63,696 bases of DNA, taken from Candidatus Woesearchaeota archaeon. GTDB taxonomy: Archaea; Nanobdellota; Nanobdellia; Woesearchaeales; GW2011-AR4. The stretch covers positions 1-63,696 of the forward strand of contig JAGVXT010000011.1 of assembly GCA_018303655.1 (NCBI GenBank). Reading direction: 5' to 3'. The notes under the pieces were generated by a model. That model ran no database searches. It was not told the DNA's origin and saw only the letters and a list, made by a program, of their open reading frames with translations. Shown piece after piece: positions 1-63,696 of the stretch. The translations under genes were made by a program, and so were the position numbers. Within the stretch, counting starts at the first letter, position 1, and each line of letters begins with the position of its first letter.

Positions 1-15
1 TGTTTTGCCTCCCAT
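1..15 (-). CDS. 5' end of an unidentified gene (partial)
   Basis: The first 15 bases read on the minus strand as ATG GGA GGC AAA ACA (MGGKT), running off the window. A strong Shine-Dalgarno sequence, AAGGAGG (about 24-30 on the minus strand), lies 8-9 bases upstream, and an AT-rich TATA-like stretch (about 70-78) lies further up. The combination supports a real start, but five codons do not identify the protein. Confidence 0.5.
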
Positions 16-156
16 GGTTTGTGCCTCCTTCTTCACAAACCACCCATTACTTAGTTACGTTATTGAGGAATTATATAAGAATTGTGCAACACAGCAAAAT
101 AATAACAAAGTTTAAATAATAGTATATGTTAAAAATATTATAAAAAGAGGTTAAGC

Positions 157-182
157 TGCTCGCGAGAACGCGAGTTCGCGTT
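157..182 (-). repeat. Copy 1 of the dispersed GCGAG repeat
   Basis: These 26 bases are the reverse complement of 54029-54054 with a single mismatch. The element is nearly self-complementary (GCTCGCGAGAACGCGAG) and ends immediately before the ATG at 184. It is far richer in G+C than its surroundings. Other family members lie at 5725-5808, 7147-7312, 46825-46864 and 53996-54078. Confidence 0.7.
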
Positions 183-183
183 C

Positions 184-456
184 ATGCCAATGCCAAACTC
201 AAAGATAAATGTTTTTGAAATTGTTCTTTTGGTGGTTGGGGTGGGTGTAGCAGTTCTTGGATTTCAGCTTATAAATCAAACGTATCAAGATGGAGGTGGC
301 CAGTTAAGTTGGCTAATGATAATCTCAATTTTTAGCTGGCTTACGCTTCTTGTTTTGTTCATCTTGCTTAGCCTTATGGTTGATGTATCAAAAAAAGAAC
401 TAACTGAGATTAAGACAATGATTAGCTTGCTTGCCGAGAAAAAGAATAAGAAGTAG
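184..456 (+). CDS. Small two-helix membrane protein, unknown function
   Basis: This 90-aa protein has two hydrophobic segments, about residues 11-28 (FEIVLLVVGVGVAVLGF) and 40-65, followed by a charged tail with heptad-like spacing (VSKKELTEIKTMISLLAEKKNKK). The tail suggests a short cytoplasmic coiled coil. I do not recognise the family. ATG codons at 184 and 190 are both possible starts; neither has a clear ribosome-binding site, because the GC-rich repeat sits directly upstream. The layout (two helices, then a basic coil) resembles the first 70 residues of the protein at 8926-9627. The gene converges on the Dph2-like gene with a gap of two bases. Confidence 0.6.
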   Translation: MPMPNSKINVFEIVLLVVGVGVAVLGFQLINQTYQDGGGQLSWLMIISIFSWLTLLVLFILLSLMVDVSKKELTEIKTMISLLAEKKNKK

Positions 457-458
457 TG

Positions 459-1157
459 TTATTTAACAATTACAGCAACCAATTCCATCTTCTCTATGTC
501 GCTTAAGTCTATCAATGGCTTTGGGAACTTGCCATAATCATCAAGAATCCTGTTGCATGCCGTGTTGACCCAGCACTGGATAAAGGGAAAGTTTTCAATT
601 TGATTGAAGTCCAGAGTGTCAAATGCGAAAATATAACAGTTTTTGCCTTTTAGCTGCTTTTTCAATTCAGCTGCTTTCCTGAAATTGTTTTGCCCGGGCT
701 TTAGTGAAACGAGAATGCCGATTTCCTCTGCTTCCAAAAATTTCATATATGCGCCTTTTCTTTTTGCATTGTACCTCTTTACCTGCCTGCTGTCTATTTT
801 TGAAATTATAGCATGAATCGGGTCATAGCAAAACACTTCCTTGTCTATGTTTATTGCAATTCCAAGCGGGTGGAAAACACCTGTGCCAACATACAAAAAA
901 GCATCCACTTTGTCTTTTATCTTTTCAGCCCCTCCATGGTCGCAACCCAATAGCTGGCCTTCATATTTCTGCCCCATCTTGTCAATGAAAATTTCTTTGC
1001 CTTTGCTTTCAAGGTAATTTTTTATTTCATCAACATAATCCAGAAATTGAACTGTTGTAGCTAAGCCTATTGTCTTGGGTAATATGCTTGCATCTAAATT
1101 TGACAAATCAATATTGCCAGTATACCTTCCCTCAACCATCATTATTTTCATCGGCAT
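459..1157 (-). CDS. dph2: Diphthamide synthase Dph2-like protein lacking domain 1
   Basis: Archaeal Dph2 is a radical enzyme that transfers the 3-amino-3-carboxypropyl group of S-adenosylmethionine to a histidine of elongation factor 2, the first step of diphthamide formation. Domains 2 and 3 are recognisable here: the TIGLATTVQ strand near residue 30, LLGCD with Cys72, the VGTGVFHPLGIAI stretch after it, and VNTACNR with Cys201. The family is normally about 340 residues; this one has 232 and starts where domain 2 would start, so the first of the three cluster-binding cysteines is absent. No domain-1 sequence is visible upstream, where a hairpin and the divergent permease gene lie. The start is ATG 1157 or ATG 1151. 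Confidence 0.75.
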   Translation of the reverse strand: MPMKIMMVEGRYTGNIDLSNLDASILPKTIGLATTVQFLDYVDEIKNYLESKGKEIFIDKMGQKYEGQLLGCDHGGAEKIKDKVDAFLYVGTGVFHPLGIAINIDKEVFCYDPIHAIISKIDSRQVKRYNAKRKGAYMKFLEAEEIGILVSLKPGQNNFRKAAELKKQLKGKNCYIFAFDTLDFNQIENFPFIQCWVNTACNRILDDYGKFPKPLIDLSDIEKMELVAVIVK

Positions 1158-1215
1158 TTTTGTTAATGAAATTCAATCATTATTCATACCAATACTTAAA
1201 TTATTTTAAATCGAT

Positions 1216-1270
1216 AAACAGAGACCCATGCACATGCACTTCGTGCTTCAATGGGCATGGGTCTTTGTTT
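1216..1270. promoter_or_regulatory. Long hairpin in the dph2/permease divergent intergenic region
   Basis: Arms 1216-1231 and 1255-1270 pair over 16 positions with one G-U-type exception (AAACAGAGACCCATGC with GCATGGGTCTTTGTTT). An inner stem GCAC-TTC-GTGC lies at 1236-1246. It sits between two divergently transcribed starts, so it is not an ordinary terminator. TTTATAAA at its right edge could be the TATA box for the plus-strand permease gene. Confidence 0.5.
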
Positions 1271-1350
1271 ATAAAGGTTTTTGGCTTGAATATTCACCAC
1301 ACATTAGTATAAACAAGTTTTTTTAAAGATTAAACCCCAAGACATTGCTA

Positions 1351-3258
1351 ATGGCTGAGCTTAAGAAAGTTCTTGGCTTCTGGACAATTTTGTCTCTTGC
1401 AATTGCGTCAATAATGGGCACTGGGCTGTTTTTTGGCGTTTCAATAGCTGCAAACTTGTCCGGCAACGCATCAATAATGGCATGGATAATTTTAACCGTT
1501 ATCGGAATTTACATCAGCACTTATTTTGCGGAACTTGCTTCTATGTACCCAAAAGCCGGTGGAGTCTATGAGTTCAGCAAAAACACCTATGGGAGGTTCC
1601 CGTCATTCCTGATAGGGTGGCTTGCATGGATAGTCGGAAACCTGACAACAGCGCTTGTCATAGTTGCTGCGATTGACTACCTTATTCCTGATGAGTCAAA
1701 AGTCTTGCTGAAAGTGGTTATAAGCGTTGTTTTCATAATAATACTCAATTTGATTGCATATTTGGGCATAGAAGCCAGCGGAATTCTTGTCACAGTAATA
1801 GCAGCGCTGCTTATCGCAGTCATAGGCGCTCTTGTATTTCCAGGCATCTTCAAAATCAATTTCTCAAATTATTTTCCATTTATGACTTTTGGTGTTTCAT
1901 CAATCTTTGTCAGCATATTCTACATTTCCGAAAGCTTTTTTGGATGGGAATCTGCAACATACCTTGCAGAGGAAACCACAGAGCCTGAAAAAACAATACC
2001 AAAAGCGCTTGTGCTTGGCACGATAGTTGTTGGAGCGCTTGGACTGCTTGTTGCAGTTGTATCGCTTGGAATCATACCATGGCAGGAGCTTGCCAAATCA
2101 CCTATACCCTTAACGCTTGTTTCAGATAAAGTGCTTGGGGGCTTTGGCATGACTGTAATAAGCATAGGCATCTTTATTTCATTAATCGGCTCAGCTGCAG
2201 GTGAGATAATCACAATGCCGCGCCTGCTTCTTGCTCTTGCAAGGGACAAGCTTTTTATTTCACAGTTCAGCGACATCCATCAAAGGTTTAACACACCTTA
2301 CAAAGCAATAATATTCCAGACAATAGTTTCGCTTGCGGTTTTCGGCATGGTCTTTGGAAGATACAAATTATTGCTTACTCTTCTTATCCCGCTTGGCCTT
2401 ATACTTTACCTGTTTGTGATACTTGCTGTGCCGATTTTAAGGTTTAAAGAGCCAAATATCACAAGGCATTTCAAAGTGCCTTTCCCAATAGTTGGCACTG
2501 TTTTGCTTACAGTTTTTATTTTTGCCATAACAATATTCTGGCTTGTATCTGTACCTGATGCGTTTGGATTGCTGCAGCTTGGCATTTCTTTGATATTTGT
2601 AGGCATTCCCATCTATCTTCTGCTTGAGATTTACTACAACCCTGATGCAATCATCAAAATCAATGATTATTTGGCTTATGCCACATTGCTTACTGAAAAA
2701 TTTATTCTTCCAAAAAGCATAAGAATTGAGATACTTGCACTGCTTGGGGATGTGAAAGGCAAAAAGGTCCTTGAGTTTGGCTGCTCTGTAGGAACTTTGA
2801 CAATGCATCTTGCTGAAGATGTAAAGCCAAACGGGAGAGTTTATGCGACTGACCTGTCAAGGAAGGATTTGCTCATAACAAAGAGAAGGCTTATGAAAAG
2901 AGGCCACAAGCATGTAATTGTAATTTATGACGAGCATCAGGTAAACCGAGTTCATCCGTCAATTCCGCATGTTGATGCCATTGTAAGCATTGGAATGATG
3001 GGGTATTTGCAGGACGTAAAAAAAGTGCTTAAAGAAATGCGTGACTTATTGCCTTACGGCGGCAAGATTGTGTTTGTTGACTATGCTGATTTCTTCAAGA
3101 TGATTCCAAATGTTGCATGGCTCTCCAATGATAAGGTGATAGAAAAGATGTTCAGGGATGCCGGATTTTCTGTGTTTGTGACAAGAAAAAGGGGATTGTT
3201 CTGGAATTACGTTTATGTTTACGGGATTAAATTCCATGAGAATATTCCGTATGTGTGA
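1351..3258 (+). CDS. APC-family amino-acid permease fused to a SAM methyltransferase
   Basis: Residues about 5-435 form an amino acid-polyamine-organocation transporter: the first helix has the family signature IASIMGTGLFFG, followed by roughly twelve hydrophobic segments and the YPKAGGVYEF loop. After a linker, residues about 468-625 form a class I methyltransferase, with motif I VLEFGCSVGTLT, an acidic residue after GRVYATDLS, and a later strand GGKIVFVDYAD. The reading frame is continuous, so this looks like a genuine fusion of membrane carrier and cytoplasmic methyltransferase. ATG 1351 is preferred to the TTG codons at 1345 and earlier; a TATA-like run at about 1314-1328 would give a nearly leaderless message. 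The substrate is unknown. The methyltransferase shares no obvious neighbour function. Confidence 0.85.
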   Translation: MAELKKVLGFWTILSLAIASIMGTGLFFGVSIAANLSGNASIMAWIILTVIGIYISTYFAELASMYPKAGGVYEFSKNTYGRFPSFLIGWLAWIVGNLTTALVIVAAIDYLIPDESKVLLKVVISVVFIIILNLIAYLGIEASGILVTVIAALLIAVIGALVFPGIFKINFSNYFPFMTFGVSSIFVSIFYISESFFGWESATYLAEETTEPEKTIPKALVLGTIVVGALGLLVAVVSLGIIPWQELAKSPIPLTLVSDKVLGGFGMTVISIGIFISLIGSAAGEIITMPRLLLALARDKLFISQFSDIHQRFNTPYKAIIFQTIVSLAVFGMVFGRYKLLLTLLIPLGLILYLFVILAVPILRFKEPNITRHFKVPFPIVGTVLLTVFIFAITIFWLVSVPDAFGLLQLGISLIFVGIPIYLLLEIYYNPDAIIKINDYLAYATLLTEKFILPKSIRIEILALLGDVKGKKVLEFGCSVGTLTMHLAEDVKPNGRVYATDLSRKDLLITKRRLMKRGHKHVIVIYDEHQVNRVHPSIPHVDAIVSIGMMGYLQDVKKVLKEMRDLLPYGGKIVFVDYADFFKMIPNVAWLSNDKVIEKMFRDAGFSVFVTRKRGLFWNYVYVYGIKFHENIPYV

Positions 3259-3291
3259 TTGGTAGCAACTTAAATCTTTCACTTTTAACTG

Positions 3292-3332
3292 TAGAGAATT
3301 TTGACAATTATATGGATTTTTAAAATTCTCTA
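3292..3332. repeat. Terminator-like inverted repeat (TAGAGAATTTT family)
   Basis: TAGAGAATTTT (3292-3302) pairs perfectly with AAAATTCTCTA (3322-3332), 34 bases after the permease stop codon. A close relative with the same arms is at 8836-8876, so this is a dispersed element that may act as a terminator for convergent genes. Confidence 0.55.
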
Positions 3333-3359
3333 TAGAATTCAATTAGAAAAAGAGATTCC

Positions 3360-3626
3360 TCACTTTGAACTTTTTGCTTGTGTTGTCTGCTGTTGTAAAC
3401 ATGCAATATCAACAAAATTAAAAGTCTGATTTCCAATAAACAAATTTACTGGCTGACAATTTCTAGACTGCTGAACAATAGAAACAACAGAAGCAGTAAT
3501 CCCAGCCTGGTAGCCTTTTTGTTGAGAATTTGTGATTAGTTTATTTAATAAAGAATTGACGCCGATTCCAATGATTATTAAAGAAAGGATGATTATTATT
3601 GAATAAAGGATTTTTGTGTTTATCAT
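3360..3626 (-). CDS. Small membrane-anchored protein, unknown
   Basis: From ATG 3626 the product is 88 residues: a hydrophobic helix at about residues 7-22 (SIIIILSLIIIGIGV), then an extracellular-type tail with NSQQKGYQAGITASVV, a Cys in NCQPVNLFIGNQ and a second Cys near the end. I recognise no function; the two cysteines may form a disulfide outside the cell. The frame stays open to ATG 3686, but GTATAAAT at 3649-3656 lies the right distance (about 25 bases) upstream of ATG 3626 for a leaderless message, and the longer start would run into the gene remnant at 3682-3717. Confidence 0.5.
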   Translation of the reverse strand: MINTKILYSIIIILSLIIIGIGVNSLLNKLITNSQQKGYQAGITASVVSIVQQSRNCQPVNLFIGNQTFNFVDIACLQQQTTQAKSSK

Positions 3627-3681
3627 AATTTCGCTAAGAATGATGGGATTTATACGAACATTTAAATATTTTTTGTTGACT

Positions 3682-3717
3682 GGCATCAAGTTCCATGAAG
3701 ATATTCCGTATGTTTGA
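3682..3717 (+). pseudogene. Remnant of the C-terminus of a second permease-methyltransferase
   Basis: Eleven codons and a stop read GIKFHEDIPYV, matching the last eleven residues of the fusion protein ending at 3258 (GIKFHENIPYV). The two 36-base stretches differ at about six positions, mostly third codon positions, which points to an old coding paralogue rather than a fresh duplication. Nothing upstream continues the frame. Confidence 0.7.
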
Positions 3718-3748
3718 GATAAATGAGTAAGCCTTTGTTTCTAAAGCA

Positions 3749-4117
3749 TCAACTCTTTGCTCTTTCTCCTGTTTTTTTGACAGTATAGTCAAATAACGGC
3801 ATTCCTGCTACATAATCAAGATATGAAGAATCATTTGTTATGTTTTCTTTTAATGAAATGTCTGATGAGCAACTCCGAGTTAATCTAGTTTTTGATGGCT
3901 GGGCTTCACATAATCCTGAAGAATCCCCTAATAATAAAACATCATCAATGCTTGTAGTATTTTCAATTTCTTTCTGCAGTTTGGCAAATTCGCTTTCCGA
4001 AAGGTTTAAGATCAAGTTGAATTTAAGACGGAAGACGAGCTGGTTTTTAAGAGCGGTTTTTACGTTAAACTGGTTCTGAGTTCCTGCACTCTCTAATGAT
4101 AAGGGGAATCCCCACAT
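3749..4117 (-). pseudogene. Probable displaced C-terminal chaperone (peptidase S74-like) end of a fibre protein
   Basis: The 122-residue frame contains SDISLKENITND followed by LDYVAGMPLFDYTVKKTGE. This matches the start of the intramolecular chaperone (peptidase S74) domain that ends many tail-fibre-like proteins (SD-x-LK-x-NI, then L-x-V-x-x-L-x-x-x-x-Y). The domain stops after about 40 residues where 60-120 are expected, so it is truncated. It lies 80 bases downstream of, and in the same direction as, the fibre-like gene 4198-5844, whose own C-terminus is a foreign-looking module. I infer that this is the old C-terminus left behind; the ATG at 4117 may not be used. Confidence 0.5.
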
Positions 4118-4197
4118 TTGTCAAGGGAGTGTTATGCAGTGAATCAAATCAAGGATACTACATAACTGCCGACTGCCGCCAACAGCTCCCAACTGTT

Positions 4198-5844
4198 TTA
4201 TCTAACATATAATGTGCCCGATTGACCCCAGCTCGTACCCGCCGTGTCGCAGCCGTTTAATGAGGGGTGCCCATAGATCAACCGGTCAGCTGGGGTTGCT
4301 GTTCCATCGGCTAGGGCCTTGATACTCCCCTGTGAGATTTGTGCCGTACCATAACCGACTGGAGGATAGGTGTACGCCTCAGCCGTACAGGCGCCACTGG
4401 CGTCCGTTGTCGCGGCGAAAGTACAACTGGTTTGGAAATACCCTATGACCGATGCGCAGGTCAAGCGATAGGCCGGACTTGCTCCGAGCTTGATCTGGTT
4501 GATCGTCGTGTCGGAATACTTCCCCTTCCCGGTCGGGCTCGTTAGGCTTCCGGAAGTTACGGCGGCCGTATTGACGTGATTCGCATTGGCTTCAATGCCA
4601 ACAACCAAAGTCCAGCCTCCATCCTGGTTGATCATATCGCAGTATGCTTGGAACGCATTATTCGTGTTCCCGTCGTTATCGGGGTCAATCCAATATATGC
4701 CGCTGCCGGTTGAAAGACCATCGTCCAAAATCTTCTTACAAGTTCTGCCTGCGTCTGTTTGGCTTGTTCCCCCCTCGCCCCCAGCGATCTTGGTCCATGT
4801 CGTACCGGTGCATCCCTGAAAGGCCGTCCCTGTCCAACGAATCGTGCCCGCTTTCGACGCGTCGCATGCGCTCATATCGTTCGCTACCTTAACCCCGCCG
4901 CTGACATCCAGCTTGGCCGCGGGGCTCGCCGTCCCGATGCCGACGTTGCCTACCTTTCCGGATTCCCGAGAAATGGTCATAGCAAGAGTCCTTGCACCAG
5001 CAACTACAGAATAAATATTTAATTCGCCTCGCAATTTTTGCTCGTGGTCAAAATCAAAACCATAATCAAGCGCAGTCGCTGACTTTATATTCAAAAATGG
5101 TTTTACAGTTGTATCGTTGGAAATAATGTTAACTGTCCCAGCAGTTCCAGAAGGAGCGAAGTTCGGTCCAACATTTATGTTACCTACAACTTGTAATTTA
5201 TTATTTGGAGATGTCGTCCCGATGCCGACGTTGCCTACTGTTGTTATTCTCACTTTTTCCGCCCCGCTTGTCCAAAAAGTAAGCGGAACATAAGAACCTG
5301 CACCAACATAATCAGCTCTAACCTGCGCAACCGATGAACCGTAATTAAGATAAACTCCATTTGTTGCACTTCCAAATATCGACTCACCATTAACATGTAA
5401 TTTGAGCAATGGCCCCGCCGTCCCGATGCCGACATTACCGCTAGCATCAATTATGAGCCTACTTATACCAGCTGTTTTATCGTATATTGAGAATTTTCCA
5501 ACGCCAATGCCGCCTGCAGAGCCTGCTGATACCAATGCATACTCTTTTCCACCACCTTCTGTGTTTTTTAGGCTTAAAAAAACCTCATTATTATTTTGCA
5601 GTTCGGTATTGCTTCCTCCCACTGACACATCACCTGCGTGTACAAGAACAGGCATGATTAAGATTAGGGCTACCGCTAGGCTAATCCTTAAAATTGAGGC
5701 AAAGAAGCTTGAAATGGATTTTTCAGTCAGTTGTGAGCGAGTTCGCAGTGAGTTGCGAGAGCTCTCCTCTCGCTCGCTCATTTCCCAGCTCACTCGCATT
5801 CGACTATTCTTTTCTTTTTTGTTTGTTATATTTGTTTTTTCCAT
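4198..5844 (-). CDS. Modular secreted fibre-like surface protein with C-terminal fibrinogen-like domain
   Basis: The 548-residue protein has a basic N-terminal segment encoded by a GC-rich repeat, a signal or anchor helix at about residues 47-70 (ending VLVHAG), then at least three copies of the beta-rich motif NVGIGT-x-x-P-x-x-KL-x-V found in fibre and adhesin shafts. Next comes SACDASKAGTIRWTG and from about residue 365 a fibrinogen-like module (CKKILDDG...AYCDMINQDGGWTLV...SWGQSGTLYVR). The gene starts with ATG 5844 after a good Shine-Dalgarno GAGGTGA and follows the prepilin gene by 11 bases, so the two are probably an operon. The last roughly 750 bases are much richer in G+C: sampled 60-base lines give 53, 58 and 62%, against 38% at 5041-5100. 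Confidence 0.8.
   Translation of the reverse strand: MEKTNITNKKEKNSRMRVSWEMSEREESSRNSLRTRSQLTEKSISSFFASILRISLAVALILIMPVLVHAGDVSVGGSNTELQNNNEVFLSLKNTEGGGKEYALVSAGSAGGIGVGKFSIYDKTAGISRLIIDASGNVGIGTAGPLLKLHVNGESIFGSATNGVYLNYGSSVAQVRADYVGAGSYVPLTFWTSGAEKVRITTVGNVGIGTTSPNNKLQVVGNINVGPNFAPSGTAGTVNIISNDTTVKPFLNIKSATALDYGFDFDHEQKLRGELNIYSVVAGARTLAMTISRESGKVGNVGIGTASPAAKLDVSGGVKVANDMSACDASKAGTIRWTGTAFQGCTGTTWTKIAGGEGGTSQTDAGRTCKKILDDGLSTGSGIYWIDPDNDGNTNNAFQAYCDMINQDGGWTLVVGIEANANHVNTAAVTSGSLTSPTGKGKYSDTTINQIKLGASPAYRLTCASVIGYFQTSCTFAATTDASGACTAEAYTYPPVGYGTAQISQGSIKALADGTATPADRLIYGHPSLNGCDTAGTSWGQSGTLYVR
4930..5439. repeat. Three near-identical DNA repeats encoding NVGIGT
   Basis: A 24-base stretch at 4930-4953 recurs without change at 5215-5238, and a shorter variant lies at 5419-5439. 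They encode the VGNVGIGT turns of the fibre shaft. Identity at DNA level, including GC-rich codons inside the AT-richer upstream part, offers a ready site for homologous exchange of the downstream module. Confidence 0.7.
5725..5808 (+). repeat. Copy 2 of the dispersed GCGAG repeat, inside a coding N-terminus
   Basis: Its first 22 bases match 7147-7168 with one mismatch, and its end (GCTCACTCGCATTCGACT) matches 7295-7312. On the minus strand it supplies about 28 codons (SRMRVSWEMSEREESS..., then RTRSQL) before the signal helix of the fibre protein, so either the repeat was inserted in frame or the gene starts inside it. Confidence 0.75.
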
Positions 5845-5855
5845 TTTTCTTCACC

Positions 5856-6617
5856 TCAAGGATTCCCATTTTGTGTTAAAATGCCTTTTAAAAGAAAGTT
5901 GCCAGACTCGTCTATGTAGCTGATTACATTTCCGTTGAGATCTTTTACAATAAAATCGCTGCTTGATGGCGAAGGGCTTAATGCCGGTTGATTTTGAGAT
6001 AATGTCCCTTTTATTGCCATATCACCTGTGATTAAATTTAATATTGCAGCAGTATTTCCGCTGCTGTCCCTGAAAATGAACTCGTCGTCAGTTGAAGGCA
6101 CGGGATTAGGATTTTGCTGGAGCGCACCTCTCAAAACAACATTTCCATCGCTGTCAAAACTGATAACATTGAAAAGGTTGTTTTTCATCAGCAGCATAAG
6201 GAGGGACTGTGATATTTGTATCGGGGTGCTATTCACAAAAATCACGCCATTGTTTTTAAAAATTTGATTGACGCCTCGCGTGATGTTTCCTATCACATTT
6301 GCCGGAAGAAATTTGACATATTCGTGCTCTAAATAATTCACCACAAGCTCCCTATTGTCAATTATGCTTATGCTATAATCGACTCCATTGACTGTCTGTG
6401 GCATTATAAATGTCCTTGTGTAGCCGTCGTTGACGGATTTTGCCATTTCTATTTCCTGATAGGCGAATTCAGCAATATCCTGTGAAATCTGCCTGTTTGA
6501 CTCTTCCTTTGATTCCAGGATCTTTGAGCTTGCGACTGCAAAAAAGCCGACTATGACTAAAAGCATAAAGGATGCCAGAACAATGAATTCAATAGCCGAT
6601 TGTGATTTTTGATGCAT
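5856..6617 (-). CDS. Type IV prepilin-like protein with beta-repeat tail
   Basis: From ATG 6617 the 253-residue product begins MHQKSQSAIEFIVLAS, a class III signal (basic residue, then Q-S-x-x-EF) of archaeal pilins, processed by a prepilin peptidase so that the hydrophobic helix packs in a filament core. The C-terminal 90 residues carry three DSSGN/DLNGN/DESGN turns followed by L-x-G-x-L strands, resembling the shaft motif of the next gene. The pair probably forms an operon: a pilin carrying or anchoring the fibre protein. A TTG four codons upstream is possible but lacks the signal-peptide logic. Confidence 0.75.
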   Translation of the reverse strand: MHQKSQSAIEFIVLASFMLLVIVGFFAVASSKILESKEESNRQISQDIAEFAYQEIEMAKSVNDGYTRTFIMPQTVNGVDYSISIIDNRELVVNYLEHEYVKFLPANVIGNITRGVNQIFKNNGVIFVNSTPIQISQSLLMLLMKNNLFNVISFDSDGNVVLRGALQQNPNPVPSTDDEFIFRDSSGNTAAILNLITGDMAIKGTLSQNQPALSPSPSSSDFIVKDLNGNVISYIDESGNFLLKGILTQNGNP

Positions 6618-6740
6618 GAGTGGAAGCAATTCTTTAATCGAAATCTGATGCCTTCTTGTTTTCTTAGGTTCAAGAACATAAATACAAGCACAACAAGCAA
6701 AAACAGCCTCTTTTTTTGAAAATCATTTTATTTATTTGTT

Positions 6741-7106
6741 TTATTCCCTGCAGGGAATTCCATCACCATTCAATTTATCAGAGCCTTTTGAAAGGATTAT
6801 ATCTCCATTCCAGTCCTCAATGTAAACGCAAAAATCATTTTTTGCATTGACGGAATCTTTAAAATCATCATAGTCCATTGTTTGGATTTCTCTCATCTTG
6901 TTTTCATCTATAACGCCATTGTTTGCAAAGCTTACATCATGGTCATCAAGTATCAAAGCTGTTATTTTTTCAGCTTCCATATAGTCTATGCTTGCTTTAT
7001 CATAAATGACTACAATCATGGCTATAATGGCGACGATAAAAACAAGCGTTATTTCATCTATTTTAAAATTTGATTCTGTTTTTCGGTTTTTTTGATGCTG
7101 CTTCAT
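6741..7106 (-). CDS. Pilus-associated prepilin-like protein (FCVYIEDWNG family)
   Basis: The product has 121 residues: a basic N-terminus, one hydrophobic segment at about 19-34 (ITLVFIVAIIAMIVVI) and an extracellular region with YDDFKDSVNAKNDFCVYIEDWNGDIIL and a terminal GIPC. The same layout, with DFCIYFEDDKG and GTPC, occurs in the protein at 16957-17373, so the two are paralogues. The conserved Cys in DFC and the terminal Cys probably form a disulfide. I infer a minor pilin or pilus accessory subunit from the shared architecture and the neighbouring assembly genes; no biochemical role is evident. Confidence 0.65.
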   Translation of the reverse strand: MKQHQKNRKTESNFKIDEITLVFIVAIIAMIVVIYDKASIDYMEAEKITALILDDHDVSFANNGVIDENKMREIQTMDYDDFKDSVNAKNDFCVYIEDWNGDIILSKGSDKLNGDGIPCRE

Positions 7107-7146
7107 TTTTAATTGAATTTTTCGAATTATTTTTCATTAAATTTTT

Positions 7147-7312
7147 AGTCAGCTGTGAGCGAGTTCGCGTAGCTAAGCGAGCGAAAGAGTTGTTTGCGAG
7201 CACGAGTTGAACGCGAGCTTGCTCGTAAGATAAGCGAGCGAAAGCAAGCTTTCGCATTCCACTCTCGCAAGCATCTGAGCTTTCGCATTCCACCGCTCAC
7301 TCGCATTCGACT
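7147..7312 (+). repeat. Copy 3 of the dispersed GCGAG repeat (longest)
   Basis: A 166-base GC-rich tract built from overlapping GAGCGAG, AACGCGAGC and TTTCGCATTCCA units. Its left end matches 5725-5746, its right end matches 5788-5805, and its middle AGTTGAACGCGAGCT matches 54024-54038. It lies upstream of the prepilin gene starting at 7106. An open frame crosses it on the minus strand, but I see no sign of an independent protein. Confidence 0.7.
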
Positions 7313-7343
7313 GTGTTTTTTACCATTGAGTATTAATTAAATT

Positions 7344-7421
7344 TCAACCGCATGCTGCAACAACAAGCTTTACAGGCTTGCCGCTGTAAACAACAATCCT
7401 TGTTGCTTTAACCGGTGTGCC
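7344..7421 (-). pseudogene. Orphan C-terminal fragment of a cysteine-rich surface protein
   Basis: Twenty-five codons and a stop read GTPVKATRIVVYSGKPVK then LVVAACG, matching the last 25 residues of the protein at 17997-19172 (GTLVKVTRIVFYNGKPVK then LVVAACG). The upstream frame is lost at once, so this is a gene remnant. It lies directly beside repeat copy 3. Confidence 0.8.
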
Positions 7422-7496
7422 ATGTTAATATTCCATCTTTTTGCCCTTTATAAACTTTTCAGTTTTTTAATATATTAAAGTGGTGAATAAGCAGCA

Positions 7497-7967
7497 TTAG
7501 ATAGTTTCTATTTTAACAGAGATCTGGTCTATAACTTCCAATTTAACTTTCTTAAGCCCGGAGCCTGCAAGCCCGGGAATTGCGCATACGTTGGCTATGC
7601 AGTTTCCGTTTGCTGTAAGGTTTACAAATGAGAAAAACACAATCTCTGAAACTCCAAAGCTTGTTGTTACGTTAAAGACAAGCTCTCTTCCATCAATTAT
7701 CTGGGCAGTGTCCACATTGTCAGGCATATTCAATTCTAACACTGTTTTTGAGCCCTGGCCCGAATAAAAAATTGATTCTGCTGTATCAACTATGGTCCTT
7801 CCAAGCCTTGTCACCTGCGCATCCGTTATCTCATATCCGGATTCCTTAGAATAGCTGTAGAATAAGTATGTTGCTGGCAGAATTACGATAAAGGTTATGG
7901 CTACAACTAGCAAATATTCCAAAGACGATTGGCCTGAAGTTCCATTAACTTGATATGACTCTTCCAT
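7497..7967 (-). CDS. Type IV prepilin-like protein
   Basis: A 156-residue protein with the class III signal GQSSLEYLLVVAITFIV at about residues 12-28, then a beta-rich domain with VFNVTTSFGVSEIVFFSFVN and a Cys pair (NGNCIANVC). ATG 7967 overlaps the 3' end of the next upstream pilin gene by 23 bases, so translation is probably coupled. The E at the fifth position after cleavage, required for filament packing in type IV pilins, is present. Confidence 0.7.
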   Translation of the reverse strand: MEESYQVNGTSGQSSLEYLLVVAITFIVILPATYLFYSYSKESGYEITDAQVTRLGRTIVDTAESIFYSGQGSKTVLELNMPDNVDTAQIIDGRELVFNVTTSFGVSEIVFFSFVNLTANGNCIANVCAIPGLAGSGLKKVKLEVIDQISVKIETI

Positions 7968-8415
7968 TTATCTTGCCGTTTATCAAATGAGTTTGCTGGC
8001 TTGGCGTGTTGACAGCATAGTAGCTTATGGCTACCCTCGCATCGACCCTTTCTCCTTGAATGTAAGCGCCGCCGGTGCATGAGGTAAATGTTATATCCTT
8101 GTCTGTTGAGCTCGCCCAGTCAAAAGCCGCTGGAGGGGTGCATGAAATCGGGGGATTGGCGTCATTTGTTATCTGAAGCGATGTAACTCGTATATCTTCC
8201 CCGAGGTTATTAGCCAAGTTTATCTTTACTTCGCTAGGGCTTAAGCTGAAATCAAGGCATTTAAACTGTGAAGGGAATACACATTTTTGGGGAAGGTAGT
8301 TGCTGAAATCAAAAATTCCGAAATAGTATAAAGCACCGATGGCTATGGCAACAACAACAAAAGCCCATGCATAAGTGGCAAGAAATTCCAAAGCAACTTG
8401 AGATTTTGTATGCAT
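7945..8415 (-). CDS. Type IV pilin, major-type (KSQVALEFLATYAWAF)
   Basis: The 156-residue product begins MHTKSQVALEFLATYAWAF, a textbook archaeal class III signal with a long hydrophobic helix to about residue 35. The globular part has FKCLDFSLSPSEVKINLANNLGEDI and CTPP/SC pairs and a C-terminal ISYYAV strand. It is clearly paralogous to the C-terminal 160 residues of the protein at 8926-9627 (same spacing of KCVF, FQC/FKC, NN-x-GE, CTPP and VRYNAV/ISYYAV). Probably a filament subunit assembled by the ATPase and membrane proteins at 9700-12997. Confidence 0.75.
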   Translation of the reverse strand: MHTKSQVALEFLATYAWAFVVVAIAIGALYYFGIFDFSNYLPQKCVFPSQFKCLDFSLSPSEVKINLANNLGEDIRVTSLQITNDANPPISCTPPAAFDWASSTDKDITFTSCTGGAYIQGERVDARVAISYYAVNTPSQQTHLINGKINGRVISS

Positions 8416-8566
8416 TTTTCCTCTTTTTAGTCTGGAACTAAGGAAGAGTGTATATAAAATTTATGTTTTTTTTTAAAATAAGATTGCCAATTGTCCAATT
8501 AAATTCAAAAATAATTAAATTCAAAAAACGAGAACGACCTCTTTATGTAGAAGTAATCGAGGTATC

Positions 8567-8690
8567 AAAAACCATAGGTTTTTGGGACTTTGGAGAATTT
8601 AGGATATTCTCCAATTTGCGATGTAGTCGCAATTTCCGAAAACATCGAGAATCAAAGATTCTCGGGATTTCCAAAAATCACTTTGTGATT
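8567..8690. repeat. Array of five tandem perfect hairpins
   Basis: Five successive inverted repeats with tiny loops occupy 124 bases: AAAAACC-ATA-GGTTTTT (8567-8583), GGAGAAT...ATTCTCC (8592-8612), TTGCGA-TGTAG-TCGCAA (8615-8632), CGAGAATC-AAA-GATTCTCG (8646-8664) and AATCAC-TTT-GTGATT (8676-8690). Spacers share GGGA(C/T)TT. No convincing gene covers it; an open frame of 89 codons on the plus strand has the composition of the hairpins themselves. Related pairs lie at 44800-44844 and 53932-53976. Confidence 0.75.
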
Positions 8691-8835
8691 GTTGGTAATG
8701 CTATGCATTTTCGATAGTAACCCGTTTGGGAAAGTTGAACTTTAGTAGGGTGGCACCCATTATTGCTATGCTGCACATGGGTCTCCGGTTTTTTATAAAA
8801 ATAAGAAAGTATAATTGAGTCTGCAATAATTTTTA

Positions 8836-8927
8836 TAGAGAATTTTGACAAAATTTATGTATTTCAAAATTCTCTAAGAGAACTTTGAATGTAAAGTAAT
8901 AAAATGGCAGGTTATTCAAAGTTCTCT
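8836..8927. terminator. Double inverted repeat at the 3' end of the pilin gene
   Basis: TAGAGAATTTTGA (8836-8848) pairs with TCAAAATTCTCTA (8864-8876). It is followed at once by AGAGAACTTTGAAT (8877-8890) pairing perfectly with ATTCAAAGTTCTCT (8914-8927). The second right arm overlaps the stop codon of the minus-strand gene ending at 8926. The first hairpin is the same family as 3292-3332. Together with 8567-8690 it fills the roughly 500-base gene-free stretch 8416-8925. Confidence 0.6.
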
Positions 8928-9627
8928 ATATAACTGTTGATAATACTTCCCCTTTGACTTCTTTTGTATAGTTTGAGCCGCTGACTACTGCGTTGTACCT
9001 CACAGTTATCAATATTTTTCCCTTTTCGCCGGCAACTAATCCCCCTCCTGAACAAACGCTCCATGTAATGTCCTTAACCTCGCCTGATTTCCAGGATACT
9101 GGAGGTACGGGTGGAGTATCGCAGGTATAAGCAGTCGTGCTTTCTGTGCTTAATGTAATTGAAGATGTGTCTATCGGTTCGCCGACATTATTTTTCAGCC
9201 TTAGCTTGAAAGTGCCCGTTGTTGATGAAATCTGGTAGTCAATGCACTGGAATTCGGCGCCAAAATTGCACCTGTTAGGCAGGATTTTGCTTGGGTTTAA
9301 AATGCCAAAATAAGCAAGAGTGCCTATCATAATCAAGATAACTAAAAAAGCCCAGCCGTATGTTGCAAGAAATTCCAAAGCAGCCTGTGACTTACTGTCT
9401 TTAAATATCATTTCTACCTTCTCTTTTTTTATTTTTCCACCAAAGTTTTCCTTTATCTGAAGCAAGATGCCAAGTGTAATCAGCAAAAGCAATGTATTAA
9501 CAAAAAGCAAGGAAATGTTTATAGCGCTTATGCTTACCTCCTTAAACCTTGCTGCTGTAAAAACCCCAATAACCGCCATTATAAAAACCACAGCAGTTAT
9601 CAAGAACTTATGTTGCACGTGGTTCAT
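8926..9627 (-). CDS. Type IV pilin with a two-helix N-terminal extension (possibly two genes)
   Basis: The open frame encodes 233 residues. Residues 1-70 hold two membrane helices (about 8-25 and 37-57) and a basic coil. From residue 73 it reads MIFKDSKSQAALEFLATYGWAF, a complete class III prepilin start, followed by a pilin domain paralogous to 7945-8415. ATG 9411 is preceded by AGAAGGTAG, a better ribosome-binding site than anything before ATG 9627, so the pilin may be translated on its own, with the upstream part a separate or fused small membrane protein. A prepilin peptidase would cut after SKSQ in either case. Confidence 0.7.
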   Translation of the reverse strand: MNHVQHKFLITAVVFIMAVIGVFTAARFKEVSISAINISLLFVNTLLLLITLGILLQIKENFGGKIKKEKVEMIFKDSKSQAALEFLATYGWAFLVILIMIGTLAYFGILNPSKILPNRCNFGAEFQCIDYQISSTTGTFKLRLKNNVGEPIDTSSITLSTESTTAYTCDTPPVPPVSWKSGEVKDITWSVCSGGGLVAGEKGKILITVRYNAVVSGSNYTKEVKGEVLSTVI

Positions 9628-9699
9628 TTTTTCTCTTGTTTAATTTTAAACCAGTTTATTATTTATAAACTTTTCTAATTTTGCTTCAATTTGCTTGAG

Positions 9700-10725
9700 C
9701 TACAGTATTCCGGAAAACAGTATCCCAAGCACCTTCATAAAAATAAGATAAAGAGTTACAGAGCCAAATACGTAGATAGGAATGTATTTAACCCCGCCTT
9801 TGATGTCTCCCTTTTCAACAATGGAAACTATCAAAGAGGAAAATAGCGATATGACAGAAATTGCCACCAATGAAAAATTCTTGAAATCAGCAGGCTTTAT
9901 TCCTGTTTCTGAAAATGAAAAGGGAAGCGAGGGGGCTCTTTGGGCTGCGACAGAAATCTTTGATATGAAATTGAGTATAAGGGAAAGCAAATTAAAGGAA
10001 AGCGCAAAAAGCAGCGGGCTTATCACAATCACTATTACTGATATAAATATTATATATGCTATTGCTGCACCGGACATCTCATCTTTCAATGCCTTTGTCT
10101 CTTTTAGATTATCCACAAGCCTGTCTATAAGCTCTGTAATGTTGCCGCCGCTTTCCACTTCGCTTATTATCAGGTCAACTATGCGCCTTAGCATTAAAGA
10201 GTCATACGTATCAGCAAGCTCTGTCAAAGCCTTGCTGATTTCATATCCTGTCATTACCTTTTTTGAAGCCTTTGCCATCTCGCTTCCCAACACATTGAAC
10301 CTTGGCTTTATGGAGCTCCACAAGGCCTTTTCAAATGTCATGCCGCCTTTTAGATTTGCGGAGAGTATCTGCAGGAAATCCGGCAATTGCTCCTCCATCT
10401 TCTTTGTCCTGTAGTAAATTTTCAGGTCAAGGTAAAAATAGACAAGCAGGATGAACAATGATGCAAAAAATATCTGGACTATGAACCAGCTTAAGAAGGA
10501 ATACGCATATATTTCAAAAAGCGAGAATTTTTTAAAATAGGGGTATACAAGAATAATAAATATTAACGTTGTTATAAGCGCCGAAATATAAAACAGTAGC
10601 CCAAAGAACCTGTAAGGAACCTCATGAAAGCCTGCTTTCAGCATGTATTTTCTTAGATTATGCACAAACCTTTTTGGCACGAAAGCCTTTCCAAATTCCT
10701 CCAAAAATATTATTTTAAGCGCCAT
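9700..10725 (-). CDS. Pilus assembly membrane platform protein, TadC/FlaJ-like (second)
   Basis: This 341-residue protein belongs to the type II secretion F-domain family that forms the membrane platform on which the assembly ATPase acts. It has N-terminal helices at about 42-62 and 76-103, a cytoplasmic helical domain (KKMEEQLPDFLQILSANLKGG through ESGGNITELIDRLVDNL) with the family signatures LP-x-FL-x-x-L and GG-x-I-x-x-x-L, then helices at about 225-250 and 285-340. It follows the other F-domain protein by three bases. A two-component F-domain platform is common in archaeal and Tad-type pili. Confidence 0.85.
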   Translation of the reverse strand: MALKIIFLEEFGKAFVPKRFVHNLRKYMLKAGFHEVPYRFFGLLFYISALITTLIFIILVYPYFKKFSLFEIYAYSFLSWFIVQIFFASLFILLVYFYLDLKIYYRTKKMEEQLPDFLQILSANLKGGMTFEKALWSSIKPRFNVLGSEMAKASKKVMTGYEISKALTELADTYDSLMLRRIVDLIISEVESGGNITELIDRLVDNLKETKALKDEMSGAAIAYIIFISVIVIVISPLLFALSFNLLSLILNFISKISVAAQRAPSLPFSFSETGIKPADFKNFSLVAISVISLFSSLIVSIVEKGDIKGGVKYIPIYVFGSVTLYLIFMKVLGILFSGIL

Positions 10726-10728
10726 TTT

Positions 10729-11538
10729 TCATAAGTTCACCATCGGCCTTATGGACTTGAAAAGAGTTATGAAGATGAACTGGAGCACCACAATAAAAAA
10801 TACAAGCACGGACAGCACCTTCAGGCTGAGCGTAAAGTGGATGAAGCTTGATATGACAATAAGCATGGCAACTCCAAGGGATGGCAGGATAACAGCCGCA
10901 AGCATGTAAAAAATCACCAATGTGTTGAGCTTTTTGCCGTATTTTTTTATTTCAAGCTCCTCTCCCCTTGTTATTTCCTCCAAAACAGATTCAAGGGGCT
11001 TTGTAACGTCTATGCCAAGCTGCAATGCATTGTTTATGTGGAATAGTATCCTTCTTAATTTGTCTGATGGAGAATATATCATTGCATTGCTTAATGCCTC
11101 TTCTATGGTGTTGCCTGTGTTTATGTCGTCAACAATCTCCTTGAGGTATTTTGATGTAATGCCCCTGCTGCTTGCAGTCTCTATAAGGGCATTCAGTAAT
11201 GGCCTTCCCGAATAAAGCTTTACAAGCAAGTATCTTCCAACAAATGTAACCTCTTTATCGATTTCGCGCTCCCTCTGCCTTATTTTTGCCTTAACCCTGA
11301 GCAATGAGTATTCAAAAATCAAAATGAATAAAATTATAAAAATCGGCAAAAGCAGCAAGAATGGAAGTTTTGCCTTTTGAAGCACGAAAAAAAAAAATAT
11401 TGTGAATACAAAAGCCTGCAAAGCAGTTGACTTAAGGTTTTTGTTTACATACTGTATTGGGGTGTACGGCAGATGCGCTATTCTCAGCTCGCTTTTAAGC
11501 GCTGGAAAAAATGAAACTACTCTGTTTACAAAACCCAT
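10729..11538 (-). CDS. Pilus assembly membrane platform protein, TadB/FlaJ-like (first)
   Basis: A 269-residue F-domain protein with a helix pair at about 38-80, a cytoplasmic domain (REREIDKEVTFVGRYLLVKLYSG ... ITRGEELEIKKYGKKL) and two C-terminal helices at about 207-262. It partners the protein at 9700-10725 and the ATPase immediately upstream: the ATPase stop codon and this ATG are separated by one base, so the three are translationally coupled. Confidence 0.85.
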   Translation of the reverse strand: MGFVNRVVSFFPALKSELRIAHLPYTPIQYVNKNLKSTALQAFVFTIFFFFVLQKAKLPFLLLLPIFIILFILIFEYSLLRVKAKIRQREREIDKEVTFVGRYLLVKLYSGRPLLNALIETASSRGITSKYLKEIVDDINTGNTIEEALSNAMIYSPSDKLRRILFHINNALQLGIDVTKPLESVLEEITRGEELEIKKYGKKLNTLVIFYMLAAVILPSLGVAMLIVISSFIHFTLSLKVLSVLVFFIVVLQFIFITLFKSIRPMVNL

Positions 11539-11539
11539 T

Positions 11540-12997
11540 TTAAATGCTCTTTTGCTGCATAAACGGCTTATTGTGGTAATATTTCGACATTATCAGCCCT
11601 ATCTTGTTGACATCATTTATATTTCTGCTTACCATCCAGTTTAGTATTGTGATTTTTGACTGCAAATCCTCATAAATATTCTGCTTTGAAAGTCCTGTGT
11701 ACAGGTTTAGCGTTTCTACAATGGCAAACGGCTCGTTGACTATTTCCAATGAATCTTTTGCAGAGTTCAACTGCATCAAAAGCCTTGCATCCCCGTCCAG
11801 AAGAACTTCGGCAATCTGCAATGTCCTTCTCTTGCCGGTTCTTCGGTTTATGTGCTGCACAACAATCAGTGAAAGCGCTGATAAAATCTGCTTTGGCAGA
11901 TTAATAGGGGGATTAGTTAGCCTGTTTATTGTTTCCCTTACATTGTTTGCGTGCAATGTGCCATAGACAGAATGGCCTGTGTGCATTGCCTCGAAAAGAA
12001 CTTCAGCTTCCTTTCTTCTTCTTATCTCCCCAACAATGATCCTGTCAGGCCTCATTCTCAATGAGTTGACTATCAAGTCCAGCATTTCAATTCCCCCCTT
12101 GCCTTCCGGGTTTGGCAGCCTTGTCTCCAACGGCACCCAATGAAGTATTTTAGGCAGCACCAATTCTCTTGTATCTTCCATAGATATTATCCTTTGGTTA
12201 GGGGGGAAAAAGTTGGCTATTGCATTTAATATGCTTGTCTTTCCGGATGCCGTGCCTCCTGAAACAATAACAGACAATTCGTTTTGCACAGCCATCCACA
12301 GCAATGCAGCTCCTTCATAAGAAATCGTTCTTTCTTTTATAAAGTCAATGATAGTCCATGGCTTTACCGCAAATTTTCTTATGGTTATTGTGTTTCCCTT
12401 TGAGGATATGGGGCTTAAGGTTGCATTTACCCTGTCTCCTGTCTTCAAATGGGCATCCATCAATGGATTCAATAAAGTGATTTCTTTGCCAACATCCCTT
12501 CCTATAACAGTTGAGTAGTGCCTTATTCTTGATTCAGTTGGAACCAAGACATTTGTCTTAAGCCAGCCGTATCTTCTATGGTAAACCCACACGGGCTCGT
12601 TCGCATTGTTTATCGCAATCTCCTCAAGGTTGGTGTCCTTAAGCAGTATGTCAATATTTCCAAGCCCGATGTTCTGCTGCAAAATGTAATTGATGATCAT
12701 GTCCATTGTCTTTTTGTCTGCATTCGGAAAATACTTTGCCAATAGCTTGAGTATCTTTTCCTTGAACTGCTCCTGTATGTTGTAAACGCTTGCTTCTTCT
12801 CTCAGCGTTTTTGTTTCTTCGGCAACAAACTCGTCTCTTATCTTTTCAAGAATTATCTTTGTTGTGTCGCTTATGTTTGTTATGGCTATTTTGTATATAG
12901 GCACAGGCTCGTCTTCCCTTGCTGTGATGGAGACATTAACAACTATGTTGTTCACATTCAATTCATATGTGTCAATTATTTTTTCTCCCCTTTCCAT
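11540..12997 (-). CDS. Type II/IV secretion ATPase driving pilus assembly (FlaI/TadA-like)
   Basis: The 485-residue protein is a hexameric motor ATPase. The N-terminal domain (about 1-235) contains INNANEPVWVYHRRYGW and the LSPISSKGNTITIRKF segment. Walker A SGGTASGKTS is at 246-255, an Asp-rich segment SMEDTREL follows, the Walker B region RPDRIIVGEIR lies near 318, and the catalytic His box TLHANNVRETINRL comes after it. ATP hydrolysis drives insertion or extraction of pilin subunits through the two F-domain proteins downstream. It starts with ATG 12997 and is the first of three coupled genes. No prepilin peptidase is in the window. Confidence 0.92.
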   Translation of the reverse strand: MERGEKIIDTYELNVNNIVVNVSITAREDEPVPIYKIAITNISDTTKIILEKIRDEFVAEETKTLREEASVYNIQEQFKEKILKLLAKYFPNADKKTMDMIINYILQQNIGLGNIDILLKDTNLEEIAINNANEPVWVYHRRYGWLKTNVLVPTESRIRHYSTVIGRDVGKEITLLNPLMDAHLKTGDRVNATLSPISSKGNTITIRKFAVKPWTIIDFIKERTISYEGAALLWMAVQNELSVIVSGGTASGKTSILNAIANFFPPNQRIISMEDTRELVLPKILHWVPLETRLPNPEGKGGIEMLDLIVNSLRMRPDRIIVGEIRRRKEAEVLFEAMHTGHSVYGTLHANNVRETINRLTNPPINLPKQILSALSLIVVQHINRRTGKRRTLQIAEVLLDGDARLLMQLNSAKDSLEIVNEPFAIVETLNLYTGLSKQNIYEDLQSKITILNWMVSRNINDVNKIGLIMSKYYHNKPFMQQKSI

Positions 12998-13091
12998 TTT
13001 ATTTTTGAATTATTTTAGTAGTTGTGTTTTATATTTTTTAATGAGTTTTTATTGAATTTTTAATTTGTTTTGTAGTTTTATTATTGATTTT

Positions 13092-14081
13092 TTATTGAAG
13101 TGTCTTGATTTTTGCATGTATAGCCCTTGCTTCAGCGTCATTCGGCTCTAGCTGGAGCGCTTCCTGTACGTCCTTTAATGCCTCATTATAAAATCCTTTT
13201 TCAATGTTCCTTTTTGCGCGCTCTTTTTTCGCGCTTGCAAACATTGATTTTGAGGGAAAATTAGTTTTGGATGCCTGCGCAAATGAAGGAGAGGCTATGC
13301 GCTGCTGGAACTGCAGCGGCTGATTTGTCTGCTGGCTCAGCTGCTTTTGCAGGCTTGATATTTCGGTGCTGATGCTGAGGCTTTTGTAAATTTCCAATAG
13401 CTTGACTCCTATTGAATTTTTGTGCCTTAAAAAGCCTTCAGGAATCTGGTTGTAGAGACCAATGCACTTGTTGTAATTCACAATGGCATTTACCATGTCA
13501 TTTGACCTTATTGAGGTAATTATCTTGTTCATCACATAGTTCGTTTCCTGAATTAACGCGGAAATTCTTTTTATCAGCTCATTGTCTGTTACGTTTTTGA
13601 GCTCGTCATAGAAGCCTGATATCTGCTCCTGTATCAGCCTTTTTTCCTCAAAGAATACATTTGGAATTGAATTGATTATTTCCCCTATCTCGGAGTAAAG
13701 CTTGAATGGCATTTCTTTTTTTCCTTCCCTGAGCGATGCCCTTGCCCTGCTTATCAGTTCATTTATCTGCTGCGCTTTTCTTTTCACCTCATTATAGGCG
13801 TTGTTTAGCGTGCTTGAAAACTGCCTGTTTAAAGCAGCTAACTGGTCATAAAGCTCCTTGTTCCATTTCAGCTTCTGCTCCATAAGGAGGTGCCACAGCT
13901 GGACATAAGCCTGCTCTGCCTGCTCAAGATTTCCCTTGCTTAAGTTTGCCTTTATGTTCTCAACCAAAGGGGAAGGCTCAAATTGCCCCGGATATTGCTC
14001 GCTTGTGTCAATTTTTTCAGGTTTATCTGTCTGTAAACCTAAGTCAGAAAGCTCTCTATCCAAAAACTCATCTATATCCAT
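13092..14081 (-). CDS. Coiled-coil/TPR protein of the pilus locus
   Basis: From ATG 14081 the product has 329 residues. The N-terminus has DIDEFLDRELSDLGLQ; residues about 45-260 are long amphipathic helices (YVQLWHLLMEQKLKWNKELYDQL, coiled-coil heptads); the C-terminal 45 residues form one TPR-like repeat (NIEKGFYNEALKDVQEALQLEPNDAEARAI). No membrane segment is visible, so it is probably cytoplasmic. Position between the wHTH gene and the ATPase suggests a scaffold or regulator of pilus assembly; this is inference. A TTG four codons upstream is a possible alternative start. Confidence 0.6.
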   Translation of the reverse strand: MDIDEFLDRELSDLGLQTDKPEKIDTSEQYPGQFEPSPLVENIKANLSKGNLEQAEQAYVQLWHLLMEQKLKWNKELYDQLAALNRQFSSTLNNAYNEVKRKAQQINELISRARASLREGKKEMPFKLYSEIGEIINSIPNVFFEEKRLIQEQISGFYDELKNVTDNELIKRISALIQETNYVMNKIITSIRSNDMVNAIVNYNKCIGLYNQIPEGFLRHKNSIGVKLLEIYKSLSISTEISSLQKQLSQQTNQPLQFQQRIASPSFAQASKTNFPSKSMFASAKKERAKRNIEKGFYNEALKDVQEALQLEPNDAEARAIHAKIKTLQ

Positions 14082-14161
14082 TTTCAATTGCAATTTTCAA
14101 TTACAACAACTGGAACCAGTTGACATTTAATCAAGTGGGATTTTCAATCCCACGAATTTAT

Positions 14162-14614
14162 CTATAAATATGAAAGGTACCTTTTCCAAAGCTCTTCTAT
14201 CTTGTCTTCCGGAGTTTTCTTTTCCCTTGCCTTTCTCAAAAACTCTTCCCTTATGTTAGCAAGGTTCTGCTGCAGGTATTTCCTCCACACGCCTTCAATA
14301 TGCTCATGCGGCACATTTTTCTCCTTTGCCTTTTCGTAAAACTGCTCTTTGGTGATTAGGTCTTTTACAAAACTTTTTTCCTTTATCTTGGCCTGCTTGA
14401 CGCCTTCCTTGTAAAGATAGATGTATGGAGTGGTGAATTTGTACTCAATGCCGAAAACCTTTTCCTCAACCAAAAAATCAACCAATGCCTGGACGCTTGC
14501 GGCAGGCATTTTCAGCTTTTTTGAAGCTTCTTCAACCGATATTTTCTTGCTTTTTTCAACCAGCTCAAGCAATTCATCGGCAGTTGTCCTTAATATAGCA
14601 TCATTGCTTGGCAT
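14162..14614 (-). CDS. Winged-helix protein of the pilus locus
   Basis: A 150-residue basic protein. Residues about 8-60 fit a winged helix-turn-helix (ELLELVEKSKKISVEEASKKL, then AASVQALVDFLVEEKVFGIEY). Two related amphipathic repeats follow, each with F-x-x-KA-x-E-K and a W-x-x-YL end (FYEKAKEKNVPHEHIEGVWRKYL and FLRKAREKKTPEDKIEELWKRYL), an internal duplication of about 30 residues. Such proteins accompany archaeal pilus or secretion loci; it may regulate the locus or act as an adaptor. The start is ATG 14614. Confidence 0.6.
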   Translation of the reverse strand: MPSNDAILRTTADELLELVEKSKKISVEEASKKLKMPAASVQALVDFLVEEKVFGIEYKFTTPYIYLYKEGVKQAKIKEKSFVKDLITKEQFYEKAKEKNVPHEHIEGVWRKYLQQNLANIREEFLRKAREKKTPEDKIEELWKRYLSYL

Positions 14615-14669
14615 ATTGTTAAATTTGGTTTAATGTATAAAAACTTTAGTTATTGTCTTTGAGTAATAA

Positions 14670-15659
14670 CTAGCAGGTTCCAATAGCATCTTGGCTTGTT
14701 ATGTTGTATCTAACAGTATTGTTGAAATCAAGCTTGAAATACCTGAATTCGTCCCAAACACCCCCTCCTGTGGCTGGGTTTGTTATATTGAAAAGCTCGC
14801 TGCATGGTACATCATTAAGGGGATCTTCCAATATGTAATCGGCATAGCTGTCAATCACATCAGAAGGAATTATCTTGTTTGGGTCAGCTAAGGATTCGAT
14901 GCCGCAGCATGCTGAAGCATCAATTGTGTTTGTGAACCTCATCAGAAAGCTTGGTGCTTTTGAGTCCTGCCAATGCACATAAGTTCCATTTCTTATATGC
15001 TCCCTGACTTTTGTGATGTTCCACTGGTTGAACTCAACGGTAGATTTCTTGATATAACTGATATAATTTCCATTTGTATTGACAAGGTAATACGGGTCAG
15101 GCAATCCCCCTATATCGAATGATGAAATTATTGTTGAGTTTTTTTCCCATGATGCAACGCTTGATTTTACTGCAAAATTGACAGTCAGAATTGAATCTAT
15201 GCTCCACGGATTTGTCTGAAATATGGAAGCATTGATTAGGGTTATTGTTGTGTTAACATTCAATGTGTCCTGCGCTGTTTTTGTTATTTTATTGCTCCAG
15301 TTGGATAACGTATTACCTTCCATTAATGGCTTTCCTGTGATTGCGTCTATAGGAACATTGCTGATTGTGCCGTTCATTGCAACTTCATAAAAAGCCGAGT
15401 CCAGATTCGGCAGAAAAGAGCCTGTGGAATTCATGTAAAAAATAAGTGATAGCACTGCCTTATATGAAACAGCCCTTAAGATTGTTTCAAAATAATTGTT
15501 CTCCAAATCACTAACATAGCTGTCTATTGAGCTTATTCTTGAAGCAACAGCCTGCGTGTCTTTCTTTAGGCTTATATCTGCCTGGGGCGTGAATACAAGA
15601 ATAAACACAGCCATTAGGGTTATTGCAATGAATGTAAAGAATATTCCTCTTTTTTTCAT
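14670..15659 (-). CDS. Large prepilin-like or pilus-anchored extracellular protein
   Basis: From ATG 15659 (MKKRGIFFTFIAITLMAVFILVF) the product has 329 residues: a short basic start, one hydrophobic helix and a long extracellular part rich in N-x-S/T sites (for example YMNSTG, VNTTIT, NITKVREH) and a CC pair in SACCGIESL. The start nine bases after the previous gene's stop is preferred to ATG 15710 or 15680, which would hide the helix inside the protein. The N-terminus matches the next upstream protein (KKRGFFFILDAVLGM), so both probably insert the same way as minor pilins. Confidence 0.6.
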   Translation of the reverse strand: MKKRGIFFTFIAITLMAVFILVFTPQADISLKKDTQAVASRISSIDSYVSDLENNYFETILRAVSYKAVLSLIFYMNSTGSFLPNLDSAFYEVAMNGTISNVPIDAITGKPLMEGNTLSNWSNKITKTAQDTLNVNTTITLINASIFQTNPWSIDSILTVNFAVKSSVASWEKNSTIISSFDIGGLPDPYYLVNTNGNYISYIKKSTVEFNQWNITKVREHIRNGTYVHWQDSKAPSFLMRFTNTIDASACCGIESLADPNKIIPSDVIDSYADYILEDPLNDVPCSELFNITNPATGGGVWDEFRYFKLDFNNTVRYNITSQDAIGTC

Positions 15660-15667
15660 GCCCGTTT

Positions 15668-16201
15668 TTACCGCTCCCATAAAAATACCTCTGCCTTGTA
15701 GGGCCCCCATAAATCGCTTGTTGTCCTGTTTATAATGCCAAAAGTCAGCTTTTTTGATGTAAGCAAAAGCCCTGTGCCGCTTTTTGACTTAATGTGCTCT
15801 GCAGAGGGAGTTTTTGGGTACAGAAGAGTGCCATTAAGCCACACCTCGTACCTGAATTGCTCCGGCACCACTCCTTTAGAAACATTCTGGATAAATTTTT
15901 CAGCAGTGTCAATATTATTTTTTGCGTAAAACTCGCCTACTTGCTGCAGCAGGGAATTGTCAGCGTCTGTTATTATGCCTTGAGCCCACAGCTGGCCTCC
16001 GATGCCCGCATAAGGATTGTTTAATTCTTTTATTTTCTTGTTGGAAAAAAAATCCATCAAATCATCTGACAGCAAGCTTACCTGCACGGGCTGCGGCGCA
16101 TTGACATATGAAGATGTTACTAGAAAAATCCCGATAATCAGCACAGTCATGCCTAGCACAGCATCTAGTATAAAGAAAAAACCTCTTTTTTTAAACGGCA
16201 T
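15668..16201 (-). CDS. Prepilin-like minor subunit
   Basis: From ATG 16201 the product has 177 residues: MPFKKRGFFFILDAVLGMTVLIIGIFLVTSSY gives a basic start and an N-terminal helix typical of pseudopilins, followed by an extracellular domain (VPEQFRYEVWLNGTLLYPKTP; TFGIINRTTSDLWGPYKAEVFLWER). The alternative TTG start six codons upstream has no ribosome-binding site. It is the first gene of a pair with 14670-15659 and ends nine bases before it, so co-transcription is likely. Confidence 0.6.
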   Translation of the reverse strand: MPFKKRGFFFILDAVLGMTVLIIGIFLVTSSYVNAPQPVQVSLLSDDLMDFFSNKKIKELNNPYAGIGGQLWAQGIITDADNSLLQQVGEFYAKNNIDTAEKFIQNVSKGVVPEQFRYEVWLNGTLLYPKTPSAEHIKSKSGTGLLLTSKKLTFGIINRTTSDLWGPYKAEVFLWER

Positions 16202-16241
16202 TTTAACTAAACATAGCAAAGAATTAAAGTGTATTTATAGT

Positions 16242-16616
16242 TTATTGTTTTTTCTTGTATCCAAACTTTTTATTGTATTCCTCATGGTTAATAATATCAA
16301 GAATAAAACAAATGACTTCTACTTGATCACCTTTGATAGTGTACAGCATCCTCCAAAAATTAGCCAGTTCAACTCTCCACAAATTTTTTGCATTATACTT
16401 TACAACATACTCTTTGGGAATAAGCGCTTTGGCAATATTGTCGCCATAGAAAGGATTTGCCTTAATAAATTCAGTTTTCTGCTTTATTGAACGCAATAGT
16501 TGCATCTCTTCTGTATTGTCTTTGCCTTCTTTAATTTGCTGCCCGATTATTTCATTTAATTTCTTGTACTCAGAATCAGCTTCGTCAAGAAGGATTACCC
16601 TAACTGGCTTATTCAT
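16242..16616 (-). CDS. RelE/ParE-superfamily toxin-like protein
   Basis: A 124-residue basic protein whose C-terminal half (YNAKNLWRVELANFWRMLYTI ... VICFILDIINHEEYNKKFGYKKK) has the RelE-fold signature: R-x-x-x-x-x-x-R-x-L-Y-x-I, then a strand and D-I-x-x-H-x-x-Y-x-x-x-F. RelE relatives cleave mRNA at the ribosome. It overlaps the upstream gene by four bases, the usual antitoxin-then-toxin arrangement. Insertion of this pair between prepilin genes suggests gain by transfer. Toxic activity is inferred from the fold only. Confidence 0.75.
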   Translation of the reverse strand: MNKPVRVILLDEADSEYKKLNEIIGQQIKEGKDNTEEMQLLRSIKQKTEFIKANPFYGDNIAKALIPKEYVVKYNAKNLWRVELANFWRMLYTIKGDQVEVICFILDIINHEEYNKKFGYKKKQ

Positions 16617-16894
16617 ATATCAGTTCCTCTTTTTATTAGCTCATTCAATTCTTTCCTTTCCGTAAAAACCCAGAGAACTCCTTTTGTTCCAATAACTATT
16701 TTACCGCTGAACTGCAAATAATCGAGTATCTGTAGCAAGGTTTGGTGCATGACTTTTTTAGGCAGTTTCTTTTTTAAGTCTGCTAATGTAGTTAATTCGC
16801 CGATTTTTAATGCATCTTCAACCATTAAAATAGTATTCAAAGTAGGAGAATGCGCTAGTTTTTCTCTCTTTCTTAGCTGTATTGTTTGAGGCAT
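16613..16894 (-). CDS. Winged-helix antitoxin-like partner
   Basis: A 93-residue protein: SPTLNTILMVEDALKIGE, LTTLADLKKKLPKKVMHQTLLQILDYLQFSGKIVIGTKGVLWVF. The spacing fits a winged helix (recognition helix around VMHQTLLQILDYL, wing at GKIVIGTKGVLW). It directly precedes and overlaps the RelE-like gene, so it probably binds the promoter and neutralises the toxin. Upstream (16895-16955) is an unusually long run of alternating AT, including TATA-like sequence, which may contain promoter and operator. Confidence 0.6.
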   Translation of the reverse strand: MPQTIQLRKREKLAHSPTLNTILMVEDALKIGELTTLADLKKKLPKKVMHQTLLQILDYLQFSGKIVIGTKGVLWVFTERKELNELIKRGTDI

Positions 16895-16956
16895 TTTTAT
16901 ATATCTAATTAATATATACTTATATTTAAAATATATATATCTATATATAAATCTTT

Positions 16957-17373
16957 CTATTTCTGGCTGCAGGGAGTCCCGCTTAGATTTATGATGGGCG
17001 CTCCTATCCCCTTGTAGCTGTTATTGATAATAACTAGGTATCCCTTGTCATCTTCAAAATATATGCAGAAATCGCTTTCTATCCTCAGCCTTCTTTTCAG
17101 CTCATTATAGCTAAGGTTTTTCAGCTCATTGGCCTTGCTTATGTTAACCTCATTGTGGTCAATAATCCTTATTTGAGAATCTTCGGAACCGACTTGTTTT
17201 ATGATTATTGATGCTTCTTCCTCTAGATTGCTTGCTTTTTCATTCGGATTTGAATTCAGCAATGAGTAAACTATAAAAAAAGCTGCCATGAAAACAACAA
17301 CCCCTAAAGCAATGTCTATCGACCATGACTGGGATTTTGAATTGGCATTAATTGGTAAGATAGATTTGCGCAT
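16957..17373 (-). CDS. Pilus-associated prepilin-like protein (DFCIYFEDDKG family)
   Basis: A 138-residue paralogue of 6741-7106. It has a basic start with NSKSQSWSIDIALGVVVFMAAFFIVYSLL (class III-like: SQ then hydrophobic helix at about 19-38), then helices ending LSYNELKRRLRIESDFCIYFEDDKGYLVII and a terminal SGTPC. The conserved DFC...ED-x-G and final G-x-P-C suggest a common fold with a disulfide. The start is ATG 17373. It lies between two toxin-antitoxin pairs. Confidence 0.65.
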   Translation of the reverse strand: MRKSILPINANSKSQSWSIDIALGVVVFMAAFFIVYSLLNSNPNEKASNLEEEASIIIKQVGSEDSQIRIIDHNEVNISKANELKNLSYNELKRRLRIESDFCIYFEDDKGYLVIINNSYKGIGAPIINLSGTPCSQK

Positions 17374-17389
17374 AATTAGGCTCCAGACT

Positions 17390-17725
17390 CTATATTGAAA
17401 TAACGAGTTTGCTCTTGCTTTCAGGGTATATAGTGACTTCTTCCCCTTTCTTTAATTTTAAAAAATCTATTATCTTTTTTGGCAGCCTTATATCAAGGGC
17501 AGTTCCTACCTTGCCAACTTTAGTTTTAGCTTGCAAACCCCAAAGGCCTTTTTGTTTTGTTATTTCAGTTATTTTTTTGGATGTTTCTTCGCTAAAATAT
17601 GTTTCACCGCATTTTTCACATACTTTTGCTGGAAAATTGCCAATCTTAACTCCGTATAAAAAATAGTCTACATTTTTATCTTTCATCTTAATTTTACATT
17701 CCCAGCAATAATCCTCATCTTTCAT
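17390..17725 (-). CDS. MqsA/YgiT-type zinc-finger antitoxin with AbrB-like C-terminus
   Basis: The 111-residue protein has two CxxC pairs (CWEC near residue 7, CEKCGETY near 36) as in YgiT-type zinc fingers, and from about residue 66 an AbrB/SpoVT-like swapped-hairpin DNA-binding segment (GTALDIRLPKKIIDFLKLKKGEEVTIYPE). This gene is second in its pair: it overlaps the end of 17722-17934 by four bases. The fusion of a zinc finger with an AbrB domain is a typical antitoxin build. It probably represses its own operon through the palindrome at 17951-17974. Confidence 0.7.
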   Translation of the reverse strand: MKDEDYCWECKIKMKDKNVDYFLYGVKIGNFPAKVCEKCGETYFSEETSKKITEITKQKGLWGLQAKTKVGKVGTALDIRLPKKIIDFLKLKKGEEVTIYPESKSKLVISI

Positions 17726-17934
17726 TTTCTCTCACCTTTATCTACAAATACTGTTTTAATTCTGTAAACATTTCCTCTTTTTTTATATGCAACATTGATA
17801 TAAGTATAAGCTGCAAGGTAACCATCGGTTTGCCTTGATATGGAACCCATTTTTATTGCTCTCTTAACCTGTTCTTCATCTATGCCCTCAATCTCCATCT
17901 TCTCCTTTGCATGTTTGCTAATTTGAAGCATCAT
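17722..17934 (-). CDS. DUF4258-like toxin
   Basis: A 70-residue protein: ISKHAKEKMEIEGIDEEQVKRAIKMGSISRQTDGYLAAYTYINVAYKKRGNVYRIKTVFV. The H-A-x-x-x-M-x-x-x-G-I start, the AI-x-x-G turn and the closing beta strands match the DUF4258 group, relatives of RelE/MqsR-type toxins usually encoded next to YgiT-type antitoxins. The first ATG (17934) is followed by a second at 17931. The gene begins 17 bases from a perfect palindrome. Confidence 0.7.
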   Translation of the reverse strand: MMLQISKHAKEKMEIEGIDEEQVKRAIKMGSISRQTDGYLAAYTYINVAYKKRGNVYRIKTVFVDKGERK

Positions 17935-17950
17935 TTGGCTTATAATATAT

Positions 17951-17974
17951 TATAACTCATTATAATGAGTTATA
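17951..17974. promoter_or_regulatory. Perfect 24-base palindromic operator overlapping the promoter
   Basis: Positions 17951-17974 are fully self-complementary (arms TATAACTCATTA and TAATGAGTTATA), centred about 28 bases upstream of the toxin gene start and made of TATA-like sequence. The position and symmetry are what is expected for autorepression of a toxin-antitoxin operon by a dimeric antitoxin. Confidence 0.75.
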
Positions 17975-17996
17975 ACTTCTATTTAAACCTTTCTAC

Positions 17997-19172
17997 TTAC
18001 CCGCATGCTGCAACAACAAGCTTTACAGGCTTGCCATTGTAAAATACAATTCTTGTTACCTTGACTAATGTGCCGCTTTCGCAGCTGACGCTTGCCCCTA
18101 TCTCAATTTTCAGCTGAGGTGAGCCAGAAGCGCATGTAACATAATGAGTTGAATTGTAGTCCCTTACCCAGCCCGGCTGGGAATTGTCGCACGCTGCTTT
18201 AGAAACATTGTCATAGAAAGTGCAGCCGTTTCTTCCATCGCAAGATGCGTGGATAAGATTGTCATCGGCAAATGTGCAGTCTGCTTCGCATGGAGTTCCC
18301 AGTACTAACGAGCTTCCGCTTTCTTCTCCAAAGTTTGCTGTAGTTGTTTGTTGGGGATTGACATAAACATTGCTTTTTGTTTGAGAAGCATAACTTGGAT
18401 GAGAAGCAACTAAATTATATGAGCCGCAGTTAATTAGTGATATTAGGTAGTTGCCTTGCTGGTTTGTGGTAGATGAACTGATTGTTGTTAAGCCTCTTCT
18501 TGCGCTTATATCAGCCCCGCTGACAAGCTGCCCATTCTGGTTTGTTAGAGTCCCATTTATTGAGCCGTCGCAGTCAGAGTCAGCGCAATCAACTAAGCCA
18601 TCACAATCATTATCCAAGCTATCTGCGCATGCTGTTTCTGTTGCTGTTTTTGTTGAATCAAAAACTCCAGCTGCATTGTCGCAAAGAGAATCGCCGCATT
18701 GTGCATCTACACCATCGCCATCTGAGTCTGTGCCGGCGTTTTGCCACTGGTTGCAAGAATTACATGTCTGATAGCGGTTATTGATGCATTGAGTTTGTCC
18801 AGGCGAGCATGAGCCTTGGACACTGCAAGAGCCATCACATTGTATTGTGCCTCCGCAAGAGCCGCATGCCAGCCCATAATCAGCTGGAGTTGAAATGCTG
18901 CAAGAGCCATCACATAAAACTACACCACCACACGAACCACAGCTTTGTCCTTGATTTGCAACACAGCAAGCACCACAAGCTGGTTCAGTTGCGCATGTCT
19001 CAGTTGCTCCGCAGACGCCGTCTCCTGGAGCATCGCCACCGCCACCACCACCGCCAGAATCGCCGCCTGATTGAGTCTCCCCGGTTGGATCACCAGTAGC
19101 AGAATAAACGCTATAGATTAAAATAAAAAGAATAAATGCAAGAATCCCAATCCTAAGATACCTAAAGTTCAT
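17997..19172 (-). CDS. Secreted cysteine-rich surface protein with carboxypeptidase-regulatory-like domain
   Basis: The 391-residue protein starts with a signal helix (RIGILAFILFILIYSVYSA), then a Gly-rich linker, cysteine repeats (CGSCGGVVLCDGSC and CGSCGGTIQCDGSC), a MopE-like CADSLDNDCDGLVDC-ADSDC motif likely to bind calcium, a carboxypeptidase-regulatory-like beta sandwich at about 215-285 (GTLTNQNGQLVSGADISARR...GNYLISL), and a C-terminal domain ending VKLVVAACG. A remnant of a paralogue's C-terminus is at 7344-7421. It is presumably a cell-surface or pilus-tip protein; the partner is unknown. Confidence 0.7.
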   Translation of the reverse strand: MNFRYLRIGILAFILFILIYSVYSATGDPTGETQSGGDSGGGGGGGDAPGDGVCGATETCATEPACGACCVANQGQSCGSCGGVVLCDGSCSISTPADYGLACGSCGGTIQCDGSCSVQGSCSPGQTQCINNRYQTCNSCNQWQNAGTDSDGDGVDAQCGDSLCDNAAGVFDSTKTATETACADSLDNDCDGLVDCADSDCDGSINGTLTNQNGQLVSGADISARRGLTTISSSTTNQQGNYLISLINCGSYNLVASHPSYASQTKSNVYVNPQQTTTANFGEESGSSLVLGTPCEADCTFADDNLIHASCDGRNGCTFYDNVSKAACDNSQPGWVRDYNSTHYVTCASGSPQLKIEIGASVSCESGTLVKVTRIVFYNGKPVKLVVAACG

Positions 19173-19204
19173 TTTATTCAGTTTGCATTACTTTTTTTCA
19201 AAAT

Positions 19205-20008
19205 TTATTTGTCCATACTTTCTAATACTTTTGCATTTCGTATTGCCTTGATATAGTTTGGATTTATCAATAAAGTTTTTTTATTGTACTCCAATGACTT
19301 TTCAAAGTTTCCATTATTACCATAAGCAGCGCCTAAACCATTTAATGCTAAGTAATCATTTGGATTCATCTCAACAGCCTTCTCGTAATACTTAATTGAA
19401 TTATTCCAGTCACGCAAGTTAAAATAAGCAGCCCCTAAATACCTATAGACAAATTGGTTACTGGGATTGATTTCAAGGGATTTATTATAATTTTGTATAG
19501 CTTTATTAAAATGCGCCAGTTCGTGATACGATAAGCCAATTCCGTCATATGATAAATCATCATTCGGATTTAATTGCAAAGCTTTTTTAAACTTCCTGAT
19601 TGCTTCATTGAATTCTTTTATGCGATAATAGGAAAAACCCAGCCTGCGGTGAATTTCCGCATCATTTGGGTTTATTTTAATGGAATTTGCATATTCTTTG
19701 ACAGCGTCGTAATAATCTGCATTAGCGTAATGCGCAAGAGCAAGCTCATTGTATGCTTCTCCATTTTTTGGATTTAACCTGACCGCTTCTTTAAATTCAC
19801 CTATTGCCTTATCAGTTTGATCTTTTTGCAAAAATAGTCTTCCTTGTTCAAAATGAAAATTTGATTCTTCATTTAGTTTAGGCAAGTTATAAAATTTGTA
19901 ATAAACAACAGAAAGGGTTACGAGAAGAATGAGTATTGCAATAATAAATTGTTTATTATGCCATTTATCCTTTTTATTGCTATTGCTATAGGGCCTCTTT
20001 TTTTCCAT
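19205..20008 (-). CDS. Membrane-anchored TPR protein
   Basis: A basic N-terminus and a single helix at about residues 23-40 (QFIIAILILLVTLSVVYY) precede six tetratricopeptide repeats of 34 residues (for example AYNELALAHYANADYYDAVKEYANSIKINPNDAEI). Such arrays mediate protein contacts; this one would face either the cytoplasm or the exterior. Length 267 residues, start ATG 20008. No specific function can be assigned. Confidence 0.75.
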   Translation of the reverse strand: MEKKRPYSNSNKKDKWHNKQFIIAILILLVTLSVVYYKFYNLPKLNEESNFHFEQGRLFLQKDQTDKAIGEFKEAVRLNPKNGEAYNELALAHYANADYYDAVKEYANSIKINPNDAEIHRRLGFSYYRIKEFNEAIRKFKKALQLNPNDDLSYDGIGLSYHELAHFNKAIQNYNKSLEINPSNQFVYRYLGAAYFNLRDWNNSIKYYEKAVEMNPNDYLALNGLGAAYGNNGNFEKSLEYNKKTLLINPNYIKAIRNAKVLESMDK

Positions 20009-20283
20009 CTATGCTTTACCTCAATAACTAATATTTATCATATTTAAATAGATTTCGTTTTAAAAACATTTTTCAATGAAACTCTTCCGATTCCATTTCA
20101 TTTCATCGGTAGTTTCTTATCCGTTGGTTGGATTGCTTTGATGCTTTGAGCATAGGCTTCCTGAAGATTCTCAGAACATAAATTTTTCCCGCTTTGCGGT
20201 CGGCTAAAATCAAATTTATATGAAATTATGCTAGGATTTCTTCACGCCTAAAAATTTATTGTTCTCGAGAATCGAGGATAAAT
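20009..20283. other. Gene-free stretch left of the transposase gene
   Basis: About 275 bases without a coding frame. It holds the AT-rich promoter of the TPR gene near 20030-20060, and to its right CCCGCTTTGCGG and CTCGAGAATCGAG, short inverted repeats that may belong to the subterminal left end of the IS200-type element. No RNA gene is recognisable. Confidence 0.4.
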
Positions 20284-20311
20284 CCTCTGGCGGCGGCGAA
20301 GCTGCCGGAGG
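20284..20311 (+). promoter_or_regulatory. Hairpin covering the transposase ribosome-binding site
   Basis: CCTCTGGCGGC and GCTGCCGGAGG pair around a short GGCGAA loop; the right arm contains GGAGG, six bases before the tnpA ATG at 20317. IS200 elements are known to repress transposase translation with a 5' untranslated stem that hides the ribosome-binding site; this looks equivalent. Confidence 0.6.
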
Positions 20312-20316
20312 AAAAA

Positions 20317-20937
20317 ATGGCAAGGACAAATACGAACTGGTATGTAGTAGACTTATTTAAGGACATGGCGGAAAAAATTGACTGCAAGGAGCATTTCGAC
20401 CCAAGGGAGTTTGACATCACCATTGAGAAGATTTCCAAAGTGAGAAGGACAAGAAATGCCGCTTACAATATAAACTTCCACTTTGTTTGGATACCGAAGA
20501 CAAGGGCAAAAATACTTGTCGAGCCGTTTAAGTCTGACGTAAAGCATTTCCTAATGGAAAAATGCCAAGAGAGAGAATGGGATCCGTTGGCATTGCAAGT
20601 AATGCCAGACCATATTCATTTTTTCCTTTCAGCTCCGCCGAAATGGGCGCCTTCAAAGATAATGCAGGAGCTGAAAACGTACAGCTCAAGGCTGCTGAGG
20701 AGAAAATACTCAATTATAAGGGAAATGAGAACATCTCCTGACTTTTGGGCGTCTGGATATTATGTTGGTACAGCAGGGCACATCACTGCAGAGAGTGTTG
20801 CAAGATATATTGCTGAACAGAATAAGAAGCTTGAAGGAAAATGGCATTTGTTTGACTTGGAGCCGTTTGAATATGATATTTTCGACGGCAGATTGAGAGT
20901 GCCAAAAGACCAGTCTAGGTTAAGCAATTTTGTTTGA
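20317..20937 (+). CDS. tnpA: IS200/IS605-family Y1 transposase (REP-like long form)
   Basis: The 206-residue protein is an HUH single-strand transposase: PDHIHFFLSAPPKWAPSKIMQELKTYSSR holds the HIH metal pair (about residues 97-99), and AESVARYIAEQNKKL holds the catalytic tyrosine. Typical family members have 130-155 residues; this one has about 48 extra residues at the N-terminus (VVDLFKDMAEKIDCKEHFDPREFD) and 25 at the C-terminus. It cuts and joins single-stranded DNA at hairpin ends. It looks intact. Confidence 0.88.
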   Translation: MARTNTNWYVVDLFKDMAEKIDCKEHFDPREFDITIEKISKVRRTRNAAYNINFHFVWIPKTRAKILVEPFKSDVKHFLMEKCQEREWDPLALQVMPDHIHFFLSAPPKWAPSKIMQELKTYSSRLLRRKYSIIREMRTSPDFWASGYYVGTAGHITAESVARYIAEQNKKLEGKWHLFDLEPFEYDIFDGRLRVPKDQSRLSNFV

Positions 20938-21080
20938 TGCGCTTTGAGCGCATGGTGGGCATACATCTACCCCACTATCGTGGGAAGGTTTAAGCCCACA
21001 GATTCTAAAAGAAATGTGTATAAATGCTCCCTTGAGTATACTCACCCACAAAAATTATTTAGTATTGTTGCGAGTTCGTA

Positions 21081-21132
21081 ATAGTCAACAACAAACAATA
21101 CATAAACCCTAATTACTTTGTTGGTTGACTAT
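21081..21132. repeat. Imperfect inverted repeat 3' of the M23-like gene
   Basis: ATAGTCAACAACAAA (21081-21095) pairs with TTTGTTGGTTGACTAT (21117-21132) with one bulged base. It lies downstream of the minus-strand gene ending at 21186 and could end its transcript, although no T-run follows on that strand. Confidence 0.45.
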
Positions 21133-21185
21133 ATTATAAACTAACAGCTATATCGTATACAAATTAGTATAGAACATGAGTAAAT

Positions 21186-22520
21186 CTATACTCTGTACAA
21201 CTCAGGCTTGTACGGATTCTTAATTGGAGCTGTTAAAATAGGACCTCTAAATTCTTTGAACTCGCTTAATTTCTCCAGATAACTATCTGCTCTGCTTGCC
21301 GACAATTTGCCATCAAATCGCTTCTTTAGTTTTCCTTCAATGAGCAAGATATGGTAGTAATAAAGCACGCTCTGCATTAAGCCCCTAAATTCAGCTACCG
21401 GCATTGACAACTCTTGCCTTAATCCGCCAAGGAATCTTCTGAATTCCTTGTCTTTCTCCCAGGTTGCTGTGTCATATTCCTTCCCCTGCCTGTAATTAAC
21501 ACTGTAATTGCAAATTTTAACTCTTTTGCCATCAACATTCTTGCCCACTACACAATATTCCGCAAATCTGGCTGGATCTGCCGAATGCGCAGTCGCAGCT
21601 TGCCCAGTTCTTTCGTTTCTTGTTGTATATTGGTTATTTGGTTCCGCGTAAGGAGGAACCTTCAACGAGAACGCTAAGTGGTGCCAGCCTTTAGCTAATG
21701 TTCCTGTATTTCCTGCCTCTCCAATTTCATCCTCTGGTGTAAGTATGGTTCCTCTTTGGACTATTCCCTCTTTTATAATTCGCCCACTAACTTTTTTCAT
21801 ATGTGAATATTGCGTAGCGAAGCCAAGTCCGTGCCTCATGATTACATACCATCCAATAGGTGAATTATATCCTGCAGCAGAAACATCTCCTATGGCAGCA
21901 GGAACTGCTTTTGTGCTTCCATCGCGCTTTGCCGCAATATCCATATTTCCTGGAGATCCTTCTTTTACTACCTGATTCCAGTCACCTGGGATATCCTGTA
22001 AAATAGTCGAATTCATAGGAGGGTAATCTTGTTCTGTAATATGAGGGCCTGTAGGCCTATGGAGGCTCTTTGGAGAATCGTAGCCGTCATTGTGTCTGGT
22101 AATTAGTGTCTGCGAAAAAGGACTACAAGCAGCGAGAATGCCTGCAAGGCCGCCTGTAAGAAATGTTCTTCTGCTCAAGTCATCACTTGAAACCCTGTTC
22201 AATAAAGAACGCATCTGTTTGAAAAGGGGATTGGGCGAATCTGCGTAAACATGGCTTGAACCTATTGCCAAAGCTGCAAGATAGGCAATTACATTTCTTC
22301 TTGCCGCGACGTCGTAATCAGGCAAAACCGCCTCTATAATTTTGGGCCGCTCTCTTGCGATTGATTCTAACCCTGTTAATTGTACATCGCTTAGATCTAA
22401 ATCATCTAATTCTTCAATAGGTTTTCCTTGCATATCCAAAATCATTCTCCCACCACTGATGCTTATATCTAGAATCATATAAATTCTTCTATTTATAAAT
22501 CTTTCTATCTTTACTAACAT
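21186..22520 (-). CDS. M23 (LytM)-like exported lipoprotein with degenerate active site
   Basis: Residues about 185-290 resemble an M23 peptidase: PGNMDIAA, then GDVSAAGYN, GWYVIMRHGLGFATQYSHM, GEAGNTG and WHHLAFSL. In active enzymes these are H-x-x-x-D and HLHF; here the first metal histidine position reads Ser-Pro-Gly-Asn and HLHF has become HLAF, so zinc binding is probably lost. A twin-arginine signal with a lipobox (SRRTFLTGGLAGILAACS) sits near residue 117, preceded by about 100 residues, so the true start may be Met104 (MRSLLNRVSSDDLSRR). The remaining C-terminal 140 residues are unrecognised. Probably a carbohydrate- or peptide-binding surface protein rather than a peptidase. Confidence 0.6.
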   Translation of the reverse strand: MLVKIERFINRRIYMILDISISGGRMILDMQGKPIEELDDLDLSDVQLTGLESIARERPKIIEAVLPDYDVAARRNVIAYLAALAIGSSHVYADSPNPLFKQMRSLLNRVSSDDLSRRTFLTGGLAGILAACSPFSQTLITRHNDGYDSPKSLHRPTGPHITEQDYPPMNSTILQDIPGDWNQVVKEGSPGNMDIAAKRDGSTKAVPAAIGDVSAAGYNSPIGWYVIMRHGLGFATQYSHMKKVSGRIIKEGIVQRGTILTPEDEIGEAGNTGTLAKGWHHLAFSLKVPPYAEPNNQYTTRNERTGQAATAHSADPARFAEYCVVGKNVDGKRVKICNYSVNYRQGKEYDTATWEKDKEFRRFLGGLRQELSMPVAEFRGLMQSVLYYYHILLIEGKLKKRFDGKLSASRADSYLEKLSEFKEFRGPILTAPIKNPYKPELYRV

Positions 22521-22554
22521 AAAGTAGTAAAATTATATTAAATCATTATTAAGA

Positions 22555-22568
22555 AAAACTTAAATAGT
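22555..22568 (+). promoter_or_regulatory. TATA box for the sulfatase-like gene
   Basis: AAACTTAAATAGTA is centred about 28 bases before ATG 22590, the spacing from an archaeal TATA box to a transcription start, so the message is probably leaderless. Confidence 0.5.
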
Positions 22569-22589
22569 ACAGATTTTTTACTTGAAGCA

Positions 22590-24086
22590 ATGAAAAAAAG
22601 AAAATACAAGATTAAGAGAGTTGTGAAATTTTTTATATTTTTAATCGTGATTTTGGTTTTGTTTAGTATTCTAAAAGTTATATCAAATAAAAAAAATAAA
22701 GATGATTTTGATTATAAATGCCCTGATTGCAATGTAATTTTAATAGAGGTAACAAATCTTATGTATGACCATTTGGGCATGGGCGGCTATTCCAGAAACA
22801 CAAGTCCCAACATAGACAAATTTGCTGAAGAAAGTGTTGTCTTTGAAAATGCATTTTCTCCTGCAAGCTGGACGCTGCCTTCCGGGATTTCCACATTTAC
22901 TTCTTTATACCCGTTTACCCACAAAGTTGTGGATCGGTCTTTAAACTCCACGCTTAATCCAAAAATTATAACACTGGCCGACATCCTAAGGGAGAATGGT
23001 TATAAGACCGCAGCTTTTACTGGAGGTTTTGATTACAGCCCAAGATTTGGCCTCACTAACAGGTTTGATGTGGAATCCTCTGGAGAGGAACATGTTCCGA
23101 GAGAAAATGAGAATAGCTCATTAACCGGTTATGGCGTATTCGCCTCAAGCGCTCCCGCAGCGTTGGAGTGGTTAAAGAACAACAAGGACAACGAATTTTT
23201 CTTGTTTGTCCAAGGTTTTGATGTGCATTGCCCGTATACACCCCCTCAACCTTTCGATAAACTTTATGACCCTGAATATAAAGGAAATATTGATTTTTCA
23301 TATTGTTATTGGACATTTGATAGAACCGAGCCTAAAATCGATAGAGGCAGGAAGTATTATACGGCGGTAAAATCCGTCTATCCAGTTACGCGAAATGAAG
23401 TAAGACTATATGACGAAGATATAAAGCATATGGTGGCATTGTATGATGGTGAGATAAATTATGTTGATTCAGTTCTAGGAGAATTTTTAGACGGGGTTAA
23501 GGAGATGGAATTGTCGGATAATACTATAATAATTCTAACTTCTGAGCACGGCGATATGTTCGGAAAACACGGCAGGTTTGAGCGGGGAGGCTCTTTAACA
23601 GGCACTTTTTATGATGATGTTGTTCACGTTCCGTTAATAATATATCACCCAAAGTTGAAGCCGAAAAGAGTAAATGGTTTGGCGCAATCAATGGATATAA
23701 TGCCAACTGTTCTTGATTTTTTAAGCATTCCGATTAGTAATTCGATTCAGGGAAAAGGTTTATTGCCCCTCATTGTTAATAATACAGATATCCACGATTT
23801 TATTCTTGGTGGTTCTTTGTATAATGCATATAGCGATATTTTAGTTAACCAAAGTTCTAGAATAGAATTTGTAAGAAGCAAAGAATGGAAGTTAATAAGG
23901 GAAGAACTCTTCTTGGACAATAACAGCACAGAAGAAAACTATGAGTTATACCTTTTAAAACAAGATCCAGATGAATTAAATGATATATATAACTCACAAT
24001 ATCCTGAAATTAAAAAAGTTAGAAATGATTTGAAAGAAAAATTATTTAAATGGCTGCAGCAATTCGACAGCATCCAACCAAAATAA
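22590..24086 (+). CDS. Membrane-anchored sulfatase-like (alkaline phosphatase superfamily) hydrolase
   Basis: The 498-residue protein has an N-terminal anchor (about 12-30, VVKFFIFLIVILVLFSILK) and an extracellular sulfatase fold: GYSRNTSPNIDKFAEES, FSPASWTLPSGISTFTSLYP, FVQGFDVHCPYTPP, then LTSEHGDMFGKHGRF and QSMDIMPTVLDFL. The nucleophile site is SWTLPS, without the Cys/Ser-x-Pro-x-Arg needed for formylglycine, so a Thr/Ser-based phospho-transfer chemistry is more likely than sulfate hydrolysis. The first metal aspartate (usually D-T-L-R-x-D) is replaced: EVTNLMYDHLG. SDHG is SEHG. Activity is therefore uncertain. It is followed by a related hydrolase 54 bases downstream. Confidence 0.75.
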   Translation: MKKRKYKIKRVVKFFIFLIVILVLFSILKVISNKKNKDDFDYKCPDCNVILIEVTNLMYDHLGMGGYSRNTSPNIDKFAEESVVFENAFSPASWTLPSGISTFTSLYPFTHKVVDRSLNSTLNPKIITLADILRENGYKTAAFTGGFDYSPRFGLTNRFDVESSGEEHVPRENENSSLTGYGVFASSAPAALEWLKNNKDNEFFLFVQGFDVHCPYTPPQPFDKLYDPEYKGNIDFSYCYWTFDRTEPKIDRGRKYYTAVKSVYPVTRNEVRLYDEDIKHMVALYDGEINYVDSVLGEFLDGVKEMELSDNTIIILTSEHGDMFGKHGRFERGGSLTGTFYDDVVHVPLIIYHPKLKPKRVNGLAQSMDIMPTVLDFLSIPISNSIQGKGLLPLIVNNTDIHDFILGGSLYNAYSDILVNQSSRIEFVRSKEWKLIREELFLDNNSTEENYELYLLKQDPDELNDIYNSQYPEIKKVRNDLKEKLFKWLQQFDSIQPK

Positions 24087-24140
24087 TCAAATCAAAAACT
24101 ATAATAAAACTTTTAACAAACTTAAGAAGAGGCATATCAA

Positions 24141-26129
24141 ATGGGATTCTCAAAAACAGCTTATTCTATATTAATTTTAATGAGTATTCTTATTTTATCC
24201 TCTTGTCAAACTCAGCCCAAAATATCAGAACCAAAATCAATTGAGCCTATAAAGCTTTATTGGTTCATCCCGGATGGCATGCGTGCAGATCCAGAGCTGT
24301 TCAATATTTACAAATGGGCAGAAGAGGGAAAGCTGCCTAATATAAAGAAAATGATAGATAATGGAGCTTATGGATATTCAATTCCTGACTTCCCGTCACA
24401 TACTCCAGTTAATTTTGCCTCACTCTTGACCGGGGCTCATCCAAATGTTCACGGTGTTGCGGACGGACCGATGCACATAGAAGGTTTTCCGCTTAACAAG
24501 CCGTCAGTTGCAGGATTTTCGTCTGTCGCTAAAAAAGTTTCCCCAATTTGGACTGTCCTGGAGAATGCTGGCAAGAAAGTGGTGCTTTTGTCAATGCCGG
24601 GCTCAACCCCGCCGGAACTTAAAAAAGGCGTTACAATCCGAGGAAGATGGGGCAACTGGGGTTCTGATGATGCTGCATTGATTTTCGAGCCCAAAGAAAA
24701 ACAGGCTGAGATGAAAGATGTTGGAGCCGGCTTCAAATTATTTTACTTAGGCGATACTCTGACTAAATTCGTCGACTCTAAACCAGCAGAAAATTTCCAT
24801 ACGGTTAAATCTTACAATAAAATCAAAGAAGCAAAATTATCAGCGCATGGTTTGGATATTTATGCTTTTATAATTGACAGCAGCAACGACGGCAAGGTTA
24901 ACTATGATAAGGTAGCCTTTTCTTTCGGCGAAGATAAACCGGCATTCTCCATAAGTAATCAAGGGGTTTGGACTGACTGGATACAGGTAAATCTTAGCTA
25001 CAATGGTCAACCTTATGCATCAAATATTAAGATGAAGGTAATAAAGGTTTGGAATGATGGAACATTTAGAATCAGGGTGTTATACAATAATTTGAACAAA
25101 TTCGTTACTGAGCCAGAGTCTGTGGCAAAGGAAATGACTGATGAACTTGGGCCTATGGTTGATTTTGTTGACAATTTTCCGCCCCAGCTTATCTATGAGC
25201 CGGAAGACAAGCAAGCTTTTTTAGACGAGGCCCAAATGTCTTTGGATTACCATAAAAACGCCGCTGATTTTATTTTTAACCGTTATCATCCCGACGTTTT
25301 CCTGCAGGACATTTATACCCCGAACCAGATGCTCACAAGCAGATGGTGGATGAGGTATATTGACCCGCAAAGCCCGGATTATTCCAAAGATAAAAGCACA
25401 GACGCGATGGGCGATGTCCTAAAAATGTACCAGGGGCTGGATGCAATTATTGGCGAGGCACTCAAGCACGATGACGGCAACACTATATTTGTACTGAGCT
25501 CTGACCATGGGATTATCCTTCAGAGAAGAGTAATGGCCTTAAATAATCTCTTTGCAAGCAAGAGATGGCTCAAATATTCAATTAATCCGGAAACCGGTGA
25601 AACTAAAATTGATTGGAACAATACCCAAGTTATTTACCTGCAAACCAACAATATTTATATAAATCCAAATGGGCTTGCGGGTCCTTACAAAAGAGCCTCG
25701 GGCAAAGCCTACGAGCAATTAAGAAGCGAAGTGATAGAATCACTAGTATCTCTTCAAGACAGCGACGGGACGAAACCGCTTGCTAAGGTGATGACTTGGG
25801 AAGACACGCCAAAGTTTACAGAATTGCCAACAGACAGAATAGGGGATTTGGTATTTGAAGTCGCGATAGGATATGGATTTAGCGAAGGGGTGAATCCCAA
25901 GCTGGCAGTGTTCTACGACTCTTTAACCTCCGGCAATAAGCAGGCTTATGACCCAAAAACTAACGGCATGCAGACCCCATTTGTGATTATGGGGCCGGGA
26001 GTGAAGAAAGGGTACAAATTAAATATTGACATCAACCACGTAGACCAGATGCCAACATTGCTCATGCTCATGAATATCAGCATACCTGATTATGTGCAAG
26101 GCAAAGTTTTAGAGCAAATTTTGAAATAA
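24141..26129 (+). CDS. Lipoprotein phosphodiesterase/nucleotide pyrophosphatase-like hydrolase
   Basis: The 662-residue product has a lipoprotein signal (SILILMSILILSSC) and the type I phosphodiesterase fold: FIPDGMRADP (metal Asp), FPSHTPVNFASLLTGAHPNVHGV with the Thr nucleophile, LQDIYTPNQ, FVLSSDHGI and the final metal His in DINHVDQMPTLL. Unlike its upstream neighbour all main metal ligands appear present. A roughly 120-residue insertion at about 200-320 (beta-rich) may bind substrate. The substrate could be a phosphodiester of a glycan or lipid headgroup; it acts outside the membrane. Start ATG 24141. Confidence 0.8.
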   Translation: MGFSKTAYSILILMSILILSSCQTQPKISEPKSIEPIKLYWFIPDGMRADPELFNIYKWAEEGKLPNIKKMIDNGAYGYSIPDFPSHTPVNFASLLTGAHPNVHGVADGPMHIEGFPLNKPSVAGFSSVAKKVSPIWTVLENAGKKVVLLSMPGSTPPELKKGVTIRGRWGNWGSDDAALIFEPKEKQAEMKDVGAGFKLFYLGDTLTKFVDSKPAENFHTVKSYNKIKEAKLSAHGLDIYAFIIDSSNDGKVNYDKVAFSFGEDKPAFSISNQGVWTDWIQVNLSYNGQPYASNIKMKVIKVWNDGTFRIRVLYNNLNKFVTEPESVAKEMTDELGPMVDFVDNFPPQLIYEPEDKQAFLDEAQMSLDYHKNAADFIFNRYHPDVFLQDIYTPNQMLTSRWWMRYIDPQSPDYSKDKSTDAMGDVLKMYQGLDAIIGEALKHDDGNTIFVLSSDHGIILQRRVMALNNLFASKRWLKYSINPETGETKIDWNNTQVIYLQTNNIYINPNGLAGPYKRASGKAYEQLRSEVIESLVSLQDSDGTKPLAKVMTWEDTPKFTELPTDRIGDLVFEVAIGYGFSEGVNPKLAVFYDSLTSGNKQAYDPKTNGMQTPFVIMGPGVKKGYKLNIDINHVDQMPTLLMLMNISIPDYVQGKVLEQILK

Positions 26130-26146
26130 AACATCAAAACAAATTA

Positions 26147-26764
26147 TTATTTTTTACATTCAAAGGATTTGATGAAGTTAATATAATCTTCTTTAAATTC
26201 GTCCTTTGGCATAAACAACTCCACTTGAAACAAGCTTTTGCCCTTCTCACAATAAATCCACGTTAAAATTGCCTTATATTTTATCAAATCTTCAGCGCAA
26301 GCCCCATATATCAATCTGTCTGTGGCAAAAATTTCATAGTAAGTTGTTTCAAAATCATCAATCTTTGTTTGCTTAACTTCGGGTTTGAATCGCTCAGGGC
26401 ACTCCAAGGTATTCGTAATAAAATCCGGATAGGGGGCAGCTATACTCAAAAATAAAGAGTCCGTGATGTATTTTTTATTTCTGATATAATCTTCAGCAGT
26501 TTTTTCGTCTATTTTAGTCAGAATTTCCAACCTTATTATTTTATTTTCATTTATCGCCATTAATTTATTTTCGTTTTCCGTTTGTTGAATAAGTGAAACG
26601 TTTACAATGAAATTTTCTGTCCCTTTCCAGGAAACTTTAAATTTATTTAAATATGCCTGCAGGTCATTTCTGTTTTTTGTATTGTAGTTTATTGAAAAGT
26701 GCAATAAAAAAAGAATTAAAAAAAATATAAGAGATAGCAAAATAAGCTTGTTTTTTTTCTCCAT
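26147..26764 (-). CDS. Membrane-anchored protein, unknown
   Basis: A 205-residue protein with one N-terminal helix at about residues 7-23 (LILLSLIFFLILFLLHF) and an extracytoplasmic mixed alpha/beta domain with four to five cysteines (LECPERFKP, GACAEDL, WIYCEKGK, FECKK), probably disulfide-bonded. I do not recognise the family. It lies 27 bases downstream of the spermidine-synthase-like membrane protein and is probably co-transcribed with it. Confidence 0.55.
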   Translation of the reverse strand: MEKKNKLILLSLIFFLILFLLHFSINYNTKNRNDLQAYLNKFKVSWKGTENFIVNVSLIQQTENENKLMAINENKIIRLEILTKIDEKTAEDYIRNKKYITDSLFLSIAAPYPDFITNTLECPERFKPEVKQTKIDDFETTYYEIFATDRLIYGACAEDLIKYKAILTWIYCEKGKSLFQVELFMPKDEFKEDYINFIKSFECKK

Positions 26765-26791
26765 TTTTAAATTTTATATAATTAGTTATTT

Positions 26792-29065
26792 CTACTTTTT
26801 TAGTGCGATTACAGCAAAAATATAGCATATAGCGCCTGTTATTAAGGCTGCATTGAAGCCCCAAATCAGCGACACTATCATGGACAGCACTCCGCCAAAT
26901 GTTGATGCAATCCCGTTTATGCCCCACATCCATGGAACCCACCTGTTTGAAAACTTTCCAACTCTCTCCAAACCAAATGGAAAAAACATTCCCATGAAGA
27001 AAGAGGGTAATGCAATAAATACAATTGACAATAATATTTTGAATGGCAAGCTAAAATGAGAAAACTTGGCGAAGATGTAAACCAAAAATGGTATGTAAAG
27101 CGCCATTATAACCACCAAAATCGCCGCTGCGCAATAAACCAAAAATTTAGATTTGTTGTAAAGCTTTGAAGCAAAATAGCTGCCAATTCCGCTAAAAAGC
27201 AGTATTGTGGACAATACAACAGAGAGCGCATAAACGGGGTTTTCTACAAAAATAGTAAATTTGTGAATGAGCACCAGTTCTATCATAATAAAACCAACAC
27301 CTATAAAAAAGAAATAAAACAGGTATTTTAATAAATCACTTCTATACTCATTTTTGTATAATAAAAAAGGAACTGCAAAAGCCACAATCAATGCTGCGGC
27401 TATTATAAAAAACAATATAAAAAGATATTTGATGGAAATAAATTGCATATTTTTAAATGTCAAATCGGTATCTTGGTTTACATTATAATCTTGACTATAA
27501 ACAGAATAAGTATTCCAGTAGAAGGGATGATTGTCTGTAATGTCTATTCTATTTAATTTAAATTTCCTTAAATTCTCAGGTCTCAAAAGCAAGGTTGTTA
27601 ACCCGATTTTTTGTGAATTCTCATTTATTTTTTTGATTTCTTCATCAGTAAATTCAATTTTTTTGAAGATTACTAATGAATATTTATCCCCTTTTACCAA
27701 TATCACGTTATTTTTGAATCCTATTCCCAGTTTATCCATCACCAAAACCCAGTTTTCCATATATCGCATAATGAACCAGTTTATATCTGCCACAGCAAAC
27801 AATCCATCTTCATCAAGGTGGTCAAAATACGATTTCAAAGCTTCTTTAGTGTAAAGATAGTTCTCCAGAAATGCGTAAGATGACAATCCTGCACCACCAT
27901 ACCTTTTAGAACTAGATAGGTATATTAAATCGTATTTATCTGGTGATTTTAAAAGAAAACTTCTCGCTTCTTCTATTGAAAGTTTAACGGAATTGTGATT
28001 ATAAATATTTAGCGAGCGATTGTCTTTCGCCAATTCTTGGGCCCTGTTTATTATCAAAGGGTTTATCTCCACTGCCGTTACTTTGCCATTCCCGGCATGG
28101 ACAGACATAACAACTTCCAAACCGGCGCCAGAGCCAATAATGAGAGAATTTGTATAGTTTTTTATAGTGTAAGGGAGATACTTTAAGGATCCTTCAAGAA
28201 ATTCCATTTTTTTTGGTTTGAACTCAACAAAAGTAGTTGTACCTATGCAATCAATCTTCATTTCATAAATATTTACATCCTGCGGTAATTGCCCAAACCC
28301 TGTACTAAAGTAGGGTATACCATGCTGCAGTTGATATGTATCAATTTGTGAAAAAGAGTTTGTCTCAGAAAATATTGGCTTTGTTTGATTTGGGCACACT
28401 ATGCTGAATGCCGGCAGAAAATAAGATAGTGCCACCAAAAATGCTATAAAGAGTCCAGCCAAGAACAATAAATATTTTGCATCTGGTTTTTTATCAAAAT
28501 TAATTAACAATAGGGGCAGAAATGAAAGAGCAAATACCAATATGATTGTTTTTTCCATACCAAAAATATCAAGCAAAAATATTGCAAGAAAAACCCCAAT
28601 CGCAGACCCGGCCATGCTAAAAAAATAGATTAAGTGGATTCTTTTAACATAAACTGTGAAGATTATGCCTGCGCAAACGCCCCAAACTAAATAAACAAAA
28701 AAAGTCAAAGTGAAAAACAAAATTTTGGCCAGAAGTTGGGAATTGATTAGGTAGTGCAAAGCAAAAAAAGGCGTTAAAAGCAGGAATAGATATAAGATTA
28801 TAGAAATTTGGAGTGTCTTGTCATAATTATTTCTTGATATGAGTGATTCATAAAAAAAATAAACAAATATACCGCCTAAACCTATGCTGAGAATTGCTGA
28901 AGATATCAGTATAAACTGGAAATCACTCCCAAACGAGACTTTAGAAACTCGCGTGAACATTATTTCTAGCATTAGCAGGGAAACAGATAGTAAAAAAAGC
29001 GCAAATCCTGAAAAGTATACACTGAATTTTTTCCCTTTGCCGAGATTATACCTTTTGTTTAGCAA
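26792..29065 (-). CDS. Polytopic membrane protein with spermidine-synthase-like domain
   Basis: The 757-residue protein has about seven N-terminal helices, then at about residues 300-480 a methyltransferase/aminopropyltransferase-type Rossmann domain (NSLIIGSGAGLEVVMSVHAGNGKVTAVEINPLIINRA; YDLIYLSSSKRYGGAGLSSYAFLENYLYT), and about eight more C-terminal helices. This is the layout of the membrane-bound spermidine-synthase-like proteins found in many bacteria and DPANN archaea, whose substrate is unknown. The start is TTG 29065, preceded by GAGGAAAG; the frame is closed further upstream by TGA and the first internal ATG lies inside a helix. Confidence 0.75.
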   Translation of the reverse strand: MLNKRYNLGKGKKFSVYFSGFALFLLSVSLLMLEIMFTRVSKVSFGSDFQFILISSAILSIGLGGIFVYFFYESLISRNNYDKTLQISIILYLFLLLTPFFALHYLINSQLLAKILFFTLTFFVYLVWGVCAGIIFTVYVKRIHLIYFFSMAGSAIGVFLAIFLLDIFGMEKTIILVFALSFLPLLLINFDKKPDAKYLLFLAGLFIAFLVALSYFLPAFSIVCPNQTKPIFSETNSFSQIDTYQLQHGIPYFSTGFGQLPQDVNIYEMKIDCIGTTTFVEFKPKKMEFLEGSLKYLPYTIKNYTNSLIIGSGAGLEVVMSVHAGNGKVTAVEINPLIINRAQELAKDNRSLNIYNHNSVKLSIEEARSFLLKSPDKYDLIYLSSSKRYGGAGLSSYAFLENYLYTKEALKSYFDHLDEDGLFAVADINWFIMRYMENWVLVMDKLGIGFKNNVILVKGDKYSLVIFKKIEFTDEEIKKINENSQKIGLTTLLLRPENLRKFKLNRIDITDNHPFYWNTYSVYSQDYNVNQDTDLTFKNMQFISIKYLFILFFIIAAALIVAFAVPFLLYKNEYRSDLLKYLFYFFFIGVGFIMIELVLIHKFTIFVENPVYALSVVLSTILLFSGIGSYFASKLYNKSKFLVYCAAAILVVIMALYIPFLVYIFAKFSHFSLPFKILLSIVFIALPSFFMGMFFPFGLERVGKFSNRWVPWMWGINGIASTFGGVLSMIVSLIWGFNAALITGAICYIFAVIALKK

Positions 29066-29086
29066 AATAATCTTTCCTCATCTCAT

Positions 29087-29710
29087 TCAAATGGTTTTAT
29101 TCATAATACACGCTTTTTTTTGAGAAAATAATAAATTCTTTGGGTTCAATTCCATAGCTTTATTAAAGTTTATTTTTGCAGCATTAAAATCTTTTATTTT
29201 GCATTGTAATTGTGCAAGCTTATAATAAAGATGCGAATTACTTGGATCTAAGTCTATAGCTTTATTAAGATATAAGATTGCATCTGTATTCTGATTTCTC
29301 CTTGCAAAACATAACCCCAGATAGGTGTATATTTCTGAACTAGGTTTGTTGTTCAATAAGTATTCATTAAATAATTCAATAGATTTATCATAGTCATTTT
29401 CTCTGCATAAAATATCTGCTTCCAAAATCAATTTAGAAATTTCTGATTTGACACTAATGCTTCTGATTATATAAAAAAATAAAACAATAAGTACCAAAAT
29501 TGCAAAAAAAGAGGATATAAATACAATTTTATTTTTATTTTTCGAAAGATGTTTTATGTGATTGTCTACTTTTTCTGGATGCCAACCAGATTTGACAAGA
29601 ACCATCCTTATTTCTTCTAAACTATGCCCTCTATCAACCTCCCTTTTTATATAACTCAAAAGTTTTTCATCGAGTATTGTAAAATTTCTAAAATTATCTT
29701 TATTGTCCAC
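29087..29710 (-). CDS. Membrane TPR protein with N-terminal UBA-like domain
   Basis: The 207-residue protein begins at GTG 29710 after AGAGGTG. Residues about 14-48 (KLLSYIKREVDRGHSLEEIRMVLVKSGWHPEKVDNHI) form the small three-helix domain often found at the N-terminus of DPANN membrane proteins. A helix follows at about 60-82, then three tetratricopeptide repeats (YTYLGLCFARRNQNTDAILYLNKAIDLDPSNSH). It precedes the spermidine-synthase-like gene by 21 bases, which suggests an operon. Confidence 0.7.
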   Translation of the reverse strand: MDNKDNFRNFTILDEKLLSYIKREVDRGHSLEEIRMVLVKSGWHPEKVDNHIKHLSKNKNKIVFISSFFAILVLIVLFFYIIRSISVKSEISKLILEADILCRENDYDKSIELFNEYLLNNKPSSEIYTYLGLCFARRNQNTDAILYLNKAIDLDPSNSHLYYKLAQLQCKIKDFNAAKINFNKAMELNPKNLLFSQKKACIMNKTI

Positions 29711-29764
29711 ACCTGCACCTCTTTTTCCTACAACAGAATTGGTGGTTTATAAAAACCTTTCTGA

Positions 29765-30364
29765 TTACCTAGAACTATCGCTTTGCCTTTCTATCTCCAT
29801 CTTTTTTGCTATTGCATGTGATGCATTGCTCATCCTGTAAGCTCCCATTATCTCTTCAGCAAGACTATTGACAATTGACTTCTTTGTGTTGAAAGTCCTG
29901 TGGTATGCCCCTTGGGTCATGTGCTTGAGCACCAAGTCCACCCTTCTTTGAGGCGAGCATTCAAGTGCTTTTGGATAGCGGGCTCCTCCATATTCAATTG
30001 TGATTATCTCCTCCCTTTGGGCTGCATTCTCCAAAGCCTTTACAAAAACCTTGATTGGGTTTTCCTTTGTTGTTTTTTCAATATGCTTGAATGCCTCTTC
30101 AACAATGTCATAGGCTGTCTGCGCTTTTCCTGTGATATGGCCGCTTGTCTTGTAATGCTTCTTGCTTTTATGGCCGGGCACCATCAGCTTGTTTATCAGG
30201 CGCTCAACAATAAACACCCTGCTCTTGTAGAACCTGTTGCCTGCATACCTTGCACCTGTCCTTGGCACAATCCTGGGCTTCAAAGTAATATAAGACTGCA
30301 ATCCAAGGTCGTCAACCTTGATTCCTTCCAGGCTCCACCTGTTAAAAGCTTTTATTTCTGACAT
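29765..30364 (-). CDS. rps7: Ribosomal protein uS7
   Basis: The 199-residue archaeal uS7 binds the 3' major domain of 16S rRNA and nucleates assembly of the small-subunit head. Diagnostic stretches are KSRVFIVERLINKLMVPG, KQKT-like KTSGHITGKAQTAYDIVEEAF, PIKVFVKALENAAQREEI, and the C-terminal RRVDLVLKHMTQGAYHRTFNTKKSIVNSLAEEI. It follows uS12 by 58 bases as usual in the archaeal str cluster, but elongation factor genes do not follow it here; a TPR protein does. Confidence 0.97.
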   Translation of the reverse strand: MSEIKAFNRWSLEGIKVDDLGLQSYITLKPRIVPRTGARYAGNRFYKSRVFIVERLINKLMVPGHKSKKHYKTSGHITGKAQTAYDIVEEAFKHIEKTTKENPIKVFVKALENAAQREEIITIEYGGARYPKALECSPQRRVDLVLKHMTQGAYHRTFNTKKSIVNSLAEEIMGAYRMSNASHAIAKKMEIERQSDSSR

Positions 30365-30422
30365 TTTGTTGTTTTTATTTTTTTATTATTTTTAATTTGA
30401 TTTTTATTGAGGTATATTTAAT

Positions 30423-30860
30423 TTACTTCCTTGCTTTTTCTATCCTTCCCTTCAATAAAGCATCAAGGCTTTGGTCATTTACCTTTATGACCTGCCATCT
30501 GACTCCGGGAATGTCGCCTTTGCTTTTGCCCATTGCGCCTCCGATGCACTCTATGATTACTTCATCGTGCTCGTCAATCATCTTTGTTGCGCCGTCTCTA
30601 GGGCAGAAAGCCGTTACTTGCTTGCCATTTTTTATAAGCTGAACCCTGACGCATTTTCTCATACCGGAGTTCGGCTGCTTTGCCTCTAATTGCACTTTTT
30701 CCAAGACAATTCCCCGTGCCTGTGAAGCGCCTCCCAATGGGTCAGAGCGTTCCTTTAATCTCAATATTCTTTGTATATATGGCCTATAGTGCCATCTGCC
30801 ATCGCTTCTTCTTGATTTCAGCTTCTTGCCTGCATTCAACCCGCGTGATTTATTTGACAT
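30423..30860 (-). CDS. rps12: Ribosomal protein uS12
   Basis: The 145-residue archaeal uS12 lies at the decoding centre. It contains [35 protein letters not shown], the decoding loop with KQPNS, and CPRDGA. The sample line 30481-30540 has 53% G+C, typical of the highly expressed native genes here. In other archaea it directly follows nusA; here a 6.7-kb block of plus-strand genes separates the two, so it must have its own promoter in the 30861-31048 gap. Confidence 0.97.
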
Positions 30861-30994
30861 ATTAGCTTGGTATTTTTAAGCGATTTTTAAAGGTTTGTAT
30901 GACAAGGCTTTGTGTTATCCATAAATTAAAAGGCAATAGAGTTATTTATAAAATACAAAAGTTTGGGGTTACGCACAGATTAATAAAGAGCAAA

Positions 30995-31044
30995 GATTTA
31001 AATAAATATAATCCTTACTATAGAGTAGTTATGGAATAAGGTGG
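30995..31044 (+). promoter_or_regulatory. Promoter and ribosome-binding site of the seven-gene island
   Basis: GATTTAAATAAATATAAT (30995-31012) is an extended TATA region, about 40-50 bases before the start codon. TACTATAGAGTA (31017-31028) is a small dyad that could be an operator. AAGGTGG (31038-31044) is a strong Shine-Dalgarno sequence four bases before ATG 31049. The divergent rps12 promoter must lie in the same 188-base gap. Confidence 0.55.
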
Positions 31045-31048
31045 AATA

Positions 31049-32014
31049 ATGCAAATAGAACCTTTTGAAAAATTAGTCCAACAAGCAACTGAAGAACTGT
31101 ACAGAAAACATCCTTGGTTAAGAAGAAAAATGATAAGAATTAAAGATGAAACTGTAGTCGAATATAGTGACGCCCAGTATTATCAATATATTTTACCGCG
31201 ATACCTATTCGAAGGCGTTGAAGACACAGAAAAATTGGAGGAGTGGTTTTTAGCTGAGACAAATAGCGGCTCACAAAAATTTAAAAGGGTATTGGAACTT
31301 GCATGTGGAAATGGAAGAGGCACACGTATAGTTGCCAAATATGCAAACGAACTGGATGCTGTAGATCTAAGCCCTTCGATGATAAGTAGCGCTCAAACTG
31401 TAAAGAATCTTACTAATGTTCGGTTTTATCGAGGAGATATGTTTGAATTTACCAATAAATTAGCTCGTGAAAATAGACTCCATGAGTATGATTTAATTTT
31501 TTCATTTTGGGGAATATTTTATGGTACAAATGACGAATTCATAACAGTAGACCAGCATGGAAATTTATTGGCTTTAGACCCACAAAGCGCTACCCAAAAA
31601 GCAGAAAGAAATCTAAGAACACTTTTTGACAATTTAACTCAAGGTACACAATTTTTATTCTTTCATGTAAGAAGTGATACTGAAGAACAGCTGATATATA
31701 GGCCAATTATAGGGGCTTATTGCAGTGCATTTATGCCACCAAGACCTACACCAAGCGAAATTATATTGAAAAAAGTTTTAGACAGTAGCGGAGTAGACTA
31801 TCAATGGAGAAATGTAGGTGGTTTTGTTGAGTATCCTTCTTTAGAAAAGGCTCTTGAAGTTAACTTGAATTTCCATTTAAAGGGATTCTTTAATGACAGA
31901 CTGGAATTGCCAATCATTTATCTTATCATAAGCAATGGACTACACCGTCACATACAAGAACAAAAAGTTAAAATGAGTGCTGGTTATATACATATAGAAG
32001 GGGTAAAAAGATGA
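31049..32014 (+). CDS. SAM-dependent methyltransferase, island gene 1
   Basis: A 321-residue class I methyltransferase. Motif I is VLELACGNGRGTRIV (about residues 81-95), the acidic binding residue follows in LDAVDLSPSMISSA, and YDLIFSFWGIFYG is the post-motif strand. About 70 residues precede the fold and 130 follow, including a lid-like region with YSDAQYYQYILPRYLF. The N-terminal and C-terminal extensions suggest a small-molecule rather than RNA substrate; this is inference. The stop codon overlaps the start of the decarboxylase gene (ATGA). Sample line 31441-31500 has only 27% G+C. Confidence 0.8.
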   Translation: MQIEPFEKLVQQATEELYRKHPWLRRKMIRIKDETVVEYSDAQYYQYILPRYLFEGVEDTEKLEEWFLAETNSGSQKFKRVLELACGNGRGTRIVAKYANELDAVDLSPSMISSAQTVKNLTNVRFYRGDMFEFTNKLARENRLHEYDLIFSFWGIFYGTNDEFITVDQHGNLLALDPQSATQKAERNLRTLFDNLTQGTQFLFFHVRSDTEEQLIYRPIIGAYCSAFMPPRPTPSEIILKKVLDSSGVDYQWRNVGGFVEYPSLEKALEVNLNFHLKGFFNDRLELPIIYLIISNGLHRHIQEQKVKMSAGYIHIEGVKR

Positions 32015-33615
32015 TAGACAAAGAAGTAGTGGATTTGTTTGGAGCAAGCGATTCTTTGAATGTTTCACAAATAGTGGAATATTTGAACATGCTTAGTAAA
32101 TACATATCTCCATTGCTCGGCAAGGGACCATTAACAAAGAAAAAACCTGTAGAGTCAGATAATATATTTGATCACTACCCCAGATCACTGGATCAAGTGT
32201 TCTCAGGCCTCTCAGTATATTTTACGGATTTAGTAAATTGGAGATCGCCTAGAACTCACTTTAATATAACTCCGCCCGTGTGTAATCCTGCAATCGCAGC
32301 AGCAGCTTTAGCACATGTGATGAACCAAACCTTAGTTTCTGATATGGGTTCAGGCAATCTCTCACAGCTAGAATTAGATATCGTAAAATGTTTTGGTGAA
32401 TTGGCAGGCTGGGATAGCAATTCTCCATCAGGAGTATTTACTTTTGGTGGTACTGGAACAAATATATATGGTGTTAAAATAGGTATAAATAAAGCAGATA
32501 GGCATACATCTGAAAGAGGAGTTCATAATGTAGTTACAGTCGATAGTGACCAGTGTCATTCATCACATAGAACTATTGCTGACTGGTTGGGAGTTGGAAT
32601 AAATAACAATATTCAAATACGAGCAGACGAAAGTGGAAGACTTAGAGCAACTGATATAATTAGTACTTTAGATGCATTAATTAAACAAAGCAAAGTTATT
32701 GGATGTGTTACATTAAGCGGAGGAACAACGTACGATTGGAGCATAGATCCTATTAAAGAAGTGAAAGAAGGCATAACAGAATTAGTTGCACGTCATAAGC
32801 TACAATATACTCCACACATACATACTGACGCAGTTATAGGCTGGGTTTATTTATTCTTTAAAAATTATAACTTTGATGCTAATCCATTAAGAATTTCTGA
32901 GAGAACTTTGACTAAAGTAAGGCAAGCCCGTGATAGAATTATTGAACTACGGTATGCAGATTCATTCGGTATAGATTTCCACAAAACAGGATTTTGCCCT
33001 ATAACATCCAGCCTTTTCATGCTTAGAAATAAGGATGATTGGAAAGTTTTAGGAAAAGGTACAGAACATGCTCATCATCAAGCATTTCAATTGGGGAGTT
33101 ATTCTCCTGGTAAGTATACCCTAGAAACATCACGAAGTACAGTAGGTCCTGTCACAACATATGTAACTTTAGCAGCATTGGGTATATCAGGTTACCAAAA
33201 AATAATTGCTGGCCTCGTGGAAGGTGCAGAGGATATGAGAATGCGCATAGAAAGTTCTGAAGGATTTTATAATTGCAACCCTTATGCCTTAGGATGGTGC
33301 ACAATGTTTTTAGTTAGAGATAATAACTCAAAAATTACCATGGAAGACCTATTAACTCATGCACCAGAACACATCACAAAAAAGAGTAATCAACTTCAAA
33401 AAGAGTTTCAGAAATATTTACGGTCTTTATGTTCTGAAAATGGTGGATGGCACATTAGTTGTTCGAATGATTACAAGAAAAGTGCAAGTGGCATAAGCAT
33501 TTCAACATTAAAACTATACCCAATGTCACCATTGTTACAAATTGGAGATAACAGAAATTTAATGGACTGGTTGGAACAAAGAAGAGAAGAATTTCTAGGT
33601 AGGAAAAATGCATAA
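32011..33615 (+). CDS. PLP-dependent group II decarboxylase-like enzyme, island gene 2
   Basis: The 534-residue protein has the fold of glutamate/aromatic amino-acid decarboxylases: FTFGGTGTNIYGVKIG (phosphate-binding Gly-Thr), QCHSSHRTIADWLGVG, IHTDAVIGW (the Asp that contacts the pyridine nitrogen), and SFGIDFHKTGFCPITSS with the Schiff-base lysine. The C-terminal third has LETSRSTVGPVTTYVTLAALG. Such enzymes decarboxylate an amino acid or make aldehydes from it. The N-terminal NWRSPRTHFNITPPVCNPAIAA matches the usual substrate lid. Four-base overlap with the upstream methyltransferase indicates coupling, so an amino acid or amine is the likely scaffold of the pathway. Confidence 0.85.
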   Translation: MIDKEVVDLFGASDSLNVSQIVEYLNMLSKYISPLLGKGPLTKKKPVESDNIFDHYPRSLDQVFSGLSVYFTDLVNWRSPRTHFNITPPVCNPAIAAAALAHVMNQTLVSDMGSGNLSQLELDIVKCFGELAGWDSNSPSGVFTFGGTGTNIYGVKIGINKADRHTSERGVHNVVTVDSDQCHSSHRTIADWLGVGINNNIQIRADESGRLRATDIISTLDALIKQSKVIGCVTLSGGTTYDWSIDPIKEVKEGITELVARHKLQYTPHIHTDAVIGWVYLFFKNYNFDANPLRISERTLTKVRQARDRIIELRYADSFGIDFHKTGFCPITSSLFMLRNKDDWKVLGKGTEHAHHQAFQLGSYSPGKYTLETSRSTVGPVTTYVTLAALGISGYQKIIAGLVEGAEDMRMRIESSEGFYNCNPYALGWCTMFLVRDNNSKITMEDLLTHAPEHITKKSNQLQKEFQKYLRSLCSENGGWHISCSNDYKKSASGISISTLKLYPMSPLLQIGDNRNLMDWLEQRREEFLGRKNA

Positions 33616-33627
33616 ACAAATAATAAT

Positions 33628-34443
33628 ATGATTAACAAACAAGCTGTAGAAAGTTTGGAGGAAAAACTTTCGCCAGAATTTAAAGGGTTAATGGGAAGAT
33701 TACAAGCCGAACAAAAAATAGTTGCAGCACTCTTATGTGGTTCACGTTCCCAAGGCACAGCTAGAAGTTATTCTGATTTTGATATATTCCTCATTACAAA
33801 CGGATACAATAAAGGAAATGTGCAGGTTGTTCATTATAAAGTTGGTCAAAAAAGGTTGGATGTTATGCTATATGAATATGGAACTATACTTAGAGAAAAC
33901 GAATTTGATGTGAGATTATTAAGTGTTCTTTTAAGAAATGCTTTGCCTCTATTTTCTCGAAATGAACGTCTGGTAGAGCAGTTAGGAAAATATATTAGGA
34001 ATACGCTTCATCATCAAACAGGTGAGCTCGAAAGACAGTCTATTTGGTATAACTTTATTTGGAATACTGGCAAGGCAAAATCTTATCAAAGTTCAAATCC
34101 AGAATTAGCTGAAGCCATTGTAATGGAGACATACTACTTCATTGGATTGTTTTATGCAAAACTTCATGGACAGGAGATATATAGCTTTGCTGAGAGTTTA
34201 AACTTTATGCAACAAATGAGCCCCAACTTTTGGAGAAAGTATAAGTCGGCATTAACACAACAAGATAGAATTAAAGCCGTGACAAATCTACTTCGAGAAT
34301 TACCTAGTGCTGATTTTTATTTGTCGCACAGTTCCTATGTTGAACTTGATAGTTTTATTAGTCCTTTAACCGTAGTCCCACCTTCATCGGACAGACATAT
34401 TGCATTTCAAAAATCCATGGACAGATTGATATTAGGATTATAA
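33628..34443 (+). CDS. Nucleotidyltransferase-fold protein, island gene 3
   Basis: The 271-residue protein contains GSRSQGTARSYSDFD at about residues 39-53, the G-S-x(n)-D-x-D signature of polymerase-beta-like nucleotidyltransferases, with a third acidic position in RLDVMLYEY. The remaining 180 residues are helical (HHQTGELERQSIWYNFIWNTGKAKSYQ), as in HEPN-like or kanamycin-nucleotidyltransferase C-termini. It could adenylylate the product of the island or a protein. A toxin role of the MNT/HEPN type is possible, but the neighbours are biosynthetic. Confidence 0.75.
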   Translation: MINKQAVESLEEKLSPEFKGLMGRLQAEQKIVAALLCGSRSQGTARSYSDFDIFLITNGYNKGNVQVVHYKVGQKRLDVMLYEYGTILRENEFDVRLLSVLLRNALPLFSRNERLVEQLGKYIRNTLHHQTGELERQSIWYNFIWNTGKAKSYQSSNPELAEAIVMETYYFIGLFYAKLHGQEIYSFAESLNFMQQMSPNFWRKYKSALTQQDRIKAVTNLLRELPSADFYLSHSSYVELDSFISPLTVVPPSSDRHIAFQKSMDRLILGL

Positions 34444-34479
34444 ATGTCCTATAAATAAGTAAAAATTTTAGTCTTAAAA

Positions 34480-35214
34480 ATGAATCCAGATCAATTAGAA
34501 ATAGTATGTTGGGATGAAAAGTGGAAAGACCTACTAGGTAGAAGAGATGTGTCAAATTTTACCGATCCTGATAACATAAGGTATTACAGAGCATTTAATG
34601 GAGTAGTCAATAAAGTAACAGGGCCTGCTTATTCGGCATGTGAATTTGGATGTGGTAGCGGGACTCATCTTATTTACGCGCGAGATTTATTTGAGAGACT
34701 TTATTTTGTTGATGGCAGTCCAAATGCATTGTTGTATGCCGAATTTTTGTTAAGTATGCCAGGAGGATCAAAAAAAGGTTCATTTATAAAAGATAATGTG
34801 TTAGATTCTAAACTTGAGTCAGATTTATTTTATTTTACATTTAATTCCGGCGTCATAGAGCATTATTCAGAAGAAGATATCTTTAGAATTCTTCAAAATA
34901 TGCGAAGGGTTTCAAAACCAGGAGGAAAGGTACTGGTAGCTTGGCCGAATTTGTTGAGTATTGCTTCTGTATATCTAAGACTTACTGGCCATAGTCTTAC
35001 AACTGAAAGATATTATAGACCGAAAAAAATTAGAAATATAACATTAGAAGCAGGACTCTCAGGCATACAATCATACAATTTCCCTATTGTATGGCCGCCT
35101 GGATTTAGTCAGAATTTCTATGCAAGAACTTCTGGAATAGAAAGAATGCTAGCTAATATGGGTATGGGATTTTTACATATTTTATCAGCTGAAAAGGTAG
35201 GTCGTACAAAATAA
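34480..35214 (+). CDS. SAM-dependent methyltransferase, island gene 4
   Basis: A 244-residue class I methyltransferase with motif I CEFGCGSGTHLIYAR (about 52-66), acidic FVDGSPNALLYAE, NSGVIEHYSEEDIFRILQNM and KPGGKVLVAWPN. The HYSEED stretch resembles the UbiE/BioC-type small-molecule methyltransferases. The start ATG 34480 lies 37 bases after gene 3. It is distinct in sequence from the two other methyltransferases of the island, so the three probably act at different positions. Confidence 0.8.
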   Translation: MNPDQLEIVCWDEKWKDLLGRRDVSNFTDPDNIRYYRAFNGVVNKVTGPAYSACEFGCGSGTHLIYARDLFERLYFVDGSPNALLYAEFLLSMPGGSKKGSFIKDNVLDSKLESDLFYFTFNSGVIEHYSEEDIFRILQNMRRVSKPGGKVLVAWPNLLSIASVYLRLTGHSLTTERYYRPKKIRNITLEAGLSGIQSYNFPIVWPPGFSQNFYARTSGIERMLANMGMGFLHILSAEKVGRTK

Positions 35215-35227
35215 TCTATTAACTAAA

Positions 35228-35953
35228 ATGGAGAGTTCAAAAGACGCAGTAGGACAATTATTGATTGCACATTACCGAGGATTTGAAAGTTATGAGATTT
35301 TAGAAAGAGAAGACGGTGTTATAGGCTTGTCCGAAGGTCCTGCAAGATACTTTCTTGATTATAGTCAGTGGCCTGAAAACGAGAAACAAGCCATAAAACA
35401 TGCGAAAGGAAAAATTCTCGATGTAGGATGTGGTAGTGGAAGATTTTTGTCATATTTGCGAAAAAATGGATTTAATGTATTGGGGATTGATAATTCTCCT
35501 TTAGCAGTAGAAGTATGTAGACTTAGGGGATTAAAAGCGAAAGTTCTGGATTTGTTTGACATTGATAAACTTGATGAGAAATTTGATACTATATTAATGA
35601 TGTGGAATAACTTTGGTTTATTTGGAAGTAGAGATAGAGTGAAAAATGGTTTAGATTTATTTTACAGAATGACAAATGAAAGCTCTGTTATCATAGCTGA
35701 CAGTACCGATCCACACACAACTAATGAAGAAATCCATAAAGAATATCATAAATTAAATATTATGAAAGGGAGGATGTCAGGTCAACTAAGAATTCGAGTG
35801 AGATTTAAACAATATGCTTCAAACTGGTTTGATTATTTGTTAGTATCGGAACAGGAGATGAGAGAGGTAATAGACGGAACAGGATGGAGATTAGGCACTG
35901 TTTACAGGTGTAATTCATCATCTTATATTGCAATATTGGAAAAAATATGTTAA
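35228..35953 (+). CDS. SAM-dependent methyltransferase, island gene 5
   Basis: The 241-residue product has motif I ILDVGCGSGRFLSYLRKNG (about 61-79), GIDNSPLAVEVCRLRG with the ribose-binding Asp, and FDTILMMWNNFGLFG. The C-terminal half (RIRVRFKQYASNWFDYLLVSEQEM) is typical of small-molecule or sugar methyltransferases. The start follows the preceding stop by 13 bases. No ribosome-binding site stands out, so coupled translation is likely. Confidence 0.8.
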   Translation: MESSKDAVGQLLIAHYRGFESYEILEREDGVIGLSEGPARYFLDYSQWPENEKQAIKHAKGKILDVGCGSGRFLSYLRKNGFNVLGIDNSPLAVEVCRLRGLKAKVLDLFDIDKLDEKFDTILMMWNNFGLFGSRDRVKNGLDLFYRMTNESSVIIADSTDPHTTNEEIHKEYHKLNIMKGRMSGQLRIRVRFKQYASNWFDYLLVSEQEMREVIDGTGWRLGTVYRCNSSSYIAILEKIC

Positions 35954-35997
35954 AGGTGTAAAAATTAAAAGCATAAGTAGTAATTAGATTATCCAAA

Positions 35998-36642
35998 ATG
36001 ATAGAAGCTGTTATATTTGATATGGATGGAGTAATTATAGACACTGAGTCTTTCTCAGAATCGGTAGAGTTACCCTTCTTAAAGTCTAGGGCATTGGAAT
36101 GGAAAGAAGGTTACGAAAATCAGATCAGAGGTTCATCTCCTGAAAATGTTTACAATTTCTTAAAAACACATGGTGGTGTAAAAGCAGAATTAAGAGAATT
36201 TCTGACACAATATTGGTTACTGAGTGAGGATGTGTATAATAATCAAGTTTCTTTGACAAATGGCTTCCATGAAACAGTTCAAAATTTAAGAGCGAATAAT
36301 CTAAAAATAGCTTTAGCGTCATCGACACCAAGAAAGTTTGTTGATATTGTTGTAAACAGATTTAGTCTTAGTCCATACTTTGAAGTTATAATGAGTGGAG
36401 ACAACATATTACATCCAAAACCACACCCAGAAATATATTTAGTAACTATGCAAAAAATGGGAATTACTGCACCTAATGCAGTTGCTGTTGAGGATTCCTA
36501 CAATGGATTTTTGTCAGCAAAAAGAGCCTGCTTAAAAGGTATAGGATTAAAAACAAACTATAATAAATCTCATTTGTATTTAAGTGATACAACAATAAGT
36601 GACCTTCGTGAATTAACATTAGACAAGCTTCTTACATTATAG
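35998..36642 (+). CDS. HAD phosphatase (beta-phosphoglucomutase-like), island gene 6
   Basis: The 214-residue HAD protein has motif I DMDGVIIDTE (nucleophile and acid/base Asp), motif II ASSTP, the lysine loop HPKPHPEIY and motif IV VEDSYNG. The helical cap at about residues 17-80 places it in subfamily I with beta-phosphoglucomutase, phosphoglycolate phosphatase and phosphonatase. It would dephosphorylate a small intermediate of the pathway. An intact active site is visible. Confidence 0.85.
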   Translation: MIEAVIFDMDGVIIDTESFSESVELPFLKSRALEWKEGYENQIRGSSPENVYNFLKTHGGVKAELREFLTQYWLLSEDVYNNQVSLTNGFHETVQNLRANNLKIALASSTPRKFVDIVVNRFSLSPYFEVIMSGDNILHPKPHPEIYLVTMQKMGITAPNAVAVEDSYNGFLSAKRACLKGIGLKTNYNKSHLYLSDTTISDLRELTLDKLLTL

Positions 36643-36697
36643 ACAAATTTTCATCGTAAAAATAAAATGAAAAAGTTTTTAACCTTATAGGGATTGT

Positions 36698-37546
36698 ATG
36701 TTAAATATGAAGATTAGAATACTAGGTTCTGGAGCTTGGGAAGGGATTCCTGCGCCATTTTGCAAATGTAAAGTATGTGAATTAGCAAAAGAATATCCTA
36801 ATTCAAAAGATCATAGGACCAGACCCGAGATTTTGGTTGAGGGTGATAAAGGAAAATTTCTGATAGAAATAAGTCCAGATATTCGATTACAATCTGCCAA
36901 ATTTAATTTACCTGCAATTAGGAATTTTCTTATAAGCCATTGGCATTTTGACCATATGTACGGACTTATGGACTTGCATGCATGGTCAGAATTAGTCTTG
37001 AGGAGAAAAATTTGTCTTCATTGTTCCAAAGATACATCTAAATGGTTGAATAAAAACTTTAATCATATCAGCAAAAAGATAATAATCCACAAACCATTTG
37101 AATCATTTAGTTTGTACGGTATTATAATCACCGCTATACCAGTCTACCATATGTATACAAAAGATAAGAATTTAAAGGAAGATGAATTAAATAGTACTTT
37201 TGGGTATATTTTAGAAAAAAATAAAAAAAAAGTAGTTTTTCTGCCCGATTATTATAAGTTACCAGCCAAATCTTTAAAATTATGTACAAATGCGGATTTA
37301 CTCATTGTTGATGGAACTTTTTTATTTTCTGAATCTTTTCCTAAGAAATTTTTTCAAAAAATGATATTAACTGATAAAGACCATTTACATGGAAAGGATA
37401 TTTTTGCTTTAATTAAATTACTTAAACCTAAAAAGACCGTTTTTCACAGCATATCACATTTAACCGAAAAATCACATGAGAAATTACAAAATAAGTTACC
37501 TAAAAGTATTATTGTCTCATATGATGGTATAGAATTTGTTTTTTGA
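36698..37546 (+). CDS. Metallo-beta-lactamase-fold hydrolase (PhnP-like), island gene 7
   Basis: The 282-residue protein starts MKIRILGSGAWEGIPAPFCKCKVCELA, the glycine turn plus CxxC pattern of PhnP phosphodiesterases, then SHWHFDHMYGL (zinc HxHxDH), a strand with VFLPDYY (metal Asp) and FHSISHL near the C-terminus. PhnP cleaves cyclic phosphodiesters of ribose in phosphonate breakdown; here it may hydrolyse a nucleotidyl or cyclic phosphate intermediate made with the nucleotidyltransferase. It ends 55 bases before the oppositely oriented nusA. Confidence 0.85.
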   Translation: MLNMKIRILGSGAWEGIPAPFCKCKVCELAKEYPNSKDHRTRPEILVEGDKGKFLIEISPDIRLQSAKFNLPAIRNFLISHWHFDHMYGLMDLHAWSELVLRRKICLHCSKDTSKWLNKNFNHISKKIIIHKPFESFSLYGIIITAIPVYHMYTKDKNLKEDELNSTFGYILEKNKKKVVFLPDYYKLPAKSLKLCTNADLLIVDGTFLFSESFPKKFFQKMILTDKDHLHGKDIFALIKLLKPKKTVFHSISHLTEKSHEKLQNKLPKSIIVSYDGIEFVF

Positions 37547-37601
37547 ATATCATATCTTTAAACCCTAATAACAATTTCTAATATTTATTTAATTTTAAAA
37601 A

Positions 37602-38015
37602 TCACTCCACTTTTATCTCCTTGATATCAAAATGTCTTCTTACAATGCCGCTTAAGTGGTTTATATTCTTCCTTTCCCTTCCTATGAGCATTGCCCTTGC
37701 ATGGGTGTCTTTTGCATGTATTATTATGCCTTCATTTTCCTGCCTTACATCAAGGATTTCCGCAGGGTAAACAATATTCTTCACAAACTGCAGGACATCA
37801 CTGCTGAACTCAACAAGCTTTACCTTCTTTCTCAGCTTGTTTTCCATTCTCTTTATGTTGGCGCCGTTTTTACCGATGGCTTTGCCCATGTCATTTTCCC
37901 CGATTATGAATATAATCTTTTCATTGGTAATGCAGTCCTTTACTTTTGCGCCCGTCATGGACTCAAAAAGCGTTATCAGCTTCATTGAATCAGAATCATA
38001 CTTGAGCTTGCTCAC
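37602..38015 (-). CDS. nusA: Archaeal NusA-like transcription factor
   Basis: The 137-residue protein has two KH domains only, as in archaeal NusA: IIFIIGENDMGKAIGKNGANIKRMENKL (G-x-x-G loop), then YPAEILDVRQENEGIIIHAKDTHARAMLIGRERKNINHLSGIV. It binds RNA and is thought to act in termination or elongation. Start is GTG 38015 after AGGTG. In most archaea it leads directly to uS12; here the seven-gene island lies between. Confidence 0.93.
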   Translation of the reverse strand: MSKLKYDSDSMKLITLFESMTGAKVKDCITNEKIIFIIGENDMGKAIGKNGANIKRMENKLRKKVKLVEFSSDVLQFVKNIVYPAEILDVRQENEGIIIHAKDTHARAMLIGRERKNINHLSGIVRRHFDIKEIKVE

Positions 38016-38097
38016 TTACTTGCACCTGTCAAAAACCACCAATCAAAGATTGATGGAGTGTTAATTAAACTAAAAAATCCAGTGGTTTTGGACACCT

Positions 38098-38174
38098 CAA
38101 AATTCCACAAATCATTAGGGTTTTTGAACACACAAAATTCCACTTTACATTCACCTTACATTTGTGGAATTTTG
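38098..38174. terminator. Inverted repeat spanning the 3' end of rpl30e
   Basis: CAAAATTCCACAAAT (38098-38112) is the exact reverse complement of 38160-38174, which encodes the last codons of eL30. CAAAATTCCAC also recurs directly at 38133-38143. A nearby stem CAATC-AAA-GATTG lies at 38040-38052. These could form alternative 3' structures of the eL30 message. Confidence 0.5.
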
Positions 38175-38447
38175 TTGCTTAAGCAGCGCCAAAACAGAGA
38201 TAGAAAAAGGCTTCTTGCATATGACGCTTAATTCATCGTTAGGGTAGTCGAGCTTATGGAACTCCGCGCCGCTCAATCCAGCGTAATAGTTGATGTCCTT
38301 TTCAACGCCAGCAGGACAGTTTGAGCTTACCAATACCTTCTGCACTCTGCCTAGCTTCAGGTTTTTTATGGTTCTTTCAGTTCCGACCAGCACATTGCCT
38401 GCCTTGAGCATTTTCTTGATTTCAGCTGCATTGATTTTTTTTGCCAT
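38151..38447 (-). CDS. rpl30e: Ribosomal protein eL30
   Basis: The 98-residue archaeal eL30 has the kink-turn-binding fold: AAEIKKMLKAGNVLVGTERTIKNLKLGRVQKVLVSSNCPA and SVICKKPFSISVLALLK. It is conserved in the archaeal RNA polymerase operon between rpoA'' and nusA. Here it follows rpoA' because the two rpoA genes have exchanged places. The codons for its end take part in a 15-base inverted repeat. Confidence 0.95.
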   Translation of the reverse strand: MAKKINAAEIKKMLKAGNVLVGTERTIKNLKLGRVQKVLVSSNCPAGVEKDINYYAGLSGAEFHKLDYPNDELSVICKKPFSISVLALLKQQNSTNVR

Positions 38448-38523
38448 TTTTATTTTGAGTTTTTATTTTTTGATTATTTTTTATTAAAGTTTAGTTAATG
38501 CGTTTTTCGTTATTGAGTTATCT

Positions 38524-41214
38524 TTAAGTCGTGCTTATGATCCTCTTAACATTAATAACCCCGTTTTCTGACTTTGAAACGTCAATCCCGTCTTCCCCGT
38601 ATTCAAACTGGATTATTTTCCTGGAAGCATCCCGTACAGTATTGTCATACTCCACCTTTAAGTCCTGCATTGCGTTTGCAAGCCTTCTGTACAAATAGCC
38701 GCTTTTTGGCGTTCTTAATGCAGTGTCCATCAGTGAATCACGGCCTGTCATTGAGCCAAAGAAAAATTCTGCCGGAGTCAATCCATTTTTGAATCCGTTG
38801 CTGATGAATCCATGCGCTTCAGGGCTTAAGTCGCCTTTTTTGAAATTTGACAATGTCCTCTTGTCAAATCCCTTCTCTATCCTTTTGCCTCTCATAGCCT
38901 GCTGGCCTACGCAGGCAGCCATTTGCGCCAGGTTCAGCAGATTTCCCCTTGCACCAGAATCTGCCATTATCATTGTGTGGGTTCTTTTGTCGGCATAATT
39001 TGCAACTGTCCTTCCAGTCTCGTTCCTTGCTTTGTTCAAAACTTCGAGTATTCTAAGCTCCAATGTTTCCTGTAATGTCTTTCCGGGGAATGCCTCCAGC
39101 TTGCCTTCCTTAAAATTCGCAATTAAATTATCCACGTCTTTTTTCGCTGTGTCGAGGTCTTCCCTTATCTTCATTTTTGCAGGCTCAGGAAGATCCGTGT
39201 CTGACAATGCTGATGTAAATCCCGTCCTTAATAAATACTCTATGCCAAGCCTGAAAATCTTTCCAAGCAGGTCAATGCTATAGTCTTTTCCATATTTTTG
39301 GTGGATATTCCTCAGCATCAGTCCGGATTCTTCTCCAAGCGAGTTCCTGTCCATGACTCCTGCAATAAGCTTGCCTTCCCCTATTACTACATGGCTGTCC
39401 TTGTCGCATTTGTCCTTTGACCTGTCGCATAATCTTGAATGCCCGCTGTAATTAAAATTATCAGGCAATAAAACGCTGAAGACTTCCTTGCCCGTCACAA
39501 CAGACTTTCTTGACAGCTTTGAAAAATCAGTTACTCCAACTGCTGACAGCAAGTCAATGGCATCTTCTCTTTTCACAGAGTTCTCTTTTGTCAAAAGATA
39601 GTTGCCGGATATTGCATCCTGGGTGCATCCAATCAAGCTTAACCCATATCTCAATGATACAAGCTGCGTCTGCACCTCCATTAGGATTTCAGCCTCTGCC
39701 CTTGCCTCTTCTGTCTGCGGGATATGTAAATTCATTTCATCACCGTCAAAATCAGCATTATAGGGAGTGCACACAGCAGGGTTTAATCTCAAAGTCTTTC
39801 CAGGCAATATTTTAATTCGATGGCACATCATGCTCATCCTGTGCAAACTTGGCTGCCTGTTGAATATTGCAATGTCTCCATCCATAAGATGCCTTTCGAC
39901 AATATAGCCCGGCTGCAACTCCTCCAAAGATGCTTCTTTTGTCTCTTCTGTGATTTTTTTCTTCTTGCCATCAGGCCTTATTATATAATTGGCTCCGGGG
40001 TACTTGTCAGGTCCTTTTTCAACAAACGTTTTCAGATATTGTATGTTCCATTCGTTTGCCCTTTCAGGGACTGTAAGCTTTGTTGCAATGATAAATGGAA
40101 CTCCTACCTCAAAAAGCTCAAGCATAGGGTCGGGGCTTATGACTGTCCTGGAACAAAAGTTTGTCCTTTTGCCTGCAAGATTATGGCGAATCCTGCCTTC
40201 CTTGCTCTTTATCCTTTCAGTCAGTGTCTTTAGCGGCTGGCCGCTTCTGTGCCTTGCTGGCGGAAGCTGCGCAATATTATTGTCAAAAAATGTTGTTACA
40301 TGGTACTGCAGCAAATCCCACAAGTCCTCAACAATTATTTCAGGGGCGCCTGCATTTATGTTTTCAAACAGCCTTTGGTTTATCCTCACAATATCTCCCA
40401 TCTTGTGCGTTAAGTCATCCTCGCTTCTTTCCCCGCTTTCCAGAGTTATGCTTGGCCTCATTGTTACAGGAGGAATTGCAAGAACTGTCAATATCATCCA
40501 TTCAGGCCTTACATGAGGAACCTTCAATCCGAATATTTCGCAGTCGCTGTCCGGAATTTTTTCAAGTCTTGCCCTTATTTCTATCGGGCTTATCCTTTTC
40601 TCGTCCTCTAAAAAGGTTGTTGGCTTTTCCATGCTTATTTTTTTCTGCTTTGACTTGCAATGGGGGCATTTGTTCACAGTCTTCAATGCAGCTATTATTT
40701 CCTTGACTTTCTGCCTTCGCTCCTCTATGCCGCTTTCTTTTTCAACCTGGTCAAGAAGCTCCTTGGTCTTGCTTATCTTGTTGTCCGGAATCAAAACCCT
40801 GCCGCATTCCCTGCAAGTGCATTTCAGGATTGTCATAACTATATTGACAAACTTGACATGAATAATCGACCTTGCAAGCTCAATGTAGCCAAAGTGCCCT
40901 ATGCATTCCTTCAGCTTTGAGCCGCAGGTCTTGCACCTTAATCCCGGGTCTATGACTCCCAATCTTATGTCCATCAGGCCTCCATCAACAGGATAGCCCT
41001 CCTTGTCATAAAGCTCCGGCGTCACGATTTTCGCAGAAGCCATCTTTTTAATCATCTTAGGGCTTAAAACAGAAAAAGTGATGCTCTTGACTTGCTTGTA
41101 TATGTACTGCTCTTCCTGCTCTATCCTTTCTGTTTTTTCTTTCTTGCCTTCTATGGCCTGTTTGACAACTTCAAGCTCCTGCTCTGCTTTTTGTTCTGTT
41201 TCTTCTTCTGCCAT
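38524..41214 (-). CDS. rpoA1: RNA polymerase subunit A' (Rpo1N)
   Basis: The 896-residue subunit forms the N-terminal two thirds of the largest RNA polymerase subunit. Visible are the clamp zinc ribbons (GLRCKTCGSKLKECIGHFG and CTCRECGR), the rudder/lid region RHRSGQPLKTLTERI, the catalytic loop NADFDGDEMNLHIPQ with the three magnesium aspartates, and the bridge-helix part PAEFFFGSMTGRDSLMDTALRTPKSGYL. An unusual acidic N-terminal extension of about 30 residues (EEETEQKAEQELEVVKQ) precedes the normal start. The gene begins with ATG 41214. In this window it lies downstream of rpoA'', not upstream. Confidence 0.97.
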   Translation of the reverse strand: MAEEETEQKAEQELEVVKQAIEGKKEKTERIEQEEQYIYKQVKSITFSVLSPKMIKKMASAKIVTPELYDKEGYPVDGGLMDIRLGVIDPGLRCKTCGSKLKECIGHFGYIELARSIIHVKFVNIVMTILKCTCRECGRVLIPDNKISKTKELLDQVEKESGIEERRQKVKEIIAALKTVNKCPHCKSKQKKISMEKPTTFLEDEKRISPIEIRARLEKIPDSDCEIFGLKVPHVRPEWMILTVLAIPPVTMRPSITLESGERSEDDLTHKMGDIVRINQRLFENINAGAPEIIVEDLWDLLQYHVTTFFDNNIAQLPPARHRSGQPLKTLTERIKSKEGRIRHNLAGKRTNFCSRTVISPDPMLELFEVGVPFIIATKLTVPERANEWNIQYLKTFVEKGPDKYPGANYIIRPDGKKKKITEETKEASLEELQPGYIVERHLMDGDIAIFNRQPSLHRMSMMCHRIKILPGKTLRLNPAVCTPYNADFDGDEMNLHIPQTEEARAEAEILMEVQTQLVSLRYGLSLIGCTQDAISGNYLLTKENSVKREDAIDLLSAVGVTDFSKLSRKSVVTGKEVFSVLLPDNFNYSGHSRLCDRSKDKCDKDSHVVIGEGKLIAGVMDRNSLGEESGLMLRNIHQKYGKDYSIDLLGKIFRLGIEYLLRTGFTSALSDTDLPEPAKMKIREDLDTAKKDVDNLIANFKEGKLEAFPGKTLQETLELRILEVLNKARNETGRTVANYADKRTHTMIMADSGARGNLLNLAQMAACVGQQAMRGKRIEKGFDKRTLSNFKKGDLSPEAHGFISNGFKNGLTPAEFFFGSMTGRDSLMDTALRTPKSGYLYRRLANAMQDLKVEYDNTVRDASRKIIQFEYGEDGIDVSKSENGVINVKRIISTT

Positions 41215-41409
41215 TTTTTGTTTAATTTTTTGATTCTTTTTTATTGGATTTTAGTAATGTTCAATCGTTAATGATTTTTGAGTTATTGAATTTTTTATTT
41301 TTCAATATTGGGTTTTGTTAAGTTTTGATTAATGTGAATTTGATGTTTTTTGTTGATTTTGTTTTTTCTTTCCCAGCGCATTATAAAAAAAATATTTTTT
41401 AAAAAACAT

Positions 41410-42588
<1,179 letters not shown>

Positions 42589-42640
42589 TTATTTTTTATT
42601 TTGTAAGTTTTATTGATTTTTTTATTATTGAATTGTAAAA

Positions 42641-42934
42641 TTAAAACTCGTCTTGTGGTAATTGAGCTTCGACTTCAGCAAATAATGTTCTGGATTCAAG
42701 TTCTGATAGCTCTTGAGGTTGGACTACTTCAACCATTCCATTAGGAAAATACTTGAATGTATCATCAACCTTAACTTGAGCAGGAAAATGTGCTTTGCCT
42801 ACATCAAACATATGTTCTTCTAATTTATCCGATGGACCAACAAAAACTGAAACTCTTAATTGATTGGATTGGATGCTTCTAACTTTTCCTAAATAATATT
42901 GTCCATTTTCCGGTTGTTTAAATGTTTTCGACAT
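42641..42934 (-). CDS. Small beta-rich protein between rpoB' and rpoA'', unknown
   Basis: A 97-residue acidic protein (GQYYLGKVRSIQSNQLRVSVFVGPSDKLEEHMFDVGKAHFPAQVKVDDTFKYFPNGMVEVVQ). The pattern of short strands with a GKV...VKVDD arrangement resembles an OB-like barrel, followed by a short acidic helix. No known RNA polymerase subunit fits. It sits 36 bases after the rpoB' coding remnant and 73 bases before rpoA'', where no gene occurs in the standard archaeal operon. Confidence 0.6.
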   Translation of the reverse strand: MSKTFKQPENGQYYLGKVRSIQSNQLRVSVFVGPSDKLEEHMFDVGKAHFPAQVKVDDTFKYFPNGMVEVVQPQELSELESRTLFAEVEAQLPQDEF

Positions 42935-42970
42935 TTTTTTAAAATTTTATTTATTTTGTAAGTTTAAGAT

Positions 42971-44753
42971 CTAATATTTGCTCTCCAGCTGCAGTTTCGG
43001 GTAAATTCCCAATGATTTGAACTCATCAAGCATTAATTTGAAAGCGTAGCTTATTTCTATATCATTAATCTCGACAGTATGACTTATTTTTGTAGTTGTC
43101 CTTTATTGCAATGATTCCGCAGCTTTCGCATACAGGCACAATTGTCCTGTCGCTGTCAAACCTTTCCTTGAGCAATAATGATGCGCCATGCGCAACAAAA
43201 GTGTCCTTTTCCATTTCTCCAAGCCTTAAACCGCCTTCTTTTGCACGTCCTTCTGTTGGCTGCCTTGTCAAAAGCTGTATTGGGCCGCGGGCTCTTGAAT
43301 GAATTTTGTTTGCAACCATATGCTTTAATTTCAGATAATACATGTTGCCGATGAATATCTTTGCATGGTACTGCTCGCCTGTCTGTCCGTTGTACATTGT
43401 CTCAACGCCGCTTTCCCTGAAGCCTAATGAAAGCAATTCCTTTCTTAATCTTTCTTCAGGCTCTGCGTCAAATGCTGTGCCGTTTATGTAGCGCCCTGCA
43501 AGAGCCCCTGTTTTGCCGGCAATCATCTCTATTAAATGTGATATCGTCATCCTTGACGGAATCCCATGCGGGGAAAATATCAAATCAGGAACTATTCCAG
43601 ATGCTGAAAATGGCAGGTCTCCTTGAGGCACAATCAATCCTACAACTCCCTTTTGGCCGTGCCTGCTTGTGAATTTGTCCCCAACTTCAGGCACTCTTTC
43701 GTCCCTTAATCTTACCTGTATCAGCTTGTTTCCTTCCTCATTTTCAGTCAGCATGACAAAATCAACAATACCCTCTTCGCCATGCTTTAAGTTTACAGAG
43801 CTTTCCCTCCTTGTGCTTGACGCAAGGCTGTATTCTTCCATTGAGCTTAAAAATCTTGGAGGTGATGTTTTTCCAATCACAACATCGCCTTCTTTTATCT
43901 TTGCTTCTGCATAAATAATTCCGTCATCTTCCAAAAACCTATAGTCTTTTTCAGTCTTGTATCCTTTGACCTCCTTATCGGGAATGCATATCTGGTCAAT
44001 CAAGCCGCCGGCATACCTTAATTCCTCAGCAACGCTTGGCCTGTAATAAGTTGATCTTCCAAGTCCCCTTTCAATAGAACCCTTGTTTAGGATTATTGCA
44101 TCTTCCATGTTGTATCCCTTGTAGCTCATTATGGCAACAACTATGTTCTGCCCTGCAGGATGCTTGTCATAATCAGAAATATCATTTATTATGGTACTGA
44201 CAACAGGCTTTTGAGGATAATGGAGCAGGTTTACATCCATGTCCATTCTGACAGCAAAGTTGGAGGCATAAAATCCTAAAGCCTGCTTCTGGTTTTTTGA
44301 GCCTGCATTAAGCCTTGTTGACTGGTTGAAGTTGCCGTATGGGACAAGCGATGTGCAGTAGCCAAGCATTGCCAAAGGCGTTATTTCAAGATGAGTGTGC
44401 TCAGGCGTCAATTCGCTTTCAAAAAAAGCAACCAAGGTATTTTCCTCTTCGGCAGCGTCCAAATATTCAATTACCCCCTGACTTACCAGATCAGACCATG
44501 AGATTTCATTTTTTTCAAGCTGCTTTATATGCCGCTCTGTCAATAAGGGAATGCCGTCTTTGACTATTATCAAAGGCCTTCTTGCCCTTCCCTTTGAGCT
44601 TTCAAGCTGGATCTCGTCTGTTTTTTCATTGTAGTAGACATTGAGGTTTTCCGTGATTGCGCCTTTTCTTCTTTCTTCCCTTATCTTCTGCACAAATTCT
44701 ATAGGGTTGTCAATATTTCCTACAAATTTGCTGTTAAGGTACGCTTCTGTCAT
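42971..44753 (-). CDS. rpoB1: RNA polymerase subunit B' (Rpo2C) with apparent C-terminal frameshift
   Basis: The main frame (44753 to 43065) encodes 562 residues with the catalytic-region motifs SYKGYNMEDAIILNKGS, GDKFTSRHGQKGVVG, SPHGIPSRMTISHLIEM and the clamp GGLRLGEMEKDTFVAHGAS. It then stops after VPVCESCG...NKSYC at a TAA. The usual ending continues in another frame from about 43072: EINDIEISYAFKLMLDEFKS then LGIYPKLQLESKY, stop at 42971-42973. The join lacks the second CxxC of the zinc ribbon, as if about 11 bases were lost. Either the genome has a true deletion or the assembly has an error. rpoB'' lies directly upstream. Confidence 0.9.
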
Positions 44754-44799
44754 TTTTTGTTTGATTTAATTTTTTCAATATTGGGTTTTTGTAGTTTCA

Positions 44800-44844
44800 C
44801 TTCAAAATTTTTAATTTTGAAGTTCCTCAGAAACTTTGTTTCTG
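44800..44844. repeat. Two small hairpins in the rpoB''/rpoB' spacer
   Basis: CTTCAAAAT-TTTTA-ATTTTGAAG (44800-44822) and CAGAAAC-TTT-GTTTCTG (44828-44844) stand side by side, followed by CGGATTTCC, which also follows a hairpin at 8663. The TTT loop and perfect stems match the hairpin arrays elsewhere in the window. Confidence 0.55.
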
Positions 44845-44899
44845 CGGATTTCCCAGCGCATTTAATTTTAATATTTTTTAAAAAATAATTGAAATTTTT

Positions 44900-46387
44900 T
44901 TATTTTATACCTTTCAAACCCATTCCTTTCAATGATTTTAAAATATCATCTTCGTTTGAGGCGCTGGATATTGTGCAGAGCAATGCAAGGTTTTTTCTCA
45001 GTCCTATGTTTGTACCTTCAGGGGTTTCAATCGGGCAAAGCCTTCCAAGATGTGTTGGATGAAGCTCCCTTGCTTCAAAATTTTCCTGCGAGGCGCTTAA
45101 CGGGCTTACGACCCTTTGCAAATGAGATAATGTCTCAAGATAGTTCAGGCGCTGGATTCTCTGGCTTATTCCCTTTCTGCCTCCAACCCAGACTCCTGTT
45201 GCCATTGCGGAATAAATTCTCTGGGTAAGCAGCTTGTCCCTTATGATGACTTTTATGCTTGGAAATTTTCCCCTTTTGACAATCCTCTGGAAGTTGTACA
45301 ATAAGTCCCCGATTAGGACTTTCAAGTTTAACCTCAGCAAATCGGCAAGCAAATCGCCGCTCATCTTAAGCCTTTTATTCATATAATGGTCCTTGTCGTC
45401 CATGCCGATCTCGTTGTTTGAGGCGAGAATGTATTTTTTCAGCATTTTGCACAGGTTATAGGCTTTTGATATCCTGTCTTCCGGCTTTATGCCAAGATGC
45501 GGCAGCAAATATTTGTCCAGGATTTCCTTCATTCTTTCTACCCTTACTTCCTTTGACTGGGTAATGCCGATTTTTTTTGCAATGTAATCAATGGCTTCTT
45601 CCTCATTTTTTATGGATACAAACTCCAGCAGGTTGATGATGATTTCGTCAAACTGCCTTTCCGGCGAAATGAATTTTGTCAACTCTTCATCTTTCAGCAG
45701 GCCAAGCGCCTTTATCAGAACTATAATCGGGATTCTTTTCACCCTTGTAAAAGTGATGTAGAATAATCCATCCTTCATCTTCTCAACTGTATGGGGAATT
45801 TTAAACGAGCCGTATTCTGAAAATAATTTTCCTACAACCTCGCTCGGGCCTGTTGCGTCCCTTTCCATCAGGAGCCTGTTTGAAGCCAAATCCTCTATTG
45901 TGATAAGGACCTTTTCAGTTCCGTTGATTATGAAGTAGCCTCCTGGCTCATCAGGATCCTCGCCTTTTGCTATCAATTCATCTCTTGACAGCTTGTGCAG
46001 GTGACACCATCTGCTTTTCAGCATTATCGGCAAATTGCCAATCTGGGTTTCAAAGCTTTCGCGCTGCACGCCATTAATATGTGCGCTGACTGTTATCCAT
46101 GTTGGCGCAGAATAAGTTATTTTCCTTAATCTTGCCTCCATTGGGTAAATATTTCTTGATGACCCGTCAGCCTCTATCATCTTTGGCTTTTCAACCCATA
46201 TCTTATCAAGCTTTATCTTGAACTCATCTATGTTGTGAGGGATAATTGTCGGGATGATTTCTTTGTTTTCCTCTATTATGTTCAGAAGCTCCTTGTCAAT
46301 GAAATTATTGAATGACTCTATATCGGAATCTACAAAGCTCTGCTCTTCAAAATATTTCTGTATTAAGGTTTTGCCGTATTTATACAT
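44900..46387 (-). CDS. rpoB2: RNA polymerase subunit B'' (Rpo2N)
   Basis: The 495-residue N-terminal half of the second largest subunit. It contains SSRNIYPMEARLRKITYSAPTW, GYFIINGTEKVLI, and, near the end, GRLCPIETPEGTNIGLRKNLAL. The split from B' at this point is the one seen in many euryarchaeal and DPANN genomes. The start overlaps the end of rpoH by eight bases; 146 bases of T-rich spacer with two hairpins separate it from rpoB'. Confidence 0.97.
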   Translation of the reverse strand: MYKYGKTLIQKYFEEQSFVDSDIESFNNFIDKELLNIIEENKEIIPTIIPHNIDEFKIKLDKIWVEKPKMIEADGSSRNIYPMEARLRKITYSAPTWITVSAHINGVQRESFETQIGNLPIMLKSRWCHLHKLSRDELIAKGEDPDEPGGYFIINGTEKVLITIEDLASNRLLMERDATGPSEVVGKLFSEYGSFKIPHTVEKMKDGLFYITFTRVKRIPIIVLIKALGLLKDEELTKFISPERQFDEIIINLLEFVSIKNEEEAIDYIAKKIGITQSKEVRVERMKEILDKYLLPHLGIKPEDRISKAYNLCKMLKKYILASNNEIGMDDKDHYMNKRLKMSGDLLADLLRLNLKVLIGDLLYNFQRIVKRGKFPSIKVIIRDKLLTQRIYSAMATGVWVGGRKGISQRIQRLNYLETLSHLQRVVSPLSASQENFEARELHPTHLGRLCPIETPEGTNIGLRKNLALLCTISSASNEDDILKSLKGMGLKGIK

Positions 46388-46625
46388 CTGACACCACCCT
46401 GTAAAAAATCGATTCGCCTGCAGTAGGGCTTTTTCTTGTTATTTTTATGACATCCCAAAGTTTAGCGTCCAATTCTTTTATAGCTGAGTCTGTCTTTAGT
46501 ATTTTTGGCAGCTCTTTAGAAGTTACCTGATACTTTTCAAGCAGCTGTGCTTTTTCCCTTTCGCCAAGCTTTGAATGTTTTGGAGTCAGTATGTGCTTAT
46601 CAACTTTGAATTTCTGCTTCTTCAT
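46380..46625 (-). CDS. rpoH: RNA polymerase subunit H (Rpo5)
   Basis: The 81-residue archaeal subunit H, homologous to the C-terminus of eukaryotic Rpb5: VDKHILTPKHSKLGEREKAQLLEKYQVTSKELPKILKTDSAI, KITRKSPTAGESIFYRVV. It is the first gene of the polymerase operon in most archaea and starts at ATG 46625. Two intron-bearing tRNA genes lie upstream in the same orientation. Confidence 0.95.
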   Translation of the reverse strand: MKKQKFKVDKHILTPKHSKLGEREKAQLLEKYQVTSKELPKILKTDSAIKELDAKLWDVIKITRKSPTAGESIFYRVVSDV

Positions 46626-46670
46626 CTTGTGGTTAGTCGCTGTTCACCTTGTTTTCTGATTGATTTTGAG

Positions 46671-46819
46671 TGGGCCGGACGAGATTTCCAGGCATTGTCT
46701 GCTTCATTCGGACTCGCGACCACCTGATTAAAAGTTTCACCCCGACATTTATTTCTGTCCGGCAGGTGCTCTTTCCTGCTTGCTTTGCAAGAGCAGGTAC
46801 CAGGCTGAGCTACCGGCCC
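46671..46819 (-). tRNA. trnK-TTT: tRNA-Lys(TTT) with three introns
   Basis: Removing three segments gives a perfect 74-nt tRNA. Acceptor GGGCCGG/CCGGCCC with A73; D-stem GCTC/GAGC with loop AGCCTGGTA; anticodon stem CCTGA/TCAGG with loop CTTTTAA (anticodon TTT at 46732-46730); variable loop TGGTC; T-stem GCGAG/CTCGT with loop TCCGAAT. Exons are 46819-46798, 46771-46763, 46735-46707 and 46684-46671. Introns: 26 nt in the D-loop (46797-46772, containing CCTG...CTTGC-AAA-GCAAG-CAGG), 27 nt in the anticodon stem after position 30 (46762-46736, with a CCGGACA/TGTCGG-type stem), and 22 nt in the T-loop (46706-46685). Boundaries may shift by one or two bases. CCA is not encoded. Confidence 0.85.
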
Positions 46820-46824
46820 ATTGA

Positions 46825-46864
46825 GATGAATGCGAGGGCTCTTCCCGAGCATTCTCGCGTTCAA
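46825..46864 (-). repeat. Copy 4 of the dispersed GCGAG repeat, between two tRNA genes
   Basis: On the minus strand it reads TTGAACGCGAGAATGCTCGG, then GAAGAGCCCTCGCATTCATC. The start TTGAACGCGAG and the end CTCGCATTC match 54026-54073. It fills most of the 53 bases between the tRNA-Asp and tRNA-Lys genes. Confidence 0.6.
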
Positions 46865-46872
46865 TATAAAAG

Positions 46873-47006
46873 CGCCCTGGTCGGGACTTTCAAAAGCGAT
46901 GTGGTCGCATTATTTTTGAACCCGAATCGAAGCCGGTTTGTATGCGAGCTCGATAATATCCCGCATTCGACAGGGCTTCATGATAGCCGGATTACACCAC
47001 CAGGGC
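46873..47006 (-). tRNA. trnD-GTC: tRNA-Asp(GTC) with two introns
   Basis: After removing two segments a 74-nt tRNA remains: acceptor GCCCTGG/CCAGGGC with G73; D-arm GTGT...TCAT as in other archaeal tRNA-Asp; anticodon stem AAGCC/GGCTT with loop CTGTCGC (GTC at 46971-46969); variable CGAT; T-stem TCGGG/CCCGA with loop TTCAAAT. Exons are 47006-46968, 46935-46915 and 46886-46873. The first intron (46967-46936, 32 nt) is at the canonical 37/38 site and contains ATGCG...CGCAT. The second (46914-46887, 28 nt) interrupts the T-loop between positions 59 and 60, the same place as the third intron of tRNA-Lys, with GCGA-CCACA-TCGC and flanking TTCAAAA/TTTTGAA pairing. Confidence 0.85.
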
Positions 47007-47173
47007 GTCACGCGGCTATAAACGGCATAGCAATCCCTCATTAGCAAAATTGTAAATGAAATTATAGTCTTTTGGCTAAAGAAGGATTATTTCTCATCAT
47101 AAACGGGATAAACTGGTTATTTATAAAGGTTGCGGAATTTGATATATAAAAACAACTCCAATAAACTAATCTA

Positions 47174-47186
47174 AACCTTTAAATAT
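47174..47186 (+). promoter_or_regulatory. TATA box for the eL41-like gene
   Basis: AACCTTTAAATAT is centred about 27 bases upstream of ATG 47208, so the message would start at or next to the start codon (leaderless). Confidence 0.5.
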
Positions 47187-47207
47187 CAAAATCAAATTCT
47201 TTTTCCC

Positions 47208-47318
47208 ATGAAAAGAAGCTCTCGTCGATGGAAAAAAAAGAGGCAAATGCGATGGAAATGGCAGCGCAAGCGAATGAAAAAAGAGAGAAGACTGAGGAAG
47301 CAGCACAGGTCTGGGTAA
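47208..47318 (+). CDS. rpl41e: Ribosomal protein eL41-like tiny basic protein
   Basis: A 36-codon frame encodes MKRSSRRWKKKRQMRWKWQ, then RKRMKKERRLRKQHRSG, with 19 Arg/Lys residues. eL41 is a 24-26-residue single helix at the subunit interface with the same W-K-x-x-R-M/R-R-R pattern. The promoter spacing supports ATG 47208; starting instead at Met14 (MRWKWQRKRM) would give the standard length. The frame is very short, but composition and promoter both support it. Confidence 0.65.
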   Translation: MKRSSRRWKKKRQMRWKWQRKRMKKERRLRKQHRSG

Positions 47319-47393
47319 AAATTAATATTTTTCTTGATTTTATAATAGGAACAAACACAAAATTTATATTAATATAAGATTTCTCCATGCATA

Positions 47394-47765
47394 ATGGGAG
47401 CAGAACTTAAGAAAAGAGTTCAAGATGTTGATTCACATCTAAAAGTACAATTATTGCGTGGTGGTTATAGTTTTCCTCCTCCAATTCCTAATGAAAGTCT
47501 TTTTAGACCTATAGTAGACAGGAAAGGAGATAATGTTTGATTTTTGGATTACGCTCTCTTTCCAGGTGATAGTCAAGCTTTATCAAATTGGATATTAAAC
47601 AATGTACTTGTATCAAATTCAAGCGGGAATTTAACAAATATAGTAGAGGAATCTTTTCAGCATTTTAGCTTGACTCCAACACCAATTACCTGTTCGGACC
47701 GGACACGAGAAACATTCGGAGTGCAAGTTTATTATGAGGTGCTGGGTACTGTAGAAAAATCTTGA
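47394..47765 (+). pseudogene. Small gene interrupted by an in-frame TGA
   Basis: ATG 47394 opens a frame of 48 codons (MGAELKKRVQDVDSHLKVQL...DRKGDNV), a TGA at 47538-47540, then the same frame continues as FLDYALFPGDSQALSNWILN to a second TGA at 47763. Both halves look like protein. TGA is an ordinary stop for other genes here, so a TGG-to-TGA nonsense change (Trp in NV-W-FLDYA) is the simplest explanation. A TATA-like AAATTTATATTAATA at 47361-47375 precedes it. I do not recognise the protein. Confidence 0.55.
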
Positions 47766-47849
47766 TATTAAAAGTTGGATATATTAGATTTCATAAAATT
47801 AATCAATAATCCCGAAAACTATATAAACAATTTACCTTGCCTTTCTTGT

Positions 47850-47855
47850 AGGTGG
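47850..47855 (+). promoter_or_regulatory. Shine-Dalgarno sequence fixing the glyA start
   Basis: AGGTGG lies 11 bases before ATG 47867 and overlaps the in-frame GTG at 47852, which therefore is not the start. TATA-like ACTATATAAAC lies upstream at 47818-47828. Confidence 0.55.
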
Positions 47856-47866
47856 TTAACATCTCA

Positions 47867-49159
47867 ATGATGGACGATATTTCAAAGACTGATGCAGAGA
47901 TTTTTGATGCGATAAAAAAGGAAGGCATTAGGATAAGGAATGGCGTTGAGCTTATTCCTAGCGAAAATTTTGTTTCTAAAGCAGTTCTGCAGGCATACGC
48001 CACTTTCTTCACAAACAAGTATTCTGAGGGTTATCCCGGCAAGAGATACTATGGGGGAAATCAATATGTTGATGTTGTTGAAAACCTTGCAATTGAAAGG
48101 GCAAAGAAATTGTTTGGAGCAGAGCATGTAAATGTCCAGCCATATTCCGGAAGTCCAGCTAACCAGGCTGTTTTCTTTGCATTGTTAAATGTAAATGATA
48201 CTTTCATGGGCTTTGATTTAAACGCAGGAGGGCATTTGACTCATGGCTCACCAGTTAACTTTTCCGGCAAATTGTACAAATGCGTCCCTTATAATGTTGA
48301 CAAAAAAACAGAATTGCTTGACTATGATGTGATTATGAAGCAGGCAAAGGAAGCAAAGCCAAAAATGATTCTTTCGGGACTGACAGCATACCCAAGAAAG
48401 ATTGACTTCAAGGCATTCAGGGAAATCTGCGATGAGATTGGAGCTTACCATTTTGCAGACATTGCCCATATTGCAGGATTGTGCGCAACTGGATTGCATC
48501 AAAATCCTGTGCCTTATTGCGATGTTGTGACAACAACAACCCACAAGACTTTGAGAGGGCCAAGAGGAGCAATGATAATGTGCAAAATTGAGGACAGGCT
48601 TGACAAAGAAGGCAAAAAAACACTTGCGCAGAAAATTGACAGTGCTGTTTTTCCGGGATTGCAGGGTGGCCCACATGACCATGTGAATGCAGCAAAAGCA
48701 GTTGCCTTCAAGGAAGCTTTGCAGCCGGATTACAAAGAGTACTGCAAGCAGATTGTAAAGAATGCGAAAGCACTTGCAAGCTCATTGATGAACAATGGAT
48801 TGGAATTAGTAACAAATGGGACAGACAATCATCTGATGGTCATAAAATTAGTCAACAAGGGGTTGACAGGAAAAGGAAAGGAAGTGCAGAATGCGCTTGG
48901 TGAAGCAGAGATTTACGTCAATAAAAATACAATTCCTTATGAGCCTGGCTCGCCGTTCAACCCAAGCGGAATAAGGTTGGGCACTCCTGCAATAACAACA
49001 AGGGGAATGAAGGAAAGCGAGATGAAAGTCATCGGAGAGTGCATTGCAAAGGTTATTGATAATTATGAGGATAAGTCAGTCATTGAAAAAGCCAAAAAAG
49101 ATATTTTGGAATTGTGCAAAGAGTTTCCTCTTTATCCTGGAATGGAAATTTTGAGATAA
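47867..49159 (+). CDS. glyA: Serine hydroxymethyltransferase
   Basis: From ATG 47867 the PLP enzyme has 430 residues and converts serine plus tetrahydrofolate to glycine plus methylenetetrahydrofolate. Signatures include [31 protein letters not shown] (folate and PLP contact), [30 protein letters not shown] and the PLP lysine in [17 protein letters not shown] (near residue 226). It is of the bacterial tetrahydrofolate type, consistent with folD next to it. The two genes are separated by one base, so they form an operon. Confidence 0.97.
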
Positions 49160-49160
49160 A

Positions 49161-50006
49161 ATGCCAGCAAAGATTATCGACGGAAAGAAAATTGCTGAAA
49201 AAATTCTCAATGGCCTAAAGTCAAAAATAAAAAGCATGAAGGAGAAGCCTGGGCTGGCCATTGTTTTGGTTGGCGACAATCCCGCTTCTGAAATCTATGT
49301 TTCTTCAAAAGAAAAAACTTTCAAAGAAGTCGAGGGCTATTGCGAAAGGCACAATCTGGATAAGGATGTAAGCGAGATGGACTTGCTTAATTTGGTTACT
49401 AAGCTTAACAACAATCCAAAAGTGCATGGGATTTTGGTTCAACTGCCGTTGCCAAAACACATTAATGAGCATTTGATAACAAATTCTATTTTGCCGCACA
49501 AGGATGTTGACGGGTTTACATCTGTAAACCTTGGGCATTTGATGTCAGGCAATACAATACTTGCGCCTGCAACTGCAAGGGCTGTTTTGAATTTGATTGA
49601 ATCAACCGGCATTGAAATTGAAGGAAAAAACGCTGTTGTTGTCGGAAGAAGCAACATTGTCGGCAAGCCTGTTGCCATTATGCTGCTTGAGAAAAATGCA
49701 ACTGTTGCAGTATGCCACTCAAAGACAAAAAATATTGCAGAGCATACCAAAAAAGCTGACATTCTTGTTGCTGCTGCAGGAAAGCCAAAGCTGATAACAA
49801 GGGAAATGGTGAAGGAAGGCGCTGTTGTGATTGATGTCGGCATCAACCGCGTTAATGGAAAAATTGTCGGAGATGTTGATTTTGAGAATGTTAAGGAAAT
49901 TGCCGGGTACATAACTCCTGTGCCTGGGGGAGTAGGGCCTATAACAATTGCCATGCTGATGGAGAATACTCTGAAGGCGATGGAGCTGGCGAAGAAAGGG
50001 ATATAA
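49161..50006 (+). CDS. folD: Methylenetetrahydrofolate dehydrogenase/cyclohydrolase
   Basis: The 281-residue bifunctional enzyme makes 10-formyltetrahydrofolate from methylenetetrahydrofolate. Visible are YVSSKEKTFKEV (Tyr and catalytic Lys), GILVQLPLPKH, DVDGFTSVNLG, the NADP-binding VVVGRSNIVGKPVAIML and ITPVPGGVGPITIAMLMENT. It follows glyA directly; the products feed PurN and PurH encoded 3-6 kb downstream. The usual length is 280-300 residues, so it is complete. Confidence 0.97.
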   Translation: MPAKIIDGKKIAEKILNGLKSKIKSMKEKPGLAIVLVGDNPASEIYVSSKEKTFKEVEGYCERHNLDKDVSEMDLLNLVTKLNNNPKVHGILVQLPLPKHINEHLITNSILPHKDVDGFTSVNLGHLMSGNTILAPATARAVLNLIESTGIEIEGKNAVVVGRSNIVGKPVAIMLLEKNATVAVCHSKTKNIAEHTKKADILVAAAGKPKLITREMVKEGAVVIDVGINRVNGKIVGDVDFENVKEIAGYITPVPGGVGPITIAMLMENTLKAMELAKKGI

Positions 50007-50046
50007 TTTTGATGTTTTTTGATTATTTTAAACTGATTAATGGAAA

Positions 50047-51402
50047 ATGATTAATGCCGAATTTGTTGTTATAGATACAAAACAAGAAACACCAGATGTA
50101 AAAAGCATCAAGCTTTCTTTTGACAGCAACAAAATTGATTACAAGCCAGGACAATATATGATGGTGGAGCTTGATGTTGATGATCCCGAGAATACACGGC
50201 CATTGCCAATCGCTTCTTCTCCAACAGAAGATTTTTTGTTATTCTCAACTAAAATATCACAAAGCGCTTTCAAGCAAAAATTCAGCAGCTTGGAAATCAA
50301 TGATAAAATAAAACTGAAAGGCCCGATGGGAGTTTTTGTTTTGAAAGAGGATGCAAAAGAGATTATTTTTCTAGGAGGCGGAATCGGGATAACTCCTTTC
50401 AGGGACATGATAAAGTATTCTTGTGACAAAAAACTGCCGATGAAATTGACATTGCTTTACTCCAACAAAACTCCTGATGATATCGTGTACAGGGATGAAT
50501 GGCCTGTTTTTGAAAGAGAAAATAGACAGGAATTAGAAAAAGGAATATTTAAGTTTATAATATTTCCTAAATATAAATATAAAATTGAAAAAGAATTGAA
50601 ACAAAATAGTATACCTGATTCAGAATTAGTCAAGTGGGAAGATTTTTATGAATATTTGGATAAGTGCGATAAAATATTTGATCCTATTGAAAAAAATCTA
50701 ATTGAAGAGTTAAAAGAGATAATGTATTCTTTTGACATTGATTATAAAATTCCAAACATTAATTCACAAACCTTTAAAAAAAAGTTGGAGCAAGGTGTTC
50801 ACTTTTTAAAAAAATTGAAAGATAAAGATAATTCAAAATTATCATTATATAAGTTTGTGAAAAATCCTTCAAATCAGAATTTCAGGATTGAAAGAATAAT
50901 TGAATATGAAATTGTTCCAGTTAAACTTTATCATTCAAAGAGTTATGATTTATATTGTTTTCTTTCAATTGAAGAATCAGACAAACTGACATTCAATATT
51001 GAAATCTATGGTAAAAGTAGGATGCCCAAAATTTCTGTAAAGGATAAATTATTTGAATATGAAAAAGGATCAAAACACTCATTTTTCAGAATCCCCTTGT
51101 TAGATAATTCTACTACCTCTTCAATTCAAAAAGTCCAAAGATTGATGCTTCCTGATATTAAACGTAATTTAAAACAGAACTTTTTTGAGATACTACATAA
51201 ATATTCTAAAGCTATCGAGATGGAGCCAAAGTTTATTGAACAATTTAAAAATATGGTCGTAGTCTTTCAGGACGTAGACCATTATTACAAAAAGGTACAT
51301 AAAGAACCTTTAAGAAAAACGGAAATGAATACGAAACTTCTAAAACCTAATTCTCATCACCTAATAATTAAAATGCTAACTAAAAAATATCAAAATGTTT
51401 AA
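50047..51402 (+). CDS. Truncated ferredoxin-reductase-type domain fused to an AT-rich unknown domain
   Basis: Residues 1-about 160 match a ferredoxin-NADP reductase-like flavoprotein: PGQYMMVELD, RPLPIASSP (FAD site), LKGPMGVFVL, FLGGGIGITPFRDMI (NAD site), then LLYSNKTPDDIVYRDEW. The remaining third of the NAD domain is missing. From about residue 162 the sequence changes to a 290-residue segment unlike any domain I know, in clearly AT-richer DNA (27% G+C in 50581-50640 against 40% in 50341-50400). The frame runs into the next gene by eight bases. This looks like an integration that cut the reductase gene and joined a foreign frame to it. Enzyme function is doubtful. Confidence 0.7.
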   Translation: MINAEFVVIDTKQETPDVKSIKLSFDSNKIDYKPGQYMMVELDVDDPENTRPLPIASSPTEDFLLFSTKISQSAFKQKFSSLEINDKIKLKGPMGVFVLKEDAKEIIFLGGGIGITPFRDMIKYSCDKKLPMKLTLLYSNKTPDDIVYRDEWPVFERENRQELEKGIFKFIIFPKYKYKIEKELKQNSIPDSELVKWEDFYEYLDKCDKIFDPIEKNLIEELKEIMYSFDIDYKIPNINSQTFKKKLEQGVHFLKKLKDKDNSKLSLYKFVKNPSNQNFRIERIIEYEIVPVKLYHSKSYDLYCFLSIEESDKLTFNIEIYGKSRMPKISVKDKLFEYEKGSKHSFFRIPLLDNSTTSSIQKVQRLMLPDIKRNLKQNFFEILHKYSKAIEMEPKFIEQFKNMVVVFQDVDHYYKKVHKEPLRKTEMNTKLLKPNSHHLIIKMLTKKYQNV

Positions 51403-51991
51403 AACCCTAATCTCAACAATCTATGAAGGCAATGCAACAAATGCAGCTATTATAAAGTTCTCTCCAGACAAAGTTGTAATCATAACTTCCAAGCCCAAAG
51501 ATGAAAAAAAGTCTACCTCAAGAAAATCCATAAAGGATATGAAAGACAAGTATAAAACAATAAAGATTGAGATTGTTGATACTTCGGTATATGAAATCCC
51601 AAAAATAGTTTATGACGTGTGCAAGGTCATTGACAGGGAAAACAAATTAGGGAATGAAGTATTGCTTCATATATCTGAAGGCAGAAAAACCCAGTCTCTT
51701 GGAGTTTTATTTGCGGGTTTTATCAAGAAGGATAAAATTGCTGGAGTGTACTATTTTATTGAAGAAACCAACAAAGCATTGCCCATGCCTCTGCTGGATT
51801 TTAAGCTTTCTCCAACCAAAACATTGATTCTTAAAGAGATTGCTTCTGGAAATAAAAAGGTCGCTAATATTATTAAGAAAACAAAGAAATCAAAAGCCAT
51901 GATTTATGCCCATTTAAACGAATTAAAGAAAGAAGGATACATAACAGAAAATATGGAAATAACTGATGCTGGAAAGATTGCGAGGCTATGA
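51395..51991 (+). CDS. CARF-wHTH regulator (Csa3/DUF6293-like), without CRISPR nearby
   Basis: The 198-residue protein has an N-terminal Rossmann-like ligand-sensing domain (TLISTIYEGNATNAAIIKFSPDKVVIITS; LLHISEGRKTQSLGVLFAGF with the ligand loop) and a C-terminal winged helix from about residue 135 (LSPTKTLILKEIASGNKKVANIIKKTKKSKAMIYAHLNELKKEGYI). Csa3-type CARF regulators sense cyclic oligoadenylates in CRISPR loci; the related DUF6293 group regulates other genes. No cas gene or repeat array is in the window. It overlaps the upstream gene by eight bases and the next gene begins at once. Confidence 0.75.
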   Translation: MFKTLISTIYEGNATNAAIIKFSPDKVVIITSKPKDEKKSTSRKSIKDMKDKYKTIKIEIVDTSVYEIPKIVYDVCKVIDRENKLGNEVLLHISEGRKTQSLGVLFAGFIKKDKIAGVYYFIEETNKALPMPLLDFKLSPTKTLILKEIASGNKKVANIIKKTKKSKAMIYAHLNELKKEGYITENMEITDAGKIARL

Positions 51992-52831
51992 ATGGACAAA
52001 GACAACGCACTAGTCGTATTCCAAGGCAAGAAAATCCGAAGAACTTGGCACAATAAAGAGTGGTATTTCTCAATAATTGACATAGTTGCTGCCTTAACAG
52101 ATAGCCCTACCCCTAGGCAGTATTGGGGCAAAGTCAAAGACAGGGAATTTGTAAAGCTTGAGTTGTCCCCAATTTGGGTACAACTGAAATTAACCTCTGC
52201 GGATGGCAAGATGTATGATACTGATTGTGCTAATACAGAGTCTATGTTTAGGATTATTCAGTCTATTCCTTCCAAAAAAGCTGAACCGTTTAAGCGTTGG
52301 CTTGCAAAAGTAGGTTACGAAAGAGTGCAAGAGATAGAAAACCCAGAACTTGCTCAGAAGCGTATGAAGGAAATCTACAAGCAGAAGGGCTATTCTGATG
52401 ATTGGATAGAAAAAAGAGTAAGAGGAATAGCTATAAGGGAAGAGCTTACCGATGAATGGAATAAAAGAGACGTTAAAACAGAACGAGAGTATTCAATTTT
52501 AACTGCTGAAATCTCAAAAGCCACCTTTGGTATGACTCCAAGCGAATACAAGAAGTTCAAAGGATTGAAAAAGGAGAACTTACGCGACCATATGAATGAT
52601 TTAGAGCTTATATTTACAATGCTTGGTGAAGCATCCACTACAAGAATTGCAAAAGATAAAGATGCTCAAGGATTTATCGAAAACAAGGAAGCGGCAAAGA
52701 AAGGCGGAAAGGTTGCTGGTGTAGCAAGGAAAGAACTTGAACAGCAAAGCATCAGAAAGGTATCCACTCCAGAAAACTATCTTTCTGAACCAGAAAAGAA
52801 GAAAAAACTGGAAGATAAGAGTAAAAAGTAG
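51992..52831 (+). CDS. BRO-family (Bro-N) protein
   Basis: The 279-residue protein begins with a Bro-N domain (RRTWHNKEWYFSIIDIVAALTDSPTPRQYWGKVKDRE; FRIIQSIPSKKAEPFKRWLAKVGYERVQEI), a DNA-binding module common in viruses and mobile elements. The C-terminal half (ATFGMTPSEYKKFKGLKKENLRDHMNDLELIFTMLGEASTTRIAKDKDAQGF) occurs in stand-alone BRO proteins of DPANN and CPR genomes. It starts directly after the CARF regulator. It supports a mobile origin for 50.5-53.2 kb. Confidence 0.85.
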   Translation: MDKDNALVVFQGKKIRRTWHNKEWYFSIIDIVAALTDSPTPRQYWGKVKDREFVKLELSPIWVQLKLTSADGKMYDTDCANTESMFRIIQSIPSKKAEPFKRWLAKVGYERVQEIENPELAQKRMKEIYKQKGYSDDWIEKRVRGIAIREELTDEWNKRDVKTEREYSILTAEISKATFGMTPSEYKKFKGLKKENLRDHMNDLELIFTMLGEASTTRIAKDKDAQGFIENKEAAKKGGKVAGVARKELEQQSIRKVSTPENYLSEPEKKKKLEDKSKK

Positions 52832-52939
52832 GAACCCCCCATCGTTAGTTTCGTTCGTCATAGAAATGTCCTCCTATCAGTCGTTTAGCCACTAAAAATT
52901 ATTGAACTTAACAAGAATTAAACCCTTGCTTTTTCCCAG

Positions 52940-53105
52940 AAAAAAATCTCCGTGGCGTTCTGCGAGACAAAAATTTCAAGGATTAAGCAATAAGACATCA
53001 AAATCCGCAGAAATTTTTGGTGAGTAGGACAAGCTTTTCGACTTTATAGTTTAGTTGTGTAAGGAGAAAAGTTGTCCGTCGAACCGCCAAGGAGGAGATT
53101 TTTTT
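52940..53105 (+). ncRNA. Candidate structured RNA (three helices closed by a 12-bp stem)
   Basis: The closing stem AAAAAAATCTCC (52940-52951) pairs with GGAGATTTTTTT (53094-53105), extended by TGGCG/CGCCA (52953-52957 with 53085-53089). Inside, TTCTGCG (52958-52964) pairs with CGCAGAA (53006-53012), and GGACAAGCTTTTC (53027-53039) pairs with GAAAAGTTGTCC (53066-53077) with one bulge. The final T-run suggests plus-strand transcription and termination. It is not tRNA, RNase P, SRP or a domain V intron as far as I can see; a miniature inverted-repeat element is an alternative. It lies in the 467-base gap 52832-53298, whose right part holds GTGTGC-ATA-GCACAC-like and GCCTAA...TTAGGC hairpins. Confidence 0.4.
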
Positions 53106-53298
53106 TGAATCATGCTAATGATGGAAAAAGTGCGTGTGCATAGCACACCCAGGAAAATTGAAATGTTCTTGCCTAACACATTTTAGGCGAAGTTTGCCTC
53201 TTGCAATAATTTATTTTCAATATAGAAAACATCCCAAACTTCATTAACCAATAGCTTTAAATACCACTATTTATTGCATTTTCTAATTGTGGGGGAGA

Positions 53299-53907
53299 AT
53301 GTTAAGGATTGGTGTTTTAGCATCGACAAAAGCAACAGACATGCAGGCTGTAATTGATGCTATAAACGACAATAAGCTAAATGCCTCTATTTCTGTTGTT
53401 GTGAGCAACAAAAAGGATGCTTTTGCTTTGGAAAGGGCAAAAAACCATAAAATAAAATCGGTTTTCATCGATTCAAAAGGCAAGAACAGGGAGCAGTATG
53501 ATAAGGAAATTGCAAAAGTTCTTGAGCAAAACAAAGTTGAATTAATTTTATTAATTGGTTACATGAGATTCTTAAGCCCGTGGTTTGTCAGCAAGTACAA
53601 AAACAGGATAATGAACATACACCCAAGCTTACTGCCGAAGTATGCAGGAGGCATGGACGAGGATGTTCATGCAGAAGTTTTAAAAAACAGGGAAAAAGTG
53701 ACAGGAGCAACTTTGCATTTTGTTGATGAAGGCGCTGATACGGGCCCTGTAATAATGCAAAAAAGAGTAAATATTGAAGAAAATGAAGCTGTAGATTCGC
53801 TTAAAGAAAAAGTCCAGAAGGCAGAGCAGGAAATAATTGTAAAGGCAGTTGATTTATACAGCAAGGGAAAGATAAAAGTCAAGGGCAACAAGGTGGTAAT
53901 TGGATAG
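53299..53907 (+). CDS. purN: Phosphoribosylglycinamide formyltransferase
   Basis: From ATG 53299 the enzyme has 202 residues and transfers a formyl group from 10-formyltetrahydrofolate to GAR in purine synthesis. It has the N-terminal RIGVLASTKATDMQAVIDAI (the usual GSN loop is altered to TKATD), MRFLSPWFV, the catalytic NIHPSLLPKYAGG and HFVDEGADTGPVIMQ with the active-site Asp. An in-frame TTG at 53287 is less likely because the family starts at RIGVLAS. A TATA-like CTTTAAATA lies at about 53256-53264. It belongs functionally with folD and purH. Confidence 0.93.
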   Translation: MLRIGVLASTKATDMQAVIDAINDNKLNASISVVVSNKKDAFALERAKNHKIKSVFIDSKGKNREQYDKEIAKVLEQNKVELILLIGYMRFLSPWFVSKYKNRIMNIHPSLLPKYAGGMDEDVHAEVLKNREKVTGATLHFVDEGADTGPVIMQKRVNIEENEAVDSLKEKVQKAEQEIIVKAVDLYSKGKIKVKGNKVVIG

Positions 53908-53915
53908 ATAGGCGA

Positions 53916-53996
53916 GGCGTCACGATATTATCGAAAACCAAAGGTTTTCGGGAATGCTCGAAATCTTCGATTTCGACATGGCAAGAAAGTGACGCC
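53916..53996. repeat. Nested hairpin element downstream of purN
   Basis: GGCGTCAC (53916-53923) pairs with GTGACGCC (53989-53996) and encloses two perfect hairpins, CGAAAACC-AAA-GGTTTTCG (53932-53950) and TCGAAATC-TTC-GATTTCGA (53958-53976). The first resembles the hairpin at 8567-8583 including the GGGA that follows. It touches repeat copy 5. Confidence 0.65.
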
Positions 53997-54078
53997 GAGC
54001 ACAGTGAGCTGAGCGAGCGAGAGAGTTGAACGCGAGCTCGCGTTCTCGCGAGCAGGTTGAGCTCTCGCATTCGACTAT
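53996..54078 (+). repeat. Copy 5 of the dispersed GCGAG repeat, overlapping a coding start
   Basis: Contains GAGCGAGCGAGAGAGTTGAA, then CGCGAGCTCGCGTTCTCGCGA and the end CTCTCGCATTCGACTATTT. Positions 54029-54054 are the complement of copy 1, and the end matches copy 2. The membrane protein beginning near 54057 takes its first codons from it. Confidence 0.75.
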
Positions 54079-54458
54079 TTGCAGAGCAGATTACAGAGCA
54101 AAAAATTATCTGGTGGAAGGACAGGAAGCTTTTGGCAGGGGTGATTTTGGTAGTATCAAGCTTTATCCTTGGGTTTTATGGAAAGGTTTTGTTTATTACA
54201 AAATTCTACGAACCTATTTACCTCATTACTAGTTTGTCTATATGGGCTTTCAGCTTTATTTTGCTTTTTGCCGGTGTTTTTTTGGTTGGCTGGGAAACAG
54301 TAAGGATGATTCAATATAGTATACACAATCATGTTAGAAGAACTGTAAAGGATACCTACCAGTATACAAAAGGCCTGCCGAAAAAAGGCTATAGCTATAC
54401 AAAGGAATTGCACAAAAAGAGCATGGCTAAGATAAAAAAATCAATGGCAAAAAAATGA
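54057..54458 (+). CDS. Small membrane protein whose N-terminus lies in a repeat
   Basis: The frame encodes about 133 residues: WWKDRKLLAGVILVVSSFILGFYGKVLFI and LITSLSIWAFSFILLFAGVFLVGWETV form two helices, and a basic tail has repeated YTK (TYQYTKGLPKKGYSYTKELHKKS). No ATG is available before the first helix; TTG 54057 is a possible start and the codons for SSRIRL come from repeat copy 5, so the original start may have been replaced. It overlaps purH by four bases (ATGA). I do not recognise a function. Confidence 0.6.
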   Translation: MSSRIRLFAEQITEQKIIWWKDRKLLAGVILVVSSFILGFYGKVLFITKFYEPIYLITSLSIWAFSFILLFAGVFLVGWETVRMIQYSIHNHVRRTVKDTYQYTKGLPKKGYSYTKELHKKSMAKIKKSMAKK

Positions 54459-55984
54459 TTAAGACAGCATTGATATCAGTTTCAGACAAGGAAGGGGTTG
54501 TTGATTTTGCAAAACAGCTTTCTAAGCTAAAAATAAAAATAATCTCGACAGGCAAAACAGCAAAACTGCTGAAGCAAAACCAAATCAAAACTATATTGGT
54601 TTCTGAAATCACTAAATTTCCGGAAATGCTGGACGGCAGGCTCAAATCATTGCATCCGAACATTTTTGCAGGAATACTTGCAGACAGGGGAAACAGGAGG
54701 CACATGAATGAATTAAAAAAATTAAGAATTAATCCAATAGACATGGTTGTTGTCAATTTCTACCCTTTTGAAGAAACAATCAGGCATGGAAAAATAAATG
54801 AAATAATAGAAAACATTGACATTGGCGGGCCTTCTTTAGTAAAAGCAGCTGCAAAAAACCACAAGGATGTTGTTGTTGTGGTTGACAGGAATGATTATCC
54901 TTTAATCATTGAAAAAATAAGGCATAAAAAAATTGACAATGCGGAAAAGGCAAGGCTTGCTGCAAAGGCATTCCTGCAGACTGCAAGGTATGAAACAATA
55001 GTAGGGAGGTATTTTGCGGAAAACTTTATTGATGAGATGTTTCCAGGAGTATACAATTTCACATTCAAAAAGATACAGGACCTGAGGTATGGTGAAAATC
55101 CCCACCAGAAGGCTGCTTTTTACAAGTCATACTGGATAAATGAGACATGCATCAGCACGGCAAAGCAGCTGCATGGAAAAGAATTATCTTACAACAACAT
55201 TTTAGATGCAAATGACGCCTTTGAGCTTGTGAAGGATTTTAAAGAGCCGACAGCAGCTGTCATAAAGCACACAAACCCAAGTGGTGCTGCAACAGCGTCA
55301 AAAATCGGCGAAGCGTACAAAAAAGCATATGAAACAGATACTACATCAGCATTCGGAAGCGTTGTTGCATTAAACAGATCATGCAATATTGAAATTGCAA
55401 AAATGATGAAGCCATTGTTTGTCGAAGTTGTCATATGCCCAAAATTCGAGAAAGATTCATTGAAAATTTTGAAAGAGAAGAAGAATTTAAGGCTGCTTGA
55501 AACAGGCCCAATAATCAAGGACTACAGAAGCCTTGACATGAGAAGAGTTGTAGGAGGCTTGCTTGTGCAGACAAGGCAGTATCCTGACTTAAGCCAAAAA
55601 AACCTTAAAGTTGTGACAAAAAGAAAGCCGACAAGAGAGGAAATCAAGGATCTGATGTTTGCATGGAAGGTCAACAAGCACGTCAAGTCCAATTCAATTG
55701 TTTTGGCAAAAGGCAATGTGACTGTTGGAATCGGAGCTGGCCAGATGTCAAGAGTTGATGCTGCAAAGCTCGCTGTCATGAAGTCAGAAGGCAAAAGCAA
55801 TGGCTCTGTTATGAGTTCCGATGCCTTCTTCCCATTCAGAGATGGTGTTGACGAGGCTGCAAAGGCAGGAGTCACAGCAATAATCCAGCCAGGCGGCTCA
55901 ATAAGGGATGAAGAGGTAATTCAGGCAGCGAATGATCACAACATTGCTATGGTTTTCACCGGCATAAGGCTGTTCAGGCACTAG
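54455..55984 (+). CDS. purH: Bifunctional AICAR formyltransferase/IMP cyclohydrolase
   Basis: The 509-residue enzyme carries out the last two steps of IMP synthesis. The N-terminal MGS-type cyclohydrolase domain (ALISVSDKEGVVDFAKQL, ISTGKTAKLL, FPEMLDGRLKSLHPNIFAGILADR) is followed by the formyltransferase with LRYGENPHQKAAFY, AVIKHTNPSGAA (catalytic Lys-His), SDAFFPFRDGVDEAAKAGVTAIIQPGGSIRDEEVI and the end MVFTGIRLFRH. It is a bacterial-type PurH, complete. Translation is coupled to the small membrane protein. Confidence 0.97.
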   Translation: MIKTALISVSDKEGVVDFAKQLSKLKIKIISTGKTAKLLKQNQIKTILVSEITKFPEMLDGRLKSLHPNIFAGILADRGNRRHMNELKKLRINPIDMVVVNFYPFEETIRHGKINEIIENIDIGGPSLVKAAAKNHKDVVVVVDRNDYPLIIEKIRHKKIDNAEKARLAAKAFLQTARYETIVGRYFAENFIDEMFPGVYNFTFKKIQDLRYGENPHQKAAFYKSYWINETCISTAKQLHGKELSYNNILDANDAFELVKDFKEPTAAVIKHTNPSGAATASKIGEAYKKAYETDTTSAFGSVVALNRSCNIEIAKMMKPLFVEVVICPKFEKDSLKILKEKKNLRLLETGPIIKDYRSLDMRRVVGGLLVQTRQYPDLSQKNLKVVTKRKPTREEIKDLMFAWKVNKHVKSNSIVLAKGNVTVGIGAGQMSRVDAAKLAVMKSEGKSNGSVMSSDAFFPFRDGVDEAAKAGVTAIIQPGGSIRDEEVIQAANDHNIAMVFTGIRLFRH

Positions 55985-56015
55985 ATTTTTAAACTGCAAT
56001 ATTTCTTAAACAAAA

Positions 56016-56966
56016 ATGCCATTGGAAAATTTTATTGTAATTTATGTCAATTCATTGTTTGAATTAGCCAGGGATTTATGGCTTTATTTTTTACTAGGTT
56101 TAATTATTTCAGCCCTGATACAGGAATTTGTATCAACAAAAAAACTTTTAAAATATTTTGGCGGGAATGACATTGGCTCTTTGCTAAGGGCGACAACAGC
56201 AGGATTATTTGTTTCTGTCTGCTCCTGCGGAGCAATACCGATTGCAGCAACTTTAAGGCAAAGGGGAGCATCAACTGCTTCTGCATTGACATTTCTATTA
56301 GCTGCGCCATGGGGCGGCTTGCTGCATGTGCTTTTGATTTCCGGGTTTATAGGTATTAAAAATACAGTAATACTTTTGATTTTTTCCTTATTGACTGCAT
56401 TTATTGCCGGTCTGATATTGGCAAAACTTGAAAATAAGAATTTGATAGAAATCGGAATCCCGAAAAAACACAAAAAAGGTGAAAAGCACATTTGCGTTGA
56501 ATGCGTTGATGTTGAAAAAATGAGGATGATTCATGAAAAGGAAAGATTTGAAAAAAGAATCGTCTATTGCGTGCCAAAAAACATGCGGCAGATTTTCAGG
56601 GAAGTTGGAAAATACATCGTAATAGGCTTGCTGATTGCAGCCGCATTGAAGGCATTTGCCCCATCTGAGCTTGTTGTTAAATATTTAGGCAATGGCGGCA
56701 AATTTCTGCCTGTGCTGATTGCAGTTCCCATAAGCGCGGTATTAGAGCTTGCATCAGAGGGATTGGCTGTTTTGGGCGGGCAGCTTTATCAATTAGGAGC
56801 GTCTCTCGGAGTTGTTTTTGTAATATTGATGGTTGGAGTTGCAACAGACATAACAGAGCTTTCAATGATATGGGGAAAATTCGGAAAGAGAAGCTCAATT
56901 GCTTACCTGTTGACTGCAACTGCAATTGCAATACTGTTTGCCTTGATGATTAATTTGGTTTTTTAA
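56016..56966 (+). CDS. Permease of the DUF318/YraQ (ArsP-like) family
   Basis: The 316-residue protein has about eight membrane helices in two halves separated by a charged loop (KKHKKGEKHICVECVDVEKMRM). Signature SVCSCGAIPIAATLRQRGAS in the first half is the family's metal-site cysteine loop, and APWGGLLHVLL and ISAVLELASEGLAVLGGQL are conserved neighbours. Relatives export organoarsenicals or other small molecules. The substrate here cannot be told from sequence; the extra cysteines HICVECVD in the loop are unusual. It ends one base before the next transporter gene. Confidence 0.8.
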   Translation: MPLENFIVIYVNSLFELARDLWLYFLLGLIISALIQEFVSTKKLLKYFGGNDIGSLLRATTAGLFVSVCSCGAIPIAATLRQRGASTASALTFLLAAPWGGLLHVLLISGFIGIKNTVILLIFSLLTAFIAGLILAKLENKNLIEIGIPKKHKKGEKHICVECVDVEKMRMIHEKERFEKRIVYCVPKNMRQIFREVGKYIVIGLLIAAALKAFAPSELVVKYLGNGGKFLPVLIAVPISAVLELASEGLAVLGGQLYQLGASLGVVFVILMVGVATDITELSMIWGKFGKRSSIAYLLTATAIAILFALMINLVF

Positions 56967-56967
56967 A

Positions 56968-57867
56968 ATGAACAATTGGGTTTATTTTGTGCTGATATCA
57001 CAGGGAATATGGTCAGTTACTTCTGTGATAGACAAAATTGTCATTTCAAGAGGCTACATAAAAAATCCACTTGTGTATATTGTACTGAACGGATTGACGA
57101 ATGTATTGTTATTATTTTTATTGCCTTTTGTAAGCTTTGAGCCGTTAAATCTTTTTGATTTTGGCGTATTATTGCTCTCTGGTGCCATGTTTACCGCATC
57201 TGTAATTCTTTACTACAGGGCAGTTCAGTATGAAGAGATATCGAGGGTTGCCATGCTGTTCCAGCTCGCCCCTGTTTTTGTATTAATACTCTCGTACTTT
57301 GTATTGGGGGAAAAATTAACCCAAAACCATTTTATCGGCTTTTTGCTCCTGCTAAGCGCCGGAATAATCGTTTCCTACAAAAAAATCGGGGCAAAGCTGA
57401 GCAGGGCATTTTACTATATGCTGGCTTCAGCAGTTTTTGCCGCTGTTTCATTCATTGCTGCAAAGCACATTTTCAATGCTACGGGCTTCTGGAGCGCATT
57501 TTTGTGGCTTAGGCTGAGCGGATTTACTTCCTTATTTGTTTTGCTTTCGCCTTCAACAAGAAGCCAGTTTGCTGGAACATTCAAAAAAATGAAAAATAAG
57601 GCAAAAGGCCTGCTGGGATTTAAGATGGTGATTGATTTTTCCTCTTTTATATTTGCCGGACTGGCAATGGTTTATGCGCCTGCAATAGCTTTGATAAGCG
57701 CATTGGCAAGCTCTGCGCTTCCCTTATTTGTTTTTATTTTGACTTTAGTTACATCATTTTACTTTCCAAAACTGGTAAAGGAAGAAATCAATAAAAAAAC
57801 CATGTTAGCAAAGATTTTGGCCATAGCCTTGATAATAATAGGCATTGTTTTCATCAATTTACGATAA
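56968..57867 (+). CDS. EamA-family (DMT) transporter
   Basis: A 299-residue protein of ten helices in two EamA repeats, about residues 3-135 and 145-298. Typical stretches are SVTSVIDKIVISRGYIKNPLVYI, YYRAVQYEEISRVAMLFQLAPVFVLILSYFVLGEKLT and the matching end of repeat 2. DMT transporters carry amino acids, nucleosides or metabolites; the substrate is not predictable. It is probably co-transcribed with the permease. Confidence 0.85.
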   Translation: MNNWVYFVLISQGIWSVTSVIDKIVISRGYIKNPLVYIVLNGLTNVLLLFLLPFVSFEPLNLFDFGVLLLSGAMFTASVILYYRAVQYEEISRVAMLFQLAPVFVLILSYFVLGEKLTQNHFIGFLLLLSAGIIVSYKKIGAKLSRAFYYMLASAVFAAVSFIAAKHIFNATGFWSAFLWLRLSGFTSLFVLLSPSTRSQFAGTFKKMKNKAKGLLGFKMVIDFSSFIFAGLAMVYAPAIALISALASSALPLFVFILTLVTSFYFPKLVKEEINKKTMLAKILAIALIIIGIVFINLR

Positions 57868-57953
57868 TTTAATAATAAATATTAAATATAGATTAAAAAT
57901 TCACTCAAAACCATAACTTTTATATATATCTTAACAATTGTTAATTAAGCAAA

Positions 57954-58241
57954 ATGGCAGATGAAACACAGGCTGTGCAGGAAAGCTCCAAGAAGTACAA
58001 GATAGAGCATGACAGGCCAAACTGCATAGGCTGCGCTGCATGCGCTGCTGTTGCCCCTGACTTCTGGACAATGGACGAAGATGGCAAATCAGATATAGTT
58101 GGGTGCAAAAAAAGAGACGATGAGTGGGAAGAGCTGGACATTGAGGAAAAACACTACAAGGAAAACCGGGAAGCTGCTGACTCATGCCCCGTCAATGTGA
58201 TTCATATTGTCAATAAGGAAACCGGAGAGAAAATAATTTAA
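57954..58241 (+). CDS. Ferredoxin, [4Fe-4S]
   Basis: The 95-residue protein has NCIGCAACAAVAPDF (C-x-x-C-x-x-C) at about residues 24-38 and DSCPVNVIHI with the fourth ligand, so it binds one [4Fe-4S] cluster. The acidic insert of about 35 residues (DDEWEELDIEEKHYKE) matches archaeal single-cluster ferredoxins. TATA-like TTTTATATATAT is at 57919-57930. It may supply electrons to enzymes such as lipoyl synthase encoded 4 kb away. Confidence 0.9.
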   Translation: MADETQAVQESSKKYKIEHDRPNCIGCAACAAVAPDFWTMDEDGKSDIVGCKKRDDEWEELDIEEKHYKENREAADSCPVNVIHIVNKETGEKII

Positions 58242-58264
58242 ACTGCTAATTTCTTGATTATTAA

Positions 58265-58468
58265 ATGGACAAATGCCCCAAGTGCGGCTCCAAAAATATT
58301 AAGAATTACAATTATTTAGGAATAACTACAATTAAATGCGGCAACTGCGGCTTTGATGAAAGCTCTGTCTATGCGGTGTTTCCGGAGCAGAAGGCAAGCC
58401 AGAAGGCAAAGGGAAGCTATGCAGTTTACAAAAAAGGCGGAAGCAGGAGAACTGCAAAGAAAAAATAA
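58265..58468 (+). CDS. Small zinc-ribbon protein
   Basis: The 67-residue protein begins CPKCGSKNIKNYNYLGITTIKCGNCGFDESS, two CxxC knuckles forming a zinc ribbon, then a basic Lys/Ala/Gly tail ending TAKKK. Proteins of this shape occur near electron-transfer and transcription genes in DPANN archaea. It lies 23 bases after the ferredoxin and 10 bases before the RnfD-like gene, so the three are probably one operon. No role is known. Confidence 0.7.
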   Translation: MDKCPKCGSKNIKNYNYLGITTIKCGNCGFDESSVYAVFPEQKASQKAKGSYAVYKKGGSRRTAKKK

Positions 58469-58478
58469 AAGGTGATTT

Positions 58479-59303
58479 TTGTTGGAAATCAAATCTTTAG
58501 TTAATAAATTTATAATTTATTATTACATGATTATTTTTCTTGTAATTCTGCATTTAACCAGCGCATTTTTCTATGGTTTTGGATTTAAAGCTTTGGTGCC
58601 TGTGGTATTGGCAGTCATTACAACAACAATTTTGGATTTATTTATTGTATATTTTAAATTTAAAAAATGGAAATTTCCGCAAAGCGCTTTGATATCTGGT
58701 TTATTTATAGGAGGCTTATTGACGCAAAATCTCCAATGGTATATTTATGTTTTGGCCGGGATAATTGCAGTTTCATCAAAACATCTGATAAAAATAAGCC
58801 AAAAGCAAATCTTCAATCCCGCAAATCTTGGAGTTTTGCTTGTTTCAGTTATCCCTGGCGCTTCCCACACCTGGTGGATTTCGTCTCCTTTAATTTTGGT
58901 CCTGATTTTCGGCATTTTCATGGTGTGGGGATTAAGAAGGTTTGACTTAGCATTGAGTTTTTTAGTTAGTTATTATTTAATCAATTCAATTATTGAATTG
59001 TCAAGGGGAAGCGGTTTTAATGAAATTTTTTACACAATCCTCAACGGAGGAGTCATATATTTCTTCTCAATGTTCATGCTGATAGAGCCAAGGACAAATC
59101 CAAGCCAAAGAAAGCAAAGAATCATTTATGGAATGTTAGTAGCTGTATTGTTTATATTGTTCCATTTCTTTATTCCGCAGCACGACATTGTTCTGGCACT
59201 GGCAATTGGAAATGTTTTTGTGCCGGTATTGAATAAACTAGATTTCAAGAAAAAAGAGAAAAAACCGAGCATAAGCGAAACCATAAAAGTGGAGAATTAT
59301 TAG
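58479..59303 (+). CDS. RnfD/NqrB-like membrane protein
   Basis: The 274-residue protein has eight or nine helices. The segments SALISGLFIGGLL, ISSKHLIKISQKQIFNPANLGVLLVSVIPGASHTWW and FSMFMLIEPRTNPSQRKQRIIYG are hallmarks of the RnfD/NqrB fold, an FMN-carrying membrane subunit of ion-pumping electron-transport complexes. The threonine in EPRTNPS may be the flavin site. No other Rnf or Nqr subunit is in the window, so it may act alone with the ferredoxin. Start is TTG 58479 or 58482 after GGTGAT. Confidence 0.7.
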   Translation: MLEIKSLVNKFIIYYYMIIFLVILHLTSAFFYGFGFKALVPVVLAVITTTILDLFIVYFKFKKWKFPQSALISGLFIGGLLTQNLQWYIYVLAGIIAVSSKHLIKISQKQIFNPANLGVLLVSVIPGASHTWWISSPLILVLIFGIFMVWGLRRFDLALSFLVSYYLINSIIELSRGSGFNEIFYTILNGGVIYFFSMFMLIEPRTNPSQRKQRIIYGMLVAVLFILFHFFIPQHDIVLALAIGNVFVPVLNKLDFKKKEKKPSISETIKVENY

Positions 59304-59308
59304 AATAA

Positions 59309-59797
59309 TTAACTTTTTCTTTCCAAAACCATTATTGTGTAGCTGTACCTGTTTTCATCGTCCTTTTCAACGAATCTTTCCTTAACTTTAACCCATTCAT
59401 CTTCATTGAATTCGGGAAAATAAGTGTCGCCTTTGAATGTGCCATGGACTTTGGTTATGCAAAGCCTGTCTGCTATCGGCAAAAACAGCTTATAGATTTC
59501 AGCGCCTCCAATAACCATTATCTCATTATTGCCTTTTGCAGCCTTTATGGCGTCTTCTTTATTGTTGACAACAACGCATCCATCTGTCTTGTAATTTTTA
59601 TCCCTTGTTATTATTATGTTCAGCCTTTCCGGCATCGGCCTTCCTATTGACTCATGAGTTTTCCTGCCCATTATCACAGGCTTGTGCTTTGTTGCTTCCC
59701 TGAAATACTTCAGTTCAGAAGGCAGGTTCCAAGGCAATTTATTTTGATATCCAATCACTCTGTTCTCGTCCATTGCAAATATTAATGATATTATCAT
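59309..59797 (-). CDS. folA: Dihydrofolate reductase
   Basis: The 162-residue enzyme reduces dihydrofolate to tetrahydrofolate using NADPH. MIISLIFAMDENRVIGYQNKLPWNLPSELKYFR contains the substrate Asp/Trp region, VIMGRKTHESIGRPMPERLNIIITR the NADPH site, and IMVIGGAEIYKLF the second nucleotide contact. It lies 130 bases downstream of thyA in the same orientation, and both are needed because ThyA oxidises methylene-tetrahydrofolate to dihydrofolate. Confidence 0.96.
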   Translation of the reverse strand: MIISLIFAMDENRVIGYQNKLPWNLPSELKYFREATKHKPVIMGRKTHESIGRPMPERLNIIITRDKNYKTDGCVVVNNKEDAIKAAKGNNEIMVIGGAEIYKLFLPIADRLCITKVHGTFKGDTYFPEFNEDEWVKVKERFVEKDDENRYSYTIMVLERKS

Positions 59798-59927
59798 TTT
59801 GTTTTATTTTTTAATTTTCATTATGTTAGTTTTTATGATTTTTACAAAATTAAATGTTTTACTTGCTGTTTGCCTTTTGTAATATGGGCATTTCCAATAA
59901 TAAAAATTATTTCAAAAATAAAAAAAT

Positions 59928-60773
59928 TTAGACAGCCATCTCTGCCTTTATTGAAGGATGGAACTGGTAATCTTCCAGTTTTATGTCTTCCATTGTGAAG
60001 TCATCAATGTTTTTTATCAATGGATTTAACCATAGCTTTGGCAATGGAAATGGCTTTCTTGCCAGTTGCTCCTTTACCTGCTCAAAATGGTTGTGGTAGA
60101 TATGCGCGTCTGCAAGAATATGCACGAATTCCCCTGGCTTCAAGCCCGTGACTTGCGCAACCATGTGCAGCAATAAAGAATATGAGGCAATGTTGAACGG
60201 AACTCCAAGGAACATGTCGCATGAGCGCTGGTACATCTGCAATGATAATCTGTCATTTGCAACAAAGAACTGGAAGAATGCATGGCAAGGAGGCAATGCC
60301 ATTTCTTTTAATTCGCCTGGGTTCCATGCTGTCACAATTATCCTCCTGCTTGTGGGGTTTGTTTTGATTAATTTTATTGCTTCTGCAAGCTGGTCTATTT
60401 CATCGCCATTTGGCGATTTCCATTTTCGCCATTGAATGCCATAAATTCTTCCCAAATCGCCTTCAAACTTTGCCTTTGGCTTCCAATAGTCAGCTTCCGC
60501 ATTTGCTGCCCATATTGTTGTTTTTTCTTTGTCACGAGTGCCGTGAAGTATTTCAGCCAGTCTTCTTTCATCAGTGGAACCTTCGATGAACCATAAAAGC
60601 TCGCTTGCAACGCTTTTCCATGGCAGCTTTTTTGTTGTCATTGCGGGAAACCCATTTTCCATGCCAAAGCGCAGCTGCATGCCAAAAATAGCCCTTGTTG
60701 AGATTCCGGTCCTGCTCTGCCTGTCTATGCCGTTTTCAAGAACATATTTCAAGGCATCAAGATATTGCTTCAT
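59928..60773 (-). CDS. thyA: Thymidylate synthase, ThyA type
   Basis: The 281-residue enzyme makes dTMP from dUMP with methylenetetrahydrofolate. It has [15 protein letters not shown], the active-site [11 protein letters not shown] with nucleophile Cys163, [22 protein letters not shown], and the C-terminal folate-closing [17 protein letters not shown] at 60803-60811 on the complementary strand is about 33 bases upstream of ATG 60773. ThyA rather than ThyX fits the DHFR next door. It appears intact. Confidence 0.97.
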
Positions 60774-60919
60774 TTTACTCAGTAAGCATGGGTTTTCCTA
60801 ATTTTATATAAATTTTGGTTTTATTAGGCTGTTTTAAATTTTGTTGTTTTAGCAAGTAGTAAAATTTCTTAATCACTACCAAAAAGTATTTATATGACTA
60901 TCGCAAGGAATATAATAAG

Positions 60920-61384
60920 ATGAAAAAGAAGACGATGCAGGCTATCTTCGCAGTTCTGTTTGTTCTTGGAGTGATTGTTGGCTATACTCTTCCTGGTGAT
61001 TTTAGAAATCTGGCAAAAAAGCCATTGCAAGCGGGAATTTTTGACGTTCCAAAAAAGCTTGGGCAGCTTGATCTGGAAAGCCCTTACTTCAAGTACACGG
61101 TTATTGCACAGGCTGAAACCGGAAGCATTGAGCTGATAAGGGTGGATGATAAAATACCCATGCATATCCATCCGAAAGAAAATCATTTTGTTTATATTTA
61201 TAAAGGCAGGGCAAAGGGCACAGTCGGCGATGTCAATGCAGAAGTCGGGCCAGGGCAGTTAGTAGCGATTCCGGCTGGAGTTCCCCACAGCTTTGAGAGG
61301 ATTGGCGACACTCCAGTTGAAATAATACTGTTTTCTTCACCCCCTTTCATGCCAGGCGACACAGTGTTTTTGGAGAATGGGTAG
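60920..61384 (+). CDS. Membrane-anchored cupin-fold protein
   Basis: The 154-residue protein has an N-terminal helix or signal (AIFAVLFVLGVIVGYTLP) and a cupin barrel at about residues 60-145: HIHPKENHFVYIYKGRAKGTVG (motif 1, H-x-H-x(3-4)-E... then G) and PAGVPHSFERIGDTPVEIILF (motif 2 with P-x-G-x-x-H). It would bind a metal outside the membrane; enzymatic or sensor function unknown. TATA-like AGTATTTATATG (60885-60896) is about 27-30 bases upstream, so the transcript start is close to ATG 60920. Confidence 0.75.
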   Translation: MKKKTMQAIFAVLFVLGVIVGYTLPGDFRNLAKKPLQAGIFDVPKKLGQLDLESPYFKYTVIAQAETGSIELIRVDDKIPMHIHPKENHFVYIYKGRAKGTVGDVNAEVGPGQLVAIPAGVPHSFERIGDTPVEIILFSSPPFMPGDTVFLENG

Positions 61385-61438
61385 ATTTTGATTTTTCTTT
61401 ACGCAAAATTAATAAATAGTCGGCGCACTTTAAAGCAT

Positions 61439-61825
61439 ATGAAAAAATTGTGGCTCAAAGAGATTGCAAGGGACTTGCTGGCATTGGGAAGCATACCCTT
61501 CTACTTTCTTGTTGCAGTAAGGGCGGTAATTGGCAAATACAATGTTTTTGTTTACCAGATGATAATAGCAGCGATTGCTATTTTTATTCTTTATTTTATA
61601 ATCAAAAATTCAAACTTGCATGTTGCAAGATCTTTTGCAGCGCTTGTTTTTACCAGCCTGTTTTACAAGGAAATCTTCTTTACAGTTTTTGCATCTTTAG
61701 TGTGGGTTTTATTGTTATCAGCAGCTTATTACATCAAAAGAAAAATTAGTTCAGTATTTAAAGGAGTAGTTATTGGAGTTGTAAGTTCCCTAATTGGATA
61801 TTATGTTGCATCATATTTACTATAA
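61439..61825 (+). CDS. Small polytopic membrane protein, unknown
   Basis: From ATG 61439 the product has 128 residues and four or five membrane helices (about 12-30, 38-55, 63-80, 84-96 and 108-127). ATG 61439 is preferred to a TTG at 61388 because it gives a basic start followed by a helix. The order and loop charges resemble PAP2-less DPANN membrane proteins, but I recognise no family. Confidence 0.55.
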   Translation: MKKLWLKEIARDLLALGSIPFYFLVAVRAVIGKYNVFVYQMIIAAIAIFILYFIIKNSNLHVARSFAALVFTSLFYKEIFFTVFASLVWVLLLSAAYYIKRKISSVFKGVVIGVVSSLIGYYVASYLL

Positions 61826-61875
61826 AACAAAAAGCTTTTTAAATAAAAATATAAATTTTAAAAATTGATTTAAAA

Positions 61876-62160
61876 ATGGGCAACAGACTGATAATGTTTT
61901 CCGGCACTGAATGCGTGCACTGCAAGGAAATGGATCCTTTGCTTGAGCAGCTTGAGAAGGAAGGAATCCATATAGAGCATGTTGAGGTCTGGCATGATGC
62001 GGAGAATGCAGCATGGCTTGAGAAGATTGACAAGAATGCTGACGGAAGCGTTTTCTGCGGAGGAATTCCCTTGTTTTACAACGAAAAAACCAGCAAGAAG
62101 CTCTGCGGCAACCAGAAGATTGAGAAATTAAGGCTATGGGCTTTGGGAGAGTTAAAATAA
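61876..62160 (+). CDS. Glutaredoxin/thioredoxin-fold protein
   Basis: A 94-residue protein with TECVHCKEMDPLLEQLEKEGI, a CxxC redox site at about residues 13-16, then VEVWHDAENAAWLEKI and FCGGIPLFYNEKTSKKLCG with the cis-proline GIP typical of the fold. It may reduce disulfides or handle iron-sulfur clusters. Its stop codon overlaps the start of lipoyl synthase (TAATG), so the two are co-translated, which suggests a link to lipoyl or cluster metabolism. Confidence 0.8.
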   Translation: MGNRLIMFSGTECVHCKEMDPLLEQLEKEGIHIEHVEVWHDAENAAWLEKIDKNADGSVFCGGIPLFYNEKTSKKLCGNQKIEKLRLWALGELK

Positions 62161-63050
62161 TGGAGCAAAAACTAGCAAAGCCCGAATGGCTTAAGATTAA
62201 AGTTTCTGCAAATGATAATTTCTCCAATATTAAAAATACTCTGAAACAACATAATCTGCACACAGTCTGCGAAGAAGCGCATTGCCCGAACATTTCTGAA
62301 TGCTGGAGTGGAGGAACAGCAACATTCATGCTGATGGGTGATATGTGCACTAGAGGATGCAAGTTCTGCGCTGTCAAGACCGGCAATCCAATGCAAAAGC
62401 TTGATGAAGAAGAGCCTAAAAAACTGGCGCAGGCATTAAAAGAGATAAAATTGTTGGATTATGTTGTTTTAACCTCTGTCAACAGGGATGATTTGGTAGA
62501 TGGAGGCTCTGGACATTTTGCAGAATGCATCAGGGAAATAAAAAAAGCCTATCCTGAAATCATTGTTGAAGTTTTGATTCCTGACTTTAATGGCAGCATT
62601 GAATCATTGAATAAAATTGTTGATGCAAAGCCGGAAGTCATTGCGCACAATATAGAGACTGTTGAAAGACTGCAAAAAAAAGTCAGGGATGTAAGGGCGA
62701 ATTACAAGCAATCATTAAGTGTTTTGGAGAACGTTAAAAAATTAAATCCAAAAATATACACAAAATCATCTATAATGCTTGGATTGGGAGAAACAGGTGA
62801 AGAAGTTATTCAATCAATGAAAGATTTGAGAGAAATAAATGCAGATATTCTGACAATCGGGCAGTATCTTAGGCCAACAGGCTGGCACATTTCAATAAGT
62901 GAATTTGCAGCTCCGGAAAAATTTGAATATTTCAAGCAGAAAGCGCTTGAGCTTGGCTTCTTGTTCTGCGCATCAGGCCCTTTTGTCAGGAGCTCTTACA
63001 GGGCAGGAGAGTTGTTTGTGAGGAATGTTATAAAAAGAAAAGATTTCTAG
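62160..63050 (+). CDS. lipA: Lipoyl synthase
   Basis: From ATG 62160 the enzyme has 296 residues and inserts two sulfurs into protein-bound octanoate. The auxiliary cluster motif CEEAHCPNISEC, radical-SAM motif CTRGCKFCAV, LTSVNRDDLVDGGS and the terminal RSSYRAGE (Ser ligand of the auxiliary cluster) are all present. ATG 62136 is less likely because it overlaps the upstream gene by 25 bases. The presence in an archaeon suggests a lipoylated protein (glycine cleavage H protein or 2-oxoacid dehydrogenase). The stop codon shares CTAG with the convergent gene. Confidence 0.97.
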   Translation: MEQKLAKPEWLKIKVSANDNFSNIKNTLKQHNLHTVCEEAHCPNISECWSGGTATFMLMGDMCTRGCKFCAVKTGNPMQKLDEEEPKKLAQALKEIKLLDYVVLTSVNRDDLVDGGSGHFAECIREIKKAYPEIIVEVLIPDFNGSIESLNKIVDAKPEVIAHNIETVERLQKKVRDVRANYKQSLSVLENVKKLNPKIYTKSSIMLGLGETGEEVIQSMKDLREINADILTIGQYLRPTGWHISISEFAAPEKFEYFKQKALELGFLFCASGPFVRSSYRAGELFVRNVIKRKDF

Positions 63051-63553
63051 ACATCAATTTTTCTGTTTAATGCCCTTATGCTTCTTTCGTACAGTTCCTG
63101 ATGATTATCGCCTGAGATTTTGGGGAGCTCATTTAAGTTTATTGGCGTTTTTGGCATATCCACATTGTTATAAACTTCCACAAAAATATGATCCACTTTG
63201 CCGTCCAAGTCCGTGTCAGCTCGCCCAATAAGAGGATCAGATAAGTCACTAAGGTTGCGTGTCCATACTGTAAGCGGCTGGCTTTTTTTCAATTGTGTTA
63301 CTTTGTAAGAATGCCAGATATCATTTACAGTTTTAGTTTCCAGGCCATAAGATGTGAAGTAGTTGTAATCGCCCTCAATAGCTAAAATCAAAATAATCTT
63401 GAATTCGTCTGTTCCAAAAACAAAGCGCTCCCAGCAGGTTGACAAATTACTTAGAAAATCTCTTGAAACGTTTACTTCAGCATGAGAGGGTTTGCCTAGC
63501 AGCGCCACTAATCCCAAAGATGAAGTTCCTGCTAAAAATGCCCTTCTGTCCAC
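63047..63553 (-). CDS. Tat-exported protein with EF-hand-like motif, unknown
   Basis: The 168-residue protein starts (GTG 63553) MDRRAFLAGTSSLGLVALLGKPSHA, a twin-arginine signal (RRAFLAG) with an AxA-like cleavage site. The mature part has an EF-hand/dockerin-like calcium loop, RADTDLDGKVDHIFVEVYNNVD, and no other recognisable domain. It is the second Tat signal in the window. It converges on lipA, and the two stop codons overlap. Confidence 0.6.
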   Translation of the reverse strand: MDRRAFLAGTSSLGLVALLGKPSHAEVNVSRDFLSNLSTCWERFVFGTDEFKIILILAIEGDYNYFTSYGLETKTVNDIWHSYKVTQLKKSQPLTVWTRNLSDLSDPLIGRADTDLDGKVDHIFVEVYNNVDMPKTPINLNELPKISGDNHQELYERSIRALNRKIDV

Positions 63554-63613
63554 AATTGATGGAAAGCCATATTTTTATTTAAATGTTTCCAAGCTTCAGG
63601 CTTTGTCCCAAAT

Positions 63614-63673
63614 CTTAAATATAACCGCTGTTAGTCGTTAGACTAACAGGGGGTGGACAGTGAAGGTGTCCAC
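63614..63673 (+). promoter_or_regulatory. Promoter plus two hairpins before the last gene
   Basis: CTTAAATATA (63614-63623) is TATA-like. CTGTTAGTC-GTTA-GACTAACAG (63628-63649) and GTGGACA...TGTCCAC (63653-63673) are perfect stems of 9 and 7 bp; the second ends one base before the start codon, so it could control translation of the gene that begins there. Confidence 0.5.
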
Positions 63674-63674
63674 C

Positions 63675-63696
63675 ATGAAAAACAAAACAGCATTAA
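63675..63696 (+). CDS. 5' end of an unidentified gene (partial)
   Basis: ATG AAA AAC AAA ACA GCA TTA (MKNKTAL) runs off the window. The GTGTCCACC before it is the right arm of a hairpin, and there is no ordinary Shine-Dalgarno sequence. It is too short to identify. Confidence 0.4.

What the first reader, a model, noticed from the sequence alone, without database searches (positions are those of the whole stretch)
46873..47006. tRNA-Asp with a canonical and a T-loop intron at the same place as tRNA-Lys
Neighbouring tRNA-Asp(GTC) has a 37/38 intron and a second intron between T-loop positions 59 and 60. The T-loop insertion coincides with the third tRNA-Lys intron although the intron sequences differ, suggesting spread to, or tolerance at, a fixed tRNA site.
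Basis: partly seen in the sequence, partly recalled or inferred. Interest (0 to 1): 0.75.

Follow-up and report, generated by a model that had tools for sequence, protein, structure and literature searches.

The report
tRNA-Asp with a T-loop intron
An archaeon's only detected aspartate tRNA gene is cut by two short introns, one of them in the T-loop; the T-loop intron is shared by nearly all its relatives, is probably removed by the ordinary splicing enzyme because the T-loop mimics the usual anticodon-loop site, and hides such genes from standard tRNA finders.

Summary
Confirmed: window 47006..46873 (minus strand) is a tRNA-Asp(GUC) gene with introns at 37/38 (32 nt) and 59/60 (28 nt). The neighbouring tRNA-Lys has introns at 20/21, 30/31 and 59/60. 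The genome is a Woesearchaeales MAG. ARAGORN and Rfam miss both genes. The 59/60 intron is not a local oddity: it occurs in 62 of 70 Woesearchaeales tRNA-Asp genes in the same rpoH-rpoB'' neighbourhood and in at least 10 of about 30 tRNA genes of this genome. Its sequence is unconserved (13-168 nt), but its 3' end pairs with T54-R57: 4/4 pairs in 55 of 61 cases, against 1.4 expected after shuffling. Sites 37/38 and 59/60 are equivalent, each after nucleotide 6 of a 7-nt loop on a 5-bp stem, so tolerance at a structural hot spot explains the shared position best. No intron copying is seen in this genome; in three relatives the Asp and Lys T-loop introns are near copies, once made of a dispersed repeat. 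The order encodes one short EndA (alpha4-like, no CSL/ASL), although many T-loop motifs look relaxed, in conflict with the published enzyme-intron co-evolution rule. In passing: rtcB, the exon-ligase gene, carries its own BHB-type intron. No RNA evidence exists.

The parts
46873..47006 (-). tRNA-Asp(GUC) gene with two introns
   Evidence: splice-aware fit; orthologues
46968..47006 (-). tRNA-Asp exon 1 (positions 1-37)
46936..46967 (-). tRNA-Asp intron at canonical 37/38, 32 nt; central helix 3 of 4 pairs (C32.A mismatch), intron helix ATGCG/CGCAT
   Evidence: Asp 37/38 introns present in 39 of 69
46915..46935 (-). tRNA-Asp exon 2 (positions 38-59)
46887..46914 (-). tRNA-Asp T-loop intron at 59/60, 28 nt; 3' end TGAA pairs with T54-A57 (4/4); 3' splice-site bulge AG^T well formed, 5' bulge relaxed
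46873..46886 (-). tRNA-Asp exon 3 (position 60 to discriminator base)
46671..46819 (-). tRNA-Lys(UUU) gene with three introns (20/21, 30/31, 59/60)
46773..46798 (-). tRNA-Lys intron 20/21, 26 nt
46736..46762 (-). tRNA-Lys intron 30/31, 27 nt
46685..46706 (-). tRNA-Lys T-loop intron 59/60, 22 nt; TGGA pairs with T54-C55-C56-G57
46380..46625 (-). rpoH, downstream neighbour, part of the conserved Asp-Lys-rpoH-rpoB'' order
44900..46387 (-). rpoB'' used for named relatives and for the tree
14101..14158 (-). intergenic sequence 84% identical over about 61 nt (29 nt exact) to most of the 73-nt T-loop intron of the closest relative's tRNA-Asp (G011)

Best explanation
This is a functional tRNA-Asp(GUC) gene with two archaeal bulge-helix-bulge (BHB) introns. 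The 7-nt T-loop on its 5-bp stem is the structural equivalent of the anticodon loop, so a cut after loop nucleotide 6 (59/60) is geometrically the same site as 37/38. Any insert whose last six bases read about YGAANN pairs with the near-invariant T54-T55-C56-R57 and recreates the central 4-bp helix next to the T-stem, which exposes the 3' splice site in a 3-nt bulge. EndA (one gene) cuts and RtcB joins. The intron body is free to drift, grow and be replaced, in relatives partly by dispersed palindromic repeats. SHOWN: gene anatomy, order-wide presence, pairing rule, free bodies, one EndA gene and one RtcB gene. INFERRED: transcription, actual cleavage and ligation, and that tolerance rather than a function keeps the intron.
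For: Exact reconstruction of mature tRNA-Asp. The T-loop intron is present in 62 of 70 Woesearchaeales tRNA-Asp genes, with 4/4 central-helix pairs in 55 of 61 against 1.4 shuffled and h-stem pairs in all 61; base 57 and its intron partner co-vary (A-T 49, G-C 5, G-T 2 in Asp; G-C 20, A-T 13 in Lys), and C55 in Lys is matched by intron G in 6 of 7. At least 10 tRNA genes of this genome use the site. The best Asp-model match in the genome has the E-value expected of this gene, and no other Asp gene was found. Single EndA with the catalytic Tyr/His/Lys residues; RtcB present. The closest relative has exons 1-2 plus the 37/38 intron 98% identical but a different 73-nt T-loop intron.
Against: No RNA data: splicing is inferred. 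The 5' splice-site bulge is weak: only 20 of 61 Asp T-loop introns have an immediate helix of 2 bp or more beyond it (shuffled mean 8.7), and in the window gene RNAfold pairs A58, A59 and the first intron base with UUU. A single alpha4-like EndA without the known loops is expected to need a strict BHB (PMC6379350). The MAG is 88% complete, so a second tRNA-Asp or EndA subunit cannot be wholly excluded.
Confidence: 0.88

Rival explanations
1. The 59/60 intron is kept because it has a function, e.g. it breaks the T-arm attachment site that integrating viruses and plasmids use, or it delays RNase P action or T-loop modification until splicing.
For: Asp 59/60 is retained in 62 of 70 with only 6 state changes on the tree, against 39 of 69 and 18 changes for the canonical intron of the same gene and 43 of 72 and 19 changes for Lys 59/60. 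Sulfolobus viruses use tRNA-Asp(GUC) as an attachment site and introns have been proposed as protection (PMC4090602).
Against: Intron sequences are not conserved, so no guide-RNA-like function; several apparently independent absences, including a genome with both Asp introns missing (L095), show it is dispensable. Change counts are limited by the small number of absences, so the slower turnover is suggestive only. No attachment site was tested.
Confidence: 0.25
2. Intron sequence moved between tRNA-Asp and tRNA-Lys at this site (transposition or reverse splicing), as described for Thermoproteales.
For: In three relatives the Asp and Lys T-loop introns of one genome are near copies (L086, L089, L072; permutation P = 0.0002); in L086's genome the shared core is a dispersed repeat with about 40 matches, also in a third tRNA T-loop. 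The sister species' Asp intron shares 61 nt at 84% with intergenic DNA of this window.
Against: In the window genome the nine T-loop introns compared are mutually unrelated, and Asp and Lys share nothing beyond the pairing bases.
Confidence: 0.1
3. The gene is a decayed or disrupted pseudogene, or an assembly artefact.
For: Automated finders report nothing here.
Against: Exons are intact and identical to those of relatives (L105, L024/L106); inserts sit at BHB positions in dozens of independent assemblies; no other tRNA-Asp was found.
Confidence: 0.02

Closest known systems
Non-canonical BHB introns of archaeal tRNAs, including site 59/60 (review PMC4090602)
   Same: Same site 59/60 (20/21 and 30/31 of the Lys gene are listed there too), BHB pairing logic, several introns per gene, sequence-free bodies.
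   Different: Different lineage; near-fixed at one site of one isotype across an order; carried by a lineage with a single short EndA.
[quoted passage not shown] 2010, as cited in PMC4090602)
   Same: Near-identical introns in different tRNAs of one genome occur in three relatives.
   Different: Not in the window genome; in one relative the shared sequence is a dispersed repeat present at many other genomic places.
Permuted tRNAs joined at 59/60 in Thermofilum and Cyanidioschyzon (PMC3218864)
   Same: The same T-loop junction 59/60 is processed.
   Different: Here the gene parts are in normal order with an intron between them.
alpha4 EndA of Methanocaldococcus jannaschii (1A79)
   Same: One gene, one catalytic unit, Tyr/His/Lys residues, same loop length before His (no CSL/ASL).
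   Different: Described as of narrow specificity; the Woesearchaeal enzyme would have to process T-loop motifs with a relaxed 5' side.

Membership tests
Archaeal BHB tRNA intron | Central 4-bp helix between exon and intron at the splice sites | tested here: met
   59/60: 4/4 in the window gene; 55 of 61 orthologues against 1.4 shuffled. 37/38: 3/4.
Archaeal BHB tRNA intron | 3-nt bulge at the 3' splice site flanked by exon stem (h) and central helix (H) | tested here: met
   h 3/3 in all 61 Asp T-loop introns; RNAfold of the window T-arm shows the 3-nt bulge.
Archaeal BHB tRNA intron, strict form (hBHBh') | Second 3-nt bulge closed by an intron helix (h') | tested here: not met
   For 59/60 in the window only 1 consecutive pair; 15 of 61 orthologues are strict (H 4/4, h' at least 2 bp); so hBH-type (relaxed) by this simple geometry.
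Archaeal BHB tRNA intron | Exact removal yields a normal cloverleaf tRNA | tested here: met
Archaeal BHB tRNA intron | EndA and RtcB encoded | tested here: met
   (rtcB itself is interrupted)
Archaeal BHB tRNA intron | Cleavage and ligation observed in RNA | not testable with these tools
   no transcriptome available
alpha4-type EndA | A single catalytic gene of about 180-200 aa, no separate beta-subunit gene | tested here: met
   One PF01974 match in the window genome and one full match in nearly every relative that has any, including single-contig G044; the two in G012 are on different contigs, the second in G027 is weak and broken. A very divergent beta subunit could be missed.
alpha4-type EndA | Homotetramer, narrow specificity | not testable with these tools
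   needs purified enzyme
Broad-specificity EndA with CSL/ASL loop | Loop insertion near the active site, looked for before the catalytic His | tested here: not met
   The spacing from FR[IV]Y to His is the same in all 31 homologues checked and equal to 1A79; N. equitans alpha has 6 extra residues here. No structure model was made.
Transposed intron family (Thermoproteales type) | Near-identical introns in different tRNAs of one genome | tested here: not met
   Window genome: no similar pair among nine T-loop introns. Met in relatives L086, L089, L072.
Group I intron | Hundreds of nt with a catalytic core | tested here: not met
   28 and 32 nt; no Rfam match

The most novel reading that the evidence does not exclude
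Woesearchaeales break the published co-evolution rule: a single-gene, loop-less (alpha4-like) EndA processes relaxed BHB motifs in T-loops across the order, and their T-loop introns act as landing pads where dispersed palindromic repeats become new intron bodies, because only the last six bases and the T-arm define the splice site.
Probability: 0.4. Interest if true: 0.8.

Novelty: new member of a known kind. Interest (0 to 1): 0.55.

Why it matters
Standard finders used here miss these genes, so Woesearchaeota may look poor in tRNAs when they are not. The order is a natural test of whether enzyme type limits intron type: EndA looks narrow, yet the introns do not look strict. Equating 59/60 with 37/38 (same cut on the same hairpin geometry) explains why unrelated introns, and permuted tRNAs elsewhere, use the same T-loop position.

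Tried and rejected
Rfam at permissive E-values gave only chance hits in the gene region. Pattern searches for T-loop introns have no net excess over their reversed controls, so only hits with a full T-stem and acceptor fit were kept. A guide-RNA role was rejected because intron bodies are not conserved. A link between loss of Asp and Lys 59/60 could not be tested (too few independent pairs). In the class survey several best hits were not Asp, and the loci shown first favour intronless genes, so no frequency is given outside the order. The large inserts of rtcB in G019 and G025 lie near the DINCG site, not at the Tyr-codon intron site; open frames of 992 and 1021 aa suggest inteins, not tested further.

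Full report
WHAT IS THERE. On the minus strand, 47006..46873 is a tRNA-Asp(GUC) gene cut by a 32-nt insert at 37/38 and a 28-nt insert at 59/60; 46819..46671 is a tRNA-Lys(UUU) gene cut at 20/21, 30/31 and 59/60. ARAGORN and Rfam at gathering score report no tRNA in the window. The genome is 1.26 Mb, 88% complete, and its nearest named relatives by rpoB'' are 'Candidatus Woesearchaeota' MAGs.

THE SITE. In both loops the cut falls after nucleotide 6 of a 7-nt loop on a 5-bp stem. The archaeal BHB rule (central 4-bp helix, two 3-nt bulges; PMC4090602) then predicts that loop nucleotides 1-4 pair with bases -6 to -3 of the intron. For the T-loop those are T54-T55-C56-R57, nearly invariant in tRNAs, so a 59/60 intron should end in about YGAANN. 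It does...TTTTGAAAG|T in Asp (4/4 pairs) and ...CCTGGAAA|T in Lys, whose T-loop has C55.

IT IS ORDER-WIDE. The gene order Asp-Lys-rpoH-rpoB'' is conserved. In the named set the Asp 59/60 intron is present in 62 of 70 (window included), Lys 59/60 in 43 of 72, Asp 37/38 in 39 of 69; the fewest changes on an rpoB'' tree are 6, 19 and 18 (quick tree, many open forks). Lengths run from 13 to 168 nt. Four of four pairs hold in 55 of 61 Asp introns (shuffled mean 1.4, maximum 5) and in 32 of 42 Lys introns (shuffled 1.2); base 57 and its partner co-vary. The fit rewards BHB pairing, but the exon alignment fixes the site to within a base or two, so this bias is small. Outside the order, continuous Asp genes dominate the loci read, but 59/60 introns occur in two other families of the class (G060, G185; G164, G170).

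IN THIS GENOME. About 30 tRNA genes were located; at least ten have T-loop introns: Asp, Lys, three Pro, two Leu-like, Arg(GCG), an Ile(UAU)-like and a Val-like gene with a 70-nt intron (isotypes read by eye). Nine of these introns (all but the Val-like one) were compared and are unrelated to one another.

HOW INTRON BODIES CHANGE. The closest relative by this gene (G011) has an Asp gene 98% identical through the 37/38 intron, yet its T-loop intron is 73 nt, and about 61 nt of it match intergenic window sequence 14158..14101 at 84%. In L086, L089 and L072 the Asp and Lys T-loop introns of one genome are near copies. In L086's genome the shared core is a dispersed hairpin repeat with about 40 matches, also in a third tRNA T-loop. 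The direction of transfer is not shown.

ENZYMES. There is one EndA gene in this genome and typically one in each relative; the catalytic Tyr/His/Lys residues are present, and the loop before His has the short M. jannaschii length in all 31 checked. According to PMC6379350 only (alpha-beta)2 and epsilon2 enzymes efficiently remove relaxed BHB introns. Yet by simple geometry only 15 of 61 Asp T-loop introns are strict, against 17 of 38 at 37/38. Either this EndA is more tolerant than its type suggests, or a subunit or fold is being missed.

RTCB. The ligase gene rtcB (G000:C18:27424-28767) is itself split inside the Tyr codon of MPDGHWGYGFPIGG by 30 nt with an in-frame TGA; the insert has a 4/4 central helix and a 10-bp intron helix. 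The same site is used in G009, G001, G024, G012 and G010 (30-33 nt, not all multiples of 3), other sites in further relatives, and many relatives are continuous. PMC7714728 (2020) says that, besides its own 5'-UTR case, only cbf5 was known as an archaeal mRNA with a BHB intron. An autogenous control loop is speculation.

LIMITS. All of this is DNA-level. Named loci and G handles overlap, so counts use the named set only. Literature was searched only in the open library; no paper on BHB tRNA introns of Woesearchaeota was found there, but subscription papers and databases such as GtRNAdb could not be checked.

Noticed in passing
L282 (G000:C18:27424-28767, minus; not in the window); relatives L299, L302, L308, L311, L315: rtcB, the ligase that joins BHB exons, carries a BHB-type intron (30 nt, in-frame TGA) in the Tyr codon of PDGHWG-Y-GFPIGG; relatives have it at the same site with conserved ends (TCTGAGTAAG...CCCTTG in most), or at other sites (before Trp, in DINCG, after SPGGI), or not at all.
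   Followed up: partly
G189 (genome of L086), e.g. L250-L269: A roughly 38-nt dispersed hairpin repeat (ATGACCCTTTTNGCGAAAAGGTTCAATCCAAAAACG), about 40 matches, sits in three tRNA T-loop introns and elsewhere; it contains a T-arm-like GGTTCAATCC.
   Followed up: partly
window 46684-46735: Mature tRNA-Lys has C55 instead of the nearly universal T55 (loop TCCGAAT); seven of 42 Lys T-loop introns in relatives also follow C55, six with a matching intron G.
   Followed up: partly
window 7155-7312, 5729-5807, 54003-54078: Dispersed palindromic repeats (CTCACTCGC/GTGAGCGAGT type) shared with the neighbourhoods of several tRNA genes of this genome (L148, L139, L143, L009).
   Followed up: no
L322 (G000:C8:73692-73770): A Val-like tRNA gene with a 70-nt T-loop intron rich in GCGAG/CTCGC palindromes, and an apparent anticodon-loop intron.
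   Followed up: no
window 47209-47319: Small highly basic ORF MKRSSRRWKKKRQMRWKWQRKRMKKERRLRKQHRSG next to the tRNAs, resembling ribosomal protein eL41 by eye; not tested.
   Followed up: no
L312, L313 (G019, G025): rtcB with long in-frame insertions near the DINCG (catalytic Cys) site, 992 and 1021 aa frames, probably inteins.
   Followed up: no
L089 tRNA-Asp and tRNA-Lys: Asp 37/38, Asp 59/60 and Lys 59/60 introns share a GCGACTTTCGCTTCGCT-type element.
   Followed up: partly
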